64,000 nt of DNA, taken from NCBI RefSeq assembly GCF_038561935.1, contig NZ_CP102770.1, forward strand, positions 4,588,001 to 4,652,000. Direction: 5' to 3'. Numbering within the stretch: position 1 is the stretch's first letter; each line of letters begins with the position of its first letter. The position numbers and the translations under genes are program-made. Origin of the DNA: Myxococcus stipitatus. GTDB lineage: Bacteria; Myxococcota; Myxococcia; Myxococcales; Myxococcaceae. Shown in pieces: positions 1 to 64,000 of the stretch. The notes under the pieces were generated by a model. The model had not been told where the DNA came from, did no database searches, and saw only the letters and a program-made list of their open reading frames with translations.

Positions 1-2823
1 CAGCTCCACCTGGGCCGCAACGGCAAGGCCACCGGCTCCGCCTGGTTCGACGACGTGCGCCTCGAGCCCGTCGAGGACATCACCGCCTACGTCCCCCTCG
101 AGTCCGTGCGCTGGGCGGGGAAGGGCTTCCGCTACGACGACGGCGGGTGGATCTACGTCCACATCGAGGGCGAGCCGTACGAGCGAGGCCTCCAGTTCGG
201 CGAGCTCGTGTCGCAGGAGATCGTCCGCTACATGGAGAAGCTCGGCGTCCGGGCCGACAGTGCCGACGCCTCGAAGGGCTGGAACCACAAGCGGCTCCTG
301 GCCGACTCGCTCTTCCTGCGCAAGTTCGACGCCGAGTACCTCGAGGAGATGAAGGGCATCGCGGACGGCGCCAACAAGGGGGGCGCGAAGTTCAAGGGGC
401 GCGACCTCGATGTGCTCGACATCGTCACGCTCAACACCGCGGTGGACTCGGGCCAGCTCGAGGAGGCCAACCGCGCCACCGCGACGTCCCTCTCCGGCCG
501 CACCTTCCTCAAGGCGGATGAAGAGGCCGAGCGGGGAGGGAAGGGCGACCAGTGCTCCTCCTTCGTCGCCACGAAATCCGCGACGAAGGACGGCCGCGCC
601 ATCATCGGGCAGATCTTCATGTGGGACGGCTACACGGGCGTCCACTGGGACGTGATGCTCGACGTGCAGCCGACGCGCGGCAACCGCTTCATCATGCAGA
701 CCTTCCCGGGCGGCATCCACAGCGGCGCGGACTGGTTCATCAACTCCGCGGGCATCGTCATCGGCGAGACGACGGTGGGGCAGACGCCGTTCGACATCAA
801 CGGCACGCCGCAGTCCAACCGCATCCGCAAGGCCGCCCAGTACGCGAACTCCATCGACGACGTCGCGCGCATCATGAAGGAGAACAACAACGGCCTGTAC
901 ACGAACGACTGGACGCTCGCGGACGCGAAGACGGATGAGGGGGCCTGCCTCCTGCTGGGCACCAAGAAGACGCGCCTGTGGCGCACCGGCAGCAAGGGCA
1001 ACGCCGCCGACACGCCGGGAAACCTCAAGGACTTCATCTGGGCCAACAACAACAACCGCGACCTCGAGGTCCGCAAGGAGTCCGTCTCCAACCCGGACAA
1101 CGCTCCGGCGGACCTGGCCTTCAACACCTGGAACCGGGACATCGCCTTCTGGGAGTACTACGCGCGCCACGGCAAGAAGGGCTTCGACCTGGACTCCGCC
1201 ATCCGGATGATGGCCTCCAGCCCCATCAACCGTCCGCACGCCTGTGACGGCAAGGTCACCACGTCCGAGATGGCCGAGAAGCTGATGTTCCTCGCCCACT
1301 ACGGCAAGACGACGCTGCGCGAGAAGATGATCGGCAGCCGCTTCATGCCGGACCTGCCCGGCGCCACGCCGCACCTGTCACTCGGTTACACGACGTTCAA
1401 CCCCATCTCCGTCTCCCACCGGCTGAAGGAGGCGCGCAAGTCCTGGACGCCGCCCGAGGAGCCCAAGGCCCTCATTCAGGACTTCGCGAAGGTGAAGGAC
1501 GCGGTCTCCTTCGACAAGTCGCTCCTGTGGGCCAACACGCTGTTCCCCACGACGGATGGGGACAACTGGCTCGTCAGCGGGACGGCCGCGTACTGGCGGC
1601 TCGTGCGCGACGTGTCGGGCAACGAGGGCAAGCTGGACAAGTCCTTCGAGCAGCAGCGCGACGCGCTCGCCGAGCTCAATGACCGCTATCTCTTCACCAC
1701 CACGCGCGAGGCCGACGTCGCGCCCGCGACGGCGAAGACGGACTACGGCCGCTACGGCACGTACCTGGTGCCGCGCATCAAGGGCACCTTCGCGCTGCAC
1801 CAGCTCCGCCTGCTCCTGGGCAACGCGGACTTCTCCAAGGTGATGAACGCCGTCCACGCGCGCTACGCGAACAAGAACGTCACCACGGCGGACTTCAAGC
1901 GCATCGCGCAGGAGGTCTCGGGCAAGGACGTGGGCCCGTTCCTGTCGCAGTGGCTGGAGCGCACGGGCCTGCCGCAGCCGCGCATCCGCGCCACCGCCGC
2001 GCAGGTGAAGGACGGCTACGAGGTGACGCTCAAGGTGGAGCAGCCCGGCCCGAAGCCCTGGCACTTCGTGACGCTCGTCGAGGTGCGCACCGCGAAGGGC
2101 GCCACCCTGGAGCGCGTGGAGGTGAAGGGCTCCGCGAGCGAGACCTTCGTCCTGCGCACGCAGGAGGCCCCGGTGCGCGTGGTGTTCAACCCGGGCAACG
2201 ACGTGCCCGTGCCGCGCGAGCGCTTCCAGGTGCTGTCCAACCAGACGGATGCGTGGGAGCGGCTGCTCCTGGTGCACGGCACCGCCCGGCAGACGGAGTC
2301 CATGCGCACGCTGGTGCTGGGCTACCGCGAGACGCTCGCCGACATCTTCACCGAGCGCCTGGTCCCCGTGGCCCCGGACTTCGAGGTGACGGACGCGCAG
2401 CTCGCCGACCGCGACCTGATGGTCTTCGGAGGCGCCGAGGACAACGCGCTGCTGGCCCGCCTGGCCCAGGAGAAGAAGCTCCCCCTCGAGCTGGGCCGCC
2501 GCTACTTCCGCTGGCAGGGGAAGACCTACGGCCGCTCGGACGACGGCATCGCCATGGCGCTGCCCAACCCGTGGAACGCGAAGCGGACCCTGTACCTCTT
2601 CGTCGCGAACAGCGGCCTCCAGCTCTGGAACATGACGCGGACCTACCGCCGGGACCTGCGCGGCTGGGCCCAGTTCAAGGGCGGCGAGGTGACGAGCAAG
2701 GGCTTCCATGACCTGGAGGCCCTGTCGCAGGACGTGACGGTGGCTCCGGCTCCCGCGCCCGCGGCCCCCACGACGCCGGCTCCGGCGCCGTCCGTCCCCG
2801 CGCCGGTGATGGGCCAGCGCTGA
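1..2823 (+). CDS. C45-like N-terminal nucleophile hydrolase with aminopeptidase-like C-terminal region (5' partial)
   Basis: The reading frame is open from base 1, so the true start lies outside the window; 940 residues are visible. The first 20 or so residues (ending WFDDVRLE) look like the last strand of a beta-sandwich domain. Residues about 55-450 resemble peptidase C45/phospholipase B-like Ntn hydrolases: a GxPYERGxQFG motif near residue 60 and a DQCSSF motif whose Cys185 (visible numbering) is the expected nucleophile. Residues about 575-660 resemble the helical region of M1-type aminopeptidases (FALHQLRLLLG, FLSQWLERTGLPQP), but no zinc-binding HExxH is visible. The C-terminus is Pro/Ala-rich. 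The substrate is unknown. The family link is clear; the fusion is an inference. Confidence 0.8.
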   Translation, partial: QLHLGRNGKATGSAWFDDVRLEPVEDITAYVPLESVRWAGKGFRYDDGGWIYVHIEGEPYERGLQFGELVSQEIVRYMEKLGVRADSADASKGWNHKRLLADSLFLRKFDAEYLEEMKGIADGANKGGAKFKGRDLDVLDIVTLNTAVDSGQLEEANRATATSLSGRTFLKADEEAERGGKGDQCSSFVATKSATKDGRAIIGQIFMWDGYTGVHWDVMLDVQPTRGNRFIMQTFPGGIHSGADWFINSAGIVIGETTVGQTPFDINGTPQSNRIRKAAQYANSIDDVARIMKENNNGLYTNDWTLADAKTDEGACLLLGTKKTRLWRTGSKGNAADTPGNLKDFIWANNNNRDLEVRKESVSNPDNAPADLAFNTWNRDIAFWEYYARHGKKGFDLDSAIRMMASSPINRPHACDGKVTTSEMAEKLMFLAHYGKTTLREKMIGSRFMPDLPGATPHLSLGYTTFNPISVSHRLKEARKSWTPPEEPKALIQDFAKVKDAVSFDKSLLWANTLFPTTDGDNWLVSGTAAYWRLVRDVSGNEGKLDKSFEQQRDALAELNDRYLFTTTREADVAPATAKTDYGRYGTYLVPRIKGTFALHQLRLLLGNADFSKVMNAVHARYANKNVTTADFKRIAQEVSGKDVGPFLSQWLERTGLPQPRIRATAAQVKDGYEVTLKVEQPGPKPWHFVTLVEVRTAKGATLERVEVKGSASETFVLRTQEAPVRVVFNPGNDVPVPRERFQVLSNQTDAWERLLLVHGTARQTESMRTLVLGYRETLADIFTERLVPVAPDFEVTDAQLADRDLMVFGGAEDNALLARLAQEKKLPLELGRRYFRWQGKTYGRSDDGIAMALPNPWNAKRTLYLFVANSGLQLWNMTRTYRRDLRGWAQFKGGEVTSKGFHDLEALSQDVTVAPAPAPAAPTTPAPAPSVPAPVMGQR

Positions 2824-2990
2824 CCTCCGGGGCGTGGCGCCGGGAGGGCTCTTTTCCGCGAATTGGCAAGAGTTCCCGGCGCACTTCGGAGGAATAGGAC
2901 GGGGGCGAGGCTGTTTTTCCAGCCCGCCCGGATGGACGACGGCCATTCGGGTCCGGCAGCATCCCCCGTCTCTCTGTCCCCCGGAGCCTC

Positions 2991-5150
2991 ATGAGCCCCA
3001 AGAAGTTCCTTGCCCAGCGCGCCTGGGCCACCCATGCCCTTGGCACCCTGCTGCTGACGGGCTGCGCCAGCTCGCCGCAGCCTGCTCCCACCCCGGAGAC
3101 GCCGCCCGCGGCCGAGGCCGCTCCCGTCGCGCAGGCCGCTCCGGCCCCCGCACCGTGGTCCGTTCCCGTCGCGGAGTCCCTGTCCGCCGAGGCCGTCCGC
3201 GCGCTGGGCGTCGAGCTGAAGAACCTGGATGCCTCGGTCCGCCCGCAGGATGACTTCTACCAGTTCGTCAACGGGACCTGGCTGAAGACCACGCCCATCC
3301 CCGCGGACCGCGCGCGCTACGGCACGTTCATCGAGCTGGCGGACAAGGCCGAGCTGGCGCTGCGCACCATCATCGAGGAGGCCGCCGCCGCGAAGGACCG
3401 CAAGGCTGGCTCCACGCCGCAGAAGGTGGGCGACCTCTACAACAGCTTCATGGACACCCAGCGCATCGAGTCGCTGGGCCTCAAGCCCATCGCCGGTGAG
3501 CTGTCCCGCGTGCGCAAGCTGAAGCGCAAGGACCAGCTCCCGGAGCTCTTCGCGGAGCTCCAGCGCGACGGCGTCCAGACGCCCTTCGGCATGTTCGTGG
3601 GCCAGGACCAGAAGCAGGCCACGCGCTACATCGCGTACGTGAGCCAGGGCGGACTGGGCCTGCCGGACAAGGACTACTACTCCAAGCAGGAGCCCAAGTT
3701 CGTCGAGATCCGCGCCGCGTACGTCGCGTACATCGAGAAGCTCCTCACGCTGGCGGGGGAGAAGGACGCGAAGAAGGCCGCGCAGGACATCCTCGCGTTC
3801 GAGACGGCGCTGGCCGACAAGAGCTGGACCCGGGTGAAGAGCCGGGACCGCGAGGCCACCTACAACCTCAAGAGCATCCAGGAGCTGGAGGCGCTGACCA
3901 AGGGCTTCGCGTGGGCGCGCTTCTTCAAGGCCGCGGGCGCCGAGGCGACGCCCGCCGTCATCGTGCGTCAGCCCGACTTCTTCGAGGCGCTGGCGGGGCT
4001 CCTCGACACCACGCCGGTGCCGGTGCTCAAGCAGTACCTCGCGTTCAAGGTCGTCTCCGCCCGTGCGCCGCTGCTGTCGAGCCCCTTCGAGCAGGCCTCG
4101 TTCGAGTTCAACGGCAAGACGCTGCAGGGCCTCCAGGAGAACCGCCCGCGCTGGAAGCGCGGCGTGGCCTCCGTGGACGAGGCGCTGGGCGAGGCCGTGG
4201 GCCAGCTCTACGTGGAGCGGCACTTCAGCCCCGCGTCGAAGGAGCGCATGAAGGAGCTCGTCAGCAACCTGCGCGAGGCCTTCCGCGTGGGCATCGACGG
4301 GCTGCCCTGGATGAGCGCGACGACCAAGGCGCAGGCTCAGGACAAGCTCGCCAAGTTCAACGTGAAGATCGGCTACCCGGACAAGTGGCGGGACTACTCG
4401 AAGCTGCAGATTGTCGCCACGGACCTGGTCGGCAACATGCGCCGCAGCGACGCGTTCGAGTTCCAGCGCATGGTGGGCAAGCTGGGCAAGCCCATCGACC
4501 GTGAAGAGTGGGGCATGACGCCGCAGATGGTGAATGCCTACTACAGCTCCACGATGAACGAGATCGTCTTCCCGGCCGCCATCCTCCAGCCGCCGTTCTT
4601 CAACCCGGAGGCGGACGACGCGACGAACTACGGCGCCATCGGCGGCGTCATCGGCCATGAGATCAGCCACGGCTTCGACGACCAGGGCAGCCGCTCGGAC
4701 GGCGACGGCAACCTGCGCAACTGGTGGACGGACGAGGACAAGAAGGGCTTCGAGAGCCGCACCTCCGTGCTGGTGGCGCAGTACTCGGGCTTCAGCCCGC
4801 TGGAGTCGATGAAGGTCAACGGCGAGCTGACGCTGGGCGAGAACATCGGCGACCTGAGCGGCCTCACCGTGGCGTACCAGGCCTACAACCTGTCGCTGAA
4901 GGGCCAGCAGGCGCCCTCCATCGCGGGCTTCACGGGCGCGCAGCGCTTCTTCCTCGGCTGGGGGCAGATCTGGCGCGGCCTGTACCGCGATGACACCATG
5001 CGCCAGCTGCTCCTCACCGACAGCCACTCGCCGCCGATGTACCGGGTGAATGGTGTGGTGCGGAACATGCCGGAGTTCTACGAGGCGTTCGGTGTGAAGC
5101 AGGGCGACGCGGGCTGGCTGCCGCCCGAGCAGCGCGTGAAGATCTGGTAG
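2991..5150 (+). CDS. M13 family zinc metallopeptidase, lipoprotein (neprilysin/PepO-like)
   Basis: 719 residues, the usual length for M13 endopeptidases, which cut short peptides outside the cytoplasm. The N-terminus is a lipoprotein signal with lipobox LTGC (Cys25), then an Ala/Pro-rich linker to about residue 60. The M13 N-domain follows (DDFYQFVNGTWLK, about residues 85-97). The zinc site is complete: HEISH at residues 556-560 and ENIGD with Glu617 and Asp621. A GGAG ribosome site lies 5 bases before the ATG. The gene stands alone, 167 bases after the preceding one; a GC-rich hairpin follows the stop. Confidence 0.95.
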   Translation: MSPKKFLAQRAWATHALGTLLLTGCASSPQPAPTPETPPAAEAAPVAQAAPAPAPWSVPVAESLSAEAVRALGVELKNLDASVRPQDDFYQFVNGTWLKTTPIPADRARYGTFIELADKAELALRTIIEEAAAAKDRKAGSTPQKVGDLYNSFMDTQRIESLGLKPIAGELSRVRKLKRKDQLPELFAELQRDGVQTPFGMFVGQDQKQATRYIAYVSQGGLGLPDKDYYSKQEPKFVEIRAAYVAYIEKLLTLAGEKDAKKAAQDILAFETALADKSWTRVKSRDREATYNLKSIQELEALTKGFAWARFFKAAGAEATPAVIVRQPDFFEALAGLLDTTPVPVLKQYLAFKVVSARAPLLSSPFEQASFEFNGKTLQGLQENRPRWKRGVASVDEALGEAVGQLYVERHFSPASKERMKELVSNLREAFRVGIDGLPWMSATTKAQAQDKLAKFNVKIGYPDKWRDYSKLQIVATDLVGNMRRSDAFEFQRMVGKLGKPIDREEWGMTPQMVNAYYSSTMNEIVFPAAILQPPFFNPEADDATNYGAIGGVIGHEISHGFDDQGSRSDGDGNLRNWWTDEDKKGFESRTSVLVAQYSGFSPLESMKVNGELTLGENIGDLSGLTVAYQAYNLSLKGQQAPSIAGFTGAQRFFLGWGQIWRGLYRDDTMRQLLLTDSHSPPMYRVNGVVRNMPEFYEAFGVKQGDAGWLPPEQRVKIW

Positions 5151-5162
5151 TCGTCACACGCT

Positions 5163-5189
5163 CCCCGCCGTCCGACCCGGGCGGTGGGG
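5163..5189 (+). terminator. possible terminator hairpin after the M13 peptidase gene
   Basis: CCCCGCCG at 5163-5170 pairs with CGGTGGGG at 5182-5189 (8 bp with one G-U), 12 bases after the peptidase stop codon. No U-tract follows, so intrinsic termination is only possible. Confidence 0.35.
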
Positions 5190-5284
5190 GCTTCCTGGGC
5201 CCCTCGGTGGAGGGGCCCTCGGGGCCGGGTGGACAGGGCCCTGGGGATGTTTACGCTGGTGCGTCCCTCACCGAGGTCGCTCGC

Positions 5285-5509
5285 GTGAACCCCATCGTGC
5301 TTCGCGTCGTCTGTGGTCTGCTGTTCACCGCGCTCGTGCTGGGCGTCGTCGTGCATCCGCCCGACAACCTCACGCAGGGGCTGGGGATGTTGCTCCCGGC
5401 GAGCATGTTCCTGGGTGTGGCCCTCAAGGGCCCCCGGAGGAGCCTCCTCCCGAAGAAGAAGAAGGGCCCCCCGCCCGTGGCCGCGCAGGACGTGTTCCCG
5501 CCGACCTGA
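5285..5509 (+). CDS. small membrane protein, unknown function
   Basis: 74 residues from a GTG start (MNPIVLRVV). Two hydrophobic segments (about residues 5-20 and 32-46) suggest an integral inner-membrane protein. The tail is basic (LLPKKKKG) and should lie in the cytoplasm. An upstream in-frame ATG at 5207 would add a Gly/Pro-rich stretch unlike a protein start, so the GTG is preferred. No family recognised. It is convergent with the fumarase gene. Confidence 0.6.
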   Translation: MNPIVLRVVCGLLFTALVLGVVVHPPDNLTQGLGMLLPASMFLGVALKGPRRSLLPKKKKGPPPVAAQDVFPPT

Positions 5510-5529
5510 GGGCGAAGGACCTCTCGCCC
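5510..5529. terminator. possible bidirectional hairpin between convergent genes
   Basis: GGGCGA (5510-5515) and TCGCCC (5524-5529) form a 6-bp stem with an 8-base loop in the 35-base gap between the small membrane protein and the fumarase gene. There is no U-tract. It is weak and offered for its position. Confidence 0.25.
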
Positions 5530-5544
5530 CCAGGAGAACAGCGC

Positions 5545-7176
<1,632 letters not shown>

Positions 7177-7351
7177 CGCGTGGCCTCTACGGGGGAGTCT
7201 TCGGGGGCAGGAGTAGCGCCCCTGGGGCCGGGATGGGAGCCAAAAACGTGGCGGAGGGCCTGGACCCGGGGTGAGGAGGGGCTCGGCCTCCGGGAGGGGG
7301 AGGGGGGCCGACGGTCGGCTGGTGGTCAGCCCGCCCGGTCGACAACTCGCG

Positions 7352-8740
7352 ATGCGGCCCGGTTGTGCGATGCTGTGGCCCCCCGTGGCTTCCTCCTCCG
7401 TACAGGCACTGTGGCTGGCTCTCCTGGCGCTCTCGAGCGGCGCCACGGCCCTCGCGGCTGAACCCTCCACCGTCGAACAGCGGGCCCGCGAGGACCTGGA
7501 CCGGCAGCTCCAGGCCCTGGTCAAGACGCCTCCCCCGGAGGTCGTCATCACCTACGAGGGCCTCCCTGGCGCGGGCACGTCGCGCGCCTACAAGCTCCTG
7601 GAAGTGGACTTCCTCCTCAACGGCCAGCCGCTCGCGGTGCCGGGGCTGGATGTCCTGAGCGGACCGGGCATCCACCGCCTGGCGGCGCTCAAGGTGGACG
7701 AGGGCTCCTACACGCTCGTCTCCCGTGTCACCTACACCAACGACGCCTGGAACCTGTTCAGCGAGGAGAGTGGCTTCCTCTGGAAGATGACGGCCTCCGT
7801 CACGTTCCAGGCGCAGAAGGGGCTGCGGATGCGGGTGCGCGTGCTGCCCGCCATCAACCCCACGGCGCCGGACCCCCGGCTCAAGCTGAAGCTGTCGCAC
7901 GATGTATCGGCGGAGATGACCGCGCCGCTCGCGGACTCGACGCTGCTGGCGGAGACGACCGACGCGGGCTTGGCGCCCGTGGCGAAGGTGACGCCGCCGC
8001 CCGTGACGCCGCCTGTCACGCCGCCCCCCGTGACGCCTCCGCCCGTCGCGGTGACGCCGCCGGTGGTCGCGACGGGACGGGATGCTCCGGAGCAGGGGCC
8101 GGTGGCACCGGGCCGCTTGTCGCTGCGAGTGCTCGTCGGGAAGAAGCCCGTGGCCGCCACGGCGTTCGTCCGGGGCAAGGGCCCGCCGCAGCGCGTGCTG
8201 CTGGAGAAGGGCGCGCGAGCCCCGTCGCAGGTGATGGTGCCTCCGGGTGAGTACACGGTGGATGTGATCGCCAAGGGATTCCTCGCGCAGACGCGGCAGG
8301 TGAAGGTCACGCGCGAGAAGGAGTCCTCGGTGTCCTTCGTGCTGGTGAAGGCGCCGGCGAAGAAGGCGCAGCAGGCGCAGGTGAAGAACGAGCGCGTGGA
8401 GCTGCCCAAGCTGCCGCGCTTCGCGGAGAAGCAGGCCGCGCCGCGCAAGGGCTCCACCACGGCGATGGCCCTGCTGGTGGACATGCTGGTTCGCGACGAG
8501 TCCCTGCGGCTGAAGCTCGAGGGCCACACGGACAATCGCGAGGTGCCGGCGTCGGCGCGTCAATCCCTGTCCGAGGCTCGGGCCCGGGCGCTGGCGGAGG
8601 TGCTGGTGCGCTCCGGACTGAGCCCCTCGCGCATCGAGTCGGCGGGACTGGGCGACACGCGCCCCAAGGCGCCGAACCTGATTCCTCGCGGGCGGGAGCT
8701 GAACCGCCGCGTGGACATCGTGCTCGTGCGCGGCAAGTAG
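7352..8740 (+). CDS. secreted OmpA-like protein with PEGA-like domain
   Basis: 462 residues. A signal peptide spans about residues 1-36 (an alternative ATG 6 codons later, at 7370, would give a more typical length). A unique beta-rich region follows to about residue 205, then a PVTPP-repeat linker (about 210-235). Next is a PEGA/carboxypeptidase-regulatory-like beta domain ([15 protein letters not shown], about 290-330). The C-terminal OmpA/MotB peptidoglycan-binding domain has LEGHTDNRE near residue 391 and a NRRVDIVL end. It probably ties the envelope to peptidoglycan. Divergent from fumarase. Confidence 0.85.
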
Positions 8741-8746
8741 CGCGCG

Positions 8747-9508
8747 TCAGCGGGTCGCGCGCCCGGCCTTCACCGCGGGCTTCACTTCATACGCCCCCGT
8801 CCTGGCGTTGATGGACGTGCGAGGCACACGGGGGCTCTCCTCGAAGAGCGTGTACGCCGGCTGGAGGCTCTTCCACAGGGCGAGCCGCTCCGCGTCCGAG
8901 CCCGCCTCCTTCTCCAGGGCCGCCATGCCGGCCGCGTCGAGTCGGCGCGGGAAGATGTGGATGGGGGCATCCCGCTTCGTCCGAGCGCGCGTGTCCAGGG
9001 CCATCAGGTACAGCTCCTCGATGGGGCCGTCCTGGATGGCGATGCAGCCGATGCTCACGCAGTCGCCGTGCACGAAGATGTCGCCGCCCAGCGGGACACC
9101 GGGCTTCTGGTGGTGCCTGTCCGCCGCGTTGGGATAGCTGACGCGGATGGAGAGGTGGTAGTTGCTCCACGGGTTGAAGAGGTCGAGGGTGTAGAAGCCC
9201 TCGGGGACCTGGAGGTCGCCCTGGCGGCGCTTGGGGCCCAGCTCGCCCGACGCGGCGCAGAACGGGTAGGTGCGCACCTTCACCAGCGGCCCGTCCTTGG
9301 GGCCGGCCCAGACCTCCAGCTCCCGCTCATGCTTGAAGGCCCGGACATAGAGCTGCTCGGTGGGCCACGGCGTCCCGGCGGCGGCGAAGAGGGCGGTGAC
9401 GTCCTTCATCCGCTGCTTGCGAGCGGTCGCGACGCGGTCCTCCGCGTGGGCGCTCAGGGCGAGCAGGGCTCCGACGACAGCGGCGACGCGTGTGAGCGAG
9501 AGTCTCAT
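8747..9508 (-). CDS. L,D-transpeptidase (YkuD fold), exported
   Basis: 253 residues with a signal peptide (about 1-21, cleavage after SAHA). The catalytic motif of L,D-transpeptidases is present: His147-Gly148, then Ser152-x-Gly154-Cys155 (HGDCVSIGC). These enzymes make 3-3 peptidoglycan cross-links or attach proteins to peptidoglycan; some YafK/ErfK-like members cut such links. The pattern around HGDC is closest to YafK-like proteins. It is the last gene of a three-gene minus-strand unit, 25 bases after the DUF2071 gene. Convergent with the OmpA-like gene, 6 bases away. Confidence 0.9.
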   Translation of the reverse strand: MRLSLTRVAAVVGALLALSAHAEDRVATARKQRMKDVTALFAAAGTPWPTEQLYVRAFKHERELEVWAGPKDGPLVKVRTYPFCAASGELGPKRRQGDLQVPEGFYTLDLFNPWSNYHLSIRVSYPNAADRHHQKPGVPLGGDIFVHGDCVSIGCIAIQDGPIEELYLMALDTRARTKRDAPIHIFPRRLDAAGMAALEKEAGSDAERLALWKSLQPAYTLFEESPRVPRTSINARTGAYEVKPAVKAGRATR

Positions 9509-9533
9509 GGCGCGTGGGACACCTGGGAGGCGC

Positions 9534-10571
9534 TCATCGTTCCAGGGGCCCGGTGAAAGGGGCATGGCGCTCCCGGCGCAGGGGCCGCCAGCGGTAGGCG
9601 CACTCCGTCAGGTGCAGCACCGAGTCCAGCCGAGCACCGGGCGCGAGCGGGCCGTCCTCGAAGTATTCGGAGTACAGCTCCACGGGCGAGCAGAAGCGGG
9701 CGTTCCACGGCTCGCGGTCGATGGTGAGCACGTAGACGAAGTCCCCCGACACGCCGAGCGCGTCGTAGCACTCCACCAGCGGCTCCTGCAGGTCCTGGAG
9801 CCCCGTCCACACGCTGCCGAGGGGCGGTTGGGTGCGTGGCTTCGTGTCGAACACCGCGACCAGCTTGCCCCCGGCAAACGCCGCCTCCGGGTCCACGGCG
9901 ACGGTGAGCAGGTCTCCCTCGCGCGCCATCACCATGTTCGCCTCGCCGAAGGAGTGGAAGCGGAACTCGTCCAGCGCGTTGCCCACGTGGCGCATCACGG
10001 GGTCATTGGTCTCGCTGCGCACGAAGTACCCGCCGCGCCGCCACTCCCCCCGCGCGTTGCGGTAGCGCACCGCCGCCCGATAGCTGACCTGGTAGAAGCA
10101 CACCCCTAACAAGGGCGACACCCCCTGCGGACGCATGTCGCGCAGCGACGACATCAACACCTGGACCCAGGCGGTGCCTCGGTGGATTTCGGGCACCAGC
10201 GGCGCGGGGAGCAGCCGCGCGAGCCGGTCCGCGTCCACCGCGTAGTTGATGGACACCGCCTCCACCCAATGTGTCTGCACTTGCGTCAGCCAGGGAATGG
10301 AAGGGCATTCATCCATGCCCGGGGAGCTGGGGCTCGGGTCCTGGCTTTGTTCGAGCAGGCGGGCGGCCTCGCGCAACGCCTCATGGCCTGACGGCGTGGG
10401 ACCCCAGCGGCGCTGGTGCTCGCGCACGAAGCCCGCGCTCCGGAGTGCTTGCAACGCCAACATCGGGTCGACGACACCGGCCCGTGTGAGTCGTGCGAGC
10501 AGCTCGCGCTCCTCCAGGCCGAGCGGCTCGGTCGCCAGCGCCACCAGGGCCGCGAGGGCTTCCGGCGTCAT
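9534..10571 (-). CDS. winged-helix/DUF2071 (YqjF-like) fusion protein
   Basis: 345 residues. Residues about 1-70 look like a winged-helix fold (LLARLTRAGVVDPMLALQALRSAGFV). Residues about 95-340 match the YqjF/DUF2071 family (WVEAVSINYAVDADRLARLLP, then conserved WVQVLMSSLRDMRP and YFVRSETNDP). The biochemical role of DUF2071 is unknown. The ATG overlaps the stop of the upstream membrane-protein gene (ATGA at 10568-10571), so translation is probably coupled. The family call is solid; the winged-helix call is inference. Confidence 0.75.
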   Translation of the reverse strand: MTPEALAALVALATEPLGLEERELLARLTRAGVVDPMLALQALRSAGFVREHQRRWGPTPSGHEALREAARLLEQSQDPSPSSPGMDECPSIPWLTQVQTHWVEAVSINYAVDADRLARLLPAPLVPEIHRGTAWVQVLMSSLRDMRPQGVSPLLGVCFYQVSYRAAVRYRNARGEWRRGGYFVRSETNDPVMRHVGNALDEFRFHSFGEANMVMAREGDLLTVAVDPEAAFAGGKLVAVFDTKPRTQPPLGSVWTGLQDLQEPLVECYDALGVSGDFVYVLTIDREPWNARFCSPVELYSEYFEDGPLAPGARLDSVLHLTECAYRWRPLRRERHAPFTGPLER

Positions 10572-11182
10572 ACCAGCCGAGCCGTGGGCGCCTGGGCCGC
10601 GAGTCGCTTGCGCCGCGCGCGATGGAGCAGCAGCCCGCCGCCGAACTGGACCGCGAACCACAGGGCTCCCAGCAGGTTGAAGGCCTGGTCCGGCACGAAA
10701 GGCATCACCAGGGCCACCGCGGCGAAGAACGCGGCCACCGAGAACCAGACGCGGCCCATGAGCGCGCCCATCATCGAGAAGGCCGTGGCGAACAGCACAC
10801 AGGCCACCGACGGCATGAACAGCCGGTCCAGACCGAGCAGCCAGTTGAGGAGCGCCACGCAGACCATGCCGCCGATGAAGGTGGTCCAGATGGCCCAGAT
10901 CTGCCGCTCGATGAAGGAGCGCGCCCCCGCCGTCTGGCCTCGCTTGAGGACGAAGATGGAGGCGATGTTGAACGCCAGCACGATGCCCCAGAGGAGGACA
11001 TAAGCGTGCGGCGTGCGATGTGACTGGGACCAGAGCCACTGCGTGCCCATGAAGCCCGTGGCGTTGGTGAAGGCGTGGAGCATCCAGATGGTGCCCCAGT
11101 TCTGCAGTGCCGAGTCGTCACGCGCCTGCGTCACGACGCGGCGGATGAGCTCGAGTGCCTGGCTTGCTTCTTCGCGATTCAT
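10568..11182 (-). CDS. multi-pass membrane protein, unknown function
   Basis: 204 residues. A soluble N-terminal helix (MNREEASQALELIRRVVTQARDD) is followed by about five to six membrane segments between residues 35 and 185, and a basic C-terminal tail (HRARRKRLAAQ). No catalytic motif is visible and I do not recognise the family. It is first in the three-gene unit and overlaps the winged-helix/DUF2071 gene by 4 bases, so the helix-turn-helix protein and this membrane protein may work together. The start is chosen at MNREE because the upstream frame is not membrane-like. Confidence 0.7.
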   Translation of the reverse strand: MNREEASQALELIRRVVTQARDDSALQNWGTIWMLHAFTNATGFMGTQWLWSQSHRTPHAYVLLWGIVLAFNIASIFVLKRGQTAGARSFIERQIWAIWTTFIGGMVCVALLNWLLGLDRLFMPSVACVLFATAFSMMGALMGRVWFSVAAFFAAVALVMPFVPDQAFNLLGALWFAVQFGGGLLLHRARRKRLAAQAPTARLV

Positions 11183-11320
11183 CGTGACTTCGAGTCTACG
11201 CGAACTGCTTCCACATGGCTGTACTCGAGTACCACCACGCTCGCGCAGCACGGCTGTCTGAGATGGGACCTTCATGCAATGGTGAGAGTTTCGTCGAAGG
11301 TATTACTTGCCAGGGCACAT

Positions 11321-12646
11321 ATGAAAACTCTGGCTTTGTCGGATGTGGTGTCTCGGTTCGCGTGGGTCGTTCTGTTGCTGGGCCTCTGCGCCTGCGGTGG
11401 TGAACCGGCTTCCAGGACTCTCGAGGACGAGGGCGCCCCGCTCAACCATGAAGGCCCTGTCGCTGCGGGTGACGCGTCCGCCCGAGGCGAGGAACTTGGA
11501 ACTCCAACGCTTCGCATGGAGGCCGCGGCGGCGCCCGTCGTGGACACGGGTTCGCGTGGCACGCTCATCTCGGGCACCTTGTCGGGGACGCTGACGCTGA
11601 CGGGCTCGCCCTATCTCATCACGGGAGACGCGGATGGCGTGGTGACGGTGCCCAAGGGCCACGTGCTCAAGGTGATGCCGGGCGTCATCCTCGACTTCCG
11701 GGGCCGTCCCGACGTGACGGAGGCCGACGTGGACCCCAAGTCCCCCAGCAGCGTGATGAATCACCAGCGGGGGCGGGTGGAGATGCGCGTGTACGGCGGC
11801 ATCCAGGTGCGCGGCACGGCGAGCCAGCCTGTCATCTTCACCTCCTCGAATCCCTATGGCTGGTGGGGGATGAACTTCTTCGGGGCGGGCTCGGTGGGAG
11901 ACGGCCATCCCTACTTCGAGTCCATGGTCTTCGAGAAGGTGCGCAAGAACGACTACAACGGCCCGCGGGGTTCGACGCGGGGCGCGCTGTGGGCCTACTA
12001 CCTGGGGCCCGTGACCATCCTGAACTCGGTCTTCCGCAACAACGTCTCGTCGGCCAAGTGCGGTGCCCTGGACTTGATGTTCACAGTGGGCTCCAGGGTG
12101 GAGAACTCCACGTTCGAGTACAACGGGACGTTGGACATCGACCGCTTCGCGCAGCCCGGCTCGTACGCGATGACGGGCGGCGGTGCGTTGTGCGTGACGC
12201 ACGGGCGCAACTCCGTGGTGCGCAACAACGTCTTCCGAGGCAACGGCCTGGAGGCGTTCAGCGGCTTCACCTGGAACAGGCTGGCGCGCAGGCCCTTGCT
12301 CGACTGGCCCAACTCGCAGGGGACGTATGACCTGGGCGGTGGCGGTGCGCTGCACTACTTCCAGCCGGACAACGACCTCATCGAGAACAACCGCTTCGTG
12401 GGCAACTTCGTGACGCAAGGTCCCGCGGCGGCCATCTACGTGGAGCACATCGGGACTCGCGGCGTCACCCTGCGCGGCAATCGCTTCGAGAACAATCAAT
12501 CCGCGTCAGGGGGCGTGGTGGTCTGCAACCGGGGCAGCGGTGGGGTGAACCTGGTGCTGGCCGCCGACAACACCTTCAGCGGGAACAAGGTGAACGGCGG
12601 CATGGCCCCCCAGGTGACGGGGGACTGCAGCGTGGCCGCCCAGTAG
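11321..12646 (+). CDS. secreted right-handed beta-helix protein, probable lipoprotein
   Basis: 441 residues. The N-terminus has a hydrophobic core ending LGLCAC, a plausible lipobox. From about residue 90 the protein shows repeating short strands with Asn and Gly turns (ENSTFEYNG, RNNVFRGNG, ENNRFVGNF, RGNRFENN), typical of parallel beta-helix proteins. Such proteins are often polysaccharide lyases or surface adhesins. No lyase active site can be named. An ATG 14 codons upstream (11279) is an alternative start. Divergent from the membrane-protein unit. Confidence 0.75.
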   Translation: MKTLALSDVVSRFAWVVLLLGLCACGGEPASRTLEDEGAPLNHEGPVAAGDASARGEELGTPTLRMEAAAAPVVDTGSRGTLISGTLSGTLTLTGSPYLITGDADGVVTVPKGHVLKVMPGVILDFRGRPDVTEADVDPKSPSSVMNHQRGRVEMRVYGGIQVRGTASQPVIFTSSNPYGWWGMNFFGAGSVGDGHPYFESMVFEKVRKNDYNGPRGSTRGALWAYYLGPVTILNSVFRNNVSSAKCGALDLMFTVGSRVENSTFEYNGTLDIDRFAQPGSYAMTGGGALCVTHGRNSVVRNNVFRGNGLEAFSGFTWNRLARRPLLDWPNSQGTYDLGGGGALHYFQPDNDLIENNRFVGNFVTQGPAAAIYVEHIGTRGVTLRGNRFENNQSASGGVVVCNRGSGGVNLVLAADNTFSGNKVNGGMAPQVTGDCSVAAQ

Positions 12647-12754
12647 TCCGGGTCCATCCCACCTCGCGTCGTGGTGCGTTGAATCAAAACGCACCCAGGC
12701 CGTCAGTCCTCGTGAACACATCGGCGCGCTTCGCGCTCACGAGGATTTTCCCAC

Positions 12755-13402
12755 ATGAACGTCATCTCTTCGGCCTTGGTCGCGGGACTTCTCCTGGCGG
12801 GAAGCGCCCAGGCGCAGCACCGGTATCCGCAGAGCGAGCGCGCGCAGGACCGGCGCGAGATTCGAGAGACCCGCCGTGAGCTCCGCGATGACCGCCGCGA
12901 CGTCGCGGAGCTCCGGGCGGTGCTCTCCCGCTTCGACAGCGCGTGGGCCCGCCGCGATGCCCGGGAGATGAGCGCGGTGGAGGACCGCCTTCGCGAGCTG
13001 CTCCGGGCGGAGATGAGGGAGAGCCGCCGGGAGCTGTCGTCCGCGAGCGCCGAGGCCCACCGCAGCCAGCGCGAGCTTCGCGCGGAGCAATGGGAGGCCC
13101 GCGACGACGCGTCCTGGGGCCGCCGGTCTCCGCGGCGCGAGGTGCGCGATGACCGCCGGGATGCGCGGGATGACCGGCGCGACGTGAGGGCGGAGGTAGC
13201 CTCGATTCGCACGCGCCAGGCCATCGCGCGGGAGCTCATGGAGCTGGAGGGCCGCCGCAACGGAGGCGCGCTGCACCGCAAGCGGGACCTCATCCAGGAG
13301 CTCATCGAGCTGGCGGAGCGGGAGATCCACCAAGGCCGGCAAGAACTCAAGGAAGACCAGCGCGAGCTGCGAGAAGACCGCCGCGACGGCTGGCGCGGCT
13401 GA
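12755..13402 (+). CDS. exported, extremely Arg/Asp/Glu-rich coiled protein
   Basis: 215 residues. A clear signal peptide (about 1-20, ending GSAQA) is followed by an almost wholly charged helical sequence. Units such as RRELRDDRRD recur in both halves (near residues 32-45, 125-145 and 200-212), with few hydrophobic residues outside a central heptad-like part (ELMELEGRR, LIQELIELAE). It should form a long extended or coiled-coil helix in the periplasm. No enzyme motif or family recognised. Low-complexity charged proteins of this kind may bind polyanions, but that is inference. Confidence 0.75.
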   Translation: MNVISSALVAGLLLAGSAQAQHRYPQSERAQDRREIRETRRELRDDRRDVAELRAVLSRFDSAWARRDAREMSAVEDRLRELLRAEMRESRRELSSASAEAHRSQRELRAEQWEARDDASWGRRSPRREVRDDRRDARDDRRDVRAEVASIRTRQAIARELMELEGRRNGGALHRKRDLIQELIELAEREIHQGRQELKEDQRELREDRRDGWRG

Positions 13403-13512
13403 GCGGAGGGCCGACGCGGGAAGTCGAGGATCCGCTCGCCGGGCGACACTTTCGTCGAGGGGCACGACTTCCGTGCTTCCGAATGTCCGCGAGTCGTCAT
13501 TGACTAGGGTGC

Positions 13513-14988
13513 GTGGGAATCTGGTCGAAGAAGAGCCTCGCGAGGCTCCAGGATGAGGACAGCGCGGGGCATGAGATGCACCGCACCCTCAATGGGCTCC
13601 AGCTGACGTTGCTGGGTATCGGCGCCATCATCGGCGCGGGAATCTTCGTCGTGACGGGGACGGCGGCCGCGCAGCACGCGGGTCCAGCCATCGTCCTATC
13701 GTTCGTCCTGGCGGGGATGGGGTGTCTCTTCGCGGGGCTGTGCTACGCGGAGTTCGCCTCGATGATTCCCGTCGCCGGGAGCGCGTACACGTACGGCTAC
13801 GCCACCTTGGGCGAGCTGGTGGCGTGGATCATCGGCTGGGACTTGATGCTGGAGTACCTCTTCGCCTCCTCGGCCGTGGCGGTGGGGTGGTCCGGTTACA
13901 TGACGGCCTTCCTGCGCGACTACGTGGGGGTGGCGCTCCCCGCGGCGCTCACGAACGCGCCGTTCGAGACGGCGGCCGGCTCGCTCATCCCTCACGCCAC
14001 GGGCGCCATCATCAACCTGCCAGCGGTGCTGCTGGTGGGCGTGCTCACGGCGCTGCTGGTCGTGGGCATGCGGGAGTCGGCGCGCGTCAACAACATCATC
14101 GTCTTCCTGAAGATCGGCATCGTCCTGCTGGTCATCCTCTTCGGGGCGTTCCACATCGACCAGTCGAACTGGACGCCCTTCATCCCGCCGAACACGGGCC
14201 GCTATGGCGAGTTCGGCTGGAGCGGCATCCTGGCGGGGGCGGGGGTCATCTTCTTCGCGTACATCGGCTTCGACGCTGTCTCCACCGCGGCGCAGGAGAC
14301 GAAGAATCCGTCGAAGGACCTGCCGACGGGCATCCTTGGCTCGCTCATCGTGTGCACGGTGCTCTACGTGTTGATGGCGGGCGTGATGACGGGCCTGGCG
14401 CCGTACACCTCGCTGGATGTCCCGGAGCCCGTCTACGTGGCCATCTCCAAGGGCGGCCCGGCGCTCGCGTGGCTGCGCCCCATCGTGGGCCTGGGGGCCA
14501 TCGCGGGTCTGGCCTCGGTGGTGCTCGTGATGCTGATGGGGCAGCCCCGCATCTTCTTCGCGATGTCGCGGGACGGGCTGCTGCCGCCGTTCTTCGGCCG
14601 CATCCACCCGCGCTACCGGACGCCCTACATCTCCACCCTCATCACGGGCGTGGTGTCCATGGTGGTGGCGGGCCTGTTCCCCATCGGATTGCTGGGGCAC
14701 CTGGTGTCCATCGGAACACTGTTCGCGTTCGTGGTCGTCTGCGCCGGCATCCTGGTGCTGCGCTACACGCGGCCGGACCTGCCCCGGCCCTTCCGCACGC
14801 CGTTCGTGCCGGTGATTCCCATCCTGGGCATCCTCTGCTGCGGCGCCTTGATGCTGGGCCTGGGCCTGGAGACGTGGCTGCGCCTCATCATCTGGCTGGG
14901 GCTGGGGCTCGCCATCTACTTCGGCTACGGCCGGAAGCACTCCCGGGTGGCGCAGGCGGAAGCGCAGGCGGGCTCCCAGGGGCCCTGA
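13513..14988 (+). CDS. APC-superfamily cationic amino acid permease (YfnA/CAT-like)
   Basis: 491 residues from a GTG start. About 12 membrane segments. The conserved TM1 glycine motif of the APC superfamily is intact ([15 protein letters not shown], about residues 36-50), as is the TM6 region ([25 protein letters not shown]), typical of the CAT/YfnA branch that takes up amino acids by proton symport or exchange. The C-terminal tail is short and Gln/Ala-rich. The substrate cannot be read from sequence. It is monocistronic, 110 bases after the charged-protein gene. Confidence 0.9.
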
Positions 14989-15111
14989 GCGGCTGTTCAT
15001 GACCGCACGTTGGCGGCTTCTGGACCCCAGGCCGTCGAGCGTCCGGCATCAGGCGGTCTTGCGCCCCTGGCGGGGTGGCCGGGATGTGCCCGGGTCGTTA
15101 AAGATGTGGGC

Positions 15112-16188
15112 ATGTCTCCTTCCCGCCATGGTTGTCAGTTCTCTGGGGCGCGACTCGAGCGGGTGCGTGCCTCCCGCCAGTTCGAGGACGGCCGCTTCCG
15201 CAACACCGCCCCCGTGGGGCCCGGCATCCAGGGCAACCCGCTGCCGGTGTTGGGTGAGTTCTTCCTGGGCGCCTCGAAGCGCGTGCCGCCGGGGCCCGTG
15301 CCGTTGGAGAGCCCGCTCGAGTCCTGGACGCGGCGGCCCGAGACGGGGTTCCGCGTGACGTGGCTGGGCCACAGCACGATGCTCCTGGAGCTCGACGGCG
15401 CGCGCATCCTGACCGACCCCGTGTTCGGCGAGCGTGCGTCTCCGCTGTCCTTCGCGGGGCCTCGACGGTTCCATGCCGTGCCCGCGTCGCTGGAGTCGCT
15501 TCCGGAGCTGGATGCGGTGCTGGTGTCGCACGACCACTACGACCACTTGTGTCGGCCCACGATCGAAGCGCTCGTGAAGCGGCGGGTCCGGTTCGTCACG
15601 GCGCTGGGGGTGGGGGCCCATCTGGAGGCGTATGGCGTCGCGCCAGAGCTCATCACCGAGCTGGACTGGTGGGAGCGGACGCAGGTGGGGCCGGTGGTGT
15701 TCACGGCCACGCCGTCGCAGCACTTCTCCGGCCGAGGGCTGGGGGACCGCAACCGGACGCTGTGGGCGTCGTGGGTGATGGAGGGCGAGAAGCATCGCGT
15801 GTTCTTCAGCGGGGACACGGGGCTGACGGAGGAGCTGGTGGAGGTGGGCCGGCGTCACGGCCGCTTCGACCTGGTGATGCTGGAGGTCGGCGCGTTCCAC
15901 CCGAGCTGGGGCGGCATCCATCTGGGTCCGGAGAACGCGCTCAAGGCCCACGCGATGCTGGGCGGTGGAACGCTGATGCCGGTCCACTGGGCCACCTTCA
16001 ACCTCGGCCTGCATCCCTGGGACGAGCCCGCCGAGACGCTCCTCCGCATGGCGACCGAGCAGCAGGTCCAGCTCTTCACGCCTCGCCTGGGCGCCGCGGT
16101 GGAGCCGACGCGCTGGGAGACGGCCACCCCGTGGTGGCGCGAAGTCACCGAGGGCGCGCTGAACCCTCGTCCCGTCTTGGGCGGGTAG
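15112..16188 (+). CDS. metallo-beta-lactamase-fold hydrolase (UlaG/NAPE-PLD-like)
   Basis: 358 residues. The zinc-binding motifs of the MBL fold are present: SHDHYDHL (about residues 139-146), a downstream His (SQHFSGR), FFSGDTG with the bridging Asp, and the final His in MPVHWATF. The order and the N-terminal FRNTAPV segment match the NAPE-PLD/UlaG-like group, which hydrolyses phosphodiesters or lactones. The substrate is unknown. The start is ATG 15112; an in-frame GTG two codons upstream is possible. No signal peptide. Confidence 0.88.
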   Translation: MSPSRHGCQFSGARLERVRASRQFEDGRFRNTAPVGPGIQGNPLPVLGEFFLGASKRVPPGPVPLESPLESWTRRPETGFRVTWLGHSTMLLELDGARILTDPVFGERASPLSFAGPRRFHAVPASLESLPELDAVLVSHDHYDHLCRPTIEALVKRRVRFVTALGVGAHLEAYGVAPELITELDWWERTQVGPVVFTATPSQHFSGRGLGDRNRTLWASWVMEGEKHRVFFSGDTGLTEELVEVGRRHGRFDLVMLEVGAFHPSWGGIHLGPENALKAHAMLGGGTLMPVHWATFNLGLHPWDEPAETLLRMATEQQVQLFTPRLGAAVEPTRWETATPWWREVTEGALNPRPVLGG

Positions 16189-16300
16189 GGCGGTCCTGGA
16201 GGCTGATAGTCCTGTGCTATCAGTCTCATCGAAACGTTGTCTTGGAACGATGAGTGGAGACTGGGCATCTTGTGACTCGCAGGTGAAAGGAGTCATGCCC

Positions 16301-16891
16301 ATGCCACTGATTGCTCTCGCGGGAGTGGGTTCAGGCGCGCTGCACGCGCTGGCGGGACCGGACCATCTGCTGAGCCTCGCGCCGCTGTCCGTGGGACGTC
16401 GACAGGGGGCATGGCGGGTGGGGTTGATGTGGGGATTGGGGCACGGGCTGGGCACGCTGCTCGCCGCGGGGGCGCTCCTGGTGCTCCTGTCCGCCGTGCA
16501 CCTGGAGTTCGTCGACCGCTGGGCGGAGCGGGTCGCGGGGCTCGCGCTGCTGGGGATGGGCGTCTGGGGATTGACGCGGCGCCAGGGGGCGGAGGCCGAG
16601 GCTCAGCCCACGCGAGGTGTCGCCGCCGTGGGGCTGGTGCATGGACTGACGGGGGCTTCCGCGCTGCTGTTGCTGCTGCCCGTCACGGTGTCCGGCACCG
16701 CGGTGGAGCAGGCGCTCTTCCTGGGTGGGTTCTCGGTGGGAAGCACGCTGGCCATGTCCGCGCTCACCGCGGGCATCGCCGCCGTCTCGCGAGCGCGCCG
16801 GCTGTCGGCGAAGGTCGCCACCCACGTGACGCGAGGCGCCTCGTCGCTCTCCATCCTGCTGGGTGGCGTGTGGATGGCGGGGAGCTTCTAG
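16301..16891 (+). CDS. HupE/NicO-like membrane transporter (possible nickel/cobalt)
   Basis: 196 residues, about six membrane segments. Residues 14-20 read HALAGPD and run into HLL, resembling the HxxxxDH metal-binding motif of NicO/HupE-type nickel-cobalt permeases. A second conserved region is GLVHGLTGASALLLLLP (near residue 115). The ATG at 16301 lies 8 bases after GGAG (16289-16292), so it is preferred to the ATG at 16295. Substrate specificity is inference. The 3' end overlaps the convergent oxyR gene by 4 bases. Confidence 0.75.
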   Translation: MPLIALAGVGSGALHALAGPDHLLSLAPLSVGRRQGAWRVGLMWGLGHGLGTLLAAGALLVLLSAVHLEFVDRWAERVAGLALLGMGVWGLTRRQGAEAEAQPTRGVAAVGLVHGLTGASALLLLLPVTVSGTAVEQALFLGGFSVGSTLAMSALTAGIAAVSRARRLSAKVATHVTRGASSLSILLGGVWMAGSF

Positions 16892-17856
16892 CGACGGGAC
16901 GGGCTCGCGTGTGACTTGCCCGCGCCACGTGGACGCGGCGCGGGGGCGTCAGCGGGGTAGCCCTCCCGGAGGGTGGAGGCGAGCTGTCGCAGGGCCGAGG
17001 CGAGTGGAGTGCTGCGTCGCCACACGAGCGCGAGGGTTCGATGCGGAACCGGGGGCGCGATGGGGCGCACGACGAGCTCGGCGCGGCGGCTCTCGGTGGG
17101 GATGGCCAGGGCTGGGAGCAGGGTGACGCCGGCTCCGCCCGCGACCATCTGCGCGAGCGTCGAGAGGCTCGTCGCACGGAACTCCTGCTCATGGGCCCGA
17201 GCACGCGTGCAGAAGGCGAGGGCCTGCTCTCGCAGGCAGTGCCCCTCATCGAGCAGGAGGACCTTGGCTTCGCGCAGCTCCGACAGGGCGACGGGAGTGC
17301 TCCTGGCCGCGAGCGGGTGTCCCTTGGGGGCGACGACGAAGAACGCATCCTGGGCGATGACGTCGCGCTCCACGTCGCCGACATCGGCCTCGAGCGCCAG
17401 CAGCGCCGCGTCGAGGGCTCCCGCCTCCAGGCTTCGCGTCAGTGCCTCGGTCTTGTCCTCGACCCAGGCCAGGGTCAGGCGGGGATACTGCTTGCGCAGC
17501 AGGGGCGTGAGCGCGGGGAGGAGGTAGGGCGAGACAGTGGGGATGATGCCGATGCGCAGCGTTCCATCGAGGGGATTGCCGACGCGCCGGGCCTCGTCCT
17601 GGAGGTCATCGGCCTCCAGCAGGAGTCGACGTGCTCGCTCCACCAGGCGTTGACCGGCGGCGGTGGGCAGCACCCGCTTGCGGTCTCGCTCGAACAGCCG
17701 GACTCCGAGCGCCTCCTCGAGCTGTGCGAGCTGGGCACTGAGGGAAGGCTGCGAGACGTGGCACAGCGTCGCGGCCTTGCGGAAGCTCAGCGTGTCCGCG
17801 ACGGCGACGGCGTACTGGAGCTGTCGGAGCGTGAAGGGGTGGGGATTCAGGAGCAC
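16888..17856 (-). CDS. oxyR: OxyR-type LysR family peroxide-sensing regulator
   Basis: 322 residues. The N-terminal LysR winged helix-turn-helix (residues about 8-65) is followed by a substrate-domain-like sensor. The redox pair of OxyR is conserved: LLDEGHCLREQ with Cys207 and LAFC with Cys216, the same nine-residue spacing as E. coli Cys199/Cys208, whose disulfide activates the regulator. It should activate peroxide-defence genes; none sits beside it. The C-terminal tail is long, basic and low-complexity. An SDR gene lies just upstream on the same strand. Confidence 0.88.
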   Translation of the reverse strand: MLLNPHPFTLRQLQYAVAVADTLSFRKAATLCHVSQPSLSAQLAQLEEALGVRLFERDRKRVLPTAAGQRLVERARRLLLEADDLQDEARRVGNPLDGTLRIGIIPTVSPYLLPALTPLLRKQYPRLTLAWVEDKTEALTRSLEAGALDAALLALEADVGDVERDVIAQDAFFVVAPKGHPLAARSTPVALSELREAKVLLLDEGHCLREQALAFCTRARAHEQEFRATSLSTLAQMVAGGAGVTLLPALAIPTESRRAELVVRPIAPPVPHRTLALVWRRSTPLASALRQLASTLREGYPADAPAPRPRGAGKSHASPSRR

Positions 17857-17883
17857 GATGCCCAGTCCCTATCACGGCGGGCT

Positions 17884-18699
17884 TCAGCCCATCGCGCGCA
17901 GCCGCTCGTGGACCTCGCGCACGGCGCGCCGTGTGGCGGCATCCTCCGTCACGGGAGGCCAGGGCTGCTCGGTCTCCTCGACCCACCAGCGCGCCTGTCC
18001 GGGGGAGGACCAGCGCTCCTTGGCGAGGATGCGCGAGAGGCGCTCGGCGCAGACCTCGGGGGCTTCCCATCCCCGCTTCACGAGCGAGAGCAGCCACCCG
18101 ATGGGGCCTGTGCGGGCTCCCAGGTCCGTGCGGACGACACCCGGGTGGAGCACCAGGACATCCACCGCCGGGTGCTCGGCGGCTGTGTCGCGCATCGCGA
18201 GGGCGAAGCCGAGCTTGGTGTCGCAGTACGTGCGGATGCTGGAGAAGTCCTCGCCCGTCGGCGTGCGTGCGGCGTCGAATCGGCCCTTCACCAACAGGCC
18301 CGCGCTCACCAGCAGGATGCGCCGCAGTCGCTTCGCATCGAGCAGGGCCTGTTGCAGGACGAGCGGCGCGGCGTGGTTCACCGCGAAGCCAGTCTCCAGT
18401 CCATCCACGGTCAGCTCGCGGCGGGTGGGCCAGATGCCCGCGTTGTGCACCAGCGTGGCTCCGGGCGTCACCTGCTGCACGAGCTGCTGGCCCAGCGCGC
18501 GGGCCCCGGCGAGCGTCGACAGGTCGCCGGGGACGACGACTGCTTGCCCACCTTCCTGCTGGATGGAGGCGGCCAGGGCCTCCAGTCGCACCCGGTCGCG
18601 GGCGACAAGGATGATCCGGTACTCACGCGACTTCGCGAGCGCCCGGGCCAGCGCGAAACCAATGCCTCGTGATGCCCCAGTGAGGATGAGGTCGGTCAT
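17884..18699 (-). CDS. short-chain dehydrogenase/reductase (SDR)
   Basis: 271 residues, single domain. The nucleotide-binding motif TGASRGIG is at residues 7-14, NAG at 86-88, and the catalytic Ser132 and Tyr158-x3-Lys162 are present, so it should be an active NAD(P)-dependent oxidoreductase. The C-terminal half (HPGVVRTDLG) resembles retinol-dehydrogenase-like SDRs. The substrate is unknown. It ends 27 bases before the oxyR start on the same strand, so the two may be co-transcribed. Confidence 0.88.
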   Translation of the reverse strand: MTDLILTGASRGIGFALARALAKSREYRIILVARDRVRLEALAASIQQEGGQAVVVPGDLSTLAGARALGQQLVQQVTPGATLVHNAGIWPTRRELTVDGLETGFAVNHAAPLVLQQALLDAKRLRRILLVSAGLLVKGRFDAARTPTGEDFSSIRTYCDTKLGFALAMRDTAAEHPAVDVLVLHPGVVRTDLGARTGPIGWLLSLVKRGWEAPEVCAERLSRILAKERWSSPGQARWWVEETEQPWPPVTEDAATRRAVREVHERLRAMG

Positions 18700-18801
18700 G
18701 CCTGGAAGCCTGCCAGCCTCGTTCTTGAATTGGAAGATTCCTCCAACTTATCTCGGAGACACCTCGCCAGGAGCGGGGGCGTTCGCGCGGTCCGTCGTCG
18801 C

Positions 18802-19227
18802 TCAGTCGCAGTTCTGGAACACGAGGATGCCGGGGCCATAGGGCGTCTTGACGGGCACCCAGGCTTCGGTGGCCTCCGTGACGCGATCCAGGTCCAGGGT
18901 CAGGTGAAGCAGTTCCGCAGGTGTGGAGCCAGCCGGTGTCGACCAGAAGGGGACGCGGCTGACGATCCTGGCGAGGCCCTCCACCTGACTCCGCCTCCAC
19001 TCCTCGAAGGGGGGAGGATTCCCGCGGAACTCCTTGTGGAAGAAGCCAAGCAGCGCTCCCTCGGTGTCAAACGCTTCGTTCGCCTCCGGGTCGTAGTCGT
19101 TGGAGGGAACCGGCACGAGGAAGCCCTCCGCCGTGCGTGTCGAAGTCATGAGGCCTTCGCACTGGTGCTCGTAGGTGACACCCGTGGGCGCCAGCACGAT
19201 GACGGCGAGGCTTCCGGCGCGAAGCAC
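18802..19227 (-). CDS. DUF6210-like protein
   Basis: 141 residues from a GTG start. The visible core (LAPTGVTYEHQCEG, then TAEGFLVP near residue 35) resembles a family I recall as DUF6210, of unknown function; the name is from memory. It has no signal peptide or membrane segment. The gene is divergent from the TetR gene with 42 bases between starts. That gap holds a CCCCT-GG-AGGGG palindrome (19239-19250) that could be the TetR operator. The start is uncertain because several upstream codons are open. Confidence 0.6.
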   Translation of the reverse strand: MLRAGSLAVIVLAPTGVTYEHQCEGLMTSTRTAEGFLVPVPSNDYDPEANEAFDTEGALLGFFHKEFRGNPPPFEEWRRSQVEGLARIVSRVPFWSTPAGSTPAELLHLTLDLDRVTEATEAWVPVKTPYGPGILVFQNCD

Positions 19228-19269
19228 GAGACCGATGACCCCTGGAGGGGCAGCGCATAGGGTAGGGCC

Positions 19270-19878
19270 ATGGGGCCTGCACGACGGGATGGAGTGAAGC
19301 GACGCGACGCGCTGCTGGATGCGGCGCTGCGGTGCTTCTCGGAGCGCGGGCTCCTCGGCACGGGCATCGAGGAGATTCGCAAGGCCGCTGGCGCGAGCCC
19401 TTCGAGCGTCTACCACCTGTTCGACGGGCTCCCGGACCTCACCCTCGCGCTGTTGATCCGCACCTTCGAGCGGCTCTTCACCCATCTGGTCTCCCGCGTC
19501 GTGCCCACGGTCACCGCGGAGGAGGCCGTGGTGGCGCTGGTGGATGGCCACCTCGAGTGGATCCTCTCGCACCGGGACGAGGGCCGCTTCATGTACCAGG
19601 CGATGGCCATGGAGCTGGGCACCGATGCCGCGGAGGTGCTCCTGGCCCGCAAGGCGGAGCTGCTCGCGCCCATCGTCCAGCACGTCGCGCGCTTCGTCTC
19701 TGAGGGCTCACTCCCGCCCTGGCCCACGCTGCTGCTGGACGTGGTGCTGCTGGGCCCGAGCCACGAAGCCTGCCGCCGTTTCCTGGGAGGCGCACCGCTG
19801 GACCCTGTGTGGATGCGAAGCCAGCTGCCGAAGCTGGCATGGCAGAGCGTCAGGCCTCAGACACCTCGCGGAGCGTGA
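19270..19878 (+). CDS. TetR family transcriptional regulator
   Basis: 202 residues. The N-terminal TetR helix-turn-helix (about residues 12-60) is clear: ALLDAALRCFSERG, then IEEIRKAAGASPSSVYHLF. The C-terminal ligand domain (about 75-195) is all-helical with no specific match. It probably represses itself or the divergent DUF6210-like gene, since the starts are only 42 bases apart. Its stop lies one base from the end of the convergent TPR gene. Confidence 0.9.
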   Translation: MGPARRDGVKRRDALLDAALRCFSERGLLGTGIEEIRKAAGASPSSVYHLFDGLPDLTLALLIRTFERLFTHLVSRVVPTVTAEEAVVALVDGHLEWILSHRDEGRFMYQAMAMELGTDAAEVLLARKAELLAPIVQHVARFVSEGSLPPWPTLLLDVVLLGPSHEACRRFLGGAPLDPVWMRSQLPKLAWQSVRPQTPRGA

Positions 19879-19879
19879 G

Positions 19880-20533
19880 TCAGCGTCCCAGGACCCACGC
19901 ACGCAGCCACGCCAGGAAGGTGCCCACGCCGGGCGTCACCCGAGCCTGGGTCCATCGCAGCTTGCGCACCTGCCGCGTGCCACGCGCCTCCGCGGCGAGG
20001 GGCTCCAGCATCGCCAGTGCCTCCTCGCGCTCCTGCTGCCGCGCGAGCTGGAGCACCAGGTCGAGCTTCACCTCGAACAGCGACGCATCCAGCGCGAGGG
20101 TTTCGCGCAAGAGGGTGATGGCGCCGGGGCGATCACTGCTCCGGTGGAAGTGGAGTCGGCCGCGCAGCAAGGTCTTCACGGCCTCCGCCCGATGCCCCTT
20201 CTGCATGTGCAGCTGGGCCACCTGCCGCCACAGCTCCAGCTCGAGCGGGAACATCTCCGTGGCCTGGGCGTAGACCGCCTGCGCCTTGTCCGCGAAGCCC
20301 TTGTCGAGATGGGCCTGCGCGGCCGCGCGGAAGCTCTCGAGCGCGGCCTGGGGCTGTCGGGTCCGAGCCAGCAGCGGTGCGAGCTTGCCCAGGACGACGG
20401 CGTCCTTGGGCTCCAGCTCCAGCGCCTTGCGGTAGCCCGAGATGGCCTTGTTCAACCGGCCCTTCGAGCGCGCCAGGTCCGCCTCGGTGATGAGCTCTGA
20501 ACGGGAGGGGGGCGTCTTGCTTCCGAACAGCAT
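19880..20533 (-). CDS. tetratricopeptide-repeat protein
   Basis: 217 residues, cytoplasmic, made mainly of TPR helices: ARSKGRLNKAISGYRKALELEPKD and AAAQAHLDKGFADKAQAVYAQA are typical units, with about four repeats between residues 15 and 160. It is a likely protein-protein interaction scaffold. Similar short TPR proteins starting MLF or MFFG are common in myxobacteria. The start is ATG 20533; upstream open sequence is not TPR-like. An 11-bp inverted repeat (20618-20650) lies upstream. Confidence 0.8.
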   Translation of the reverse strand: MLFGSKTPPSRSELITEADLARSKGRLNKAISGYRKALELEPKDAVVLGKLAPLLARTRQPQAALESFRAAAQAHLDKGFADKAQAVYAQATEMFPLELELWRQVAQLHMQKGHRAEAVKTLLRGRLHFHRSSDRPGAITLLRETLALDASLFEVKLDLVLQLARQQEREEALAMLEPLAAEARGTRQVRKLRWTQARVTPGVGTFLAWLRAWVLGR

Positions 20534-20617
20534 CGCGACTTCGCATTGAAGTCCTCCGCGATGCTCCGGGCAACCCCACGCGTGATACTCCGTCACCACT
20601 GGAGATTTCTAATAGGT

Positions 20618-20650
20618 GGGCCCGGTCAAGGTATCCTCCTGACCGGGCCC
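20618..20650. repeat. perfect 11-bp inverted repeat (hairpin)
   Basis: GGGCCCGGTCA (20618-20628) and TGACCGGGCCC (20640-20650) are exact inverted copies with an 11-base loop. It lies between the tRNA-like RNA and the TPR gene, both on the minus strand. It may end the RNA transcript or act on the TPR mRNA leader. No U-tract follows on either strand. Confidence 0.5.
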
Positions 20651-20843
20651 GGTTGTGCCGCCATGGATGAGGTCCGCACGTTTAAGTCTTCGCCTCAGGA
20701 TGAGGCCTCGCGTCCTGCGATTGAACGACCGCCGCACGAGCAGAAGAAGCGGCGGGCCGGAATTGCACCAGCATCTCGAGGGAATGGGCGAAGACGGTAG
20801 ATCGGACCTGCGACGGCGAATGCTGAGTCTGGAGTGAGAAGTT

Positions 20844-20980
20844 GAAGCTGGGGTGCTTCGCGTTACCCGCTTCGTCGCGCTTGCCTCTACCAGTTGGGCT
20901 ACCCCGCAACAAAGGACGGCCATAGCGGGGGCAGGGCTCGAACCTGCACTGGAGGCGACGCGGGAACGCTCGGCGTCAGG
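20844..20980 (-). ncRNA. circularly permuted tRNA-like RNA (YrlA Y RNA-like or two-piece tmRNA-like)
   Basis: In minus-strand order: a T-arm (GCAGG-TTCGAGC-CCTGC, 20947-20931), the acceptor 3' strand CCCCGCT plus A (20930-20923), a 14-base loop, the acceptor 5' strand TGCGGGG (20908-20902), U8-A9, then a D-arm (20899-20883) with the AACTGGTAGA loop. The acceptor strands pair over 6 of 7 positions. Outside this core, 20969-20955 pairs with 20878-20860 as 5+4+6 bp with two small bulges. The 3' side carries another hairpin (GAAGC/GCTTC, 20859-20844). Neither half has a normal tRNA partner on its own. A tRNA-like module with the acceptor stem closed by a loop is known in YrlA Y RNAs. Permuted tmRNA has a similar order, but no tag frame was found and the D-arm is too tRNA-like. 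The transcript ends are not defined. Confidence 0.65.
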
Positions 20981-21034
20981 CTGCTGCTGAGTTTGAGTTT
21001 GTACTCCGAAAATCGTGCGCGCCGAGCCCGAGGC

Positions 21035-21766
21035 TCAGCTCAGGAGGTAGCCGAGGATGGCGTCACCCGACTTCAGCTCCTGGACCTCCACCGCGTTGGC
21101 TTCCTCGCGCGCGAACTTGACGGCTTGCTGGAGCTTCTCCACTCGCTCGAGCAGCTCGTGAACTCGAAGGGCGGGCAGGGCGCCCGAGTACTTCACCGTC
21201 TTCCAGTAACCGACGACGATGTCCTCGTAATACACCTCCACCTGGGCGGGGTGCTTCTCGGTCGCCTCGGCCTTCACGTGGTTGCGAGGGACCTTCTTCG
21301 TCTTCGCCGTCTGCACGGGCTCCGTGGCCCACAGGCCCTGCGCCGGGTCTGGCGTCCAGGTCTCCGACGGGTCCAGCGTGGGCAGCTTCTTCACGAAGGT
21401 GTGCAGGTCCACCAGCTGCTTCTCGAGGAAGAGCAGGTACGTGGCGGGAGCGCCCTTGAGGAGCACCTTGCCGTCGACGCGGACGTCCGCCTTCGCGTGG
21501 CAGTTGGTGAGGTCCTTGGTGGCGGTGACGTCGAAGAGACGGGTGAGGATCTCCTTCGTCTTCTTCAGCACGTCGTCGGTGCGCACCTGCACGCGCGTGG
21601 ACTCAGGAGGGAAGCGTTCACCTTCCTCGTCACGGGGCTGATAGGTGCGGGAGATACCGTTGAGCAGTTGAGGCTTCTGGAGGTCGTGGTGCGCCTGGGT
21701 CAGCTCCTGAAGGGAGCGACTCTTGACGCCCTTTTCGACGGCGACGATCTGGTTGAGCTTGGTCAT
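21035..21766 (-). CDS. conserved protein of unknown function (DUF7873-like)
   Basis: 243 residues, soluble, no signal peptide. The sequence (TKLNQIVAVEKGVKSR, LNGISRTYQP, TYLLFLEKQLVDLHTF, TKKVPRNHVKAEATEKHPAQ) closely resembles a highly conserved family I recall from actinobacteria, annotated DUF7873 there; name and number are from memory. The Lys/Arg-rich conserved stretch KTKKVPRNHVK near residue 165 could contact nucleic acid, but this is inference. No catalytic motif is recognisable. It is immediately upstream, on the same strand, of the permuted tRNA-like RNA, with 55 bases between its stop and the RNA core. It follows the enoyl-CoA hydratase gene by 83 bases. Confidence 0.8.
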   Translation of the reverse strand: MTKLNQIVAVEKGVKSRSLQELTQAHHDLQKPQLLNGISRTYQPRDEEGERFPPESTRVQVRTDDVLKKTKEILTRLFDVTATKDLTNCHAKADVRVDGKVLLKGAPATYLLFLEKQLVDLHTFVKKLPTLDPSETWTPDPAQGLWATEPVQTAKTKKVPRNHVKAEATEKHPAQVEVYYEDIVVGYWKTVKYSGALPALRVHELLERVEKLQQAVKFAREEANAVEVQELKSGDAILGYLLS

Positions 21767-21849
21767 GTGCTTGTCAGTCTGGAAGTTTGGATTGGGGCGC
21801 AGTGACGGCCCCAGCACCTCCAGGCTGACAAGCACGGGCCAAGGCCTCG

Positions 21850-22641
21850 CTAGCGTCCCTGGAACACGGGAGCCCGTCGCGCCGCCGCCGCCGCGAGCCC
21901 CTCGCCCAGGTCCGCGCTGCCATAGCTCTCCGCCTGGAGCCGGGCCTCTTCCTCCAGCGCGCGCTGGAGCGCGGCGCGGTCCAACCCCAGGCGCTGCTTG
22001 ACGCCTCGGGTCGCCAGGGGCGCGTTGCCGGCGATGCTCCGCGCGAGCGCATGGGCCCGAGCGCGTGTCTCCGTGGCCGGAGTGGCCTCCAGCGCGAGCC
22101 CCAGCCGCGCGGCCTCGCGCCCGTCGAAGCGGCGCCCGGTGAGCAGCAGCTCCGAGGCGCGCTGCGGCCCCACCCTCATCGGCACGAGCCAGGTGGCCCC
22201 CATGCCCGGATGCAGCCCCAGCTGCACGAAGTTGAGGGCGAGCTTCGCGTCTTCGGAGACGATGCACACGTCGCACGCGAGCGCGACGCACAGCCCCGCG
22301 CCGATGGCGGCGCCCTCCACCGCGGCCACCGTCGGCACGTGCAGGTCGAGGACGCTGAGGTAGCGCGCGTAGAAGTCGAGCATGAAGACGCGCGCCTCCT
22401 CGAACGAGGCCTTGCGCAGCCGCTCCAGCATCCGCAGGTCACCCCCCGCGGAGAAGGTGCCGCCCGCTCCGGCGAGGACCACGGCGCGGACGTCCCCGCG
22501 CCCGCGCAGCTCGCTCACGCGGGCACGCAGCGCGTCTCCCAGCTCGGGCGTCATCGCATTGCGCCGGGGCGCATCGTTCAACGTGAGGGTGGCGACCCCT
22601 TCCGCTACCTCGAGGAGCACGCCGTGATTCGGGTCGGTCAT
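21850..22641 (-). CDS. enoyl-CoA hydratase/isomerase family protein
   Basis: 263 residues, the typical crotonase length. The oxyanion-hole motifs are present: AGGTFSAGGDL (about residues 59-69) and AAIGAGLCVALACD (about 111-124). The second acidic catalytic residue of hydratases is less certain (NFVQLGLHPGMGATW replaces the usual E-x-x-x-G-xxP-G pattern), so isomerase or related activity is possible. Probably in fatty acid or branched-chain acyl-CoA metabolism. No other beta-oxidation gene is adjacent. Confidence 0.88.
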   Translation of the reverse strand: MTDPNHGVLLEVAEGVATLTLNDAPRRNAMTPELGDALRARVSELRGRGDVRAVVLAGAGGTFSAGGDLRMLERLRKASFEEARVFMLDFYARYLSVLDLHVPTVAAVEGAAIGAGLCVALACDVCIVSEDAKLALNFVQLGLHPGMGATWLVPMRVGPQRASELLLTGRRFDGREAARLGLALEATPATETRARAHALARSIAGNAPLATRGVKQRLGLDRAALQRALEEEARLQAESYGSADLGEGLAAAAARRAPVFQGR

Positions 22642-22701
22642 GCGGCGGACTGTAGCCGCATCGGTCCGCGAGGCTCGGCGAAACAGCGCCGCCGGAAGGG
22701 C

Positions 22702-23088
22702 TCAGTAGAGCGTCAGGTTGAGCTCGTCTCCCGGCCGGGCCGGAAGGTCCTGCTCGCTCTCGAAGCGGCGCTCGCTGCCGATGGTCTTGTGCCCCAGCGT
22801 GCCGATGACCTCGATGGCGAAGCGGAGTCGCTCCGAGGTCCCCACCAGGTCCGCTGGAATCACGAAGCTGCGCGTCGACATCCCCGGCACCAGCCCCAGC
22901 CGCACCCGGCGCACGCCGCTCAGCACATAGAGGTTCACGTCGACTGTCTTGCGGCTGTCCACCGCCACCGTGGTCTTCGGCGGAGGCGGCTTGCTCGGGT
23001 CCGACGCGGCCGCATGGGCCCCACCACACGCGGCCAGGAGTGAAGCGAGCACGAGCATCAGGACGGGAGCGGCGGACCTTGTTCTCAT
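22702..23088 (-). CDS. small lipoprotein, unknown function
   Basis: 128 residues. The lipoprotein signal has lipobox LLAAC (Cys21). After a Pro/Lys linker (about 30-40) comes a small all-beta domain (about 42-128) with alternating hydrophobic strands. No family recognised. It begins 27 bases after the stop of the 7TM methyl-accepting gene on the same strand and may be co-transcribed with it. Confidence 0.7.
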   Translation of the reverse strand: MRTRSAAPVLMLVLASLLAACGGAHAAASDPSKPPPPKTTVAVDSRKTVDVNLYVLSGVRRVRLGLVPGMSTRSFVIPADLVGTSERLRFAIEVIGTLGHKTIGSERRFESEQDLPARPGDELNLTLY

Positions 23089-23115
23089 GGGGCCTCGTGA
23101 GGTGAGGAGGGAGGG

Positions 23116-25293
23116 CTAGCGAGGATGGGCGGCGGGAGCGGCCTTCTCCGTGCGCAGGGACTGGCTGGCGATTCCGGACATGCTCTCCGCCAGGGATTGG
23201 ACGGAGCGGGTGGCTTCCTGCGTCTCCTGCACCGTCTTGAGCGTGCGCTGCATCTGCCCGGACAGCTCCTGGATGGCCATGGCCATCTGCTGGGTGCCCG
23301 CGTCCTGCGCGCTGACCGCCGCGGTGATCTGCCGCATGCTCGCGCTGGAGTCGCCAATCAGGATGGCGAGCTCCTGGAATTGGGCGCTGGACGTGCGGAC
23401 CGCGTCCAGGCTCTGCCGGACCCGCTCGTCGCCCTTCTCGCTGAACTGGGCCGCCTCGCGCATGCTGGCGCCCACGCCATTGAGCACCTCGCGGATGCGG
23501 TGCGTGGCGCGGATGGACTGGTCCGCCAACCCGCGCATCTCGCGAGCGACGACGCCGAAGCCCCGGCCGCTCTCACCGCTGCGCGCCGCTTCGATGGCCG
23601 CATTGATGGCGAGCATGTTGGACTGGTCGGCCAGGTCCTTCACGGAGTCGACGATGCCGGAGACCTCCTTGGTGCGCTCGTCGAGCGCGAGGATCCTCCG
23701 GGCCATCTCCGACACCTCGGCGCGGATGGCGGCCAGGTCCGCCAGCGTGCGCTCCAGCGCGGCGCTGCCTTCGCGCCCCACCTGCTCGGCGCCCTCGGCG
23801 GACGCGGCGAGCGAGCTGGCCTTCTCCGCCGTGAGCTGCGACGAGCGGCGGATCTCCTTCACCGTCTGCTCGGCCTCCTGCAGCGCCGCGGCCTGACGGC
23901 TGACGCCCTCGGTCTGCTGATCGCTGGTGGAGCGCAGCTGCTGCACCACCGTGGCCAGCTCACCGGCGCCGGTGCCCATGCGCTCGGCCAGGTTGCGCAC
24001 CTCGGCCTGCCGCTCCTCCAGCTGGCGCGTGTGCGCCTCCAGCGAGCGCACCACCTGCATGGAGCGCCGCGCGACGATGCCCAGCAGCGACAGCGTGAGC
24101 GACAGGTAGCCCCAGTGGGACACGTTGCCGAACAGCTGCGGCAGCACGCCGACGACGGGAAGAATCGTCATCGCGAGGAAGAGCGTCATGCCGCCCAGGC
24201 CCGCCACGAAGATGCGAGCGTCCGGGTTGCCGCGCCACGCCTCCTTCACGGACACGACGAGGACGACGAGCAGGACGCAGAACGACGAGGGCAGGAACGC
24301 CGCCATGATGCGCTGGGCGGTGGCCAGGTCCACCACGGCGCTGAGCGCGAAGAGCGAGCACAGCGTCGTGTAGGCCAGCGCGCCGATGCGGAACCAGCGG
24401 TTGCGGTTCTCGAGCAGGGCATCCGAGATGAACTCCATCAGGCCCGAGAGCACCATGAAGATGCCAATCACCGTGAAGCGCGTGGCGGTGAGCGGCGTAT
24501 CCCAGAGCGCGTAGGGCAGGCCGCTCAAGCCCAGGAGCAGGCTGCCCGCGCTGCCCGCGAAGATGGCCAGACCCGCGAGCATCCGGCGCCGCCAGTGCAG
24601 GACGAAGGCTCCGCCCGTGGCGATGCCCACCGCCAGCAGGAGCACGCCCATCACGAACGACGCCTGTCCCTCGCGCGTCACCGTGGCGAGCAGCTGATGC
24701 CGCGAGCCGAGCTGCGCGTACTGCGTGATGCCGATGTTCGGATTGCTCGACTGGATGCGCAGCAGGAGGTTGCTGCCCAGCGCGGTCGCCGGCACCGGAA
24801 TCAGATGCCAGACCATGTTCTCGGACAGCTCGGGTCCGGATGTGTTCAGGCGGCCGCTCACATAGACACGCTGGCCGTTGGCGTACACCTCCACGGCGGT
24901 GTTGACCTCGCCCAGAATCAACGCGGGCTCGGCCCAGGGGCCGCGCGGCAGCGGGATGCTCACCCACAGGAACGAGTTCGCGCCTCGTCCCGGAGGTGGC
25001 TTGAGCGCCTCCATCGTCTGCCACTCGTCGGTGACGCTGGTGGCCTGCGCCCACAGGGGAATGCCATCCGTGCCCGGAGGCGAGTCACCCCAGCGATACC
25101 TCCACCCTTCCACGACGGGAACGGGAGGTTGCTCCGTGGCGTTGGCCACGGGGGCATGCGCGAGCGCCGCGAGCAAGACACAACCCAGCAGAGCCAGGCG
25201 TGTCGCTCGGTGCGAAGTCGCGTGACGCCTCACGAAAGTGACTCGCGAGGCAAGGCTGTCGATGCGTGTCGGGGAAGGGTGGTGGGCAGCCAT
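23116..25293 (-). CDS. 7TM-DISM methyl-accepting chemotaxis-like transducer
   Basis: 725 residues. After a signal-like N-terminus there is a periplasmic beta-rich domain (about 55-200, jelly-roll 7TMR-DISM extracellular type: WVSIPLPRGPW, VYANGQRVYVSG). About seven membrane segments (about 205-405), a coiled coil, and an MCP signalling domain (about 440-700) follow. The hairpin-tip core is nearly canonical (AINAAIEAARSGESGRGFGVVA). It should signal to a CheA/CheW pathway; no che genes are adjacent. The start at 25293 has GGAGG 5 bases upstream; ATGs at 25305 and 25320 are less likely. Confidence 0.85.
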   Translation of the reverse strand: MAAHHPSPTRIDSLASRVTFVRRHATSHRATRLALLGCVLLAALAHAPVANATEQPPVPVVEGWRYRWGDSPPGTDGIPLWAQATSVTDEWQTMEALKPPPGRGANSFLWVSIPLPRGPWAEPALILGEVNTAVEVYANGQRVYVSGRLNTSGPELSENMVWHLIPVPATALGSNLLLRIQSSNPNIGITQYAQLGSRHQLLATVTREGQASFVMGVLLLAVGIATGGAFVLHWRRRMLAGLAIFAGSAGSLLLGLSGLPYALWDTPLTATRFTVIGIFMVLSGLMEFISDALLENRNRWFRIGALAYTTLCSLFALSAVVDLATAQRIMAAFLPSSFCVLLVVLVVSVKEAWRGNPDARIFVAGLGGMTLFLAMTILPVVGVLPQLFGNVSHWGYLSLTLSLLGIVARRSMQVVRSLEAHTRQLEERQAEVRNLAERMGTGAGELATVVQQLRSTSDQQTEGVSRQAAALQEAEQTVKEIRRSSQLTAEKASSLAASAEGAEQVGREGSAALERTLADLAAIRAEVSEMARRILALDERTKEVSGIVDSVKDLADQSNMLAINAAIEAARSGESGRGFGVVAREMRGLADQSIRATHRIREVLNGVGASMREAAQFSEKGDERVRQSLDAVRTSSAQFQELAILIGDSSASMRQITAAVSAQDAGTQQMAMAIQELSGQMQRTLKTVQETQEATRSVQSLAESMSGIASQSLRTEKAAPAAHPR

Positions 25294-25485
25294 GAGGACC
25301 TCCATGCTCAACCGCCGCACGCATGGCTGTAAATAGGGCTGCCTCCCCTGACATGTAGGAATGGTTTGGAGAGGGCCTTTGGGGTGGAGAGATTGAACCT
25401 TTCTCGACGCGCCACAGCTCTTTCGGGGAGGGGCGACTGTGACCCGGGTGCAACTGCCACCGGTTGGTGCCTGGGGGTGGGCTTG

Positions 25486-26280
25486 TCAGAACGAACGGAA
25501 GACGCCTCGGAGTCCCAAGGTGAAGAGCGCGTGGACGCCATCCTTCACGGCGCCCACGGGAGAGGTTTGCGATGGAAAGCCGGAGACGGTGACGGTCTGG
25601 TCTCCGGTGCGGACGGTGTAGCTGCCGATGGAGGCGGTGCCGATGGGGCCCACCGCGAGGAAGTCCGTGACGGGGAAGTCCGCGCCGAAGGTGAGTCGTG
25701 CGTAGGTGATGCCGCGGTCCGTCACCTTCGTGTCGATGTGCGCGGGCACGGGGCCCACGACGGGGAGCGGCACCTGCGTGGTGCCCTTCACGTGGCTCTT
25801 GAGAATCTCCATGCCCATGGAGAGGCCCACCCACGGGTCGAAGCTGGACTCGGGCGCGACGTGGACGCGGAGCTCCGGGCCGAAGCGCCATTGGGAGTTG
25901 CTGCAGTCGAAGCTCTCCGGGCACGAGATGTGATTCGTGCGGGAGAAGACCAGCTCCCAGCTCCCCCAGACGCCCACATAGACGCGCGAGTTGATGCGAT
26001 AGCCCAGCTCCAGGAGGAAGGGGAGCGAGGCATGGGCGCCGTCGGTGATCTTGAGGTTCTCATCCTCCCCTGTGCGCGAGGTGCCGTGTTTGTAGACATA
26101 CCCCGCGCCCAGCCCCAGGTTGACGCTCGCCGCGACCTGCGGGCCAGACATCCCGTGTTCGGCGCGGACGTTGAGCGCCACCTCGCCCGACTCGCGCGTC
26201 CCCGACTCCTTCGCCAGTGCGGTCCCGGAGACTCCCAAGGCGGCGATGACGGAAAGCGTCCAGCAGTGCCTCATGGCCAT
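25486..26280 (-). CDS. outer-membrane beta-barrel protein
   Basis: 264 residues with a signal peptide (about 1-25, ending TALA). Repeating amphipathic strands (VAASVNLGLGAGYVY, FLLELGYRINSRVYVGVWGSWELV, THARLTFGADF-like) and a C-terminal strand ending in Phe (GLRGVFRSF) are typical of outer-membrane barrels. Two Cys (CPESFDC) may form a loop disulfide. Function unknown. GGGAGG lies 8 bases before the ATG at 26280. Confidence 0.78.
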   Translation of the reverse strand: MAMRHCWTLSVIAALGVSGTALAKESGTRESGEVALNVRAEHGMSGPQVAASVNLGLGAGYVYKHGTSRTGEDENLKITDGAHASLPFLLELGYRINSRVYVGVWGSWELVFSRTNHISCPESFDCSNSQWRFGPELRVHVAPESSFDPWVGLSMGMEILKSHVKGTTQVPLPVVGPVPAHIDTKVTDRGITYARLTFGADFPVTDFLAVGPIGTASIGSYTVRTGDQTVTVSGFPSQTSPVGAVKDGVHALFTLGLRGVFRSF

Positions 26281-26790
26281 TCGTATGTCCCTCCCCATGC
26301 GTCCGTGGAAGTGACGCCCCAGGGGCTCCCTCGTGAACCCGACCGAAGGGCCAAGCGTCGACGGCGGACACAATCCACGCCCCGATGTTGGCCGCCCGTC
26401 ACCCGACGACAGGTGAGATGTCGACGTGTGGCCAACAGCCGCGACACGGCGCCGGGGCGCCCGGCTTGCATCGTTCGACTGGAATTGTTGCAGGGAGCGT
26501 TTGTCAAAACTTTCCATGTAGGTTGATTCATGCCCATGCGGGCACACGTTGTTTGATGTCTCCGAGGATGAGACATCATTTCTTGGGTGGTCAGACGCGA
26601 ACTCTCGAAGCCCTGGGATTCGAGAATGGCGGGTGGGGCGTGTGTCCTTCGCATCAAGCGCGGGGGACCGTCGGGCAATGGTAGGGATTCGCGCTCCCGG
26701 CCCGTGTGTCACGCAAAGGCAGGCACCTTCCGTGCAAGGCGACCCGAGTCCCTTCTTGAGAACCCCCCCAAGGGACAGGGAGACACAAAG
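26281..26790. other. 510-base divergent intergenic region
   Basis: No convincing gene is seen. It separates the outer-membrane protein gene (minus) from the secreted-protein gene (plus), so it should hold both promoters. It is less GC-rich than its surroundings around 26490-26600 and contains two inverted repeats: TGCCC-ATGC-GGGCA (26531-26544) and a longer one at 26554-26578. Confidence 0.5.
26554..26578. repeat. perfect 9-bp inverted repeat, operator or hairpin
   Basis: TGATGTCTC (26554-26562) and GAGACATCA (26570-26578) are exact inverted copies with a 7-base spacer. It is in the divergent intergenic region, about 210 bases before the plus-strand start. It could be a dimeric regulator site or an mRNA hairpin. 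Confidence 0.45.
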
Positions 26791-28413
26791 ATGAATCAAA
26801 GATGGTTAGGGCTCCTGCTGGGCGCCGTGTTGTGGAGCCCGGCAGTTCTCGCTCACGACTTCCGAGCGGAGAAGCTCGTGAATGGCGTGAAGCAGGCCCG
26901 GGTCGTCAGCTATCCGGCCACGCTGAGCTTCACATTCACCGCCACGAACATCCATCCGACGCTGGACTCCATCCTCCTCACCGCGATGGACCCGTTGTTG
27001 ACGGCGTGCACCCTGTCTCCCGCGCCGCCGCTGACGGTTCCCGTGGGGGGCCATGTCACCTATCAATGCGAGTTCACGATTCCGACCTACGAGGCGTGTA
27101 TCGCATTGGGTGAGCTGGACACCAATCCCTCGACTCCCAATGAAGAGGTGTCCTTCACGAATGTCTTCAGCATCTCCTGGGACAATGGCGCCGCGCAGGA
27201 TGGGGTCAACGTGCTCTGCGTGCAGGAGCGCATCCGGGAATGTGATGACACCGTCTATATCTCGACGGCGTCGTCCACGGGCGGAGGGCTGCCTTCGGCG
27301 CCGTCCCATCTCTTCACCTTCGACCCGGTGGCGGGGACCCTCTCTCCCCTGGGGGACGCGGGGGTGCCCTACAACGCCCTGGCCTTCAACCATATCGATG
27401 GGTTCTTGTATGCCATTGCGGCGGACGGGGTGAATCCCCCCAACTTCATCCGTATCGACGCCAATGGTTCGGCGCAGGTCATCGCGCCCGTGGTGAGTGG
27501 CGCGGCGAACAGCGCCGTCTGGGCGGCGGGAGCCGTCCTGGGAGATGGCACCTATCTGGGCTACGAGTCCCAGAGCAATCACCTGGTCCGTATCAACACC
27601 ACCACGGGCGCGGTGTTGTCGGACGTCGTCGTGGGCACCACGCTGACCTTCGCCGTGGCGGACTTCGCGGTGAACCCCCTCAGCGGTTTGCTGTATGGAT
27701 TCAACGGGGCCACGCAGCGGGTGACGGTCATCGACCCGGTGGTGGGGACGTTCGTGGACTTCCTCCTCCCCACGGAAATCAATGGCATACGCTCCGTGGG
27801 CAATACGATGGTCTCCGCCATCTTCTCGTCCGCGGGCCAGTTGTTCTTCTATGGCACCACCAACGCCAACAACAGCCTCGCCAATACCTTCTACGCGGTG
27901 AACCTGGTGACGGGGGCGTTCACCGTCGTGTCCAACGGGCCCACCACGCAGTTCGCGGATGGGGCGACGTGTGCCTTCCCGCCGCCTCCTCCAGCGGTGA
28001 GGCCTCCCAAGGTGACGCGAGACCATGCCTTCTTCGGCTCCAACGACGCGGCGCTGCGGGAGTGTCTGTCGAAGGGACCCGTCGAGCTGGGCGGTCTGGG
28101 GAAGGTGACCTCGCCAGAGGTGGCGCTGGGTGTGCTGTGGGCGAACCCTGTCATCTCGAAGCGCGGGGAGGTCCGCTCGGAGGTCGAATCCCTCAAGGTG
28201 AAGATTGCCCGTGAGCTGCTGACGGCCACGTGCAACCAGCGCTGCTTCGGCACGGTGGCTCCCGAGGTGGCGGGGCTGGACATCGGACAGGCGCTCGGGA
28301 CGCTGGCGAAGCACAATCGCTCCGGTTCGGACAAGGCCGTGCCGCTGAGCAAGGAAGGCTGGAAGTTGGATCCGCTGCCAGCGCAGGCACGGGCCGTGGA
28401 GCCGCGGTACTGA
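26791..28413 (+). CDS. secreted beta-propeller-like protein, unknown function
   Basis: 540 residues. The signal peptide spans about 1-21 (ending AVLA). An Ig-like beta domain with Cys residues follows (about 22-150, resembling DUF11/conserved-repeat domains). Then comes a propeller-like region (about 155-390) with repeated L-F-x-x-D/N and DGFLYAIAADG-type blades, similar to DUF6923. A Pro-rich linker (FPPPPPAVRPP, about 393-403) leads to a Cys-containing C-terminal region. A GGGAG site precedes the ATG. It forms a two-gene unit with the lipoprotein gene 14 bases downstream. Confidence 0.75.
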   Translation: MNQRWLGLLLGAVLWSPAVLAHDFRAEKLVNGVKQARVVSYPATLSFTFTATNIHPTLDSILLTAMDPLLTACTLSPAPPLTVPVGGHVTYQCEFTIPTYEACIALGELDTNPSTPNEEVSFTNVFSISWDNGAAQDGVNVLCVQERIRECDDTVYISTASSTGGGLPSAPSHLFTFDPVAGTLSPLGDAGVPYNALAFNHIDGFLYAIAADGVNPPNFIRIDANGSAQVIAPVVSGAANSAVWAAGAVLGDGTYLGYESQSNHLVRINTTTGAVLSDVVVGTTLTFAVADFAVNPLSGLLYGFNGATQRVTVIDPVVGTFVDFLLPTEINGIRSVGNTMVSAIFSSAGQLFFYGTTNANNSLANTFYAVNLVTGAFTVVSNGPTTQFADGATCAFPPPPPAVRPPKVTRDHAFFGSNDAALRECLSKGPVELGGLGKVTSPEVALGVLWANPVISKRGEVRSEVESLKVKIARELLTATCNQRCFGTVAPEVAGLDIGQALGTLAKHNRSGSDKAVPLSKEGWKLDPLPAQARAVEPRY

Positions 28414-28427
28414 AAGGGGGGGATGAC

Positions 28428-28952
28428 ATGAAGACCAAGACAAAGTGGATGGGCTGGTCGTCGATGTTCCTGGCGCTGACGCTGGGCGGGTGCGGCGGCG
28501 GCGACGTGGTCACCCCTGTCGATGAGCCGGAGGGAGACCGCTTCGAGCTGCGGCTCCTGGGGCAGGACGCGGCGCTCTACGAGAAGGTGCTGCTGGGCGT
28601 GGGGCGTGTCGAGGTGACCACGAAGGGCGTCCCGGTGCCGTTCCGGTATGCACCCTCGGCGCGCTCCATGGACCTGGCGCGCACGGACCATGCTTACCTG
28701 CTGGGGGCCTTCTACCTGCCAGAGGATGCGCGGGACGCGGACATCCGCGTGCACTTCGACGACATGGGGGCCTTCCGTGAGCCTGGGGCGACGGGGCTCA
28801 TCAACGCCCGCTCGGGCTCCATCGGCTTCAAGACGCCGCGCTCGGAGCTGGAGAAGCGCAACCACGTCGTCATCCAGCTGCACTTGAGCGACAGCCTCTT
28901 CCAGGCACGCGGCGCCCGGGTCCTGCTGCCTTCGACGTTCGTCGTCCACTGA
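28428..28952 (+). CDS. lipoprotein, DUF4382-like
   Basis: 174 residues. The lipoprotein signal ends at lipobox LGGC (Cys22). The mature part (FELRLLGQDAALYEKVLLGVGRVEVTTKG) resembles the beta-sandwich DUF4382 family; the similarity is by eye. A strong purine-rich site (AAAGGGGGGGATGAC) precedes the ATG, which lies 14 bases after the stop of the propeller-like protein gene, so the pair is probably an operon for envelope or surface proteins. Confidence 0.7.
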   Translation: MKTKTKWMGWSSMFLALTLGGCGGGDVVTPVDEPEGDRFELRLLGQDAALYEKVLLGVGRVEVTTKGVPVPFRYAPSARSMDLARTDHAYLLGAFYLPEDARDADIRVHFDDMGAFREPGATGLINARSGSIGFKTPRSELEKRNHVVIQLHLSDSLFQARGARVLLPSTFVVH

Positions 28953-28964
28953 GGTCCAGGCGGG

Positions 28965-28988
28965 GCGGGGGCCTCACGGGGCCCTCGC
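28965..28988. terminator. bidirectional hairpin between convergent genes
   Basis: GCGGGGGCC (28965-28973) pairs with GGCCCTCGC (28980-28988) over 9 bp with one G-U and a 6-base loop, between the lipoprotein gene and the convergent kinase gene. There is no U-tract. Confidence 0.4.
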
Positions 28989-29007
28989 TCCGACTGTCAC
29001 GCGGGCG

Positions 29008-30081
29008 TCAGAGCCAGAGCGCCACGCCCACGCCGAGCCCCACCACGGTGGCCCCGACGACCCACAGCCGCGTTCGCAGGCTGGAGCGGCGGAGCGGGGC
29101 GGGGGGAGGGGGAGGGGCCACCGGCTCCTCGGGGGCGAGGCTCTCCGTGATGTCGATGAAGGGCCCCGACGTGGGCTCCGGCCCGAGCTCCGGCGCGACG
29201 TCCACCGGGGCCGAGGCCGTGGCGGGCGCGGCCCAGGGAGCGAGCGCGAGGGCCATCTCCTCCGCGCTGGTGAAGCGCTCCGCGGGGTTCTTGTGCAGGG
29301 CCTTCGCGAGAAGCAGGGAGAAGGCCTCCGGCACGTCCGGGCGAAGCTCGGTGGCCAGGGGCGGCACGCGCTCCACGATGGCCGAGAACAGGGCCACCGT
29401 GTCGGCCACGTCGATGGGCTGACGCCCGGTGACCATCTGAAACACACACGCGCCCAGCGAGTACAGGTCCGCCCGCGCGTCGACGGGCTTGCAGCGGACC
29501 TGCTCGGGCGCCATGAACGACGGCGTGCCCACCCAGGCGCCCGCTTCCGCGCCCACCGCCGCCGCGTCGTCCTCGTTCAGCAGCCGCGCCACGCCGAAGT
29601 CCAGCACCTTCACCGTCTCGCCAGCCTCGGTGGAGGTGACGAAGAGGTTGTCGGGCTTGATGTCGCGGTGGATGACGCCCGCGCGGTGGGCCGTGCCCAG
29701 CGCGGACAGCGTCTGCATCGCGAGCGCCGCCGCGCGGGCGACGGGCATGGGGCCTTGCTGCTTCAGCAGCAGGTGCAGCGTCTGGCCCCGGAGCAGCTCC
29801 ATCACCATGAACGGAGGCTCGTCCGGGTTGCACTGGAAGTCCTTCACCTGCACCAGGTGAGGGTCGCTCAGGCCCACCGTCGCGTGGGCCTCTCGCCGGA
29901 AGCGCGCGAGAATCGCCGGGTCGTCGACCAGGTGCTGCTGAAGCACCTTGATGGCCACCTCGTCGCCGTCCTCGACCCGTGCCGCCTCATACACGAGACC
30001 CATGGCGCCCACGCCAATTCGCTGACGCAGCTCATATCGCTGCCCCAGCAAGGTTCCGAACGAAGCAGACGTGCGGCTCAT
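29008..30081 (-). CDS. membrane-anchored Ser/Thr protein kinase (PknB-type)
   Basis: 357 residues. A complete Hanks-type kinase domain (about 16-280): glycine loop IGVGAMGLVY, VAIK with Lys45, HRDIKPDN catalytic loop, LDFG, and a GTPSFMAPEQ activation-segment end, so it should be active. A Pro/Glu-rich linker (about 285-335) leads to a single C-terminal membrane helix (about 338-357) with essentially nothing outside. The kinase is therefore tethered to the inner membrane facing the cytoplasm, with no sensor domain. Myxobacteria have large families of such kinases. Confidence 0.92.
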   Translation of the reverse strand: MSRTSASFGTLLGQRYELRQRIGVGAMGLVYEAARVEDGDEVAIKVLQQHLVDDPAILARFRREAHATVGLSDPHLVQVKDFQCNPDEPPFMVMELLRGQTLHLLLKQQGPMPVARAAALAMQTLSALGTAHRAGVIHRDIKPDNLFVTSTEAGETVKVLDFGVARLLNEDDAAAVGAEAGAWVGTPSFMAPEQVRCKPVDARADLYSLGACVFQMVTGRQPIDVADTVALFSAIVERVPPLATELRPDVPEAFSLLLAKALHKNPAERFTSAEEMALALAPWAAPATASAPVDVAPELGPEPTSGPFIDITESLAPEEPVAPPPPPAPLRRSSLRTRLWVVGATVVGLGVGVALWL

Positions 30082-30242
30082 GACGCTATGGGTATACCCA
30101 AGTGTCCCTCTTGGCGAAAGGGATCCACCCGATGACGTATGTTTCAGTCATTGATACCGGGAAAGCCAAGATGTGCCGGTTGCGCCGTGAGGATTTTCCG
30201 AGCAGCGATGATTGAAATGTCTCGGTCCGTGAGTGAATGCGT

Positions 30243-30271
30243 CTCGGCACGTGAGAGCATCACGTGCTGAG
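30243..30271 (-). terminator. 12-bp hairpin downstream of the oxidoreductase gene
   Basis: CTCGGCACGTGA and TCACGTGCTGAG form a 12-bp stem with one G-U and a 5-base loop. The inner 8 bp are perfect and contain CACGTG. It lies 36 bases beyond the stop of the oxidoreductase gene and about 160 bases upstream of the kinase gene. A terminator or a regulator site are both possible; no U-tract. Confidence 0.4.
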
Positions 30272-30306
30272 TACCGCGAGACTGGAAGCCGACCCGGCTC
30301 GAGACA

Positions 30307-31212
30307 TCACGGCAGCAGGAGGACCTTCCCCACGCCGCCGCGCTCGGCCAGCTTCTGCGCCTCTCGCGCCTCGGCCAGGGGCAATCGCTTGCCGATGGGG
30401 ATGACCAACGCTCCCTTCGCCACATCCTCGCCCAGTCGCGCGAGTCGCTGGCCGTCGGGATGGGCCACCATGGCGTGGACCTTCAGGCCCTTCTCCTTGG
30501 CGCCCGGAGGCTCGCCCACGACGCTGCCGATGGTGCCGCCGGGTTTGACCCGAGAGAGCAGCCGAGCCACCACGCCTCCACCCAGCGTGTCCGCGATGGC
30601 GTCCAGCGTGGGCAGCCTGTCGAGGTCCGCCGGGTCATCCAGCGCCACGACGCCCGCCGCGCCGAGCCGGGCCGCGTCCGCCTTCTGCTTGCCCCGGACA
30701 CCCGCCCAGACCTTGGCGCCTCGGAGCTTCGCTGCATGGACGGCCGAGCGGCCGACGCCTCCCAGCGCGCCCGTGACGAGCACGATGTCGCCTGGAGAGG
30801 GATTCACGGCCTCCTCGGCGAGCTGGGCCCCCGTCAGCGTGACGAGAGGGAGCGCGGCCGCGTCCGTCAGGTCGAGCGAGGAGGGGATGCGCGCCCAGGC
30901 CTCGACGGGAGAGACGACCTGCTCCGCGTAGCCGCCATTGACGAGCCCCATGACCCGGTCGCCCACCTGGAAGGCGGTGACGCCGGGGCCCACTTCCACG
31001 ACTTCGCCGGAGACGTCCCGCCCGAGAATCGCGGGGAACTTCAGCGGCACGAAGTTCTTCATGTCGCCGCGACGGAGCTTCCAGTCGATGGGGTTGATGC
31101 TCGCCGCCGCGACGCGGACCTTGATTTCTCCCGCGGCGGGATGGGGCTCGGGCATGTCCCGGAGCTCCAGGCAATCGACGTCCCCATACCCCGTCAGCAC
31201 GATGGCCTTCAT
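30307..31212 (-). CDS. zinc-independent MDR family quinone oxidoreductase-like protein
   Basis: 301 residues. A medium-chain dehydrogenase/reductase without the catalytic or structural zinc ligands: GroES-like N-domain (about 1-120, NPIDWKLRRGDMK) and a Rossmann domain with VTGALGGVGRSAVHAAKLRGAKV (about 145-167). This is the quinone oxidoreductase/zeta-crystallin-like pattern and should use NADPH to reduce quinones or enones. The start at 31212 gives the standard N-terminus MKAIVLTGYG. It appears to be monocistronic. Confidence 0.88.
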   Translation of the reverse strand: MKAIVLTGYGDVDCLELRDMPEPHPAAGEIKVRVAAASINPIDWKLRRGDMKNFVPLKFPAILGRDVSGEVVEVGPGVTAFQVGDRVMGLVNGGYAEQVVSPVEAWARIPSSLDLTDAAALPLVTLTGAQLAEEAVNPSPGDIVLVTGALGGVGRSAVHAAKLRGAKVWAGVRGKQKADAARLGAAGVVALDDPADLDRLPTLDAIADTLGGGVVARLLSRVKPGGTIGSVVGEPPGAKEKGLKVHAMVAHPDGQRLARLGEDVAKGALVIPIGKRLPLAEAREAQKLAERGGVGKVLLLP

Positions 31213-31364
31213 GTCCGCCTCCCCACACGCGCGAGAGTCAGGCGCGTCCCCGCCCAAGGTGGCGAGGCGGGGATGAGGCGACAACAGGCGAGCTCAGGGA
31301 GCGCTGCGTTGGCCCGCGCCGACAGACACCGGGGCCGCGGTGCCTGCCGGGGGCCGGGTGCGGC

Positions 31365-32597
31365 CTAGAAGTCCTTGATGCGGTCCGCCAGGTTCGAGTG
31401 CTCGACGAACTTGTTGGTGTTGCCCTGGATGGTCGCCACCTTGCGGTTGCGCTCAATCTCAGCGGCGTCCACCGCGTCGAGCTTGTTCCACTTCTTGAGG
31501 GCGGCCTCCTCGTCGTTCGGGATGGGCCGGTTGTACTGCGACGAGAAGTAGAACATCGCGCGCGCCACGTTGCCCTTGTGGGAGTCGGGCGGCTCGAAGA
31601 CGGTGTTGCCCTTGGCGTCCGTGCCGAGCTTGGCGCCGTTGTGGCTCCACTTCACGTTCACCACCTCGCCGAACGGGAAGCTGCTGCGCTTCGAGTTCGC
31701 CTTGCTGTCGGTGGGGAACAGGTGGTGCAGGTCGCTCTTCGCGGGGCCCGTGGCGCCCTTCGACTGCGGCCACGTGTGCTCCACGTTCATGACCGAGTTG
31801 TTGGGAATCTTCCCGCCCTGGGTCTCCAGGCCCGTGTAGACGCACTCGACCTTGCCGTTGTCCTTCACGTCCAGGCTGGTGAAGATGTGCTTGCGGGCGT
31901 CGTTGTAGCTGACGACCTTGATGCCGCTGTTCGAGTCGCGCACGGCCTTCAGCAGCGCCTCGTCGCGCAGGCCGTTGAACGGGTCGTCGGACGGCTCGGG
32001 CTCGGGTTCCGGCGCCTTCGTCTCGGGGACGATGTTCAGGCCCCACTGCTTCAGCGTGCCGCTGTCACCCCGGGCCTTGTCCTGAACCTCCAGCGTCCAG
32101 GTTCCCTTGGTGGACTCGCCCGCGAAGGCGGACAGATCGAAGGAGCCCTTGAGGTCGTCCGCGGAGCTGCCCTGGCGGTCGGACACCATCACGCTCTTGC
32201 CCGACGGCGCGGTCAGCTTCACCGACAGGTCGCCGCGGTAGGTGTGCTCGATGTCCAGGTCCAGCTTGAGCGACGACACCTTCGCGTCCTGCGCCATCTC
32301 CAGGGTGCTGGTGACGGTGGTGTTGTCCTTGATGTCCGCGTTGGGGCTGATGCTCTGCGTCAGCGGCGTGGGCTGCGTGCCGGCCGCGGACTTCGCGCCC
32401 AGGGCCTCGGTGGACGTCACGGGGACGAAGGTCGCGCCCAGCTTCGTCAGCGCCGACTGCGCGGTGGTCGCGCGCGCGGGCTGGAAGTCGCTGCGCGCGT
32501 GGGGGGACTTCCGGGGACCGGAGGTCTCACGCGCGGTGTCAGCTTCGGTCGGACGAGCAAGGGAGGGCGAGCGGCGGGGGCCGACGACACTGGTCAT
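31365..32597 (-). CDS. endonuclease I family nuclease with proprotein-convertase P-domain
   Basis: 410 residues. Residues about 75-195 form a P-domain-like beta sandwich (IEHTYRGDLSVKLTAPSGKSV, then GTWTLEVQDKARGDSGTLKQWGL). After an acidic Pro/Glu linker (about 197-208) comes an endonuclease I domain (about 210-405) with the catalytic NVEHTWPQS (about 271-279) and DLHHLFPTD motifs of EndA/NucM. These enzymes degrade DNA or RNA extracellularly with a metal ion. There is no classical Sec signal; the N-terminal 75 residues are low-complexity and basic. Export by another route is inference. Confidence 0.88.
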   Translation of the reverse strand: MTSVVGPRRSPSLARPTEADTARETSGPRKSPHARSDFQPARATTAQSALTKLGATFVPVTSTEALGAKSAAGTQPTPLTQSISPNADIKDNTTVTSTLEMAQDAKVSSLKLDLDIEHTYRGDLSVKLTAPSGKSVMVSDRQGSSADDLKGSFDLSAFAGESTKGTWTLEVQDKARGDSGTLKQWGLNIVPETKAPEPEPEPSDDPFNGLRDEALLKAVRDSNSGIKVVSYNDARKHIFTSLDVKDNGKVECVYTGLETQGGKIPNNSVMNVEHTWPQSKGATGPAKSDLHHLFPTDSKANSKRSSFPFGEVVNVKWSHNGAKLGTDAKGNTVFEPPDSHKGNVARAMFYFSSQYNRPIPNDEEAALKKWNKLDAVDAAEIERNRKVATIQGNTNKFVEHSNLADRIKDF

Positions 32598-32707
32598 GCC
32601 GTCATTATCGAAATCAGCGAAACAAGGTTGTGGCCGCCCTGCTTATTTTTTCATGGCGATAGAATTACAGGAATTCCAAGCGCCTTGGGGGGGGGCTGGG
32701 GCGGGGG

Positions 32708-33241
32708 TCAGTCCCGCGCGCGGACCAGCTCCGTGACGGGGTGGCCGTCCGGGTTCGTGCCGTCCAGCCGCACGAAGTCGACCGAGAAGGGCCAGGAGGT
32801 CTTCACGAAGACGTGCTCGAGCTGCGCGACGTGGGCGCCCACCTTGGTCCAGGACTGCACGGTGCATTGGCCGCGCGCGGAGGAGGTGGTGGTGATGTCG
32901 ATGGGACGCTCGGGGAAGGCCCTGAGCCGGATGCGCACCTTCCAGCCGTCGGCCGTGGCCTCCACCTGCTGCGTTCCGTCCAGGCCGTACACGGGCTGCT
33001 CGACGGCCAGCAGGTCTTCTACCTCCGATTCGCCGCGCTCCAGCATCCGCCAATAGACGAAGACGGGCTGGGTGCCCACGGGGCGGCAGGCCTCGTCGAC
33101 GCGGAGGGCGTAGTGGACCTGGTTGCGGTTCTCGCTCCGGGACAGGAAGAAGGCGGAGGGCGTCTGGGCGGAGGCCTCGGCGGCGGCGAGCGCCGAGAAG
33201 GCCATCAGCGCGGCGACGACAGCATTCCTGAGCCAGGTCAT
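32708..33241 (-). CDS. exported DUF4833 protein
   Basis: 177 residues with a signal peptide (MTWLRNAVVAALMAFSAL, cleavage near EASA). The mature region (FFLSRSENRNQVHYALRVDE, PVFVYWRMLERGE) matches my memory of DUF4833, a periplasmic family of unknown function. An in-frame ATG at 33292 would extend it by 17 residues; the shorter start gives the better signal peptide. A G-rich run abuts the stop codon. It is upstream of the nuclease gene on the same strand with a 110-base gap. Confidence 0.75.
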   Translation of the reverse strand: MTWLRNAVVAALMAFSALAAAEASAQTPSAFFLSRSENRNQVHYALRVDEACRPVGTQPVFVYWRMLERGESEVEDLLAVEQPVYGLDGTQQVEATADGWKVRIRLRAFPERPIDITTTSSARGQCTVQSWTKVGAHVAQLEHVFVKTSWPFSVDFVRLDGTNPDGHPVTELVRARD

Positions 33242-33524
33242 CAGAAACACAAGGGCCCCCTTCACGGCGGAGTGGCGCGGGCGGTGGATCATCTCGCGCT
33301 GAAGAGATGAACACCTCGCCGCGACGTTTCTGTCACTCGTCGCCTTCACCTCGATTCGGCGCTGCCTAGCATGGAATTCCGGGTGGGTCCGCAATTTGGT
33401 GCGCCAGGAACTGGGGCAATCCTGTTGCAGCTCAGAAGAGTGAGAAGGAGGGCTCCTGTCGAGGGGGACCCGGCCCGGAACACCTCGTTGGGTGTCGAAC
33501 AATGCGACGCGATAGGGTGGTCCC

Positions 33525-33881
33525 ATGCGAACGGTCGATGAGTGGAAGGCGGTCCTCCGCGCGGCGCTCAAGGAGGCGATGCGGACTCGGAACACCCAGG
33601 CGACGGCGGCGCTTCGCGCGACGCTGGCCGCCATCGACAACGCGGAGGCCGCTGACCTGAGCGTGGCTCCCGCGGCCGTCCTGGGGGGCTTCGCTGGAAG
33701 CGCGGGAGGGCTGGGCAGCGGTGAGGTCGCTCGGCTGGTCCTGACGCCCGAGGCGGTGCGGGCCGTCGTCGACCGGGAGGTCCAGGAGCGCCGAGACGCG
33801 GTGGCCCTCTACACGCAGCTGGGCAGGACAGACGAGGCCCGCGCGGTCCAGGCTCAGCTCGAGGTGCTGCTCGCGCTGTGA
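33525..33881 (+). CDS. GatB/YqeY-like protein, N-terminal domain only
   Basis: 118 residues. The helical first domain of the YqeY family is recognisable (LKEAMRTRNTQATAALRATLAAIDNAEA, later VDREVQERRDAVALYTQLGRTDEA). Normal YqeY proteins are about 148 residues with a second helical domain related to the GatB tail; here the protein stops where that domain would begin. A Gly/Ala-rich insert (about 48-63) interrupts the first domain. The last 28 bases overlap the convergent NmrA-like gene. Function unknown. Confidence 0.7.
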   Translation: MRTVDEWKAVLRAALKEAMRTRNTQATAALRATLAAIDNAEAADLSVAPAAVLGGFAGSAGGLGSGEVARLVLTPEAVRAVVDREVQERRDAVALYTQLGRTDEARAVQAQLEVLLAL

Positions 33882-34714
33882 AGCGGGAGGGTGTCCAGGC
33901 TCATGGGCGCGTGGCCCGCGATGCGCTCGACATCGGTCGTGACGTCCGAGAGCTCTCCCTCCGCGACGGCCGTGTAGTTGCTCACCCAGGCTTCCACCTG
34001 CCAGGGCTCGGCCCGGTACTTCTCGCGGGAGCGGTAGGCTTCGTCGATGCTCTCGGCGTAGTACCGGATGCTCCGGCCCAGTCGCCGGCTCAGCACGGCG
34101 GCGATGTCGTCGAAGCTCAGGGACTGGGGGCCCGTCAGTGAGTACGTCTGGCCCCGGTGCGCGCCGGGGTTCAGCAGCACCGCGGTGGCGACATCCGCGA
34201 TGTCGTCCTGGGCCACGGCGGCGACCCGGCCGTTCCCCGCGGGACCTCGGATGATGTCGTCCTCGCCGACCATCATCGGGAGGAAGTCGAGGTAGAGGTT
34301 GTCGCGGAGCATCACCGAGGCGAAGCGCTGCTCGCGCAGCTTCTGCTCGGTGGCCCAGTGGTCCCGGGCGAAGGTGAACGTCGCATCCGGGGCCGCGCCG
34401 TAGAACGACGTGTAGACGAGATTCTCGATGCCCACGGTGGACGCGGTCTCGATGAAGGCGAAGTGTTCCTCGAGGCGGCGAGGGGATTCCGTCGCGGACA
34501 CGAAGAGCACGGTGCGAGTGCCCTCGAGTGCCCGCGCCAGGGCGTCCCGGTCCTGGTAGGTCGCGACGCGCACCTCCGCGCCGGGGAGGGCGGGGGCCCG
34601 CTTCGCGTCTCGGGCGATGAGGCGAAGGGGAACACCTCGCGCGGCGAGCCGCCTCGCGATGCGTCCTCCCAACCTGCCCGTGCAGCCGGTGATGGCAATG
34701 GGTGCGTCCGCCAT
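33854..34714 (-). CDS. NmrA-like/atypical SDR NAD(P)-binding protein
   Basis: 286 residues. An N-terminal Rossmann motif (ITGCTGRLGGRIARRL, about residues 8-23) and the general order of NmrA/QOR2-type atypical SDRs: FVSATESPRRLEEHFAFIETA, then VYTSFYGAAPDATF. The classical Tyr-x3-Lys pair is not conserved. QOR2-like members reduce quinones with NADPH; others are redox-sensing regulators. The start is ATG 34714. The 3' end overlaps the YqeY-like gene by 28 bases on the opposite strand. Confidence 0.85.
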   Translation of the reverse strand: MADAPIAITGCTGRLGGRIARRLAARGVPLRLIARDAKRAPALPGAEVRVATYQDRDALARALEGTRTVLFVSATESPRRLEEHFAFIETASTVGIENLVYTSFYGAAPDATFTFARDHWATEQKLREQRFASVMLRDNLYLDFLPMMVGEDDIIRGPAGNGRVAAVAQDDIADVATAVLLNPGAHRGQTYSLTGPQSLSFDDIAAVLSRRLGRSIRYYAESIDEAYRSREKYRAEPWQVEAWVSNYTAVAEGELSDVTTDVERIAGHAPMSLDTLPLHSASSTSS

Positions 34715-34898
34715 GGGGCCTCCTGGAGCGTGTGGGCCATGCCCATGGACTCCAGTGTGTTGGCTCCTTCGCGTCCGAGGAAGGTGGCCGCGAGGCGGTA
34801 GGGGATGCGTCGTGGAAGGAATCCCAGGGCCGGCTGCCTGTCCGAGCCACCCGACAGGGTGAGCCCGCTGTTCGCGAGCCGTCAGAGAGACTCGTGCA

Positions 34899-35603
34899 TC
34901 AGCGGAGGACGGTGCGCACGTCGAAGGCCTCGGCGAGGGAGGCCGAGGCGGTGCACAGCAGCACCTGATGCAGGCTCGCCGTGGCGCGGATGCCCTGGAC
35001 TCGTTCCCAGATGGCGTTGGGAGGCAGGTCGCGGTCGGCCTCCTCGAAGAAGTAGAGCATCGCCGGGGCACAGGAGAGCTCCGGTTCGATGCGAATCCCC
35101 ATCAGGACTCCTCGCATCCACGCCATCGCGCGATAAAGGACGTGTCCGAGGACTTCTGCCTCGCTGTCGTCGGGAGCTCGCGGCGCCACGGGCTCGGGCA
35201 CCTCCAGCGAGTACAGGGACAACGCCGCTTCGGCACGAGGCGCATCCCGGTCGGGGTCGAGCAGCTGGCACGACAGGCCCACCAGGAGGTCCACCGACTC
35301 CGAGGCCACCCACCAGTCACCCTCGGGGCGCGGCCGGAGCTCGACGCTGTATTGGTTGTCCTGGAAGGACAGCTCGACCCGGACCGCTTCGCATCCGTGG
35401 GCCGGGCCCAGCACCTGCGTCTCTCTCAGGTGTCGCTGAAGCCCACCCTCGGCCAGGGCCTTCAGCAGCGCGAGCAGCGAGGCGAGGTCCTTCGTCGCCG
35501 TCCCCTGGGGGTCCTCCAATACGGTGAGGCCCTGGAGGCTCAGGTCGACGTCCCGCAGCGAGTGGAAGCACGAGACGCGAAGCCGCGTCAGTTCCGTGGG
35601 CAT
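34899..35603 (-). CDS. degenerate RecF/AAA-15-like ATPase
   Basis: 234 residues. The N-terminus (LTRLRVSCFHSLRDVDLSLQ, then LTVLEDPQGTATKDL, about residues 26-40) aligns with the RecF/SMC-like AAA-15 start LTVLVGPNGSGKS, but the P-loop Gly and Lys are lost. The C-terminal part (LYFFEEADRDLPP near 187-199, then LLCTASASLAEAF) aligns with the Walker B and THS motifs of OLD/AAA-21 proteins, again altered. It is short for the family (usually 350-600). It likely cannot hydrolyse ATP. Function unknown; located between the NmrA-like gene and the aib operon. Confidence 0.6.
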   Translation of the reverse strand: MPTELTRLRVSCFHSLRDVDLSLQGLTVLEDPQGTATKDLASLLALLKALAEGGLQRHLRETQVLGPAHGCEAVRVELSFQDNQYSVELRPRPEGDWWVASESVDLLVGLSCQLLDPDRDAPRAEAALSLYSLEVPEPVAPRAPDDSEAEVLGHVLYRAMAWMRGVLMGIRIEPELSCAPAMLYFFEEADRDLPPNAIWERVQGIRATASLHQVLLCTASASLAEAFDVRTVLR

Positions 35604-35663
35604 CGCCGCAGCTTATTCCAGCCCTGGACGCGCTCGACACCCCAGGGCGGGCCCGCGTGTTCC

Positions 35664-35691
35664 GGGCCGCCTGGGTGTCTGCAGGCGGCCC
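35664..35691 (-). terminator. 10-bp hairpin after the aib operon
   Basis: GGGCCGCCTG (35664-35673) and CAGGCGGCCC (35682-35691) form a perfect 10-bp stem with an 8-base loop, starting 14 bases beyond the mvaS stop codon. It is placed to end the aib transcript, or to stabilise its 3' end; no U-tract. Confidence 0.5.
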
Positions 35692-35705
35692 CGGGTTGCT
35701 TCACC

Positions 35706-36968
35706 TCAGGCCGCGCCGCCCTCGACGTAGATGCGCTTGTGGTCGCGAATCTCCGCGAGGCGGAAGGCACCCGGGGCCGGAGCCTTGGCCTCGGGCGAGT
35801 CCGAGGGCAGCTTCATCAGCCGCTCGTACTCCTCGATGGACACGCGCTCGCGCCGGGCCAGCACGCCCTCCAGGTCCGCGCGGGCCATGCGCTCCGCGGC
35901 CTTCTCGCTGACGACGCCGGAGAAGAACTCCGCCATGCAGCCGCTGCCGTAGGACAGCAGGCCGATGCGCTGCGAGGCGAGCTGCGCCCCTTCGCGCTGG
36001 AGCAGTCCCGCCAGGGCCAGGTAGAGCGACGCGGTGTACACGTTGCCGATGCGCGAGTTCAGGCCCAGCGACGTGGCCACCTGCGTGTCATAGCTGGCCG
36101 AGGACTTCGCCACTTCCTCGCGCGCCTCGGGCGTGCCGGGGCCCGGGCCCACCGCGTCCTCGAGGTCGCAGAGCCGAAGCTGCGTGTGCGCCTTGCGCGC
36201 CATCTTGCAGAAGGGGACGTGGTAGGCGATGCGCGCGAGCTGCTCGCCGGGCATCGTGCCGGACCAGCGCACCAGCCCGTGCTCCAGGGCCTTCTCGCGC
36301 CAGCCGCGGTAGGCCCCCGACAGCGCCTCCAGGTAACAGTTGATGGAGTAGTGCCCGTCCACCAGGGCCTCCCGCCGGCCGACGGGCCGCCAGAAGTCGT
36401 AGACATCCATGGTGCACGTGCCGTTGAGGCCCACGTCCAGCGCGAGCAGGTCCGGCTGCTCGGAGACGAGCAGCGCCACCGCGCCGCCGCCCTGCGTGGG
36501 CTCGCCCGCCGTGTTGAGGCCGTAGCGCGCGATGTCCGAGCAGATGACGATGGCCACCTTGCCCGCGCCCGCGCCCGAGGCAATCCACTCCGTCGCGGCC
36601 ATCAGCCCCGCGGTGCCGCCGTAGCACGCGTGCTGCGTGTCGAAGGTGCGCATGGTGCGCGGCAGCTTCAGCAGGCCCTGGACATGCGAGGCCACGGGCT
36701 TCGAGTGGTCGATGCCCGTCTCGGTGCCCACCACCAGCATGCCGATTCGCGACGTGTCCACGCCCTGCTGCTGGATGAGCCGGGCGGCCGCCGTCGCGGC
36801 CAGCGCCACCGTGTCCTCACCCGGGTCCGTGACGGCCATCTCCCGAGCGCCCAGGCCCGAGGTGAACTTCGCCGGGTCCACGCCCCGCGCCCTCGCCAGG
36901 TCCTCGATGTCCACGTACCGCGACGGCACCGCGACCGCCAGCGCCTCGATTCCAACCCGCTTCTTCAT
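35706..36968 (-). CDS. mvaS: hydroxymethylglutaryl-CoA synthase (MvaS)
   Basis: 420 residues. HMG-CoA synthase condenses acetyl-CoA and acetoacetyl-CoA to HMG-CoA. The nucleophile is in TQHACYGGTAGL (about Cys116) and the catalytic His is in YHVPFCKMARKA (about residue 240). It is the last gene of a five-gene operon arranged as in the M. xanthus alternative isovaleryl-CoA pathway, where MvaS supplies HMG-CoA for conversion to 3-methylglutaconyl-CoA. The ATG at 36968 has GGAG 5 bases upstream. 55 bases separate it from aibC. Confidence 0.93.
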   Translation of the reverse strand: MKKRVGIEALAVAVPSRYVDIEDLARARGVDPAKFTSGLGAREMAVTDPGEDTVALAATAAARLIQQQGVDTSRIGMLVVGTETGIDHSKPVASHVQGLLKLPRTMRTFDTQHACYGGTAGLMAATEWIASGAGAGKVAIVICSDIARYGLNTAGEPTQGGGAVALLVSEQPDLLALDVGLNGTCTMDVYDFWRPVGRREALVDGHYSINCYLEALSGAYRGWREKALEHGLVRWSGTMPGEQLARIAYHVPFCKMARKAHTQLRLCDLEDAVGPGPGTPEAREEVAKSSASYDTQVATSLGLNSRIGNVYTASLYLALAGLLQREGAQLASQRIGLLSYGSGCMAEFFSGVVSEKAAERMARADLEGVLARRERVSIEEYERLMKLPSDSPEAKAPAPGAFRLAEIRDHKRIYVEGGAA

Positions 36969-37023
36969 GGGACTCCTCGCTTCCAATTCGTGCGTCAATG
37001 CCTTGGTTCGCCGCCTCGTCCGC

Positions 37024-38061
37024 TCACGCCTGGGGGGGCACCAGCACCAGCCGGCCCGCCACCTCGCGGTTCTCCAGCCGGAAGTGCGCCCGCGCCGCCT
37101 CCGCCAGCGGAACCTTGTCCGTGACGAACTGCCGCACGCCGCCGGTGGCCGTCAGCCGCAGCGCCTCGTCCAGCTCCGCCTGGTTCGTGGCGTACGCGCC
37201 GATGATCTCCAGCTCCTTCACGATGACGAGCCCCGGGTTCACCTGGACGATTCCCGACTCCAGGTTGCCCACCACCACGAGCCGGCCGCCCGGCGTCAGC
37301 GACTTCAGCGTCTGGTCGAACGTGGCGCTGCCGACAATCTCCACCGCCAGGTCCACGCCCTGGCCCTTCGTGCGCTTGCGCACCTCCGACGCGAAGTCCA
37401 GGCCGCGCGAGAGGATGACCTCGTCCGCGCCCGCCTCGCGCAGCGGCTGCACCTTGGCCTCGCCGGACGTCACCGCGATGACGCGCGCGCCATCCAGCTT
37501 CGCGAGCTGCACCGCGGACATTCCCACGCCACCGCTGGCGCCGGTGATGAGCACCGTCTCGCCCGCGCGCACCTTGCCTCGCGTGCGCAGCGTGTGCACC
37601 GCCGTGCCCGTGGTGCAGCACACCGTGGCCGCCTCTTCCCAGGGCAGCGACGCGGGCACCCGGCCCAGGCCCGCCACCGGCGCGACCATGAACTGCGAGT
37701 AGCCGCCGGGCAGTTCCTCACCGAAGAAGCGGTTGTCCGTCTTGCACAGGCTGTTGCGCCCGCTGCGGCACAGCGCGCACGTGCCGCAGGACAGCCGCTG
37801 GAGCGTCGCCGCGCGGTCGCCCGTCTTCCAGCCCGGCGTGTCCGGGCCCACCGCGACGACCTCGCCCGCGGCCTCGTGGCCCAGGATGGCCGGCACGCTG
37901 GTGCGCGGCAGGTTGCCCCGGCGGTTGATGACGTCGTGGTAGCAGACGCCACACGCGTGCACCCGCAACAGGACTTCACCCTTGCCCGGCGTGGGGACCG
38001 GGACGTCTTCCATCTTCAGGTTGCCCGCTTCACCGAAACTGCGCAGAACGACGGCCTTCAT
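37024..38061 (-). CDS. aibC: AibC, 3,3-dimethylacrylyl-CoA reductase (zinc MDR)
   Basis: 345 residues. A zinc-containing medium-chain reductase: catalytic-zinc region HACGVCYHD (near Cys39) and GHEAAGEV, a four-Cys structural zinc loop (CGTCALCRSGRNSLC), and Rossmann motif GASGGVGMSAVQ. In M. xanthus, AibC reduces 3,3-dimethylacrylyl-CoA to isovaleryl-CoA with NADH; the assignment rests on operon context plus family. It follows aibB by 48 bases. Confidence 0.9.
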   Translation of the reverse strand: MKAVVLRSFGEAGNLKMEDVPVPTPGKGEVLLRVHACGVCYHDVINRRGNLPRTSVPAILGHEAAGEVVAVGPDTPGWKTGDRAATLQRLSCGTCALCRSGRNSLCKTDNRFFGEELPGGYSQFMVAPVAGLGRVPASLPWEEAATVCCTTGTAVHTLRTRGKVRAGETVLITGASGGVGMSAVQLAKLDGARVIAVTSGEAKVQPLREAGADEVILSRGLDFASEVRKRTKGQGVDLAVEIVGSATFDQTLKSLTPGGRLVVVGNLESGIVQVNPGLVIVKELEIIGAYATNQAELDEALRLTATGGVRQFVTDKVPLAEAARAHFRLENREVAGRLVLVPPQA

Positions 38062-38109
38062 CTCCGTACCTCCGAGAGAATTCTCACGACAACGTCTGGG
38101 ATTGAGGGG

Positions 38110-38850
38110 TCAGCGACCGACGAGTTGGTCTCGGTAGCCGCGAGGGTCCAACGAGCGGATGGCGGCGACGGTGCGCGCGTCCGGGAGCGGGGTGACGGCC
38201 AGGGACTCGTCGACCTCAAACTCGAAGCCGGTGCGCTCGGCGATGTCCTCGGCCGTGGCCCAGGGATGACGGGCCAGCAGCCGCGCGCCGGAGGCCCCGA
38301 GCTCGAACACGCCCAGGTCCGAGATGAGGCGCACCGTGCGGCGCGGGTCCTGCGTCGTGGCCACCTGGACTTCCGGCACCAGGTTGCGGCGAGACTGCCG
38401 AGGCACCAGCAGCACCGGGCGGTGGACCCACTGGCGCAGCGTCGCCGCGCCCGCGACTCCCGGGAACTTCGTCCGAGGCTGCTCCAGGCTCCCGCTGGCC
38501 GTCATGTTGGTGCGGCCCTGGGCATCCACCTCGGCGGCGCCGAAGAAGACGGTGTCCACCCGGCCACGCCGCGCGTGGTCGAAGAGGTCGGGGATGGTGA
38601 TCTCCGCCGAGCGCCCCTCCAGGTAGCCCAGGTCCTCGGAGGAGGGGAGCAGCGAGGGGATGGCCGGGTCCAGCGAGCCGACGCAGGCCAGGTACGTCAG
38701 GTCCGGCGCGTGCGTGGCGCGTGCGACGGCGATGGCGAGGATGGCCAGCGGCGAGGCGACGCCCGTGGCCACCACCGCGCCGTCGTCAATCTGCCGCGCG
38801 AGCAAGGAGACCACCGTCTCGGCGGGGGTGACGTCGACGGTGGCGCTCAT
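38110..38850 (-). CDS. aibB: AibB, 3-methylglutaconyl-CoA decarboxylase subunit
   Basis: 246 residues. Related to the beta subunit of glutaconate CoA-transferase. The catalytic Glu of CoA-transferases is replaced by Cys56 (TYLACVGSLD), which to my knowledge is the hallmark of M. xanthus AibB, where AibA/AibB decarboxylates 3-methylglutaconyl-CoA to 3,3-dimethylacrylyl-CoA instead of moving CoA. Its ATG overlaps the aibA stop (ATGA at 38847-38850), fitting a 1:1 complex. Confidence 0.92.
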   Translation of the reverse strand: MSATVDVTPAETVVSLLARQIDDGAVVATGVASPLAILAIAVARATHAPDLTYLACVGSLDPAIPSLLPSSEDLGYLEGRSAEITIPDLFDHARRGRVDTVFFGAAEVDAQGRTNMTASGSLEQPRTKFPGVAGAATLRQWVHRPVLLVPRQSRRNLVPEVQVATTQDPRRTVRLISDLGVFELGASGARLLARHPWATAEDIAERTGFEFEVDESLAVTPLPDARTVAAIRSLDPRGYRDQLVGR

Positions 38851-39644
38851 GCCGCCCTCCGGGGGCGCAGCGAGTCGAGGAACTCCGCTTCCTGGCCCGC
38901 CTCGGCGAGCGACAGGTAGCGCGCCAGCATGGCGTCATCGTGCGGATACAGCCCGACGCAGCCCGTGGGCAGCGCGCCCCGAGGCGCCAGCGCGATGCGG
39001 TCCACCTGGAAGCCGGGGATGGTGACACGAGGCAGGCGCGACACGCGCTCCTCCACCGTGGCAATCACCCGCCGCGCGGCGCCCGCGACGAGCAGGTCCG
39101 TGGTCGGGTCCTCCATGAAGAGGTTGCCGCGATCATCCGCCGCCCTCGCGTGAATCAATGCGACGTCCGGGAAGTAGGCCGGCTCCACGGGGACGCTGTC
39201 GCCCGTGAAGGGGTCCACCACGGTGCGCGGAGGCTCCGCGCGCGCCAGCCCCGACACGTCCGCGTCGGGCGCGGGGATGAAGGGCAGGCCCATGGAGGCG
39301 GCGCGCAGGCGCTGGACGACGCGGTAGCCGTCATGCTCGCGCCAGGACAGCGTGTTCTGCTCGATGGCCCGCTTGATACAGGGCATGGGGCGCACGCGGC
39401 CTTCCAGGCTCAGCGCGCCGAAGGCGATATCCAGATGGGCCAGGCAGCCCCCCGCGACGAGGAACTCCGCGGGCAGCGGGTTGGGCAGCGAGATGAGCCG
39501 CAGTCCCCGGCGCTCCTGCGCGATGAGCTCCATCACCAGCGCCATGGGCGCTCGGCCGAGCATGAAGCCGCCCGTGGCCAACGAGGCTCCGTCGGGAATC
39601 GACGCGACGGCTTCTTCCAACGAACACCAGCGCGCGGTCTTCAC
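38847..39644 (-). CDS. aibA: AibA, 3-methylglutaconyl-CoA decarboxylase subunit
   Basis: 265 residues. Related to the alpha subunit of glutaconate CoA-transferase (SLEEAVASIPDGASLATGGFML near residues 8-29, FPDVALIHARAADDRGNLFMEDP near 163-182). It pairs with AibB to decarboxylate 3-methylglutaconyl-CoA. It starts at a GTG that overlaps the aibR stop (GTGA at 39641-39644), so regulator and enzyme are translationally linked. Confidence 0.92.
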   Translation of the reverse strand: MKTARWCSLEEAVASIPDGASLATGGFMLGRAPMALVMELIAQERRGLRLISLPNPLPAEFLVAGGCLAHLDIAFGALSLEGRVRPMPCIKRAIEQNTLSWREHDGYRVVQRLRAASMGLPFIPAPDADVSGLARAEPPRTVVDPFTGDSVPVEPAYFPDVALIHARAADDRGNLFMEDPTTDLLVAGAARRVIATVEERVSRLPRVTIPGFQVDRIALAPRGALPTGCVGLYPHDDAMLARYLSLAEAGQEAEFLDSLRPRRAA

Positions 39645-40318
39645 GGCTCCTCCGTACCCGAGCCAGAGGCGGCCCGAGGCACCACGCGCAGCGCGGAGAC
39701 CCCCGGCTGACCGTCGACGGCGGCGGCGACGATGGGCGGGAAGAGGAGGTCCACCATCCCGTCGGCGATCTGCTCATCCGTCAGCCGGCCGTCGGGCTTG
39801 AACCACTTGTAGACCCACAACACCATGCCCAGGAACGAGAACGCGCCGATGGTCGGGTCCACCGGGCGGATGCGCCCCTGCTGCGCGGCCTGCGAGAAGG
39901 CCTCCTCCAGGAAGTCGACGTAGCGCTTCTTGCGGTTGTCGATGAACGCGCGCGCCTCACCGGTCAGCGTGGCGTGCTCGTGGAGGATGATGATGACCTC
40001 CTTGCTCCACCCGCGCGTCACCAGCAGGATGTTGTGGCGCATGCACGCGCGCAGGCGGTCCACCGGGTCCGCGATCTCCTGAACGCGCGAGAGGACCTGC
40101 TCCTCGAACAGGTCCATCCCGTAGTTCATGATGGCGAAGAGCAGCTGCTCCTTGTTCTGGATGTGGTGGTAGAGCCCCGCCTTCGTCATCCGGCACGCGG
40201 CGGCGATCTCCTGCATCGAGGTGCCTTCGTAGCCGCGCTCGCAGATGAGCCGCGCCGCCGTCTCCAGAATCGCGCGGTAGCGCTCACCCTCATCTGGCTT
40301 CCGTCCGCCTTGCGTCAC
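39641..40318 (-). CDS. aibR: AibR, TetR-family regulator of the aib operon
   Basis: 225 residues. A TetR helix-turn-helix at about residues 14-60 (LETAARLICERGYEGTSMQEIAAACRMTKAGLYHHI) and a helical ligand domain. In M. xanthus AibR binds isovaleryl-CoA and controls the operon, shutting down de novo synthesis when leucine-derived isovaleryl-CoA is available or releasing it when it is not. It is first in the operon, with a palindromic operator 43-62 bases upstream of its ATG. The identity comes from family plus gene order. Confidence 0.9.
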   Translation of the reverse strand: MTQGGRKPDEGERYRAILETAARLICERGYEGTSMQEIAAACRMTKAGLYHHIQNKEQLLFAIMNYGMDLFEEQVLSRVQEIADPVDRLRACMRHNILLVTRGWSKEVIIILHEHATLTGEARAFIDNRKKRYVDFLEEAFSQAAQQGRIRPVDPTIGAFSFLGMVLWVYKWFKPDGRLTDEQIADGMVDLLFPPIVAAAVDGQPGVSALRVVPRAASGSGTEEP

Positions 40319-40360
40319 GTGTGCCTCGTCTCGATGGACTGTAAATTTTTCAGATCCACG

Positions 40361-40380
40361 ACCTACCGACCGGTAGGTAG
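40361..40380 (-). promoter_or_regulatory. probable AibR operator upstream of aibR
   Basis: The run ACCTACCGACCGGTAGGTAG contains CTACC and GGTAG half-sites around a 4-base centre (CTACC-GACC-GGTAG) and a further shifted TAGGTAG copy, the usual look of TetR-family sites. It sits just upstream of an AT-rich stretch (40346-40352) that could be the -10/-35 region. Binding by AibR is inference. Confidence 0.6.
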
Positions 40381-40594
40381 CACGTCCCGACGCGAGGTGT
40401 CAATGCGCGTCGGGTTGGCTCGGGCCCCTGCTACCCCGTGAAGTTGCTGGAATTTCAGAGGGTTGGGAGAGCGCGGGGACGGGAATGGAACTCGGCGGCC
40501 AGCCGGGCGCCGACGCCGAGGCCGTGCCTACCCTTGGAACGGTCAGGTCCCAGGTGGCCGTGGCAGCGCGGCCGTGGGGCGAGGGGGGACGGAC

Positions 40595-41560
40595 ATGGCT
40601 CCGCGGCGGCAGGCCGACATCGTCGTGGTCGGTGGAATCAGCACGAACTTCCGGGTCCAGGGGGCTCGGCTCCCGAGGCCCGGTGAGCGCGTGGAGGGCT
40701 CCTCGTTCCAGGAGCAGCTGGGCGGGAAGGGGGCTCACGGCGCCGTGGCGGTGGCGCGGCTGGGGGCGCGGTCGACGCTGGTGGGGCGCGTGGGGATGGA
40801 CGTTCGCGGCATGGCGCTGCTGGAGCAGCTCGAGGAGGAGGGCGTGGAGACACGCGCCGTTGCTCGGGACCCTGGCGAGAGCACGGGCGTGCTGATGGAG
40901 ATGGCGGATGAAGCGGGGCGGGCGCAGTGCCTGGCCGTGGCGGGGGCGAACCGGCGCTTGTGCGTGCAGGACGTGCTCGCCGCCGAGGAGCGAATCACGC
41001 GCGCGGACGTGCTTCTCGCCCAGCTGGGTGTTCCCCTGGAGGCGGTCGTCGCCGCCGTCCACATCGCGCGGGCCGCGGGCTCGCACACCGTCCTGGCCCC
41101 CAGGTCGGCCACCTCGCTCCCGGAAGAGCTGCTGGAGGCCGTTCATGTCGTGTGTCTGGGCGGCGCGGAGGCCGCGGTGCTGACGGGGCTGGACGTGGGG
41201 GACCTCGACTCCGCCCGGCAGGCCGCGGAGAACCTGGTGCGCAGAGGTGCCGGGGCCGCCGTCGTCGCGGCGCCTCAAGGACATCTGCTGCTGGGCAAGG
41301 AAGGGGAGCTGTGGCTTCCGAACCTGCCCGTGGATTGGGTGGACGCGGCGGGGGCTCGCGACGCCTTCTCCGCGGCGGTGTCCGTGGCCCTCGGGGAGAA
41401 GCGCTCACTCGCGGACGCGGTGCGCTTCGCTCACGTGGCGTCGGCGCTGACGGCGATGCGCCTGGGCGCGATGTCGGGACTCCCGGACCGCGACGAGGTG
41501 GAGGCCTTCATCGCCCGGTTGGAAGGGCAGGCCTTGTTGTCTCCTCACGCGTCGTGGTGA
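40595..41560 (+). CDS. PfkB/ribokinase family sugar kinase with altered anion hole
   Basis: 321 residues. The ribokinase fold is clear: start IVVVGGISTNF, substrate motif GGKGAHGAVAVARLGA (about 45-60), and the C-terminal DAAGARDAF (about 249-257). The catalytic Asp is kept, but the usual GAGD reads GARD, placing Arg in the anion-hole glycine position. Activity is therefore uncertain. A GGGGGG-containing purine run lies before the ATG. It is convergent with the receiver-GAF gene 13 bases away. Confidence 0.85.
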   Translation: MAPRRQADIVVVGGISTNFRVQGARLPRPGERVEGSSFQEQLGGKGAHGAVAVARLGARSTLVGRVGMDVRGMALLEQLEEEGVETRAVARDPGESTGVLMEMADEAGRAQCLAVAGANRRLCVQDVLAAEERITRADVLLAQLGVPLEAVVAAVHIARAAGSHTVLAPRSATSLPEELLEAVHVVCLGGAEAAVLTGLDVGDLDSARQAAENLVRRGAGAAVVAAPQGHLLLGKEGELWLPNLPVDWVDAAGARDAFSAAVSVALGEKRSLADAVRFAHVASALTAMRLGAMSGLPDRDEVEAFIARLEGQALLSPHASW

Positions 41561-41573
41561 AGCGCGGGGCCGC

Positions 41574-43376
41574 TCAGTCGCGAGGACTCCGGGCGTGGTG
41601 CTCCGCCTTCGCGCGCGCCAGCGCGGCATGCGCGCGGGTGAGCATCTCCCGAGGGTCCTCTTCTCCCTCCACGACCACCGACACGCTGTGGACTCGAAGC
41701 GCGGGGGGCAGCTCGGCGAGGAGCCGCTCTCGCGTGGCCTCGGTCGCGGCGGTGTCGTGGCCCGGCAGCGCGAGAAGCAGCGTGCCTCCTTCCCACCGCA
41801 CCGCGAGCCCTCCCGACGGAGGCCCGAGTGACTCCAGCTCGCGGGCCACGTCTCGCAGCGCGGTGTCTCCCGCGTCGAAGCCGTGCCGAAGGTTGAGGGG
41901 GCCCAGGCCCACCAGGTCCACCAGCAACACGCCGCAGGCCACGCCGTCCCTCCGGCAGCGGGCAATCTCTCGCAGCAGGTGCTCTTCTCCCACGCGCCGG
42001 GTGGCCAGGCCCGTCAGCGCGTCCACGCGCAGCAGCCGCTCCCGCTCCTCTCGCGGCGAGGCGCCCCCCAGCTCGGAGAGCGTCAGGAGCTGCGCGATGC
42101 CCCCCGGGATCCGGAAGGGGCGCGCCACCCAGCGCACCCGGCGCGGACGCGGGCGCTCCAGCGTGAGCGTGAGGTGCAGTCCCTGCGAGGACTCCGAGGC
42201 CAGGTCCAGCACCAGCGAGCGCCCCGATGGGTCGGCCGTGAGGTCCGCGACATGCTGCCGGAAGGACTCGAACGTCAGGCCGGGGATGCTCTCCAGCGGC
42301 ATGTCCAGCATCTCCGACAGCGCGGTGTTGCCCGCGAAGGGCTGTCGTCCCGGCGCCACCAGCAGCGTCGCCACGTCGAGCGCCTGGATGGCATCGCGCA
42401 CCTGCGTCAACGCGGTGCCCTGGGCCTGCGCGCTCTCATGCCGCGCGCGCTCCAGGTCGCGGGTCTCCTGTCGTGCGCGAGACCTCAGCTCCAGGTCTCC
42501 GGCCACTCGCCGCGCCAGCTCTCGCAGCGCCACGAGGTCCTCGGTGCCGAGCACCAGCGGTCGCGTGTCGATGAGCGACAGCGTGCCCAGCACTTCGCCC
42601 TGGGGCGTCACCAACGGCGCCCCCGCGTAGCTGCCGATGACGCCTTCACGCACCAGCGGGTTGTCGCGAAACACCGGATGGCGCCGGGCGTCCGGGACGA
42701 TGAGCGACTCGCGGCCCATCACCACGTGGTGACAGAAGGCCCAGTCCCGAGGGGTCCCTCGGTCGCGCGCGAGCGCATGGGGAAGTCCGACGTGTGCCTT
42801 GAACCACTGCCGGTCTCCGAGCACCAACGTCAGCAGCGCCACCGGAACCGCGAAGGCCTGGGCCACCTCCGAGACGAGCTCCTGGAACTCCGCCTCGGGC
42901 GGGCCGTCGTCCACCAGCCGCAGCGCATCGACTCGCGCGAGTCGTTGTCGCTCCTCCTCCGACGAGCTGCTCTCGGCCGGTGGTGCTTGCACGGCGCGCT
43001 GTCCGGCGAGGGCCGTCCGCACGGTGTCCCGCATCGTCTCGGCGGGCGCACGGCGGCTCAGCAGGGAGTGGATGCCCAGGGTGTCCTTGAGCTGCCAGGC
43101 GCGGACGCGCAGCTCGTCGAAGGCCGTCACCACCACCACGCGCGTGGCTTCGGCGTCCTGCCGCTCGCGCAGCCAGGACAGCAGCTCGAAGCCATCCACG
43201 CGGGGCAGCGCCAGGTCCGTGAGCAGCAGGGTGGGGGCGCTGCGCTGACGCACCAGCTCCTGCGCCTCGGCGCCGTCCCGGGCCAGCACCCCCTCGAGCC
43301 CCTCCGCCGTGACGAGGGCCAGCAGGCTGGCGGCGCGGTGGGGATCCGGCTCGGCGATGAGGGCGTAGCGGGCCAT
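41574..43376 (-). CDS. receiver-GAF-PAS protein with degenerate GGDEF domain
   Basis: 600 residues. Domains in order: receiver (about 4-120, phospho-acceptor in LLTDLALPRVDG), GAF (about 165-300, DRQWFKAHVGL, SYAGAPLVTPQGEVLGTLSLID), PAS-like region (about 335-430), and a C-terminal region (about 445-590) with the fold of a diguanylate cyclase (RVDALTGLATRRV, HGFDAGDTALRDVA). The GGDEF signature reads WEGGT (in RWEGGTLLL), so it should be unable to make cyclic di-GMP. It may act as a sensor or scaffold. It follows the CHASE2 gene on the same strand. Confidence 0.85.
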   Translation of the reverse strand: MARYALIAEPDPHRAASLLALVTAEGLEGVLARDGAEAQELVRQRSAPTLLLTDLALPRVDGFELLSWLRERQDAEATRVVVVTAFDELRVRAWQLKDTLGIHSLLSRRAPAETMRDTVRTALAGQRAVQAPPAESSSSEEERQRLARVDALRLVDDGPPEAEFQELVSEVAQAFAVPVALLTLVLGDRQWFKAHVGLPHALARDRGTPRDWAFCHHVVMGRESLIVPDARRHPVFRDNPLVREGVIGSYAGAPLVTPQGEVLGTLSLIDTRPLVLGTEDLVALRELARRVAGDLELRSRARQETRDLERARHESAQAQGTALTQVRDAIQALDVATLLVAPGRQPFAGNTALSEMLDMPLESIPGLTFESFRQHVADLTADPSGRSLVLDLASESSQGLHLTLTLERPRPRRVRWVARPFRIPGGIAQLLTLSELGGASPREERERLLRVDALTGLATRRVGEEHLLREIARCRRDGVACGVLLVDLVGLGPLNLRHGFDAGDTALRDVARELESLGPPSGGLAVRWEGGTLLLALPGHDTAATEATRERLLAELPPALRVHSVSVVVEGEEDPREMLTRAHAALARAKAEHHARSPRD

Positions 43377-43452
43377 GTGCCTCGAATGCTGCCACGGAAG
43401 GCCGCCCCCGGGTTACCGGGCGCGGGCTGGACAGGTCATGCCGGCAACGTTC

Positions 43453-44874
43453 CTACCGCGTGTCTCCACCCGGAGGCACCGCCGTGCTCGGAGACGCCTG
43501 GGGATAGCGCACGAAGAGACGGCGCAGCGCGCCTCGCTGCCGGCCCAGCTCCTCCGCGCGCGCGGCCGAGTCCACCAACACCATCAACCCGAGCCCCAGG
43601 GCCCCAGGCACCAGCGGCACCACCCACCCCAGGTCCGCGGCGAGCCAGCCCACCAGCGCCACGTGCACGGCCATGAGTGCTATCCCCGTGCGAATCACCG
43701 CGCCCAAGGTCCTCGCGCGGCGGCAGCGCCAGCCGAAGAACGCCAGGAGCACCAGGGTCTCCAGCACTCCCGTCAACGCCACCACCCCCGAGGAGCGCAT
43801 CAGCCGGTCCGCGCGAAGGTTGTCCAGCGCGAAGGCGTGGATCTCCACCCCGGGCACCGCCACCTGCCCCGGCAGCGTGCTCTGGCCATGCAGGCCCGTC
43901 GCGGTGACGCCGACAAAGAGCGTCTTGCCTCGCAGCGCCAGGTCCAGCCCCACCGAGCGAGGGTCCACCTGGAGCACGTCCGCGAGGCTCACCCGGGGGA
44001 GCCAGTCCGGCGAGGGCAGGCGCATCAGCGGCGCGCCATGGTCCAACGCCGCCCGGCGCATCAGCGTCTCCGCCTGCTCCGGCATCAACCGCAGCGCGGT
44101 CGCCAGCGCGAGCGAGGGCCACGCCTGGCCTCCCACGCCCACGGCATAGGGGTAGCGCCGGATGACGCCGTCCGCCTCCACGAGCATGTTGAGCGTGCCG
44201 CTGCTGTGTGCCGCCAGGCGAAGCGGCGCGATGCTGCCGGCAATCTCTCGCGATTGGAGCCGCAGCGTCTCCACGGGCAGGGGCAGCGGCGTCTCCAGGG
44301 CTCCGTCCTCGAGGGGCGGCATCAGCGACACGTCCTCGGTGAGCGCCGCGGCCCCCAGGATGACGCTCCCGTTCTCCGCGAGCGCCTCCGCGAGCCGGGC
44401 GTCGCCGTCCTGGGCCCTCAGCCGCGCTTCCAGCTCCGTCACCAGCGCGGCGCCCGCGGGCTGGTCCGCCAACCCCGACGCGCGCAGCGAGGTCAGCACG
44501 TCCTCGCCCAGCTCGAGCGCCTCCCGAGGGCCGGGCTGGTCGAACACCACGTCCACCGCCACCGCGGCGGGACGCTGGGCCGCCAGCGCCTGGAAGACCC
44601 GGGCCCACGTCGCGCGGGACAGGGGCCACCGCTCGCCCAGCGCGGCCAGGGCCCGGTCATCCACTTCCACCAACACCAGGTCCGCGCTCCGAGGCACCCC
44701 CGGCAGGAGCCGGCTCACGGCCTGGTCGTACAGCGAACGCTCGAGAAGTCCCGGAGCCCCGCCTGTCACCGCCGTGATTCCGGCCAGGGCCACCCCCACC
44801 AGTGCTGCGGCGATGCGGAACTGGCCGGGGGACGGCCGGGGGAGGCGGGTGGGGGGCTTGGGACTCGGATTCAT
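43453..44874 (-). CDS. CHASE2-domain membrane sensor without output domain
   Basis: 473 residues. One N-terminal membrane helix (about 20-40), a large periplasmic CHASE2 domain (about 45-350: LVLVEVDDRALAALGERWPLSRATWARV, AVAVDVVFDQP, GKTLFVGVTATGLHGQ), then three membrane helices (about 365-440) and a short cytoplasmic tail. CHASE2 usually precedes an adenylate cyclase or kinase; none is present. It lies 8 bases after the FecR gene, a pairing seen in other bacteria. Confidence 0.85.
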   Translation of the reverse strand: MNPSPKPPTRLPRPSPGQFRIAAALVGVALAGITAVTGGAPGLLERSLYDQAVSRLLPGVPRSADLVLVEVDDRALAALGERWPLSRATWARVFQALAAQRPAAVAVDVVFDQPGPREALELGEDVLTSLRASGLADQPAGAALVTELEARLRAQDGDARLAEALAENGSVILGAAALTEDVSLMPPLEDGALETPLPLPVETLRLQSREIAGSIAPLRLAAHSSGTLNMLVEADGVIRRYPYAVGVGGQAWPSLALATALRLMPEQAETLMRRAALDHGAPLMRLPSPDWLPRVSLADVLQVDPRSVGLDLALRGKTLFVGVTATGLHGQSTLPGQVAVPGVEIHAFALDNLRADRLMRSSGVVALTGVLETLVLLAFFGWRCRRARTLGAVIRTGIALMAVHVALVGWLAADLGWVVPLVPGALGLGLMVLVDSAARAEELGRQRGALRRLFVRYPQASPSTAVPPGGDTR

Positions 44875-44882
44875 CTCGAACT

Positions 44883-46052
44883 TCAGGGCCGCAGGTCGAA
44901 GGCGTAGATCTTGGAAGGGAAGCCGATGAAGCCGTCCGCGTCCACTGCCAGGACGCGCCAGAACCACTTGCCCGCCGTCTCGGCGGGCACCGCGAGCTTC
45001 ATATCCTGGGCCTCGAGGGTCCGCACACCCGCGGCGAAGTCCGCTGCCCGCGCCATCTCCACGCGGTACGTCTTTGCCCCCGGCACGGAGAACCACTCGA
45101 GCGTCGGCGCGGCGGTGAAGCTTCCACCCCGGGGCCCGTTCAGCAGCGGCGCGGCGAGCAGCGGACGCGGAGGCTCCGGCGCGGCGCCCGGCAGCACGCG
45201 CGAGCCCTGGCCATGGGCGACCTCGACCTCGGCCTTGTCCGAGCCGAGCGCCACCTTGCCCTCGAGCGTCTCGAGCCGGCTGGTCCCATCCTCCTGCGCG
45301 GACACGCGGAACTGGGTTCCCCGCACACCGGCCACCGCGCCGCGCGTGCGCACCTCGAACACGGAGCCGTCCCCTCCCGGCGCGGCCACCGTCTCCACGG
45401 AGCCTCGCATCAGCTCCAGCCGGACCACGCGCTTGCCATTGGCCCCCAGCTCGATGGCGCCCAGGCGCACGAGGCTGTTGGGCGTCACCCGCACGCGGCT
45501 CGCGTCCGCCAGCTCCAGCTCCGCGCTCGCGTCCGGCGCCGTGTGGAACAGCTCCTGTGTGTAGAGCGAGTCCCCCGTGCCGCGCGGGCGAAGCTCTGCG
45601 GGAGAGGGCCCTGCGGAGACCTGTCCGCTGGAGGCGCGCACCTGGGCCACGCGCGGCTGCGCGGGGCGTTCGACATAGGCGAGCTGAAGCCGGCCCGGCT
45701 CACCCGGCACCGCGGGCGGCGCCACCACGGACACGCGCGTGCGCGGCACACCCGCCGACACCAGGACCTCCGCCGCCGCCTTCGCCACGGCGAGGCCCTG
45801 CCCATCCAGCCGCTCCGCGTCCGGCAGCCGCGCCGCCAACGTCACCGAGCGGATGGCGGGCCGAGACACCAGCGCCTGCGCCACGTGCTTGAGGCACGCC
45901 TCCGTCTCGGGCCCCTTGGGCGCGAGCGGACGTCCCAGCTCCACGCGCCCGTTGACGAACTGCAGGCCGCCGCACGGGTCCGCGGTCTGCTCGGCGCCCG
46001 CGGGCAACGTCACCAGCGCCAACGCCCACATCCAAGGCAGGGTCCGGGTCAT
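44883..46052 (-). CDS. FecR-domain periplasmic protein
   Basis: 389 residues. A signal peptide (about 1-20), an OmpA-like or BON-like small domain (about 25-130), a FecR domain (about 150-285: AELELADASRVRVTPNSLVRLG, FEVRTRGAVAGVRGTQFRV) and a C-terminal fibronectin-like region (about 305-389). Unlike iron-uptake FecR it has no cytoplasmic sigma-factor-binding part. Its ATG overlaps the OmpA-type gene stop (ATGA at 46049-46052), and the CHASE2 gene follows closely. Confidence 0.85.
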   Translation of the reverse strand: MTRTLPWMWALALVTLPAGAEQTADPCGGLQFVNGRVELGRPLAPKGPETEACLKHVAQALVSRPAIRSVTLAARLPDAERLDGQGLAVAKAAAEVLVSAGVPRTRVSVVAPPAVPGEPGRLQLAYVERPAQPRVAQVRASSGQVSAGPSPAELRPRGTGDSLYTQELFHTAPDASAELELADASRVRVTPNSLVRLGAIELGANGKRVVRLELMRGSVETVAAPGGDGSVFEVRTRGAVAGVRGTQFRVSAQEDGTSRLETLEGKVALGSDKAEVEVAHGQGSRVLPGAAPEPPRPLLAAPLLNGPRGGSFTAAPTLEWFSVPGAKTYRVEMARAADFAAGVRTLEAQDMKLAVPAETAGKWFWRVLAVDADGFIGFPSKIYAFDLRP

Positions 46053-47818
46053 GGCGTGGTCTCCTTCGCCGAGGAATCCTCGGCGGTCTTCACGACGTTG
46101 AACTCGACGCGGCGGTTGTTCTCGCGTCCCTGGACCGTCTTGTTGCTGTCGACGGGCTGCGTCTCACCGAAGCCCTGGGCCTCCAGGCGCTCCGGCGAGA
46201 TGCCCGCCTTCACCAGGAACTCGCGGACGTTGTTCGCGCGCCGCTGGGACAGGTCCAGGTTGCTCGCATCCGAGCCCTTGTCATCCGTGTGTCCCTCCAC
46301 GCGCACGCGCTCCATCTGGGGGTTGGCCTTGAGGATGGATGCGACCTGGGCCAGCAGGCCGTAGGACTTGGGCAGGATGATGTCCTTGCCCGTGGCGAAG
46401 TAGACCTTGTCCAGGATGACGATGCGCGAGCCCTCCAGGCGCACGCTCGACTTGCCCTTGTCGGGGCAGCCGTCCTCGTCCTTCACGCCGTTGATGGTCT
46501 CGGCCTCGAGCGGGCACGCGTCCGCCGTGTCCAGCACGCCGTCGCGGTCATTGTCCGGGTCGGGGCAGCCGTCCGCGTCCTCGAAGCCATCGGCGTCCTC
46601 GGGCTCGGTGGGGCAGCGGTCCTCGGTGTCGATGAGCCCGTCGCCGTCCGAGTCCACCGCCGCGGGCACCAGCTTCAGCGGCTCCTCGGGCGCCGTCTCC
46701 GTCGACGTGCCTTGCGCCGCGGGGACTTCATCCGGGCAGCCGTCCTCGTCCTGATACTGATTGAGGGTCTCCGGCTCGCCGGGGCACACGTCCGGGCCGT
46801 CGAGGATTCCATCCACGTCGTCGTCCGGGTCCAGGCAGTCATCGTCGTCCTGGAAGCCGTCGAAGTCCTCGGGCCCGAGGTCGCACTTGCGCGCGGGCGC
46901 GGACGCGGGCGCCGAGCCCGTCCAGGCCAGTCCTCCCAGCACGCGGAACCCCGGGGTGCCATAGCCGCGCGTCAGTCCCGGCCCCGCGCCCAGGTGCGCC
47001 GACAGCTCTTCCGTGAAGCGGTACTTCACCGCGCCCAGGGCCTCCAGCGGACGCTCCTCCGAGTTCGCCTCCTTCAGCCCGAGCGCGCCCGACACCGTCG
47101 CCGCCACCGTCAGCGCTTGCGTGAGGGGCACCTCCGCGCCCGCCGCGTAGGAGAACTCGTTCCCCACGCGCAGGTTGCGAAGCTGCTGCTCACCGCGAAG
47201 GTTGACGCCCACGTTGGCGAGCAGGCGCAGTGACGGGCCCGCCCACTCGGCCACGAGCCGGGGCTGGAACGTCGGCCCCTTCGTGCCCAGGAAGCCGGAC
47301 GCTCCCGCGGTGGGCAGCGTCACGGGCGCGACGAACGCCAGGTGCACGCCCCCCTCGGTGGACAGCAGCAGCACCTTGGGCACCAGCCGCAGGTCGCCGA
47401 TGCCCGTGCTGGCGGCGCCATCCACGAGCGACGGCGCGATGGCGCCCGCCGGCTGCGAGGACGTGGTGGAGACGGGGAGCGACACGCCGATCTCCAGCCG
47501 CTCGAACAACGCCACCGCGCCCATCAAGTCCAGCGAGAGCTGGCTGTCGACGATGCGGTAGACGAACGCGTCCTTGCGCGGGTCCAGCAGGTTGAGCGGG
47601 TCCTCTCCGTAGTTGACCGACAGCCCGAGGTTCCAATCCAGGTGTCTGCCCACGCGCGCGCTGTGCATTCCCAGCACGTCGTAGGCCCCGGGTCCGGGCT
47701 TGTATTGTTGGACATCAATGGCCTGCGACGTCTGCGCTTGCGCCCTCGCGACGCTTGCTGTCAGCAGCAGAAGGGCCAGCAGCGCCAGGGGGCGGGGTGG
47801 GTGGGCACGCACTCGCAT
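46049..47818 (-). CDS. outer-membrane OmpA-family protein with thrombospondin type 3 repeats
   Basis: 589 residues. Signal peptide (about 1-25); a beta-barrel region (about 35-290); a calcium-binding thrombospondin type 3 stretch (about 300-440) with repeated DxDxDG motifs (DFDGFQDDDD, DSDGDGLIDTEDRCP, DNDRDGVLDTADACP); and a C-terminal OmpA domain (about 455-575; VEGHTDDKGSDASNLDLSQRRA). It should connect the outer membrane and peptidoglycan. First gene of an OmpA-FecR-CHASE2 unit with 4-base and 8-base junctions. Confidence 0.9.
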   Translation of the reverse strand: MRVRAHPPRPLALLALLLLTASVARAQAQTSQAIDVQQYKPGPGAYDVLGMHSARVGRHLDWNLGLSVNYGEDPLNLLDPRKDAFVYRIVDSQLSLDLMGAVALFERLEIGVSLPVSTTSSQPAGAIAPSLVDGAASTGIGDLRLVPKVLLLSTEGGVHLAFVAPVTLPTAGASGFLGTKGPTFQPRLVAEWAGPSLRLLANVGVNLRGEQQLRNLRVGNEFSYAAGAEVPLTQALTVAATVSGALGLKEANSEERPLEALGAVKYRFTEELSAHLGAGPGLTRGYGTPGFRVLGGLAWTGSAPASAPARKCDLGPEDFDGFQDDDDCLDPDDDVDGILDGPDVCPGEPETLNQYQDEDGCPDEVPAAQGTSTETAPEEPLKLVPAAVDSDGDGLIDTEDRCPTEPEDADGFEDADGCPDPDNDRDGVLDTADACPLEAETINGVKDEDGCPDKGKSSVRLEGSRIVILDKVYFATGKDIILPKSYGLLAQVASILKANPQMERVRVEGHTDDKGSDASNLDLSQRRANNVREFLVKAGISPERLEAQGFGETQPVDSNKTVQGRENNRRVEFNVVKTAEDSSAKETTP

Positions 47819-47850
47819 GTCTTGACGCTGCCAGAAGGGCACGTGCCACA

Positions 47851-48225
47851 TCAACGTGCCGCCAACAATTGGGAGACGTGTTGGGCCAGGGAGGGCAGCG
47901 GTTGGGGTTTGGGCAACACAAGGTCCACGCCGAGACCCTTGGCCCGCTCCGACAGCTCCGGAGACGCGAACGCCGTCAGCAGGAGCACCCGCGTCTCGGG
48001 GGCGTAACGCCTCACGAAGTCCGCCAGGACGAGCCCCTCTTCGGACTGTGTGCCACTCAACCGTAGGTCGCTGATGACCAGGTCGTAGCGACCCGTCGTC
48101 ATCAATCCCAGTGCTTCGTCCAGTGCCTGGGCCGAGTCCACCCGATAGCCGGCGCCCGAGAAGAACTGACCCAGCACCCAGCACAGCGCGGATTCGTCGT
48201 CGACGATGAGGAGGTTCTGTGACAC
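47851..48225 (-). CDS. single-domain response regulator (receiver only)
   Basis: 124 residues from a GTG start (MSQNLLIVDDE). The acidic pair (DDE, residues 9-11), the phospho-acceptor Asp53 (VISDLRLSG), a Thr (LLTAFAS) and Lys (VLPKPQ) are all present. There is no output domain; it probably relays phosphate from a kinase such as the one upstream. A TTG at 48243 is an alternative start. It lies between the NtrC-type gene and the OmpA-type gene on the same strand. Confidence 0.85.
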   Translation of the reverse strand: MSQNLLIVDDESALCWVLGQFFSGAGYRVDSAQALDEALGLMTTGRYDLVISDLRLSGTQSEEGLVLADFVRRYAPETRVLLLTAFASPELSERAKGLGVDLVLPKPQPLPSLAQHVSQLLAAR

Positions 48226-48333
48226 GCGCCGGGCCCGGAGCAAGCGGGGGGCCAGCCCGTGTCGGGTGGCGCCTCACGACTTTCCCGGCACTTGCGTGCG
48301 CTCAACCCTCGCCGCGCCCCGGCCCTTTCCAGG

Positions 48334-49695
48334 TTATGGATCCGATTTCTGGAATCCGGATCTGTTGATTCCCAAACGTTTCAGCCGCTCATAGAGGGAG
48401 GAGCGGGGGATTCCGAGGCGGAGGGCGGCCCGTTCGACGTGGCCGTTCTCCCGGCGCAGGACGCGCTCGATGTGGCGGCGCTCCAGCTCCTCCAGCGTGA
48501 GGTTGTCGTCGCCGCTGGGCTCGTCGGTGGCGGACTCGAAGCGCAGGTCGCCTCGGGAGAGGGGGCCTCCGCCGGACAGCAGCACGGCGCGCTCCAGGAC
48601 GTTGCGCAGCTCGCGGATGTTGCCGGGCCAGGGGTAGCGCATGAGGGCGCTCTCCGCGTCGGCTTGCAGTCCCACGCCGGCCCGGCCTCGCGCGCCGCCC
48701 ATCTCCGCGAGGAAGTGCCGGGCGAGCTCGGGGATGTCCTCCGGGCGCTCGCGCAGCGCGGGCACATGGAGGATGAGGGTGCTGACGCGGAAGTAGAGGT
48801 CGCCGCGGAAGCGCTTCTCCCGGGCCGCGGCGTTCAGGTCCTGGTGGGTAGCCGCGATGAGCCGCACGTCGACGCGCCGGTCGCGGACGTCACCGAGCCG
48901 GCGGAAGCGCTTCTCCTCCAGCACCTTGAGGAGCTTGGGCTGGACGGTGAGGTCCATGTCGCCAATCTCGTCCAGGAAGAGCGTGCCCCGGTCCGCGACC
49001 TCCAGCAGGCCCTGCTTGGCGGACACCGCGCCGGTGAACGCGCCCTTCTCGTGGCCGAACAGCTCCGAGTCGAGCAGGTCCTTCGACAGCGCCGCGCAGT
49101 TCAGGTCCACGAACGGCGCATCCGCGCGCGGGCCTCCCTCATGCAGCCAGCGCGCGAGCACGCTCTTGCCGCTGCCCGTCTCACCGGTGACGAGGACCGG
49201 GCTGTCGCTGTGCTGCATGCGCTCCGCTTCGGCGCGCAGGCTCCGGATGGCGGCGCTGCCGCCCAGGAAGGGATTCACGCTGGTGCGAGCGGTGCGCGAC
49301 TGGTCCGCGCGCAGGCGCTGGCGCTCCCGTCGCTGGGCCACCAGCCGCTCCAGCACCACCTTGAGCACCGCGAGCTCCACGGGCTTGGTGAGGAACTGCT
49401 CGGCGCCTTCCTTCACGGCCTGGACCGCCAGCTCGATGGAGCCGTGGCCCGTGAGCACGACCAGCGGCACCGCCGAGTCGATCTCCTTGAGGCGCGGCAG
49501 CAGCTCCAGCGCGGTGCCGTCCGTCAGCCGGTAGTCCACCACCGCCACGTCGGGGCGGTGCGTGCGGAAGAGCTCCTGCGCCTCGGTGATGCCCTGGGCC
49601 TCGTCCACGTCGAAGCCGTGGGCGGAGAGATAGCCCCTCATTCCCAGCCTGACGCCGGGCTCGTCGTCCACGAGGAGGATGCGGGTGCGTGTCAT
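48334..49695 (-). CDS. NtrC-family sigma-54-dependent response regulator
   Basis: 453 residues. Receiver (about 4-118, Asp54 in VVDYRLTDG), AAA+ sigma-54 activator (about 142-370) with Walker A GETGSGKS, the GAFTGA loop and LFLDEIGD Walker B, and a C-terminal Fis-type helix-turn-helix (ENGHVERAALRLGIPRSSLYERLKRLGI). It is fully equipped to activate RpoN promoters. Its ATG overlaps the stop of the upstream histidine kinase gene (49692-49695), which is its likely partner. Confidence 0.95.
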   Translation of the reverse strand: MTRTRILLVDDEPGVRLGMRGYLSAHGFDVDEAQGITEAQELFRTHRPDVAVVDYRLTDGTALELLPRLKEIDSAVPLVVLTGHGSIELAVQAVKEGAEQFLTKPVELAVLKVVLERLVAQRRERQRLRADQSRTARTSVNPFLGGSAAIRSLRAEAERMQHSDSPVLVTGETGSGKSVLARWLHEGGPRADAPFVDLNCAALSKDLLDSELFGHEKGAFTGAVSAKQGLLEVADRGTLFLDEIGDMDLTVQPKLLKVLEEKRFRRLGDVRDRRVDVRLIAATHQDLNAAAREKRFRGDLYFRVSTLILHVPALRERPEDIPELARHFLAEMGGARGRAGVGLQADAESALMRYPWPGNIRELRNVLERAVLLSGGGPLSRGDLRFESATDEPSGDDNLTLEELERRHIERVLRRENGHVERAALRLGIPRSSLYERLKRLGINRSGFQKSDP

Positions 49696-51815
49696 GAGGC
49701 GAGCGGGTCCATCGACAGGCGGAGGGTGGGTGAGGACACCGCTGGTAGCAGCAGCGTGACTTCCGCGCCACCCTCTGGGTGATTTCGCAGGCGGATGCGC
49801 CCCTGATGTTCCTCCAGGATGCGCTGGACGATGGCCAGGCCCAGGCCCGTGCCGCCCCGGCGCTTGCTGAAGAAGGGCTCGAAGACATGCGGGAGGTCCT
49901 CCTCGCGGAAGCCCGGCCCTCCGTCCCGCACGGTGCAGCTCACCCAGGCGCGGCCTTCCTCCTCCAGCGGCGACGTGGCCACGCTCACCGTCGTGCCCAC
50001 GGGAGAGTGCTGCACCGCGTTCTCCACCACGTTGCGGAAGACATGGAACAGCCGCCGCGAGTCCATGCGCACGCAGGGCAGCGCCTGCGCGAGCGTGGGG
50101 GTGACGGTGACGCGGGACTGCTCACCCGTGCGCGTGCAGGCGGCCAGCGCCTCCTCCACGACGGGATGGATGGGGCCCTCCACCCACTCGCCCCGGGTCG
50201 GGCGGCCGTACTCGAACAGCTCCTGGGTGAGGTGGTTGAGGCGGCGCACCTCGCCGCGCAGCACGTCCACGTAGGGGGCCAGGTCCGCGCGCTGGCCGAC
50301 GGTGGCCTCCACGGCGTCCACCACGGCGGAGATGGAGAAGAGGGGATTGCGCACCTCGTGCGCGACGCCCGCGACGATGGCGCCCATGGCGGCCATGGTC
50401 TCGCTGCGGCGCAGGCTGGCCTGGAGCTCCAGCAGCCGTGTGACTTCGGTGGCGACCAGGATGATGCGCGAGTCCTCGCCACCGGCCTCGTCGACCCACG
50501 CGGCGGACAGCTCCCACGTGCGGCGGGCATGCGGGTCCGTCACCTCGCGGGTGATGATGCCGTGGGTCCTGCGCAGCTCCTCCACCAGCGGCGGCGTGCT
50601 GGACCAGGGCGGTGTGAAGGCGGCGGTGGACAAGGGCTGGCCGGAAGGGTCCAGGCCGCCGAACAGGATGCAGGCCGCGGCGTTGAGGCGCTGGATGGTG
50701 CCGTCCGCGCCGAGCACGACCAGCGGTGAGCTCACGGCATCGAACGTGCGGCGCCACTCCTGCGCGGAGCGGCGGAAGCTCTCGTGGAGGCGCTGGCGCA
50801 GCTCGTCCGCGAGGTAGCGGTCGGTGATGTCCGTGACGACGCAGCCCACGTGCAGCTCGCCCTGGGTGTCGCGCACGGAGGCCGTCGCGCGGCTGCGCAC
50901 CCAGCGCACCCGTCCGTCCGCGCAGATGATGCGGTGCTCCAGCTCCACCTCCGAGCTGGGGGCGAGCGACTCGATGCGCGTGCGGTAGCGCGCGCGGTCC
51001 TCGGGGTGGATCATCTCCGCCCACAGCGGCGGCGGGCCTCCACCGGGGCCGGGCTCCGCGAAGGCGGAGGCGGGGTAGCCCGTGGTGCGCTCGATGACGG
51101 GGGTGCAGTAGAAGTCCCGCAGCGCGCCGTCGCGCAGCTTGCCGCCCCACAGGTAGTCGGGCAGTGAGCGCGTCAGCACGTCCAGCCGGCCCTCGTGCTC
51201 CTGGAGCGTCTGCTCGGCGCGCATGCGCTCGGTGAGCTCCGAGAGGGAGGCGATGACACCCAGCACCTCGCCTCCCGAGCTTGTCACGCGCGAGTAGCTG
51301 CCGAACCAGAAGCGAGACTCACCGGGCGCGGCGGGCGTCTCCACCTCCAGGCAGGTGTCGGTGATGGGGACGTCCGTCTCCAGGGCGCGCTGGAGGCGCG
51401 GTACCAGCAACCGGCCCAGCTCCGGCATCACCTCCGAGACGTGGCGGCCCAGGTGTCCGCCCGCGGGCAGTCCATTCATGGCCGCGAGCGCGGGGTTGAC
51501 GTGGATGTAGCGCAGGTGGCGGTCGAAGAACGCGAAGCCCACGGGCGTGACATCCATCAGCGCGTCGCGGAGCGCGCTGGAGTCATCGGCGCTGCGCAGG
51601 GCCGCGTCGCGCTCGCGTCGGGTGCGTTCCCGGGCGCGGGCGAGCACCAGCGCGGGAGTGCCGGCGCAGATGAACACCAGGGCCGCCGTGGTGAGGACGC
51701 GAGGCAGGGCGCCGACCGCGCTGGCGCTCGACCAGGTCCACTCGAGGAAGGCGGCGAGCATCGAGGCCGCGACGACGGCCATCAGCATCTGCCTGCGGGT
51801 GGGGAACTCGTGCAT
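49692..51815 (-). CDS. PAS-domain sensor histidine kinase
   Basis: 707 residues. Two N-terminal membrane helices (about 10-60), three PAS domains (about 85-200, 215-345 with a PAC end, and 355-460), then HisKA (H-box GVAHEVRNPLFS, about 485) and HATPase (NVVENAVQHS, DGGPGF, GGTGLGLAIVQR). It should sense through PAS ligands and phosphorylate the NtrC-type regulator whose gene it overlaps by 4 bases. A GTG 5 codons upstream is an alternative start. Confidence 0.93.
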   Translation of the reverse strand: MHEFPTRRQMLMAVVAASMLAAFLEWTWSSASAVGALPRVLTTAALVFICAGTPALVLARARERTRRERDAALRSADDSSALRDALMDVTPVGFAFFDRHLRYIHVNPALAAMNGLPAGGHLGRHVSEVMPELGRLLVPRLQRALETDVPITDTCLEVETPAAPGESRFWFGSYSRVTSSGGEVLGVIASLSELTERMRAEQTLQEHEGRLDVLTRSLPDYLWGGKLRDGALRDFYCTPVIERTTGYPASAFAEPGPGGGPPPLWAEMIHPEDRARYRTRIESLAPSSEVELEHRIICADGRVRWVRSRATASVRDTQGELHVGCVVTDITDRYLADELRQRLHESFRRSAQEWRRTFDAVSSPLVVLGADGTIQRLNAAACILFGGLDPSGQPLSTAAFTPPWSSTPPLVEELRRTHGIITREVTDPHARRTWELSAAWVDEAGGEDSRIILVATEVTRLLELQASLRRSETMAAMGAIVAGVAHEVRNPLFSISAVVDAVEATVGQRADLAPYVDVLRGEVRRLNHLTQELFEYGRPTRGEWVEGPIHPVVEEALAACTRTGEQSRVTVTPTLAQALPCVRMDSRRLFHVFRNVVENAVQHSPVGTTVSVATSPLEEEGRAWVSCTVRDGGPGFREEDLPHVFEPFFSKRRGGTGLGLAIVQRILEEHQGRIRLRNHPEGGAEVTLLLPAVSSPTLRLSMDPLAS

Positions 51816-51917
51816 GGGGTGGGGGCGCACGAGCCTACCCGGAATCGAGTCACGCGCCGCGCTTGTCGGAGGGAGAGCAGGGATGCGGCGAGGGTCGCGA
51901 TGGACCGCGCGCCCGGC

Positions 51918-52592
51918 TCAGGAGATGTGCGCGTGGGTGGCCAGCTCTTGGGCCCGGCGCTCCAGGAGCTCCCGCACCTCGGCGTCCGAGGTTTGTTCGA
52001 AGTTTCGATACCAGAGGCCCACGGCATAGAAGGGCTCTGGCGTTCGCGCACACACCACTTCGTCCGCGAGTGCTTCGACCTCTTCACATGTTTCCGCTGG
52101 GGCGACAGGGACGGCGACGATGATGTGCGCGGGATGTCGTTCGCGAAGCGCGGCCACGGCGGCGCGCATGGTGGAGCCCGTGGCGAGCCCGTCATCCACG
52201 AGGATGACCTCGCGCCCCTGGACGTCCAGCGGGGGCCGCCCGGAGCGGTAGCTCGACTCACGGCGCAGCAGCTCCTGGGCTTCGCGTCGGGCGACGGCGG
52301 CGACCTGCTCGCGCGAGATGTCCAGCTCCCGCAGCACCTCGGGGTTGAGCACCTGGATGCCGCCGGTGGCGATGGCCCCCATCGCGAGCTCCTCGTGTCC
52401 GGGGGCTCCCAGCTTGCGCACGATGAACACGTCGAGCGGCGCGTCCAAGGCGCGAGCGACCTCGTATCCCACGGGGACTCCGCCGCGCGGCAGGGCGAGC
52501 ACCCGGGTCTCTGGCTGGTGCGCATGGTGCGCGAGGTGTCTCGCGAGGTCGCGGCCGGCCATGAAGCGGTCCTGGAACTCGGGTCCTTGCAT
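51918..52592 (-). CDS. phosphoribosyltransferase-family protein
   Basis: 224 residues. The PRPP-binding motif is present (VILVDDGLATGSTM, about residues 129-142), with PRGGVPVGYEVARAL and DVFIVRKLGAPGHEELAMGA near the N-terminus. This is the pattern of a family often annotated simply as phosphoribosyltransferase, with substrate unknown. The ATG at 52592 has GGAGG 5 bases upstream and is preferred to the ATG at 52649. Monocistronic. Confidence 0.87.
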   Translation of the reverse strand: MQGPEFQDRFMAGRDLARHLAHHAHQPETRVLALPRGGVPVGYEVARALDAPLDVFIVRKLGAPGHEELAMGAIATGGIQVLNPEVLRELDISREQVAAVARREAQELLRRESSYRSGRPPLDVQGREVILVDDGLATGSTMRAAVAALRERHPAHIIVAVPVAPAETCEEVEALADEVVCARTPEPFYAVGLWYRNFEQTSDAEVRELLERRAQELATHAHIS

Positions 52593-53144
52593 GGGGGCCT
52601 CCTTGCCGTGCGCGCGTGGCGCGACCTCCTCTTGTTTGAAGTTGGACATGCTCGCGGTGGCGGAGGCTGGAGCCGGCCGGGCTCGCCCGCCTGGCGAGGA
52701 GGAGCGGGCCTACGTCGCGGAGCGCCCGACCGGTGGAGGGGGCTCGACGACGGGGGGCGGCCGCCGGTGCGGACGCTCGTGGGGCGTCACCGGATTCGGC
52801 GGCTCCTGCTGGGGATGGCGCGGGTCGGGCTCCTGCACCGGCACGTTGGGCGAAGGCTTGGGACCCGGCGGCGGGGGCGAGGGGAGTCCGGGAATCGGCG
52901 GCTGCTGAGTAGGCATGCGGATGAGCCTCGTGCCGAGGGGAACCTCCCCTCATTCCACTGAACCTGTGCATGCGGACTTCTTCCCACCCGAGGCGCCAGG
53001 GAGCCGGCGAACGCCCGCATGCGGCTCGCGCGGCGGACAGGCCCACGAGCCGTGGCTCGCAGGGTCGGTGGCTGCTGCACCGCGGCACTCGCGCCTTCAC
53101 GTTTCCCCGATACGTCGTATCGACCATCGGACAGGAGGCACGAC
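52593..53144. other. 552-base region with only one weak short ORF
   Basis: Between the phosphoribosyltransferase gene and the BON-SRPBCC gene. The only candidate is a Pro-rich frame at 52710-52916. The stretch 53125-53140 carries the ribosome site of the downstream gene. No RNA structure was recognised. Confidence 0.4.
52710..52916 (-). CDS. short Pro-rich ORF, doubtful
   Basis: 68 residues, about one-third Pro (PPPPGPKPSPNVPVQEPDPRHP). It has an ATG and a possible GAGG 11 bases upstream. No domain. Compositional bias of GC-rich DNA can create such frames, so this may not be a gene. Confidence 0.3.
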   Translation of the reverse strand: MPTQQPPIPGLPSPPPPGPKPSPNVPVQEPDPRHPQQEPPNPVTPHERPHRRPPPVVEPPPPVGRSAT

Positions 53145-54329
53145 ATGAAGGCAGCCTTGTGGGGCCTGGGTGGATTGGGGCTTGGCGTCGGGATGATGTA
53201 CTGGTCGGACCCTCGAAGTGGCCGCTGGCGCAGGTCCCACCTGCAGGGCAAGGCGGTGCACGCGGCCCATGAAGCGGGCTGTGCGGCGGGGGTCCTCCGG
53301 AGGGACCTGGCGCAGCGCTCGCGGGGGTTGTTCCTCGAGTCCCTCCGCCGCTTCCGTTCGGACCCCGTGGACGACGTGACGCTGGGCGAGCGGGTGCGCG
53401 CGGCGCTGGGGCGGGTGTGTTCGCATCCAGGCTCGGTGCGCGTCTCGGTGCGAGGTGGACGGGTGTCGCTGGAGGGCTCCATCCTCGTCGACGAGCTCAA
53501 GCGCGTGGTCCCCGCAGTGGGCCGGGTGCGAGGTGTCCGCGCCGTGGAGAGCCGGCTGTCTCCCTTCGCGCAAGCGGGGCGGCAATCCGAGCTGCAAGGA
53601 GGGGGGCCTCGCCGCGGGCCCCCCAGGACGTTCGGCTCCTCGCACTGGTCGCCTTCCGCGCGATTCTTCGGAGTGCTGGGGGGCCTGTCCCTGGCCTCGT
53701 GGGCCTTCCGGCAACGCGGGGCGCTGGGGCTTCTCCTCGGCGTGGGCGGCGCGGTGCTCGGGGTCCGCGCGCTCAGCAACCTGGAGCTGCGCAGGCTCAC
53801 GGGCATCGGCGTGGGGCCTCGCGCCATCACGTTGCACAAGGACATCACCGTGAACGCGCCGGTCGAGGAGGTCTTCGCCTTCTGGGATGCGATGCAGAAC
53901 TTCCCGCGCTTCATGACCCATGTGGATGAGATCCGCGTGGACTCGTCGGGCCGCTCGTACTGGAAGGTGAAGGGCCCCGCGGGGCTGCACTTCGAATGGG
54001 AGGCGGAGGTCACCCAGCGCGTGCCGAACAAGCTGCTCGCGTGGCGCAGCGTGAAGGGCACCTCCGTGGAGAACGCGGGCGTCATCCACTTCGAGCGCAC
54101 GCCCAAGGGCGGCACGCGGCTGGATATCCGCCTCGCCTACAACCCACCGGCGGGGGCCATCGGTCACGCCTTCGCGCGGCTGTTGGGCGTGGACCCGAAA
54201 CGTCAGATGGATGACGACCTCCTGCGCCTCAAGTCCCTGCTGGAGCGGGGCAAGGCCACCGGGCGCGAGACGGTGACGCGAGAGTCCTTGTCGGTCGGGC
54301 GGACAGGGCGCCAGACGCTGATGCACTGA
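53145..54329 (+). CDS. BON-SRPBCC fusion protein
   Basis: 394 residues. A short N-terminal hydrophobic segment (about 3-18), a BON-like domain (about 75-140: [36 protein letters not shown]), a hydrophobic pair near 175-210 that may anchor it in the membrane, and a START-like SRPBCC/polyketide cyclase domain (about 230-365: [27 protein letters not shown]). The AGGAGG site 7 bases before the ATG at 53145 supports this start. Ligand unknown. Confidence 0.85.
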
Positions 54330-54513
54330 GCGCCTCGCGCGAGCTCCGAGCGGCGTCGCGACGCAGGATTTGCGCGCCAGTGGCCTTGCGGGGCCGGGCG
54401 CGCACATCTTGCGTGCTCCTGGGTCCTCCAGGCCCTCACGGGTCTGGCGTGATGCTTGCTCCGGAGTTCCTCGTCCGATGTGGGGTGAGCGGTTAGTCTC
54501 CAGCCCCGAAACC

Positions 54514-55707
54514 ATGGCGGAAACCTTGTTCGAGGAGCTGAAGCGGTACGTGGCGTTTGGCGCGGAGGACGAGCAGTCTCTCGTCGGGCTCCACGCCATC
54601 GCGAAGCCGCATTTCCCCCACATCGCGCGTGTCTTCTATGACCGCATCCTGGAGCACGACGGCGCGCGCAAGGCCCTGGAGGGAGGCGAGAGCCAGGTCG
54701 GCCACCTGAAGGGCACGTTGCAGGTGTGGATGGACCAGCTGCTCCGGGGCCCCTGGGATGAGGCCTACTTCGCGCTGCGCTGCCGCATCGGCCGCATCCA
54801 CGTGCGCATCTCGCTGCCGCAGCACTACATGTTCGGCGCGATGAACGTGCTGCGGCAGGAGCTCACCGCGGTCATCGACACGGAGCTCCCGGGAGACCTG
54901 CAGACGCGGCACCGCACGCGCACCGCGCTGGGCCGCATCCTGGACCTGGAGCTGGCCATCATGCTCCACACGTACCGCGAGGACCTGCTGGCCCAGCAGG
55001 CGCGCACCGAGCGGCTGGCCACCTTCGGGCAGCTCGTGGGCTCCATCGGACATGAGCTGCGCAACCCCCTGGGTGTCATCGAGACGTCGCTCTACATCCT
55101 GCGCAGTCGCGCGGGGGCCTCGGTGGATGAGCGCACGCACAAGCACCTGGACCGCATCGGCGAGCAGGTGGGCATCGCGAACCACATCGTCTCCGACTTG
55201 CTGGACATGATCCGGGACCGCCCGCTGCAACGCCAGGAGGTCTGGCTGGACGAGGTCTGGCAGGAGGCGCTCAAGGCCGTACCGCGCCCGGAGGGCGTGA
55301 GCATCCAGACGGAGGGCCTGGTCTCGCTGCTGCCCGTGCAGGGGGACGCGGGGCAGCTGCGCCAGGTGTTCGTCAACCTGTTGCAGAACGCGGTGCAGGC
55401 GCTGGAGGAGTCGGGCGGCGGGGTATCGCTGGTGGGCGCCCCGGGCGCGCCGGGCACGGTGGAGCTGGTCCTGGAGGACACGGGACCAGGGGTCAGCGAG
55501 AGCGTCCGCGGTCGCCTCTTCGAGCCGCTGATCACCACCAAGGCGCGAGGCATCGGCCTGGGGCTGGCGCTCGTGCGCCGCATCCTGGAGCGCCACGGCG
55601 GGTCCATCGTGTATGCGCCGCGCGCCGGTGCCGGAGCCCGCTTCGTGATTCAGCTTCCCACGTCGCCACAGGAGGGGCCCGATGCGTCGCTACCTTCTGC
55701 TGGATGA
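54514..55707 (+). CDS. globin-coupled sensor histidine kinase
   Basis: 397 residues. The N-terminus (about 1-165) resembles the protoglobin sensor family; His96 in [10 protein letters not shown] is the likely proximal haem ligand. A HisKA domain (H-box [14 protein letters not shown], about 190) and an HATPase domain ([28 protein letters not shown]) follow. It may sense oxygen, nitric oxide or carbon monoxide through haem. Its stop overlaps the next gene by 26 bases, so it is the head of a phosphorelay operon. Confidence 0.88.
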
Positions 55708-56379
55708 CAACCAGGCGCTGGCGGAGAACCTCGCGGAGATTCTTCGCGACGAGGGACACCAGGCCACCGTGGTGGGCACGGGCGACGAGGCCCTGCGCGC
55801 GGTGGGGACGACCCGCTTCGACGCGCTCGTGACGGACATGCGCATGCCCGGCATGAGCGGCGCGGACGCGGTGCGACGCATCCGGCGATTGGACCCGGGG
55901 CTCGCCGCCGTGGTCGTCACGGCCTACCCGAGCGAGGACGACCTGGAGACGGCCCGGCGCGAGGGCCTGCTCGCGGTGCTCCCCAAGCCCGTGCCCATCT
56001 CCACGCTGATGGACCTGCTGGCCAATGCGCGCAGGGACGGGCTGGTGGTGGTGGCGGAGGACGACCCGGCGCTGAGCGACAACCTCTCGGAGGTGCTGCG
56101 GGCGCGGGGCTTCTCGTGCGTGACGGTGGCCTCGGTGCTGGACACGGACCACCTGTCCTGCGCGGCGCCCTTCGCGGCGCTGGTGGACCTGCGCATGCCC
56201 GGCGGGCCGGATGGCGAGGCCTTCCGCAAGCTGCGCGCGCGCTACCCGAGCCTGCCCACCTTCGTCATGACGGCATGGCCGGACCTGGCGCCACGCGGCG
56301 TGGGGGTCGATGTCTTTCCCAAGCCCTTCGACACGGGTGCGCTCGTGGGCGCGCTGGAGTCGGCACACGCGTCACGAGC

Positions 56380-56383
<4 letters not shown>
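55682..56383 (+). CDS. double-receiver response regulator
   Basis: 233 residues: two receiver domains in tandem and nothing else. The first has DD at 8-9, Asp52 (LVTDMRMPG) and Lys (VLPKPV). The second has acidic residues at EDDP, Asp in [10 protein letters not shown] and Lys in VFPKPF. Such proteins act as phosphate relays or sinks. The gene overlaps the upstream kinase by 26 bases and the downstream kinase by 4 bases (ATGA). Confidence 0.88.
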
Positions 56384-57486
<1,103 letters not shown>

Positions 57487-57519
57487 CGTCGGGCCCGCGC
57501 GCGCACCGGGAGCCGGGCC

Positions 57520-59427
57520 TCAGAGGCCGCCGGGCGGCGTCACGAGGCTGGACGCGGAGACGCTCGCGCAGAGGACGCAGGCATTCTGACTGGAGCCATC
57601 CGCGCGCGTGCCCGGAACGTCCGCGCGGGCGAACCGGCGCTGCTCCTCGACGCCACCCCCCGGCTCGTTCGTGAACCAGACGTCGAAGTCGTAGTGCACG
57701 GGGACGGGCTTGCCGTCGAGGGTGGCGGGGGCGTAGCGCCACGTGGTCAGCGTGCGGATGATGCCCTCCTCCAGTCCGGAGAGGCCCTGCAGCGACTTGC
57801 AGTCCGTGACGGAGCCGTCGGTGGTGATGGTGCAGCGAGTGACGACGACGCCCTTGGGGACGGCGGACACCCGCGAGCGGATGTTCCGCGTCAGGTCGGC
57901 GAAGTTGAGGCGGTCCCCCGAGACGAAGCGGGGCGGGGTGATGCCTGGCCCCAACGTGAAGATGCCGTCTTCCGAGGGCATGGGCGCCGTCGGCTGCGCC
58001 AGCGCGAGGAGGGGGTCGATGACCGGCGCGGGCTTGGGCGTGGGAGCGGGCGCGGCCTCCGCGACCTCGACCGGGGGCGTGGCCTGGGGCTCTTCCTTGG
58101 CTTCGGCGACGGCCACGGCGGGCTCCGCCTCGAGCGGATAGGGCGTCCGAGGCAGCTCCGTCCGGGCGATTCCCTCCGTGTCGGGGATGAGCAGCGCGGC
58201 CGGGGGCGGGACGCGGGGCTTCTGGGGCGAAGGCTTCGAGGAGAGGCGCACCGGGGCCTTGCTGGGGCCGTTGATGGCGCCCGGGAACACCTTCGGGACC
58301 GGGGCGACGAGGGGCCGGGGACCGGCGGGCTCGTTCATCGCGAAGGCGCGCGGGGGCGGCTGTACCGCGGGCAGCGAGAGAATCGGCGGCGTGACGGGCG
58401 CCACGGCCAGCGCGGGGAGGGGGACCTGCGAGGAGCCCAGCGCAACGGCGAGCGCCGCGCCGCCCAGGCCGCTGACCAGCCTCCACGGCCGACGGGGAGC
58501 ATGACTCTCGGGGACACCCAACAGGCGGCGGATGCGCGACAGCAAGGAACCACCATTCGCGCCAAGCGCGGGCACGGGGGAAGGGGACGCACGGACCTGC
58601 TCGATGTGGGCGAGGGCTCGGGCGTAGAGGACCGCGTCGCCGCAGGACCGCACGGCCAGGTCATCCGCGCAGTGCTCACGCTCCTCGCGGATGCGGTGGG
58701 ACAGCCACCAGACGGCGGGGTGGTAGAACAGGAAGGTCTCGACCAGCGCCTGGAGCAGGTTCACCAGGTAGTCGTGGCGCTGGATGTGCGCCAGCTCGTG
58801 CGACAGCACCGCCTCGAGCTGCGCGGGCGTCAGGCCCACGATGGCGCCCGCGGGGACGAGGATGAGCGGACGCCACAGGCCGATGACCTGGGGCACGTCC
58901 ACGCGCGCCGAGGCCAGCAGGCGGACAGGACGCGTCAGCTTCATGCGCGAGAGCGCCTGCGCGAGGGCCTGGGTCCACGCGGCGGCCGGCGCCTCCGTGT
59001 GCAGGCGCGACATGCGCTGCGCGGCGTACCAGGACACGAGCGTCCGCGCGGACAGGAGCAGCACGCCACAGCACCACGCCGGGAGCAGCCAGTGCCGGGG
59101 CAGCTGCAGCCAGGAGGGGCTGGCCACCACCACCTCGCGCGCCGCGGTGTCCACCAGGAGTGTGGTGGTGGCGCGAGCCACCGGGAGGAGCGGTGCGGCC
59201 GCCGCGCCACTCGCCGCCACCGGCCCCAGGCCCTCCAGCACCGCGCCCAGGAACGTGACGAGGGGGAGCACCGCCATCGTCAAGAGGCCCAGGCACGCGA
59301 CGACATAGCGTCCATGGGCGGACCGGCGCGACATCAAGGCCATCACTCCAGCCGTCACCAACGCCACCGCCGCTCCCTGCCAGACAAAAGCGAGAAGGGC
59401 TCGTTCTAGCGAGTCCAGCACGTCCAT
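57520..59427 (-). CDS. BlaR1/MecR1-like M56 metallopeptidase with TonB C-terminal domain
   Basis: 635 residues. An N-terminal membrane region (about four helices, to residue 260) with the M56 zinc site HELAHIQRHD (about 213-222) and a downstream Glu in REEREHCADDLA. A long Pro-rich linker (about 335-500) leads to a TonB-like C-domain (about 525-610: RVSAVPKGVVVTRCTITTDGSVTDC). The sensor domain of true BlaR1 is missing, so the ligand is unlikely to be a beta-lactam. Its ATG overlaps the blaI-like stop by one base (TGATG). Confidence 0.85.
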   Translation of the reverse strand: MDVLDSLERALLAFVWQGAAVALVTAGVMALMSRRSAHGRYVVACLGLLTMAVLPLVTFLGAVLEGLGPVAASGAAAAPLLPVARATTTLLVDTAAREVVVASPSWLQLPRHWLLPAWCCGVLLLSARTLVSWYAAQRMSRLHTEAPAAAWTQALAQALSRMKLTRPVRLLASARVDVPQVIGLWRPLILVPAGAIVGLTPAQLEAVLSHELAHIQRHDYLVNLLQALVETFLFYHPAVWWLSHRIREEREHCADDLAVRSCGDAVLYARALAHIEQVRASPSPVPALGANGGSLLSRIRRLLGVPESHAPRRPWRLVSGLGGAALAVALGSSQVPLPALAVAPVTPPILSLPAVQPPPRAFAMNEPAGPRPLVAPVPKVFPGAINGPSKAPVRLSSKPSPQKPRVPPPAALLIPDTEGIARTELPRTPYPLEAEPAVAVAEAKEEPQATPPVEVAEAAPAPTPKPAPVIDPLLALAQPTAPMPSEDGIFTLGPGITPPRFVSGDRLNFADLTRNIRSRVSAVPKGVVVTRCTITTDGSVTDCKSLQGLSGLEEGIIRTLTTWRYAPATLDGKPVPVHYDFDVWFTNEPGGGVEEQRRFARADVPGTRADGSSQNACVLCASVSASSLVTPPGGL

Positions 59428-59819
59428 CACTTCCCCCGCCTCTCGTGCTCGTCCAGCAGCTTCCGGATCTCGGCCAGCTCCTCCGCGGACGTCCGCTTCA
59501 TCGACAGCGCCTGGGCGACGACACTGGAGGCGGAGCCACCGAAGGCACGGTCCATCAGGTCGCGCAGCAAGTCCCGCTGGGTGCGCTTCTGACTGAGGGC
59601 CGCCTCGTAGACGTGGGTGCGCTCGCTCTCGTCTCGCTGCACGAGCCCCTTCTCCGTCATGTTCTGCAGGAGCTTGAGGACCGTCGTGTAGCCGGTGTCG
59701 TTGTCCTGCGTGTCCCGGAGCGACTCATGCACCTGCCGCACGGTGCTGGGGCCGAGCTGCCAGAGGACCCGGAGGATGGCCAGCTCGGCGCGAGTCGGCT
59801 GGGGAGGAACGGGCATCAT
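59427..59819 (-). CDS. BlaI/MecI-type transcriptional repressor
   Basis: 130 residues. A winged helix-turn-helix (about 8-75: LAILRVLWQLGPSTVRQVHESL, TGYTTVLKLLQNMTEKGLV) and a helical dimerisation tail. BlaI-type repressors are cleaved by the partner M56 protease, releasing operator DNA. Two perfect TACGAC-type palindromes lie upstream. The start at 59819 is preferred; an ATG at 59816 is also possible. Confidence 0.9.
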   Translation of the reverse strand: MMPVPPQPTRAELAILRVLWQLGPSTVRQVHESLRDTQDNDTGYTTVLKLLQNMTEKGLVQRDESERTHVYEAALSQKRTQRDLLRDLMDRAFGGSASSVVAQALSMKRTSAEELAEIRKLLDEHERRGK

Positions 59820-59830
59820 CCGCCGGAGTA

Positions 59831-59870
59831 TTACGACGGGTGTCGTAACTGTCAACGACGGTTGTCGTAG
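59831..59870 (-). promoter_or_regulatory. tandem BlaI-type operators
   Basis: TTACGAC-GGGT-GTCGTAA (59831-59848) is a perfect 7-bp palindrome with a 4-base centre, and ACGAC-GGTT-GTCGT (59855-59868) is a perfect 5-bp palindrome. Their centres are 22 bases apart, about two helical turns. They match the known TACGACA-type BlaI/MecI half-site and lie immediately upstream of the repressor start, so autoregulation of the pair is likely. Confidence 0.75.
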
Positions 59871-59921
59871 ACCTCGCCGCGCGGCGCGAGGGACCGCGCG
59901 GGTGGGGCGCCCCGGAGGAGG

Positions 59922-61343
<1,422 letters not shown>

Positions 61344-61361
61344 GGATGGGGGCTCGAGGGG

Positions 61362-61883
61362 TCAGGGGAGTGCGAGGCGCGGCGCGGGCCGCGCGTAGGG
61401 AGCGTCGGTCTGGGGGCGGGAGTTCGTGGCCCGGGTATGCCACGTCTCCACCACCGGCTCGATGCGAGGGGAGATCTGGATGACGGAGCTGGGGAAGCAG
61501 TGCGCGGGCAGCTCGGCGAAGAGCCCGCGCACCATGTCCGCTTCCGAGTCCGTGGCCACGGCCACGTGAGGGCGGACGATGAGGTCCGTGAGGTGCGGCG
61601 GCTGGCCCGGGGCCGCGACGATGCGGGCCACGGCGCTGCTCTGGTAGAAGAGGACGCGCACGCCGGCTTCTCGCGCCCGCTCCAGGAACGCGAGCAGCGT
61701 GCGGCCCTCCACCGCGCCCACCAGCAGGGCCTCCGGTGCCCAGCGACCGATCTCCGGTGTGCCGCGCTCGACGAGCGGGAGTCCGATGGGAACGGGGGGC
61801 GCATGGTCGCTCGTCAGGACGGCACCGCGTTCACCCTGCCAGTACAGACGCGTTTCGTACTCTGTGACGGTAACGGACGTCAT
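61362..61883 (-). CDS. OsmC-family protein lacking the peroxidatic Cys
   Basis: 173 residues. The OsmC fold is recognisable (TSVTVTEYETRLYWQGERGAVLTSD; PEALLVGAVEGRTLLAFLERAREAGVRV; AHCFPSSVIQISPRIEP). In OsmC/Ohr peroxidases a Cys sits in the LLAALAAC helix; here it is Val. The second Cys (AHC) is kept. It may bind ligand without peroxidase activity. GGGAG precedes the ATG at 61883. A long low-complexity C-terminal tail follows. Confidence 0.78.
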   Translation of the reverse strand: MTSVTVTEYETRLYWQGERGAVLTSDHAPPVPIGLPLVERGTPEIGRWAPEALLVGAVEGRTLLAFLERAREAGVRVLFYQSSAVARIVAAPGQPPHLTDLIVRPHVAVATDSEADMVRGLFAELPAHCFPSSVIQISPRIEPVVETWHTRATNSRPQTDAPYARPAPRLALP

Positions 61884-62002
61884 GGGCTCTCCCTCCGCCG
61901 GGCCGTGCTCCGGCATTGCCCTTTCAACCCGTGTGCCGCGAAGGTGCTTCATGTTGGACCCGGGATTCGTCCTGCGGTCCGGGACAGGAAAGCGAGGGTA
62001 GC

Positions 62003-63412
62003 TCATGGCAGGCCAAACAGACGCAGGACCCAGGGGCCCGTCACGCTGACCAGCAGACAACCGGCCACCATGAGGGGAACCCCGAGCCGCAGGAGTTCGG
62101 TGGTGTCGAGCCCCTCGCCCGCGGCCATCGCATTGGGCGGCGTGCTGATGGCGAAGGGGATGCCGAACGAGCACCCCATGGCGACGAGGATGGGCGTGGA
62201 CGCGGAGGGCTCCACGCTCAGGGCCAGTGGGAGGAGCAGGGCGGCGGTGCCCGTGTTGCTCATCAAGGCCGACAGCACCGCCGCGACGACGACCAGCACC
62301 CCCAGCCGCGCCTCGCGGGGCAGGGCCTCGAGCCGGGCACCGTCGAGCGCGTGCGCCACCACTCCCGAGTGCTCCAGCAGCTTGCCCAGCGCGAGCCCTC
62401 CCGCGATGAGCAGCAGGGTGGACCAATCCAGCCGGCCCAGGTCCTCGCGTCGGAGCAGCCCCGTGCCGAACAGCAGCGCCGTGGCGCCCAGGGCGACCAC
62501 CGGTGCGGGCACGCCGTGGAGGGGCTCCGTCAGCCAGGCCGCCACACAGGCGGCGCTCACCGCGAGGACCCGGCGCCCCGAGGGGCTCAGCGCCCGCGTC
62601 ATCGGTGCGGGCAAGGACACCGGCCCCGCCACGCGGAAGCGCAGGAGGATGAGGCCGAAGCCCAGCAGCAGCATCAGCGCGGTGAGGGGCAGGGCGAACG
62701 CCATCCACCCCGCGAAGGTGACGGGGGCGAAGGTGCTGGCCGCGGACACGGCGAGGGCATTCGGTCCGCTGCCCACGGGGGTCGCCATTCCGCCGAGGTT
62801 GGCCCCCAGCGCCACGCTCGCTAGCAGGGCGGGCCGCAGGGGCGCGCCGGGCGGAGCGGCGAGCAGCACGGGCCGGAGCGCCGCGAGCATCATCGCCGCG
62901 GCGGCCACGTTGGACATCCACATGGACAGGAAGGCCACGCCGCCCATCACCAGGAGGAGCAGCAGCCGGGGCCGGCCTCGAGAGCCGCGCACGACGTGGC
63001 GAGCCACCGCGGAGTCGAGGCCGTGTCGCATGGCCGCCACTTCCAGCGTGAAGCCGCCGAGGAAGAGGATGAGCACCGGGTCCGCGCACCACGTGAGCAC
63101 CGAGGCCAGCCGGTAGTCCGGCGCCAGCGGGCCCAGCACCACGGGCGTGGCCCCGAGCAGGAGCAGGGTGGGAACAAAAGGGGGCACCAGCTCCGACAGC
63201 CACAACACCAGGCAGACGCCCGCCACCAGCACCGCGCGCGACGCCACCTCGCCCTGCACACCGAAGCCCGCGACCAGGGCCACCGCGACCAGCCCCGCGC
63301 CCGCGAGCGCGGGCCGGAGCCAGCTCCGCCGCGGCGCCGGAGCGCCGAGGGGCTTGATGGGCATGGAGGGCGTGGCCTCGGTGTCGTGCATCGAGGCAAG
63401 AGGCGGGGACAT
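62003..63412 (-). CDS. DASS/SLC13 family anion-sodium symporter
   Basis: 469 residues, about 11 membrane segments. The family's two SNT motifs are present: MWMSNVAAAAMML (about 163-175) and SALMSNTGTAALLLPL (about 378-393), which form the sodium and carboxylate sites. It should import sulfate, phosphate or dicarboxylates; which one cannot be told. It is upstream of the OsmC-like gene by 119 bases on the same strand. Confidence 0.88.
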   Translation of the reverse strand: MSPPLASMHDTEATPSMPIKPLGAPAPRRSWLRPALAGAGLVAVALVAGFGVQGEVASRAVLVAGVCLVLWLSELVPPFVPTLLLLGATPVVLGPLAPDYRLASVLTWCADPVLILFLGGFTLEVAAMRHGLDSAVARHVVRGSRGRPRLLLLLVMGGVAFLSMWMSNVAAAAMMLAALRPVLLAAPPGAPLRPALLASVALGANLGGMATPVGSGPNALAVSAASTFAPVTFAGWMAFALPLTALMLLLGFGLILLRFRVAGPVSLPAPMTRALSPSGRRVLAVSAACVAAWLTEPLHGVPAPVVALGATALLFGTGLLRREDLGRLDWSTLLLIAGGLALGKLLEHSGVVAHALDGARLEALPREARLGVLVVVAAVLSALMSNTGTAALLLPLALSVEPSASTPILVAMGCSFGIPFAISTPPNAMAAGEGLDTTELLRLGVPLMVAGCLLVSVTGPWVLRLFGLP

Positions 63413-63494
63413 GGTGGGAAGTCACCGTCGCGAGGACGTGGGGAGGGGAACCGCGAACGAGCACCCGCGCCGGGCGGCGTGGGCTCGGGGGGAC

Positions 63495-63926
63495 TCAGGC
63501 GTTGAACTCGCGCGCCAGCTCGCGGCGGTCCTTGTCCTCGATGAGGTGCTGCGCGTAGCGCACGAGGTCCGCTTCCGTGACGATGCCCACCAGCGTGCCG
63601 TCCGCCGCCACCACGGGGAGGCAGCCGAACTTGTTGCGCAGCATCAGCGCCACCGCTTCGCGCAGCGAGTCGTTGGGCGTCACCGTCGTCACGTCGCGCG
63701 TCATGATGTCCGCGGCCCACAGCGGCTGCGCGGCCGGGTCCGACGCGTGCGTGGCCGCGGCCCTGAGCAGGTCCCGGTGCGTGACGAGCCCCACGAGCTT
63801 GCCCTGCCGGGTGACGGGCAGATGGCGGATGCGGTGCATGTTCAGCAGCTCCTCCGCCTTGCCCAGGTTCTGCGTCTCCTTGAGCGTGACCACCTCGCGT
63901 GTCATCAGCTCTCCAACGATTTTCAT
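63495..63926 (-). CDS. CBS-pair protein
   Basis: 143 residues, two CBS domains (about 5-60: VGELMTREVVTLKETQNLGKAEELL; about 72-130: AADIMTRDVTTVTPNDSLREAVALML). CBS pairs bind adenine nucleotides and regulate partner proteins. It is 82 bases upstream of the DASS transporter gene on the same strand and may report energy state to it, which is inference. Confidence 0.88.
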   Translation of the reverse strand: MKIVGELMTREVVTLKETQNLGKAEELLNMHRIRHLPVTRQGKLVGLVTHRDLLRAAATHASDPAAQPLWAADIMTRDVTTVTPNDSLREAVALMLRNKFGCLPVVAADGTLVGIVTEADLVRYAQHLIEDKDRRELAREFNA

Positions 63927-64000
63927 GAGTGGCGCTCTTTCCGTTCGGCGGTTCTCCGGCGAGCCAATGCAGGACGAGGGCCAGACCGGCTTCGCTCGGG

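What the first reader, a model, noticed from the sequence alone, without database searches (positions are those of the whole stretch)
20844..20980. Circularly permuted tRNA-like RNA gene: T-half precedes D-half, joined by a long second helix
On the minus strand a complete T-arm plus acceptor 3' strand (20947-20923) is followed, after 14 bases, by an acceptor 5' strand, U8-A9 and a canonical D-arm (20908-20883). The acceptor strands pair at 6 of 7 positions. Outside them 20969-20955 pairs with 20878-20860 (5+4+6 bp, bulges of 1 and 3 bases). Neither half can make a tRNA in normal order. The layout equals the tRNA-mimic module of YrlA-type Y RNAs (acceptor stem closed by a loop), or a two-piece tmRNA without a recognisable tag. 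As far as I know such an RNA has not been described beside this protein family in myxobacteria.
Basis: partly seen in the sequence, partly recalled or inferred. Interest (0 to 1): 0.87.

Follow-up and report, generated by a model that had tools for sequence, protein, structure and literature searches.

The report
Twin tRNA-mimic RNA beside DUF7873 gene
Just after a gene of unknown function lies the code for a roughly 390-base RNA that appears to fold into two inside-out copies of the tRNA shape; the same gene-and-RNA pair occurs in bacteria of several phyla and in large phages, and no description of it was found.

Summary
On the minus strand, 21007-20618, just after a DUF7873 gene (21766-21035), lies a structured RNA of about 390 nt with TWO circularly permuted tRNA-like modules. 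M1 is the reported one; M2 (20772-20712) was missed. Long-range helices close M2 and a 3' hairpin carries a GGN loop. T, acceptor and D helices pair in 99.3% of cells (M1, 39 sequences) and 100% (M2, 38 sequences), with many two-sided changes. M2's loop position 73 covaries with the N of GGN (69 of 71). 77 of 78 windows downstream of bacterial DUF7873 genes hold a module, against 3 of 303 control windows. Record titles span five phyla; large phages carry it too, some within tRNA-gene arrays. Rfam has no match at gathering score; YrlA matches weakly. No TROVE gene was found in 27 genomes of the genus, so it is not a classical Y RNA. Most likely it is the RNA of a DUF7873 ribonucleoprotein presenting tRNA mimics to tRNA-binding proteins. 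Structure is shown; transcription, protein binding and function are inferred.

The parts
20618..21007 (-). whole RNA element, about 390 nt, from P1 5' strand to the end of the 3' hairpin (ends inferred from conservation, not mapped)
   Evidence: helices checked in the window; homologous regions read
21035..21766 (-). DUF7873 gene, 243 aa, ATG at 21766; 27 nt lie between its stop codon and the RNA
   Evidence: Pfam PF25283 3.4e-115, residues 176-417 of the longer ORF; start codon read
20831..21007 (-). P1 helix 21007-21003 GGAGT / 20835-20831 ACTCC, encloses module 1
   Evidence: 5/5 pairs; one P1 column pair C-G 43, T-A 12, G-G 6 (weighted 93% standard pairs); variants GUG/CAC, GUA/UAC, GCG/CGC read by eye
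20860..20969 (-).
   Evidence: in the MFE fold; first 5 bp 5/5; own partner -13.5 vs foreign partner -9.2 kcal/mol in 23 sequences, but own partner the best of all in only 6 of 23
20883..20947 (-). Module 1: T-arm 20947-20931, acceptor 20930-20924/20908-20902 (6/7) closed by a 15-nt loop, D-arm 20899-20883
   Evidence: covariance model R1 72 bits, E 1.2e-18 in own genome (the window is one of the model's rows)
20670..20809 (-). P4 long-range helix 20809-20803 AGGUCCG / 20676-20670 CGGACCU, encloses module 2
   Evidence: 7/7; columns 258-396, 260-394, 261-393 with weighted standard-pair fraction 1.00 in 61 sequences, 255-399 0.85
20686..20795 (-). P4' helix 20795-20787 / 20694-20686, 9 bp
   Evidence: 9/9; columns 270-381 (0.97), 271-379 (0.94), 276-375 (0.85), 274-377 (0.69)
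20706..20781 (-). P5 outer helix of module 2, 20781-20777 / 20710-20706
   Evidence: 5/5; all 5 columns have two-sided changes, but only 65.3% of cells pair in the MAFFT register
20712..20772 (-). Module 2: T-arm 20772-20756 (T-loop UGCAAUU), acceptor 20755-20749/20735-20729 (7/7) closed by a 13-nt loop, D-arm 20726-20712
   Evidence: T, acceptor and D helices 100% paired in 38 sequences; R2 73.6 bits, E 1.9e-21 (the window is one of the model's rows)
20618..20650 (-). P6 3' hairpin, 13 bp, 7-nt loop AGGAUAC
   Evidence: 13/13; a hairpin with a GGN loop found in 71 of 71 two-module loci by a finder that demands GG, most also listed
20634..20748 (-). Loop-loop contact: module-2 acceptor loop 20748-20746 UUC with GGA 20636-20634 of P6
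   Evidence: position 73 vs N of GGN: 66 of 71 Watson-Crick, 69 of 71 with G-U; shuffled mean 33.6 WC, 0 of 10000 reach 66, relatedness not corrected

Best explanation
The locus encodes a two-component ribonucleoprotein: the DUF7873 protein and, just downstream, a ~390-nt RNA with two circularly permuted tRNA-like modules. Each module is a tRNA T-arm, closed acceptor stem and D-arm whose anticodon arm is replaced by a helix that joins it to the rest of the RNA. Module 2 holds a tRNA-like N-C-C/U 3' end inside its acceptor loop and docks it on the GGN apical loop of the RNA's own 3' hairpin, the way a T-box UGGN or RNase P L15 loop holds a tRNA end (recalled parallels). Inferred working: DUF7873 binds the conserved linkers or internal loops, and the elbow mimics display tRNA surface to proteins that recognise tRNA (modification enzymes, nucleases, PNPase), so that the complex tethers, competes with or is modified by the tRNA machinery, much as a Y RNA does for Ro60. 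In several phages it sits among tRNA genes, which points to a task in tRNA maintenance or tRNA warfare during infection. Shown: sequence conservation, both modules, long-range helices, the 73:GGN covariation, gene linkage. Inferred: transcription as a stable RNA, binding by DUF7873, and the tethering or decoy task.
For: Covariation of M1, M2, P1/P4/P4' and the 73:GGN pair; own-versus-foreign partner energies. Linkage: in 94 DUF7873 loci, 72 with two modules, 21 with one, 1 with none within 900 nt; 30 of 30 Myxococcota DUF7873 loci have separate hits for both modules (some are the same genomes as); four further phage loci have at least one module. Controls. Phage context: tRNA genes outside the RNA within 2.5 kb in 8 of 11 fetched phage records (8-18 of them in Mimi, NiceHouse, TM21B and Phendrix), against 0 of 17 bacterial loci scanned. 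The module layout equals that of YrlA, whose tRNA-like domain is modified by DusA and TruB and binds PNPase and whose stem binds Rsr (PMC8394870, passages; alignment).
Against: No expression data. The DUF7873 fold is unplaced, so RNA binding rests on linkage and on a conserved basic stretch (TKKVPRNH...). Eleven Streptomyces loci, and L115, L116, L122 and L123, have no separate module-1 hit, so two modules are not always needed. L091 has the gene but no hit to either model in its 8.7 kb. Related Streptomyces inflate the pair counts: the effective number of sequences is about 19. One of five measures for M1, the number of pairs with two-sided changes, is reached by 31 of 500 shuffles. For P4+P4', P2 and P5 the own partner beats every foreign one in only 11, 6 and 6 of 23. 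No promoter-like site, and no terminator-like site on the minus strand, was found at 20500-21900.
Confidence: 0.5

Rival explanations
1. tRNA decoy: the RNA's closed tRNA mimics soak up or inhibit tRNA-cleaving defence enzymes or toxins, with DUF7873 as stabiliser.
For: Location near phage tRNA genes in 8 of 11 records. A competitive-inhibitor role was suggested for YrlA, which is itself not cut by the Salmonella nuclease (PMC7790460, passages).
Against: No anticodon to bait anticodon nucleases; chromosomal conservation in a whole genus (27 of 27); no PADLOC match for DUF7873.
Confidence: 0.2
2. A true Y RNA: it binds Ro60/Rsr (TROVE) and forms a RYPER-like RNA decay machine; DUF7873 is an extra factor.
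For: Permuted module as in YrlA, full-length weak match; a partial TROVE match in 12 of 24 DUF7873 genomes, 11 over cut-off. A control genome, Deinobacterium chartae, has both families.
Against: 0 of 27 genomes of the genus have TROVE; no TROVE match in the other 12 of 24; the matches mostly cover only about residues 289-351 of 442; about 390 nt with two modules.
Confidence: 0.08
3. Permuted two-piece tRNA or tmRNA: the acceptor loops are cut and the ends charged with an amino acid.
For: In distant phage loci a full NCCA follows the acceptor strand: ACCA in Klebsiella phage FBKp24, GCCA in Rhizobium phages Y1_11 and TM16 and Vibrio phage D505 (by eye).
Against: Acceptor loops of 4 nt upward, many without CCA; position 73 covaries with GGN; no anticodon arm in these modules; ARAGORN reports none. 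A tag frame was not searched for systematically.
Confidence: 0.06
4. Cis-regulatory leader or 3' UTR switch: a T-box-like NCC/GGN contact controls the 3' hairpin as a terminator for a downstream gene or for DUF7873.
For: GGN loop in a hairpin at the 3' end, with a U-run after it in several relatives such as L040, L042 and L118 (by eye).
Against: No terminator-like site on the minus strand of the window; the tRNA-like end is in cis. Whether downstream genes are shared between loci was not tested.
Confidence: 0.08
5. Chance: pieces of separate ordinary tRNA genes or random inverted repeats.
For: The covariance models do hit real tRNA arrays in the own genome (L126, L129, L130, L131).
Against: No tRNA in the window or in 17 bacterial loci; controls.
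Confidence: 0.01

Closest known systems
YrlA / bacterial Y RNA (Rfam RF02553)
   Same: Order T-arm, acceptor closed by a loop, D-arm, then an outer helix; full-length alignment with module 1 and weak matches at module 2 in L047, L042, L110 (35.3, 33.6, 32.9 bits)
   Different: Scores far below the gathering score of 69; two modules, long-range helices, 3' GGN hairpin; DUF7873 as neighbour instead of Rsr; no TROVE found in the genus
T-box antiterminator (UGGN) and RNase P RNA L15 (GGU) (recalled)
   Same: A GGN loop faces the N-C-C end of a tRNA-like acceptor, N covarying with the discriminator position
   Different: The tRNA-like partner is in cis, permuted and closed; no T-box or RNase P model matched at gathering score
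GOLLD and ROOL ornate RNAs
   Same: Large structured RNAs of phages and prophages, often near tRNA islands, function unknown (PMC12286853, passages)
   Different: No Rfam match at gathering score; shorter; tRNA-mimic modules and a linked protein gene
tmRNA, including permuted two-piece tmRNA (recalled)
   Same: tRNA-like domain in permuted gene order
   Different: D-arm kept, acceptor closed, two modules, no tmRNA match

Membership tests
YrlA / Y RNA | permuted tRNA-like module (T-arm, closed acceptor, D-arm) | tested here: met
YrlA / Y RNA | reaches Rfam RF02553 gathering score | tested here: not met
   23 bits vs 69; no gathering-score hit in 15 relatives' loci; best sub-threshold 35.3
YrlA / Y RNA | Ro60/Rsr (TROVE) gene in the genome | tested here: not met
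   0 of 27 genomes of the genus; partial matches in 12 of 24 DUF7873 genomes across phyla
YrlA / Y RNA | basal stem binds Rsr; module binds PNPase, DusA, TruB | not testable with these tools
   needs biochemistry
YrlA / Y RNA | 90-150 nt with one tRNA-like domain | tested here: not met
   about 390 nt by conservation; two modules in 72 of 94 loci; length range from PMC8394870 (passages)
tmRNA | matches the tmRNA or cyclic tmRNA model | tested here: not met
   no Rfam hit (E up to 10 over 20700-21100); ARAGORN none
tmRNA | free CCA end carrying alanine | not testable with these tools
   the position-73 covariation with GGN argues against it
T-box riboswitch | matches the T-box model | tested here: not met
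   no Rfam gathering-score hit
T-box riboswitch | binds a tRNA in trans and controls a downstream gene | not testable with these tools
   needs experiment
GOLLD / ROOL | matches the Rfam model | tested here: not met
   no hit at gathering score
ordinary tRNA | acceptor-5', D, anticodon, T, acceptor-3' order | tested here: not met
   ARAGORN 0 in the window; permuted order

The most novel reading that the evidence does not exclude
A categorically new ribonucleoprotein of bacteria and phages: DUF7873 plus an RNA that carries a complete cis-imitation of a tRNA held by its acceptor end (module 2 NCC docked on a GGN hairpin) and a second tRNA elbow, used to recruit or block the tRNA machinery, independent of Ro60 and carried by large phages among or near their tRNA genes.
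Probability: 0.45. Interest if true: 0.93.

Novelty: new variant of a known kind. Interest (0 to 1): 0.85.

Why it matters
It shows that permuted tRNA mimics, so far tied to Ro60 Y RNAs, are a wider RNA theme, here doubled and linked to an uncharacterised protein found (by record titles) in five bacterial phyla and in large phages. It gives DUF7873 a concrete, testable partner, explains unannotated gaps and one probably false tRNA call in phage genomes, and offers a natural intramolecular tRNA-end/GGN contact for structural study.

Tried and rejected
Folding energy of the finding's stretch as evidence: rejected, z = 0.08. Rfam gathering scan of the window and of 15 relatives' loci: nothing. 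NCBIfam, PADLOC and PHROGs for the protein: nothing; PDB sequence search: one hit, E 0.3, not used. Foldseek against PDB: best E 3.5e-3 with TM about 0.1, not used; VIA-align best Z 7.4 at rmsd 12.3 to TolC, not used. Viral library: a phage protein (A0A7M1RW91) with prob 0.99, TM 0.45/0.59, E 0.043, not followed. Two-piece tmRNA, tandem-tRNA and chance readings: see rivals. A coding reading of the AAACUC-type 6-nt repeats in the linkers (alternating K/R and L/F/M codons) was considered by eye, not tested, left unexplained. Literature: ten searches; no paper names DUF7873, and none of the listed titles and abstracts describes this RNA; some searches listed only part of the papers found (15 of 1,860, 10 of 24, 5 of 6). 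Three Y RNA papers (PMC4201824, PMC6047535, PMC10870794) are not held, so absence from print is only as good as those searches.

Rows dropped: L114 was left out of the 71 two-module set (one of its two rule hits looks like noise; R2 hits it at 4001-4084). 71 loci became 61 after 95% de-duplication, 40 at 88% and 23 at 80%. Of the 40, A4 used 38 plus the window (L054 left out for a long loop, L068 for a short, doubtful D-loop); A5 used 37 plus the window (L055, L110, L112 left out for long loops). One search used only those of the 80 GTDB loci long enough (78 or 75). In one search the two unpaired rows (L051, L086) have a GGGC loop in which GGC would pair with GCC; they are counted as misses. 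ARAGORN was run on a chosen 29 of the loci L030-L123.

Full report
What was checked. The window lies in a 10.17-Mb genome with 26 held relatives of the same genus; contig names and lengths of near relatives point to the Myxococcus/Pyxidicoccus group. On the minus strand the T-arm, acceptor 3' strand, acceptor 5' strand, U8-A9 and D-arm are as reported. The single-sequence fold contains the outer helix but is no more stable than shuffles (z 0.08), so the case rests on comparison.

Conservation. A DNA search with the 142-nt stretch hits 27 of 61 genomes: all 27 of the genus and none of 34 others. DUF7873 (PF25283) is the gene directly upstream, one copy in the genome. Related DUF7873 loci were fetched from GTDB genomes (the best 80 of 533), IMG/VR (6) and annotated records (7 phages, 1 from the plasmid collection). 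In these 94 loci a rule-based finder for permuted tRNA modules, run over 900 nt after the gene, finds two modules in 72, one in 21 and none in one (L091); in L114 one of the two is probably noise. On GTDB loci it hits 77 of 78 such windows, but 0 of 75, 2 of 75, 0 of 75 and 1 of 78 control windows. In Myxococcota, 30 of 195 genomes (3 of 90 genera) carry DUF7873, and all 30 loci have separate hits for the two modules, the weakest being L188 (47.5 and 45.1 bits); some of these genomes are also among the 80.

Anatomy. The element has two permuted modules. Alignment A4 (module 1, 39 sequences) gives 99.3% paired of 584 cells, 7 of 15 pairs with two-sided changes and 68 such cells; no shuffle of 500 reaches four of the five measures, 31 reach the fifth (number of two-sided pairs), and slid controls pair at 43-56%. 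A5 (module 2, 38 sequences) gives 91.3% of 760 cells, with T, acceptor and D helices at 100%, 18 of 20 pairs with two-sided changes, 0 of 500 shuffles on all five measures, slid 37-47%; its outer helix P5 is at 65.3%, which I put down to register shifts. An APC-corrected G-test over 69,006 column pairs (61 sequences, effective number 19) was run without a given structure: the first 17 listed pairs are all in the module stems, P1, P4, P4', P5 or the 73:GGN contact; from rank 18 on, non-pairing columns are mixed in. So it adds two long-range helices, P4 and P4', around module 2, the P1 helix around module 1 and the 3' hairpin. All of these exist in the window: P4 7/7, P4' 9/9, P5 5/5, P1 5/5, P6 13/13. 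Own-versus-foreign partner energies agree (P4+P4' -37.0 vs -27.5, P2 -13.5 vs -9.2, P5 -9.9 vs -6.1 kcal/mol), though the own partner beats every foreign one in only 11, 6 and 6 of 23.

The acceptor-end contact. The first base of module 2's acceptor loop, tRNA position 73, covaries with the N of a GGN motif in the apical loop of the 3' hairpin (T-A 30, G-C 25, T-G 4, A-T 1, C-C 1). A dedicated count gives 66 Watson-Crick and 3 G-U of 71; shuffling gives 33.6 Watson-Crick on average and never reaches 66 in 10,000 (relatedness is not corrected, and the finder demands GG in the loop). Loop positions 74 and 75 are C (65) or U (6), and U (50) or C (21), so they can pair with the two G. In distant phages the loop begins with a full NCCA and the hairpin shows a matching GGN: ACC with GGU in Klebsiella phage FBKp24, GCC with GGC in Rhizobium phages Y1_11 and TM16 and in Vibrio phage D505 (by eye). 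Rhizobium phage TM21B (CCCA) shows no clear matching loop by eye, and Gordonia phage Ziko was not examined for it. The contact resembles the T-box UGGN and RNase P L15 contacts (recalled).

Distribution and context. Record titles name Myxococcus, Hyalangium, Streptomyces and other actinomycetes, Ktedonobacter and kin, and MAGs called Armatimonadetes and Acidobacteria: five phyla, with Ktedonobacter placed in Chloroflexota from recall. 73 of 50,697 phage records encode DUF7873. In 8 of 11 fetched phage records tRNA genes other than the RNA itself lie within 2.5 kb; in Mimi, NiceHouse, TM21B and Phendrix there are 8, 10, 12 and 18 of them, and in 4 of the 11 they lie on both sides. In FBKp24 the only annotated tRNA, 'tRNA-Sup-TTA', overlaps module 2 and is probably a mis-call; the two Pseudanabaena phages have none. 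Of five IMG/VR loci scanned, three have tRNA genes; none of 17 bacterial loci scanned has one in the fetched stretch. Eleven Streptomyces loci keep module 2 but have no separate module-1 hit, and the same holds for L115, L116, L122 and L123.

The protein. DUF7873 has no match in NCBIfam, PADLOC or PHROGs. The AlphaFold2 model (pLDDT 84.3, pTM 0.70) has five helices of about 10-30 residues and two long central strands (151-166, 175-194) joined by a conserved basic stretch (TKKVPRNHVKAEATEKHPAQ). No fold match is trustworthy. RNA binding is therefore an inference from gene linkage and residues.

What it is not. Rfam YrlA aligns end to end with module 1 but at 23 bits (gathering 69), and module 2 of three relatives reaches 33-35 bits. 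TROVE was not found in 27 of 27 genomes of the genus; 12 of 24 DUF7873 genomes have a partial match. So it shares the Y RNA module but fails the partner, size and score tests. An acceptor that can be closed by 4 nt (most loops are 6-16 nt, the longest listed 117), the covarying position 73 and the lack of an anticodon arm speak against a chargeable tRNA or tmRNA.

How it most likely works. Shown: a conserved two-module RNA, linked to one protein gene, with a covarying tRNA-end contact. Inferred: the RNA and DUF7873 form a particle, and the tRNA mimics recruit or occupy tRNA-binding proteins, as reported for YrlA with DusA, TruB and PNPase (PMC8394870, passages read). A review of jumbo phages notes TROVE proteins with a tRNA-like partner in a few of them as an RNA-repair platform (PMC7824862, passages), which makes a phage use of tRNA mimics plausible. 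I put about 0.97 on the structural claim (my own estimate), 0.5 on the tethered tRNA-mimic RNP reading and 0.2 on the decoy reading.

Novelty. No paper in the library names DUF7873, none of the listed results of ten searches shows this RNA, and Rfam 15 has no family that matches it at its own thresholds. Three key Y RNA papers are not held. I file it as a new variant of the permuted tRNA-mimic kind, with a serious chance that it is a class of its own.

Noticed in passing
L127 (own genome C1:2110413-2110498, minus) and L125, L128: Three further isolated permuted tRNA-like RNAs; ARAGORN finds no tRNA in their 3-kb loci and the genome's one DUF7873 gene is elsewhere. The L127 type also keeps an anticodon-like arm; it is found by DNA similarity in 27 of 27 genomes of the genus, pairs in 99.6% of 506 cells in 16 sequences (6 pairs with two-sided changes; many pairs never vary), matches YrlA at 39.3 bits, yet no TROVE gene was found in the genus. 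The 'anticodon' bases differ between species (by eye): orphan Y-RNA-like or permuted tRNA-like RNAs.
   Followed up: partly
L117:483-564 and 653-738; L121:5126-5211, 5326-5410, 5494-5574: More module-like hits outside the DUF7873 RNA, in Nonomuraea and in a viral contig; the one at L121:5326 overlaps an ordinary tRNA-Pro call, so some may be neighbour artefacts.
   Followed up: no
L191:3518-3597: Klebsiella phage FBKp24 'tRNA-Sup-TTA' overlaps module 2 of this RNA; probably a mis-annotation.
   Followed up: partly
window 21002-20987 and 20830-20818 (minus strand) and relatives: Linkers have 6-nt periodic AAACUC/AAGCUG-like repeats that read as alternating K/R and L/F/M codons even in divergent relatives (by eye); coding, protein-binding or helix-forming is untested.
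   Followed up: no
L126 and L130 (own genome C1 near 1.865 Mb and 0.502 Mb): 9 and 7 tRNA genes within about 3 kb each in this genome.
   Followed up: no
DUF7873 model m9c10a9618442: The highest-probability structural neighbour in the viral library is a protein of uncultured phage cr118_1 (A0A7M1RW91, prob 0.99, TM 0.45/0.59, E 0.043).
   Followed up: no
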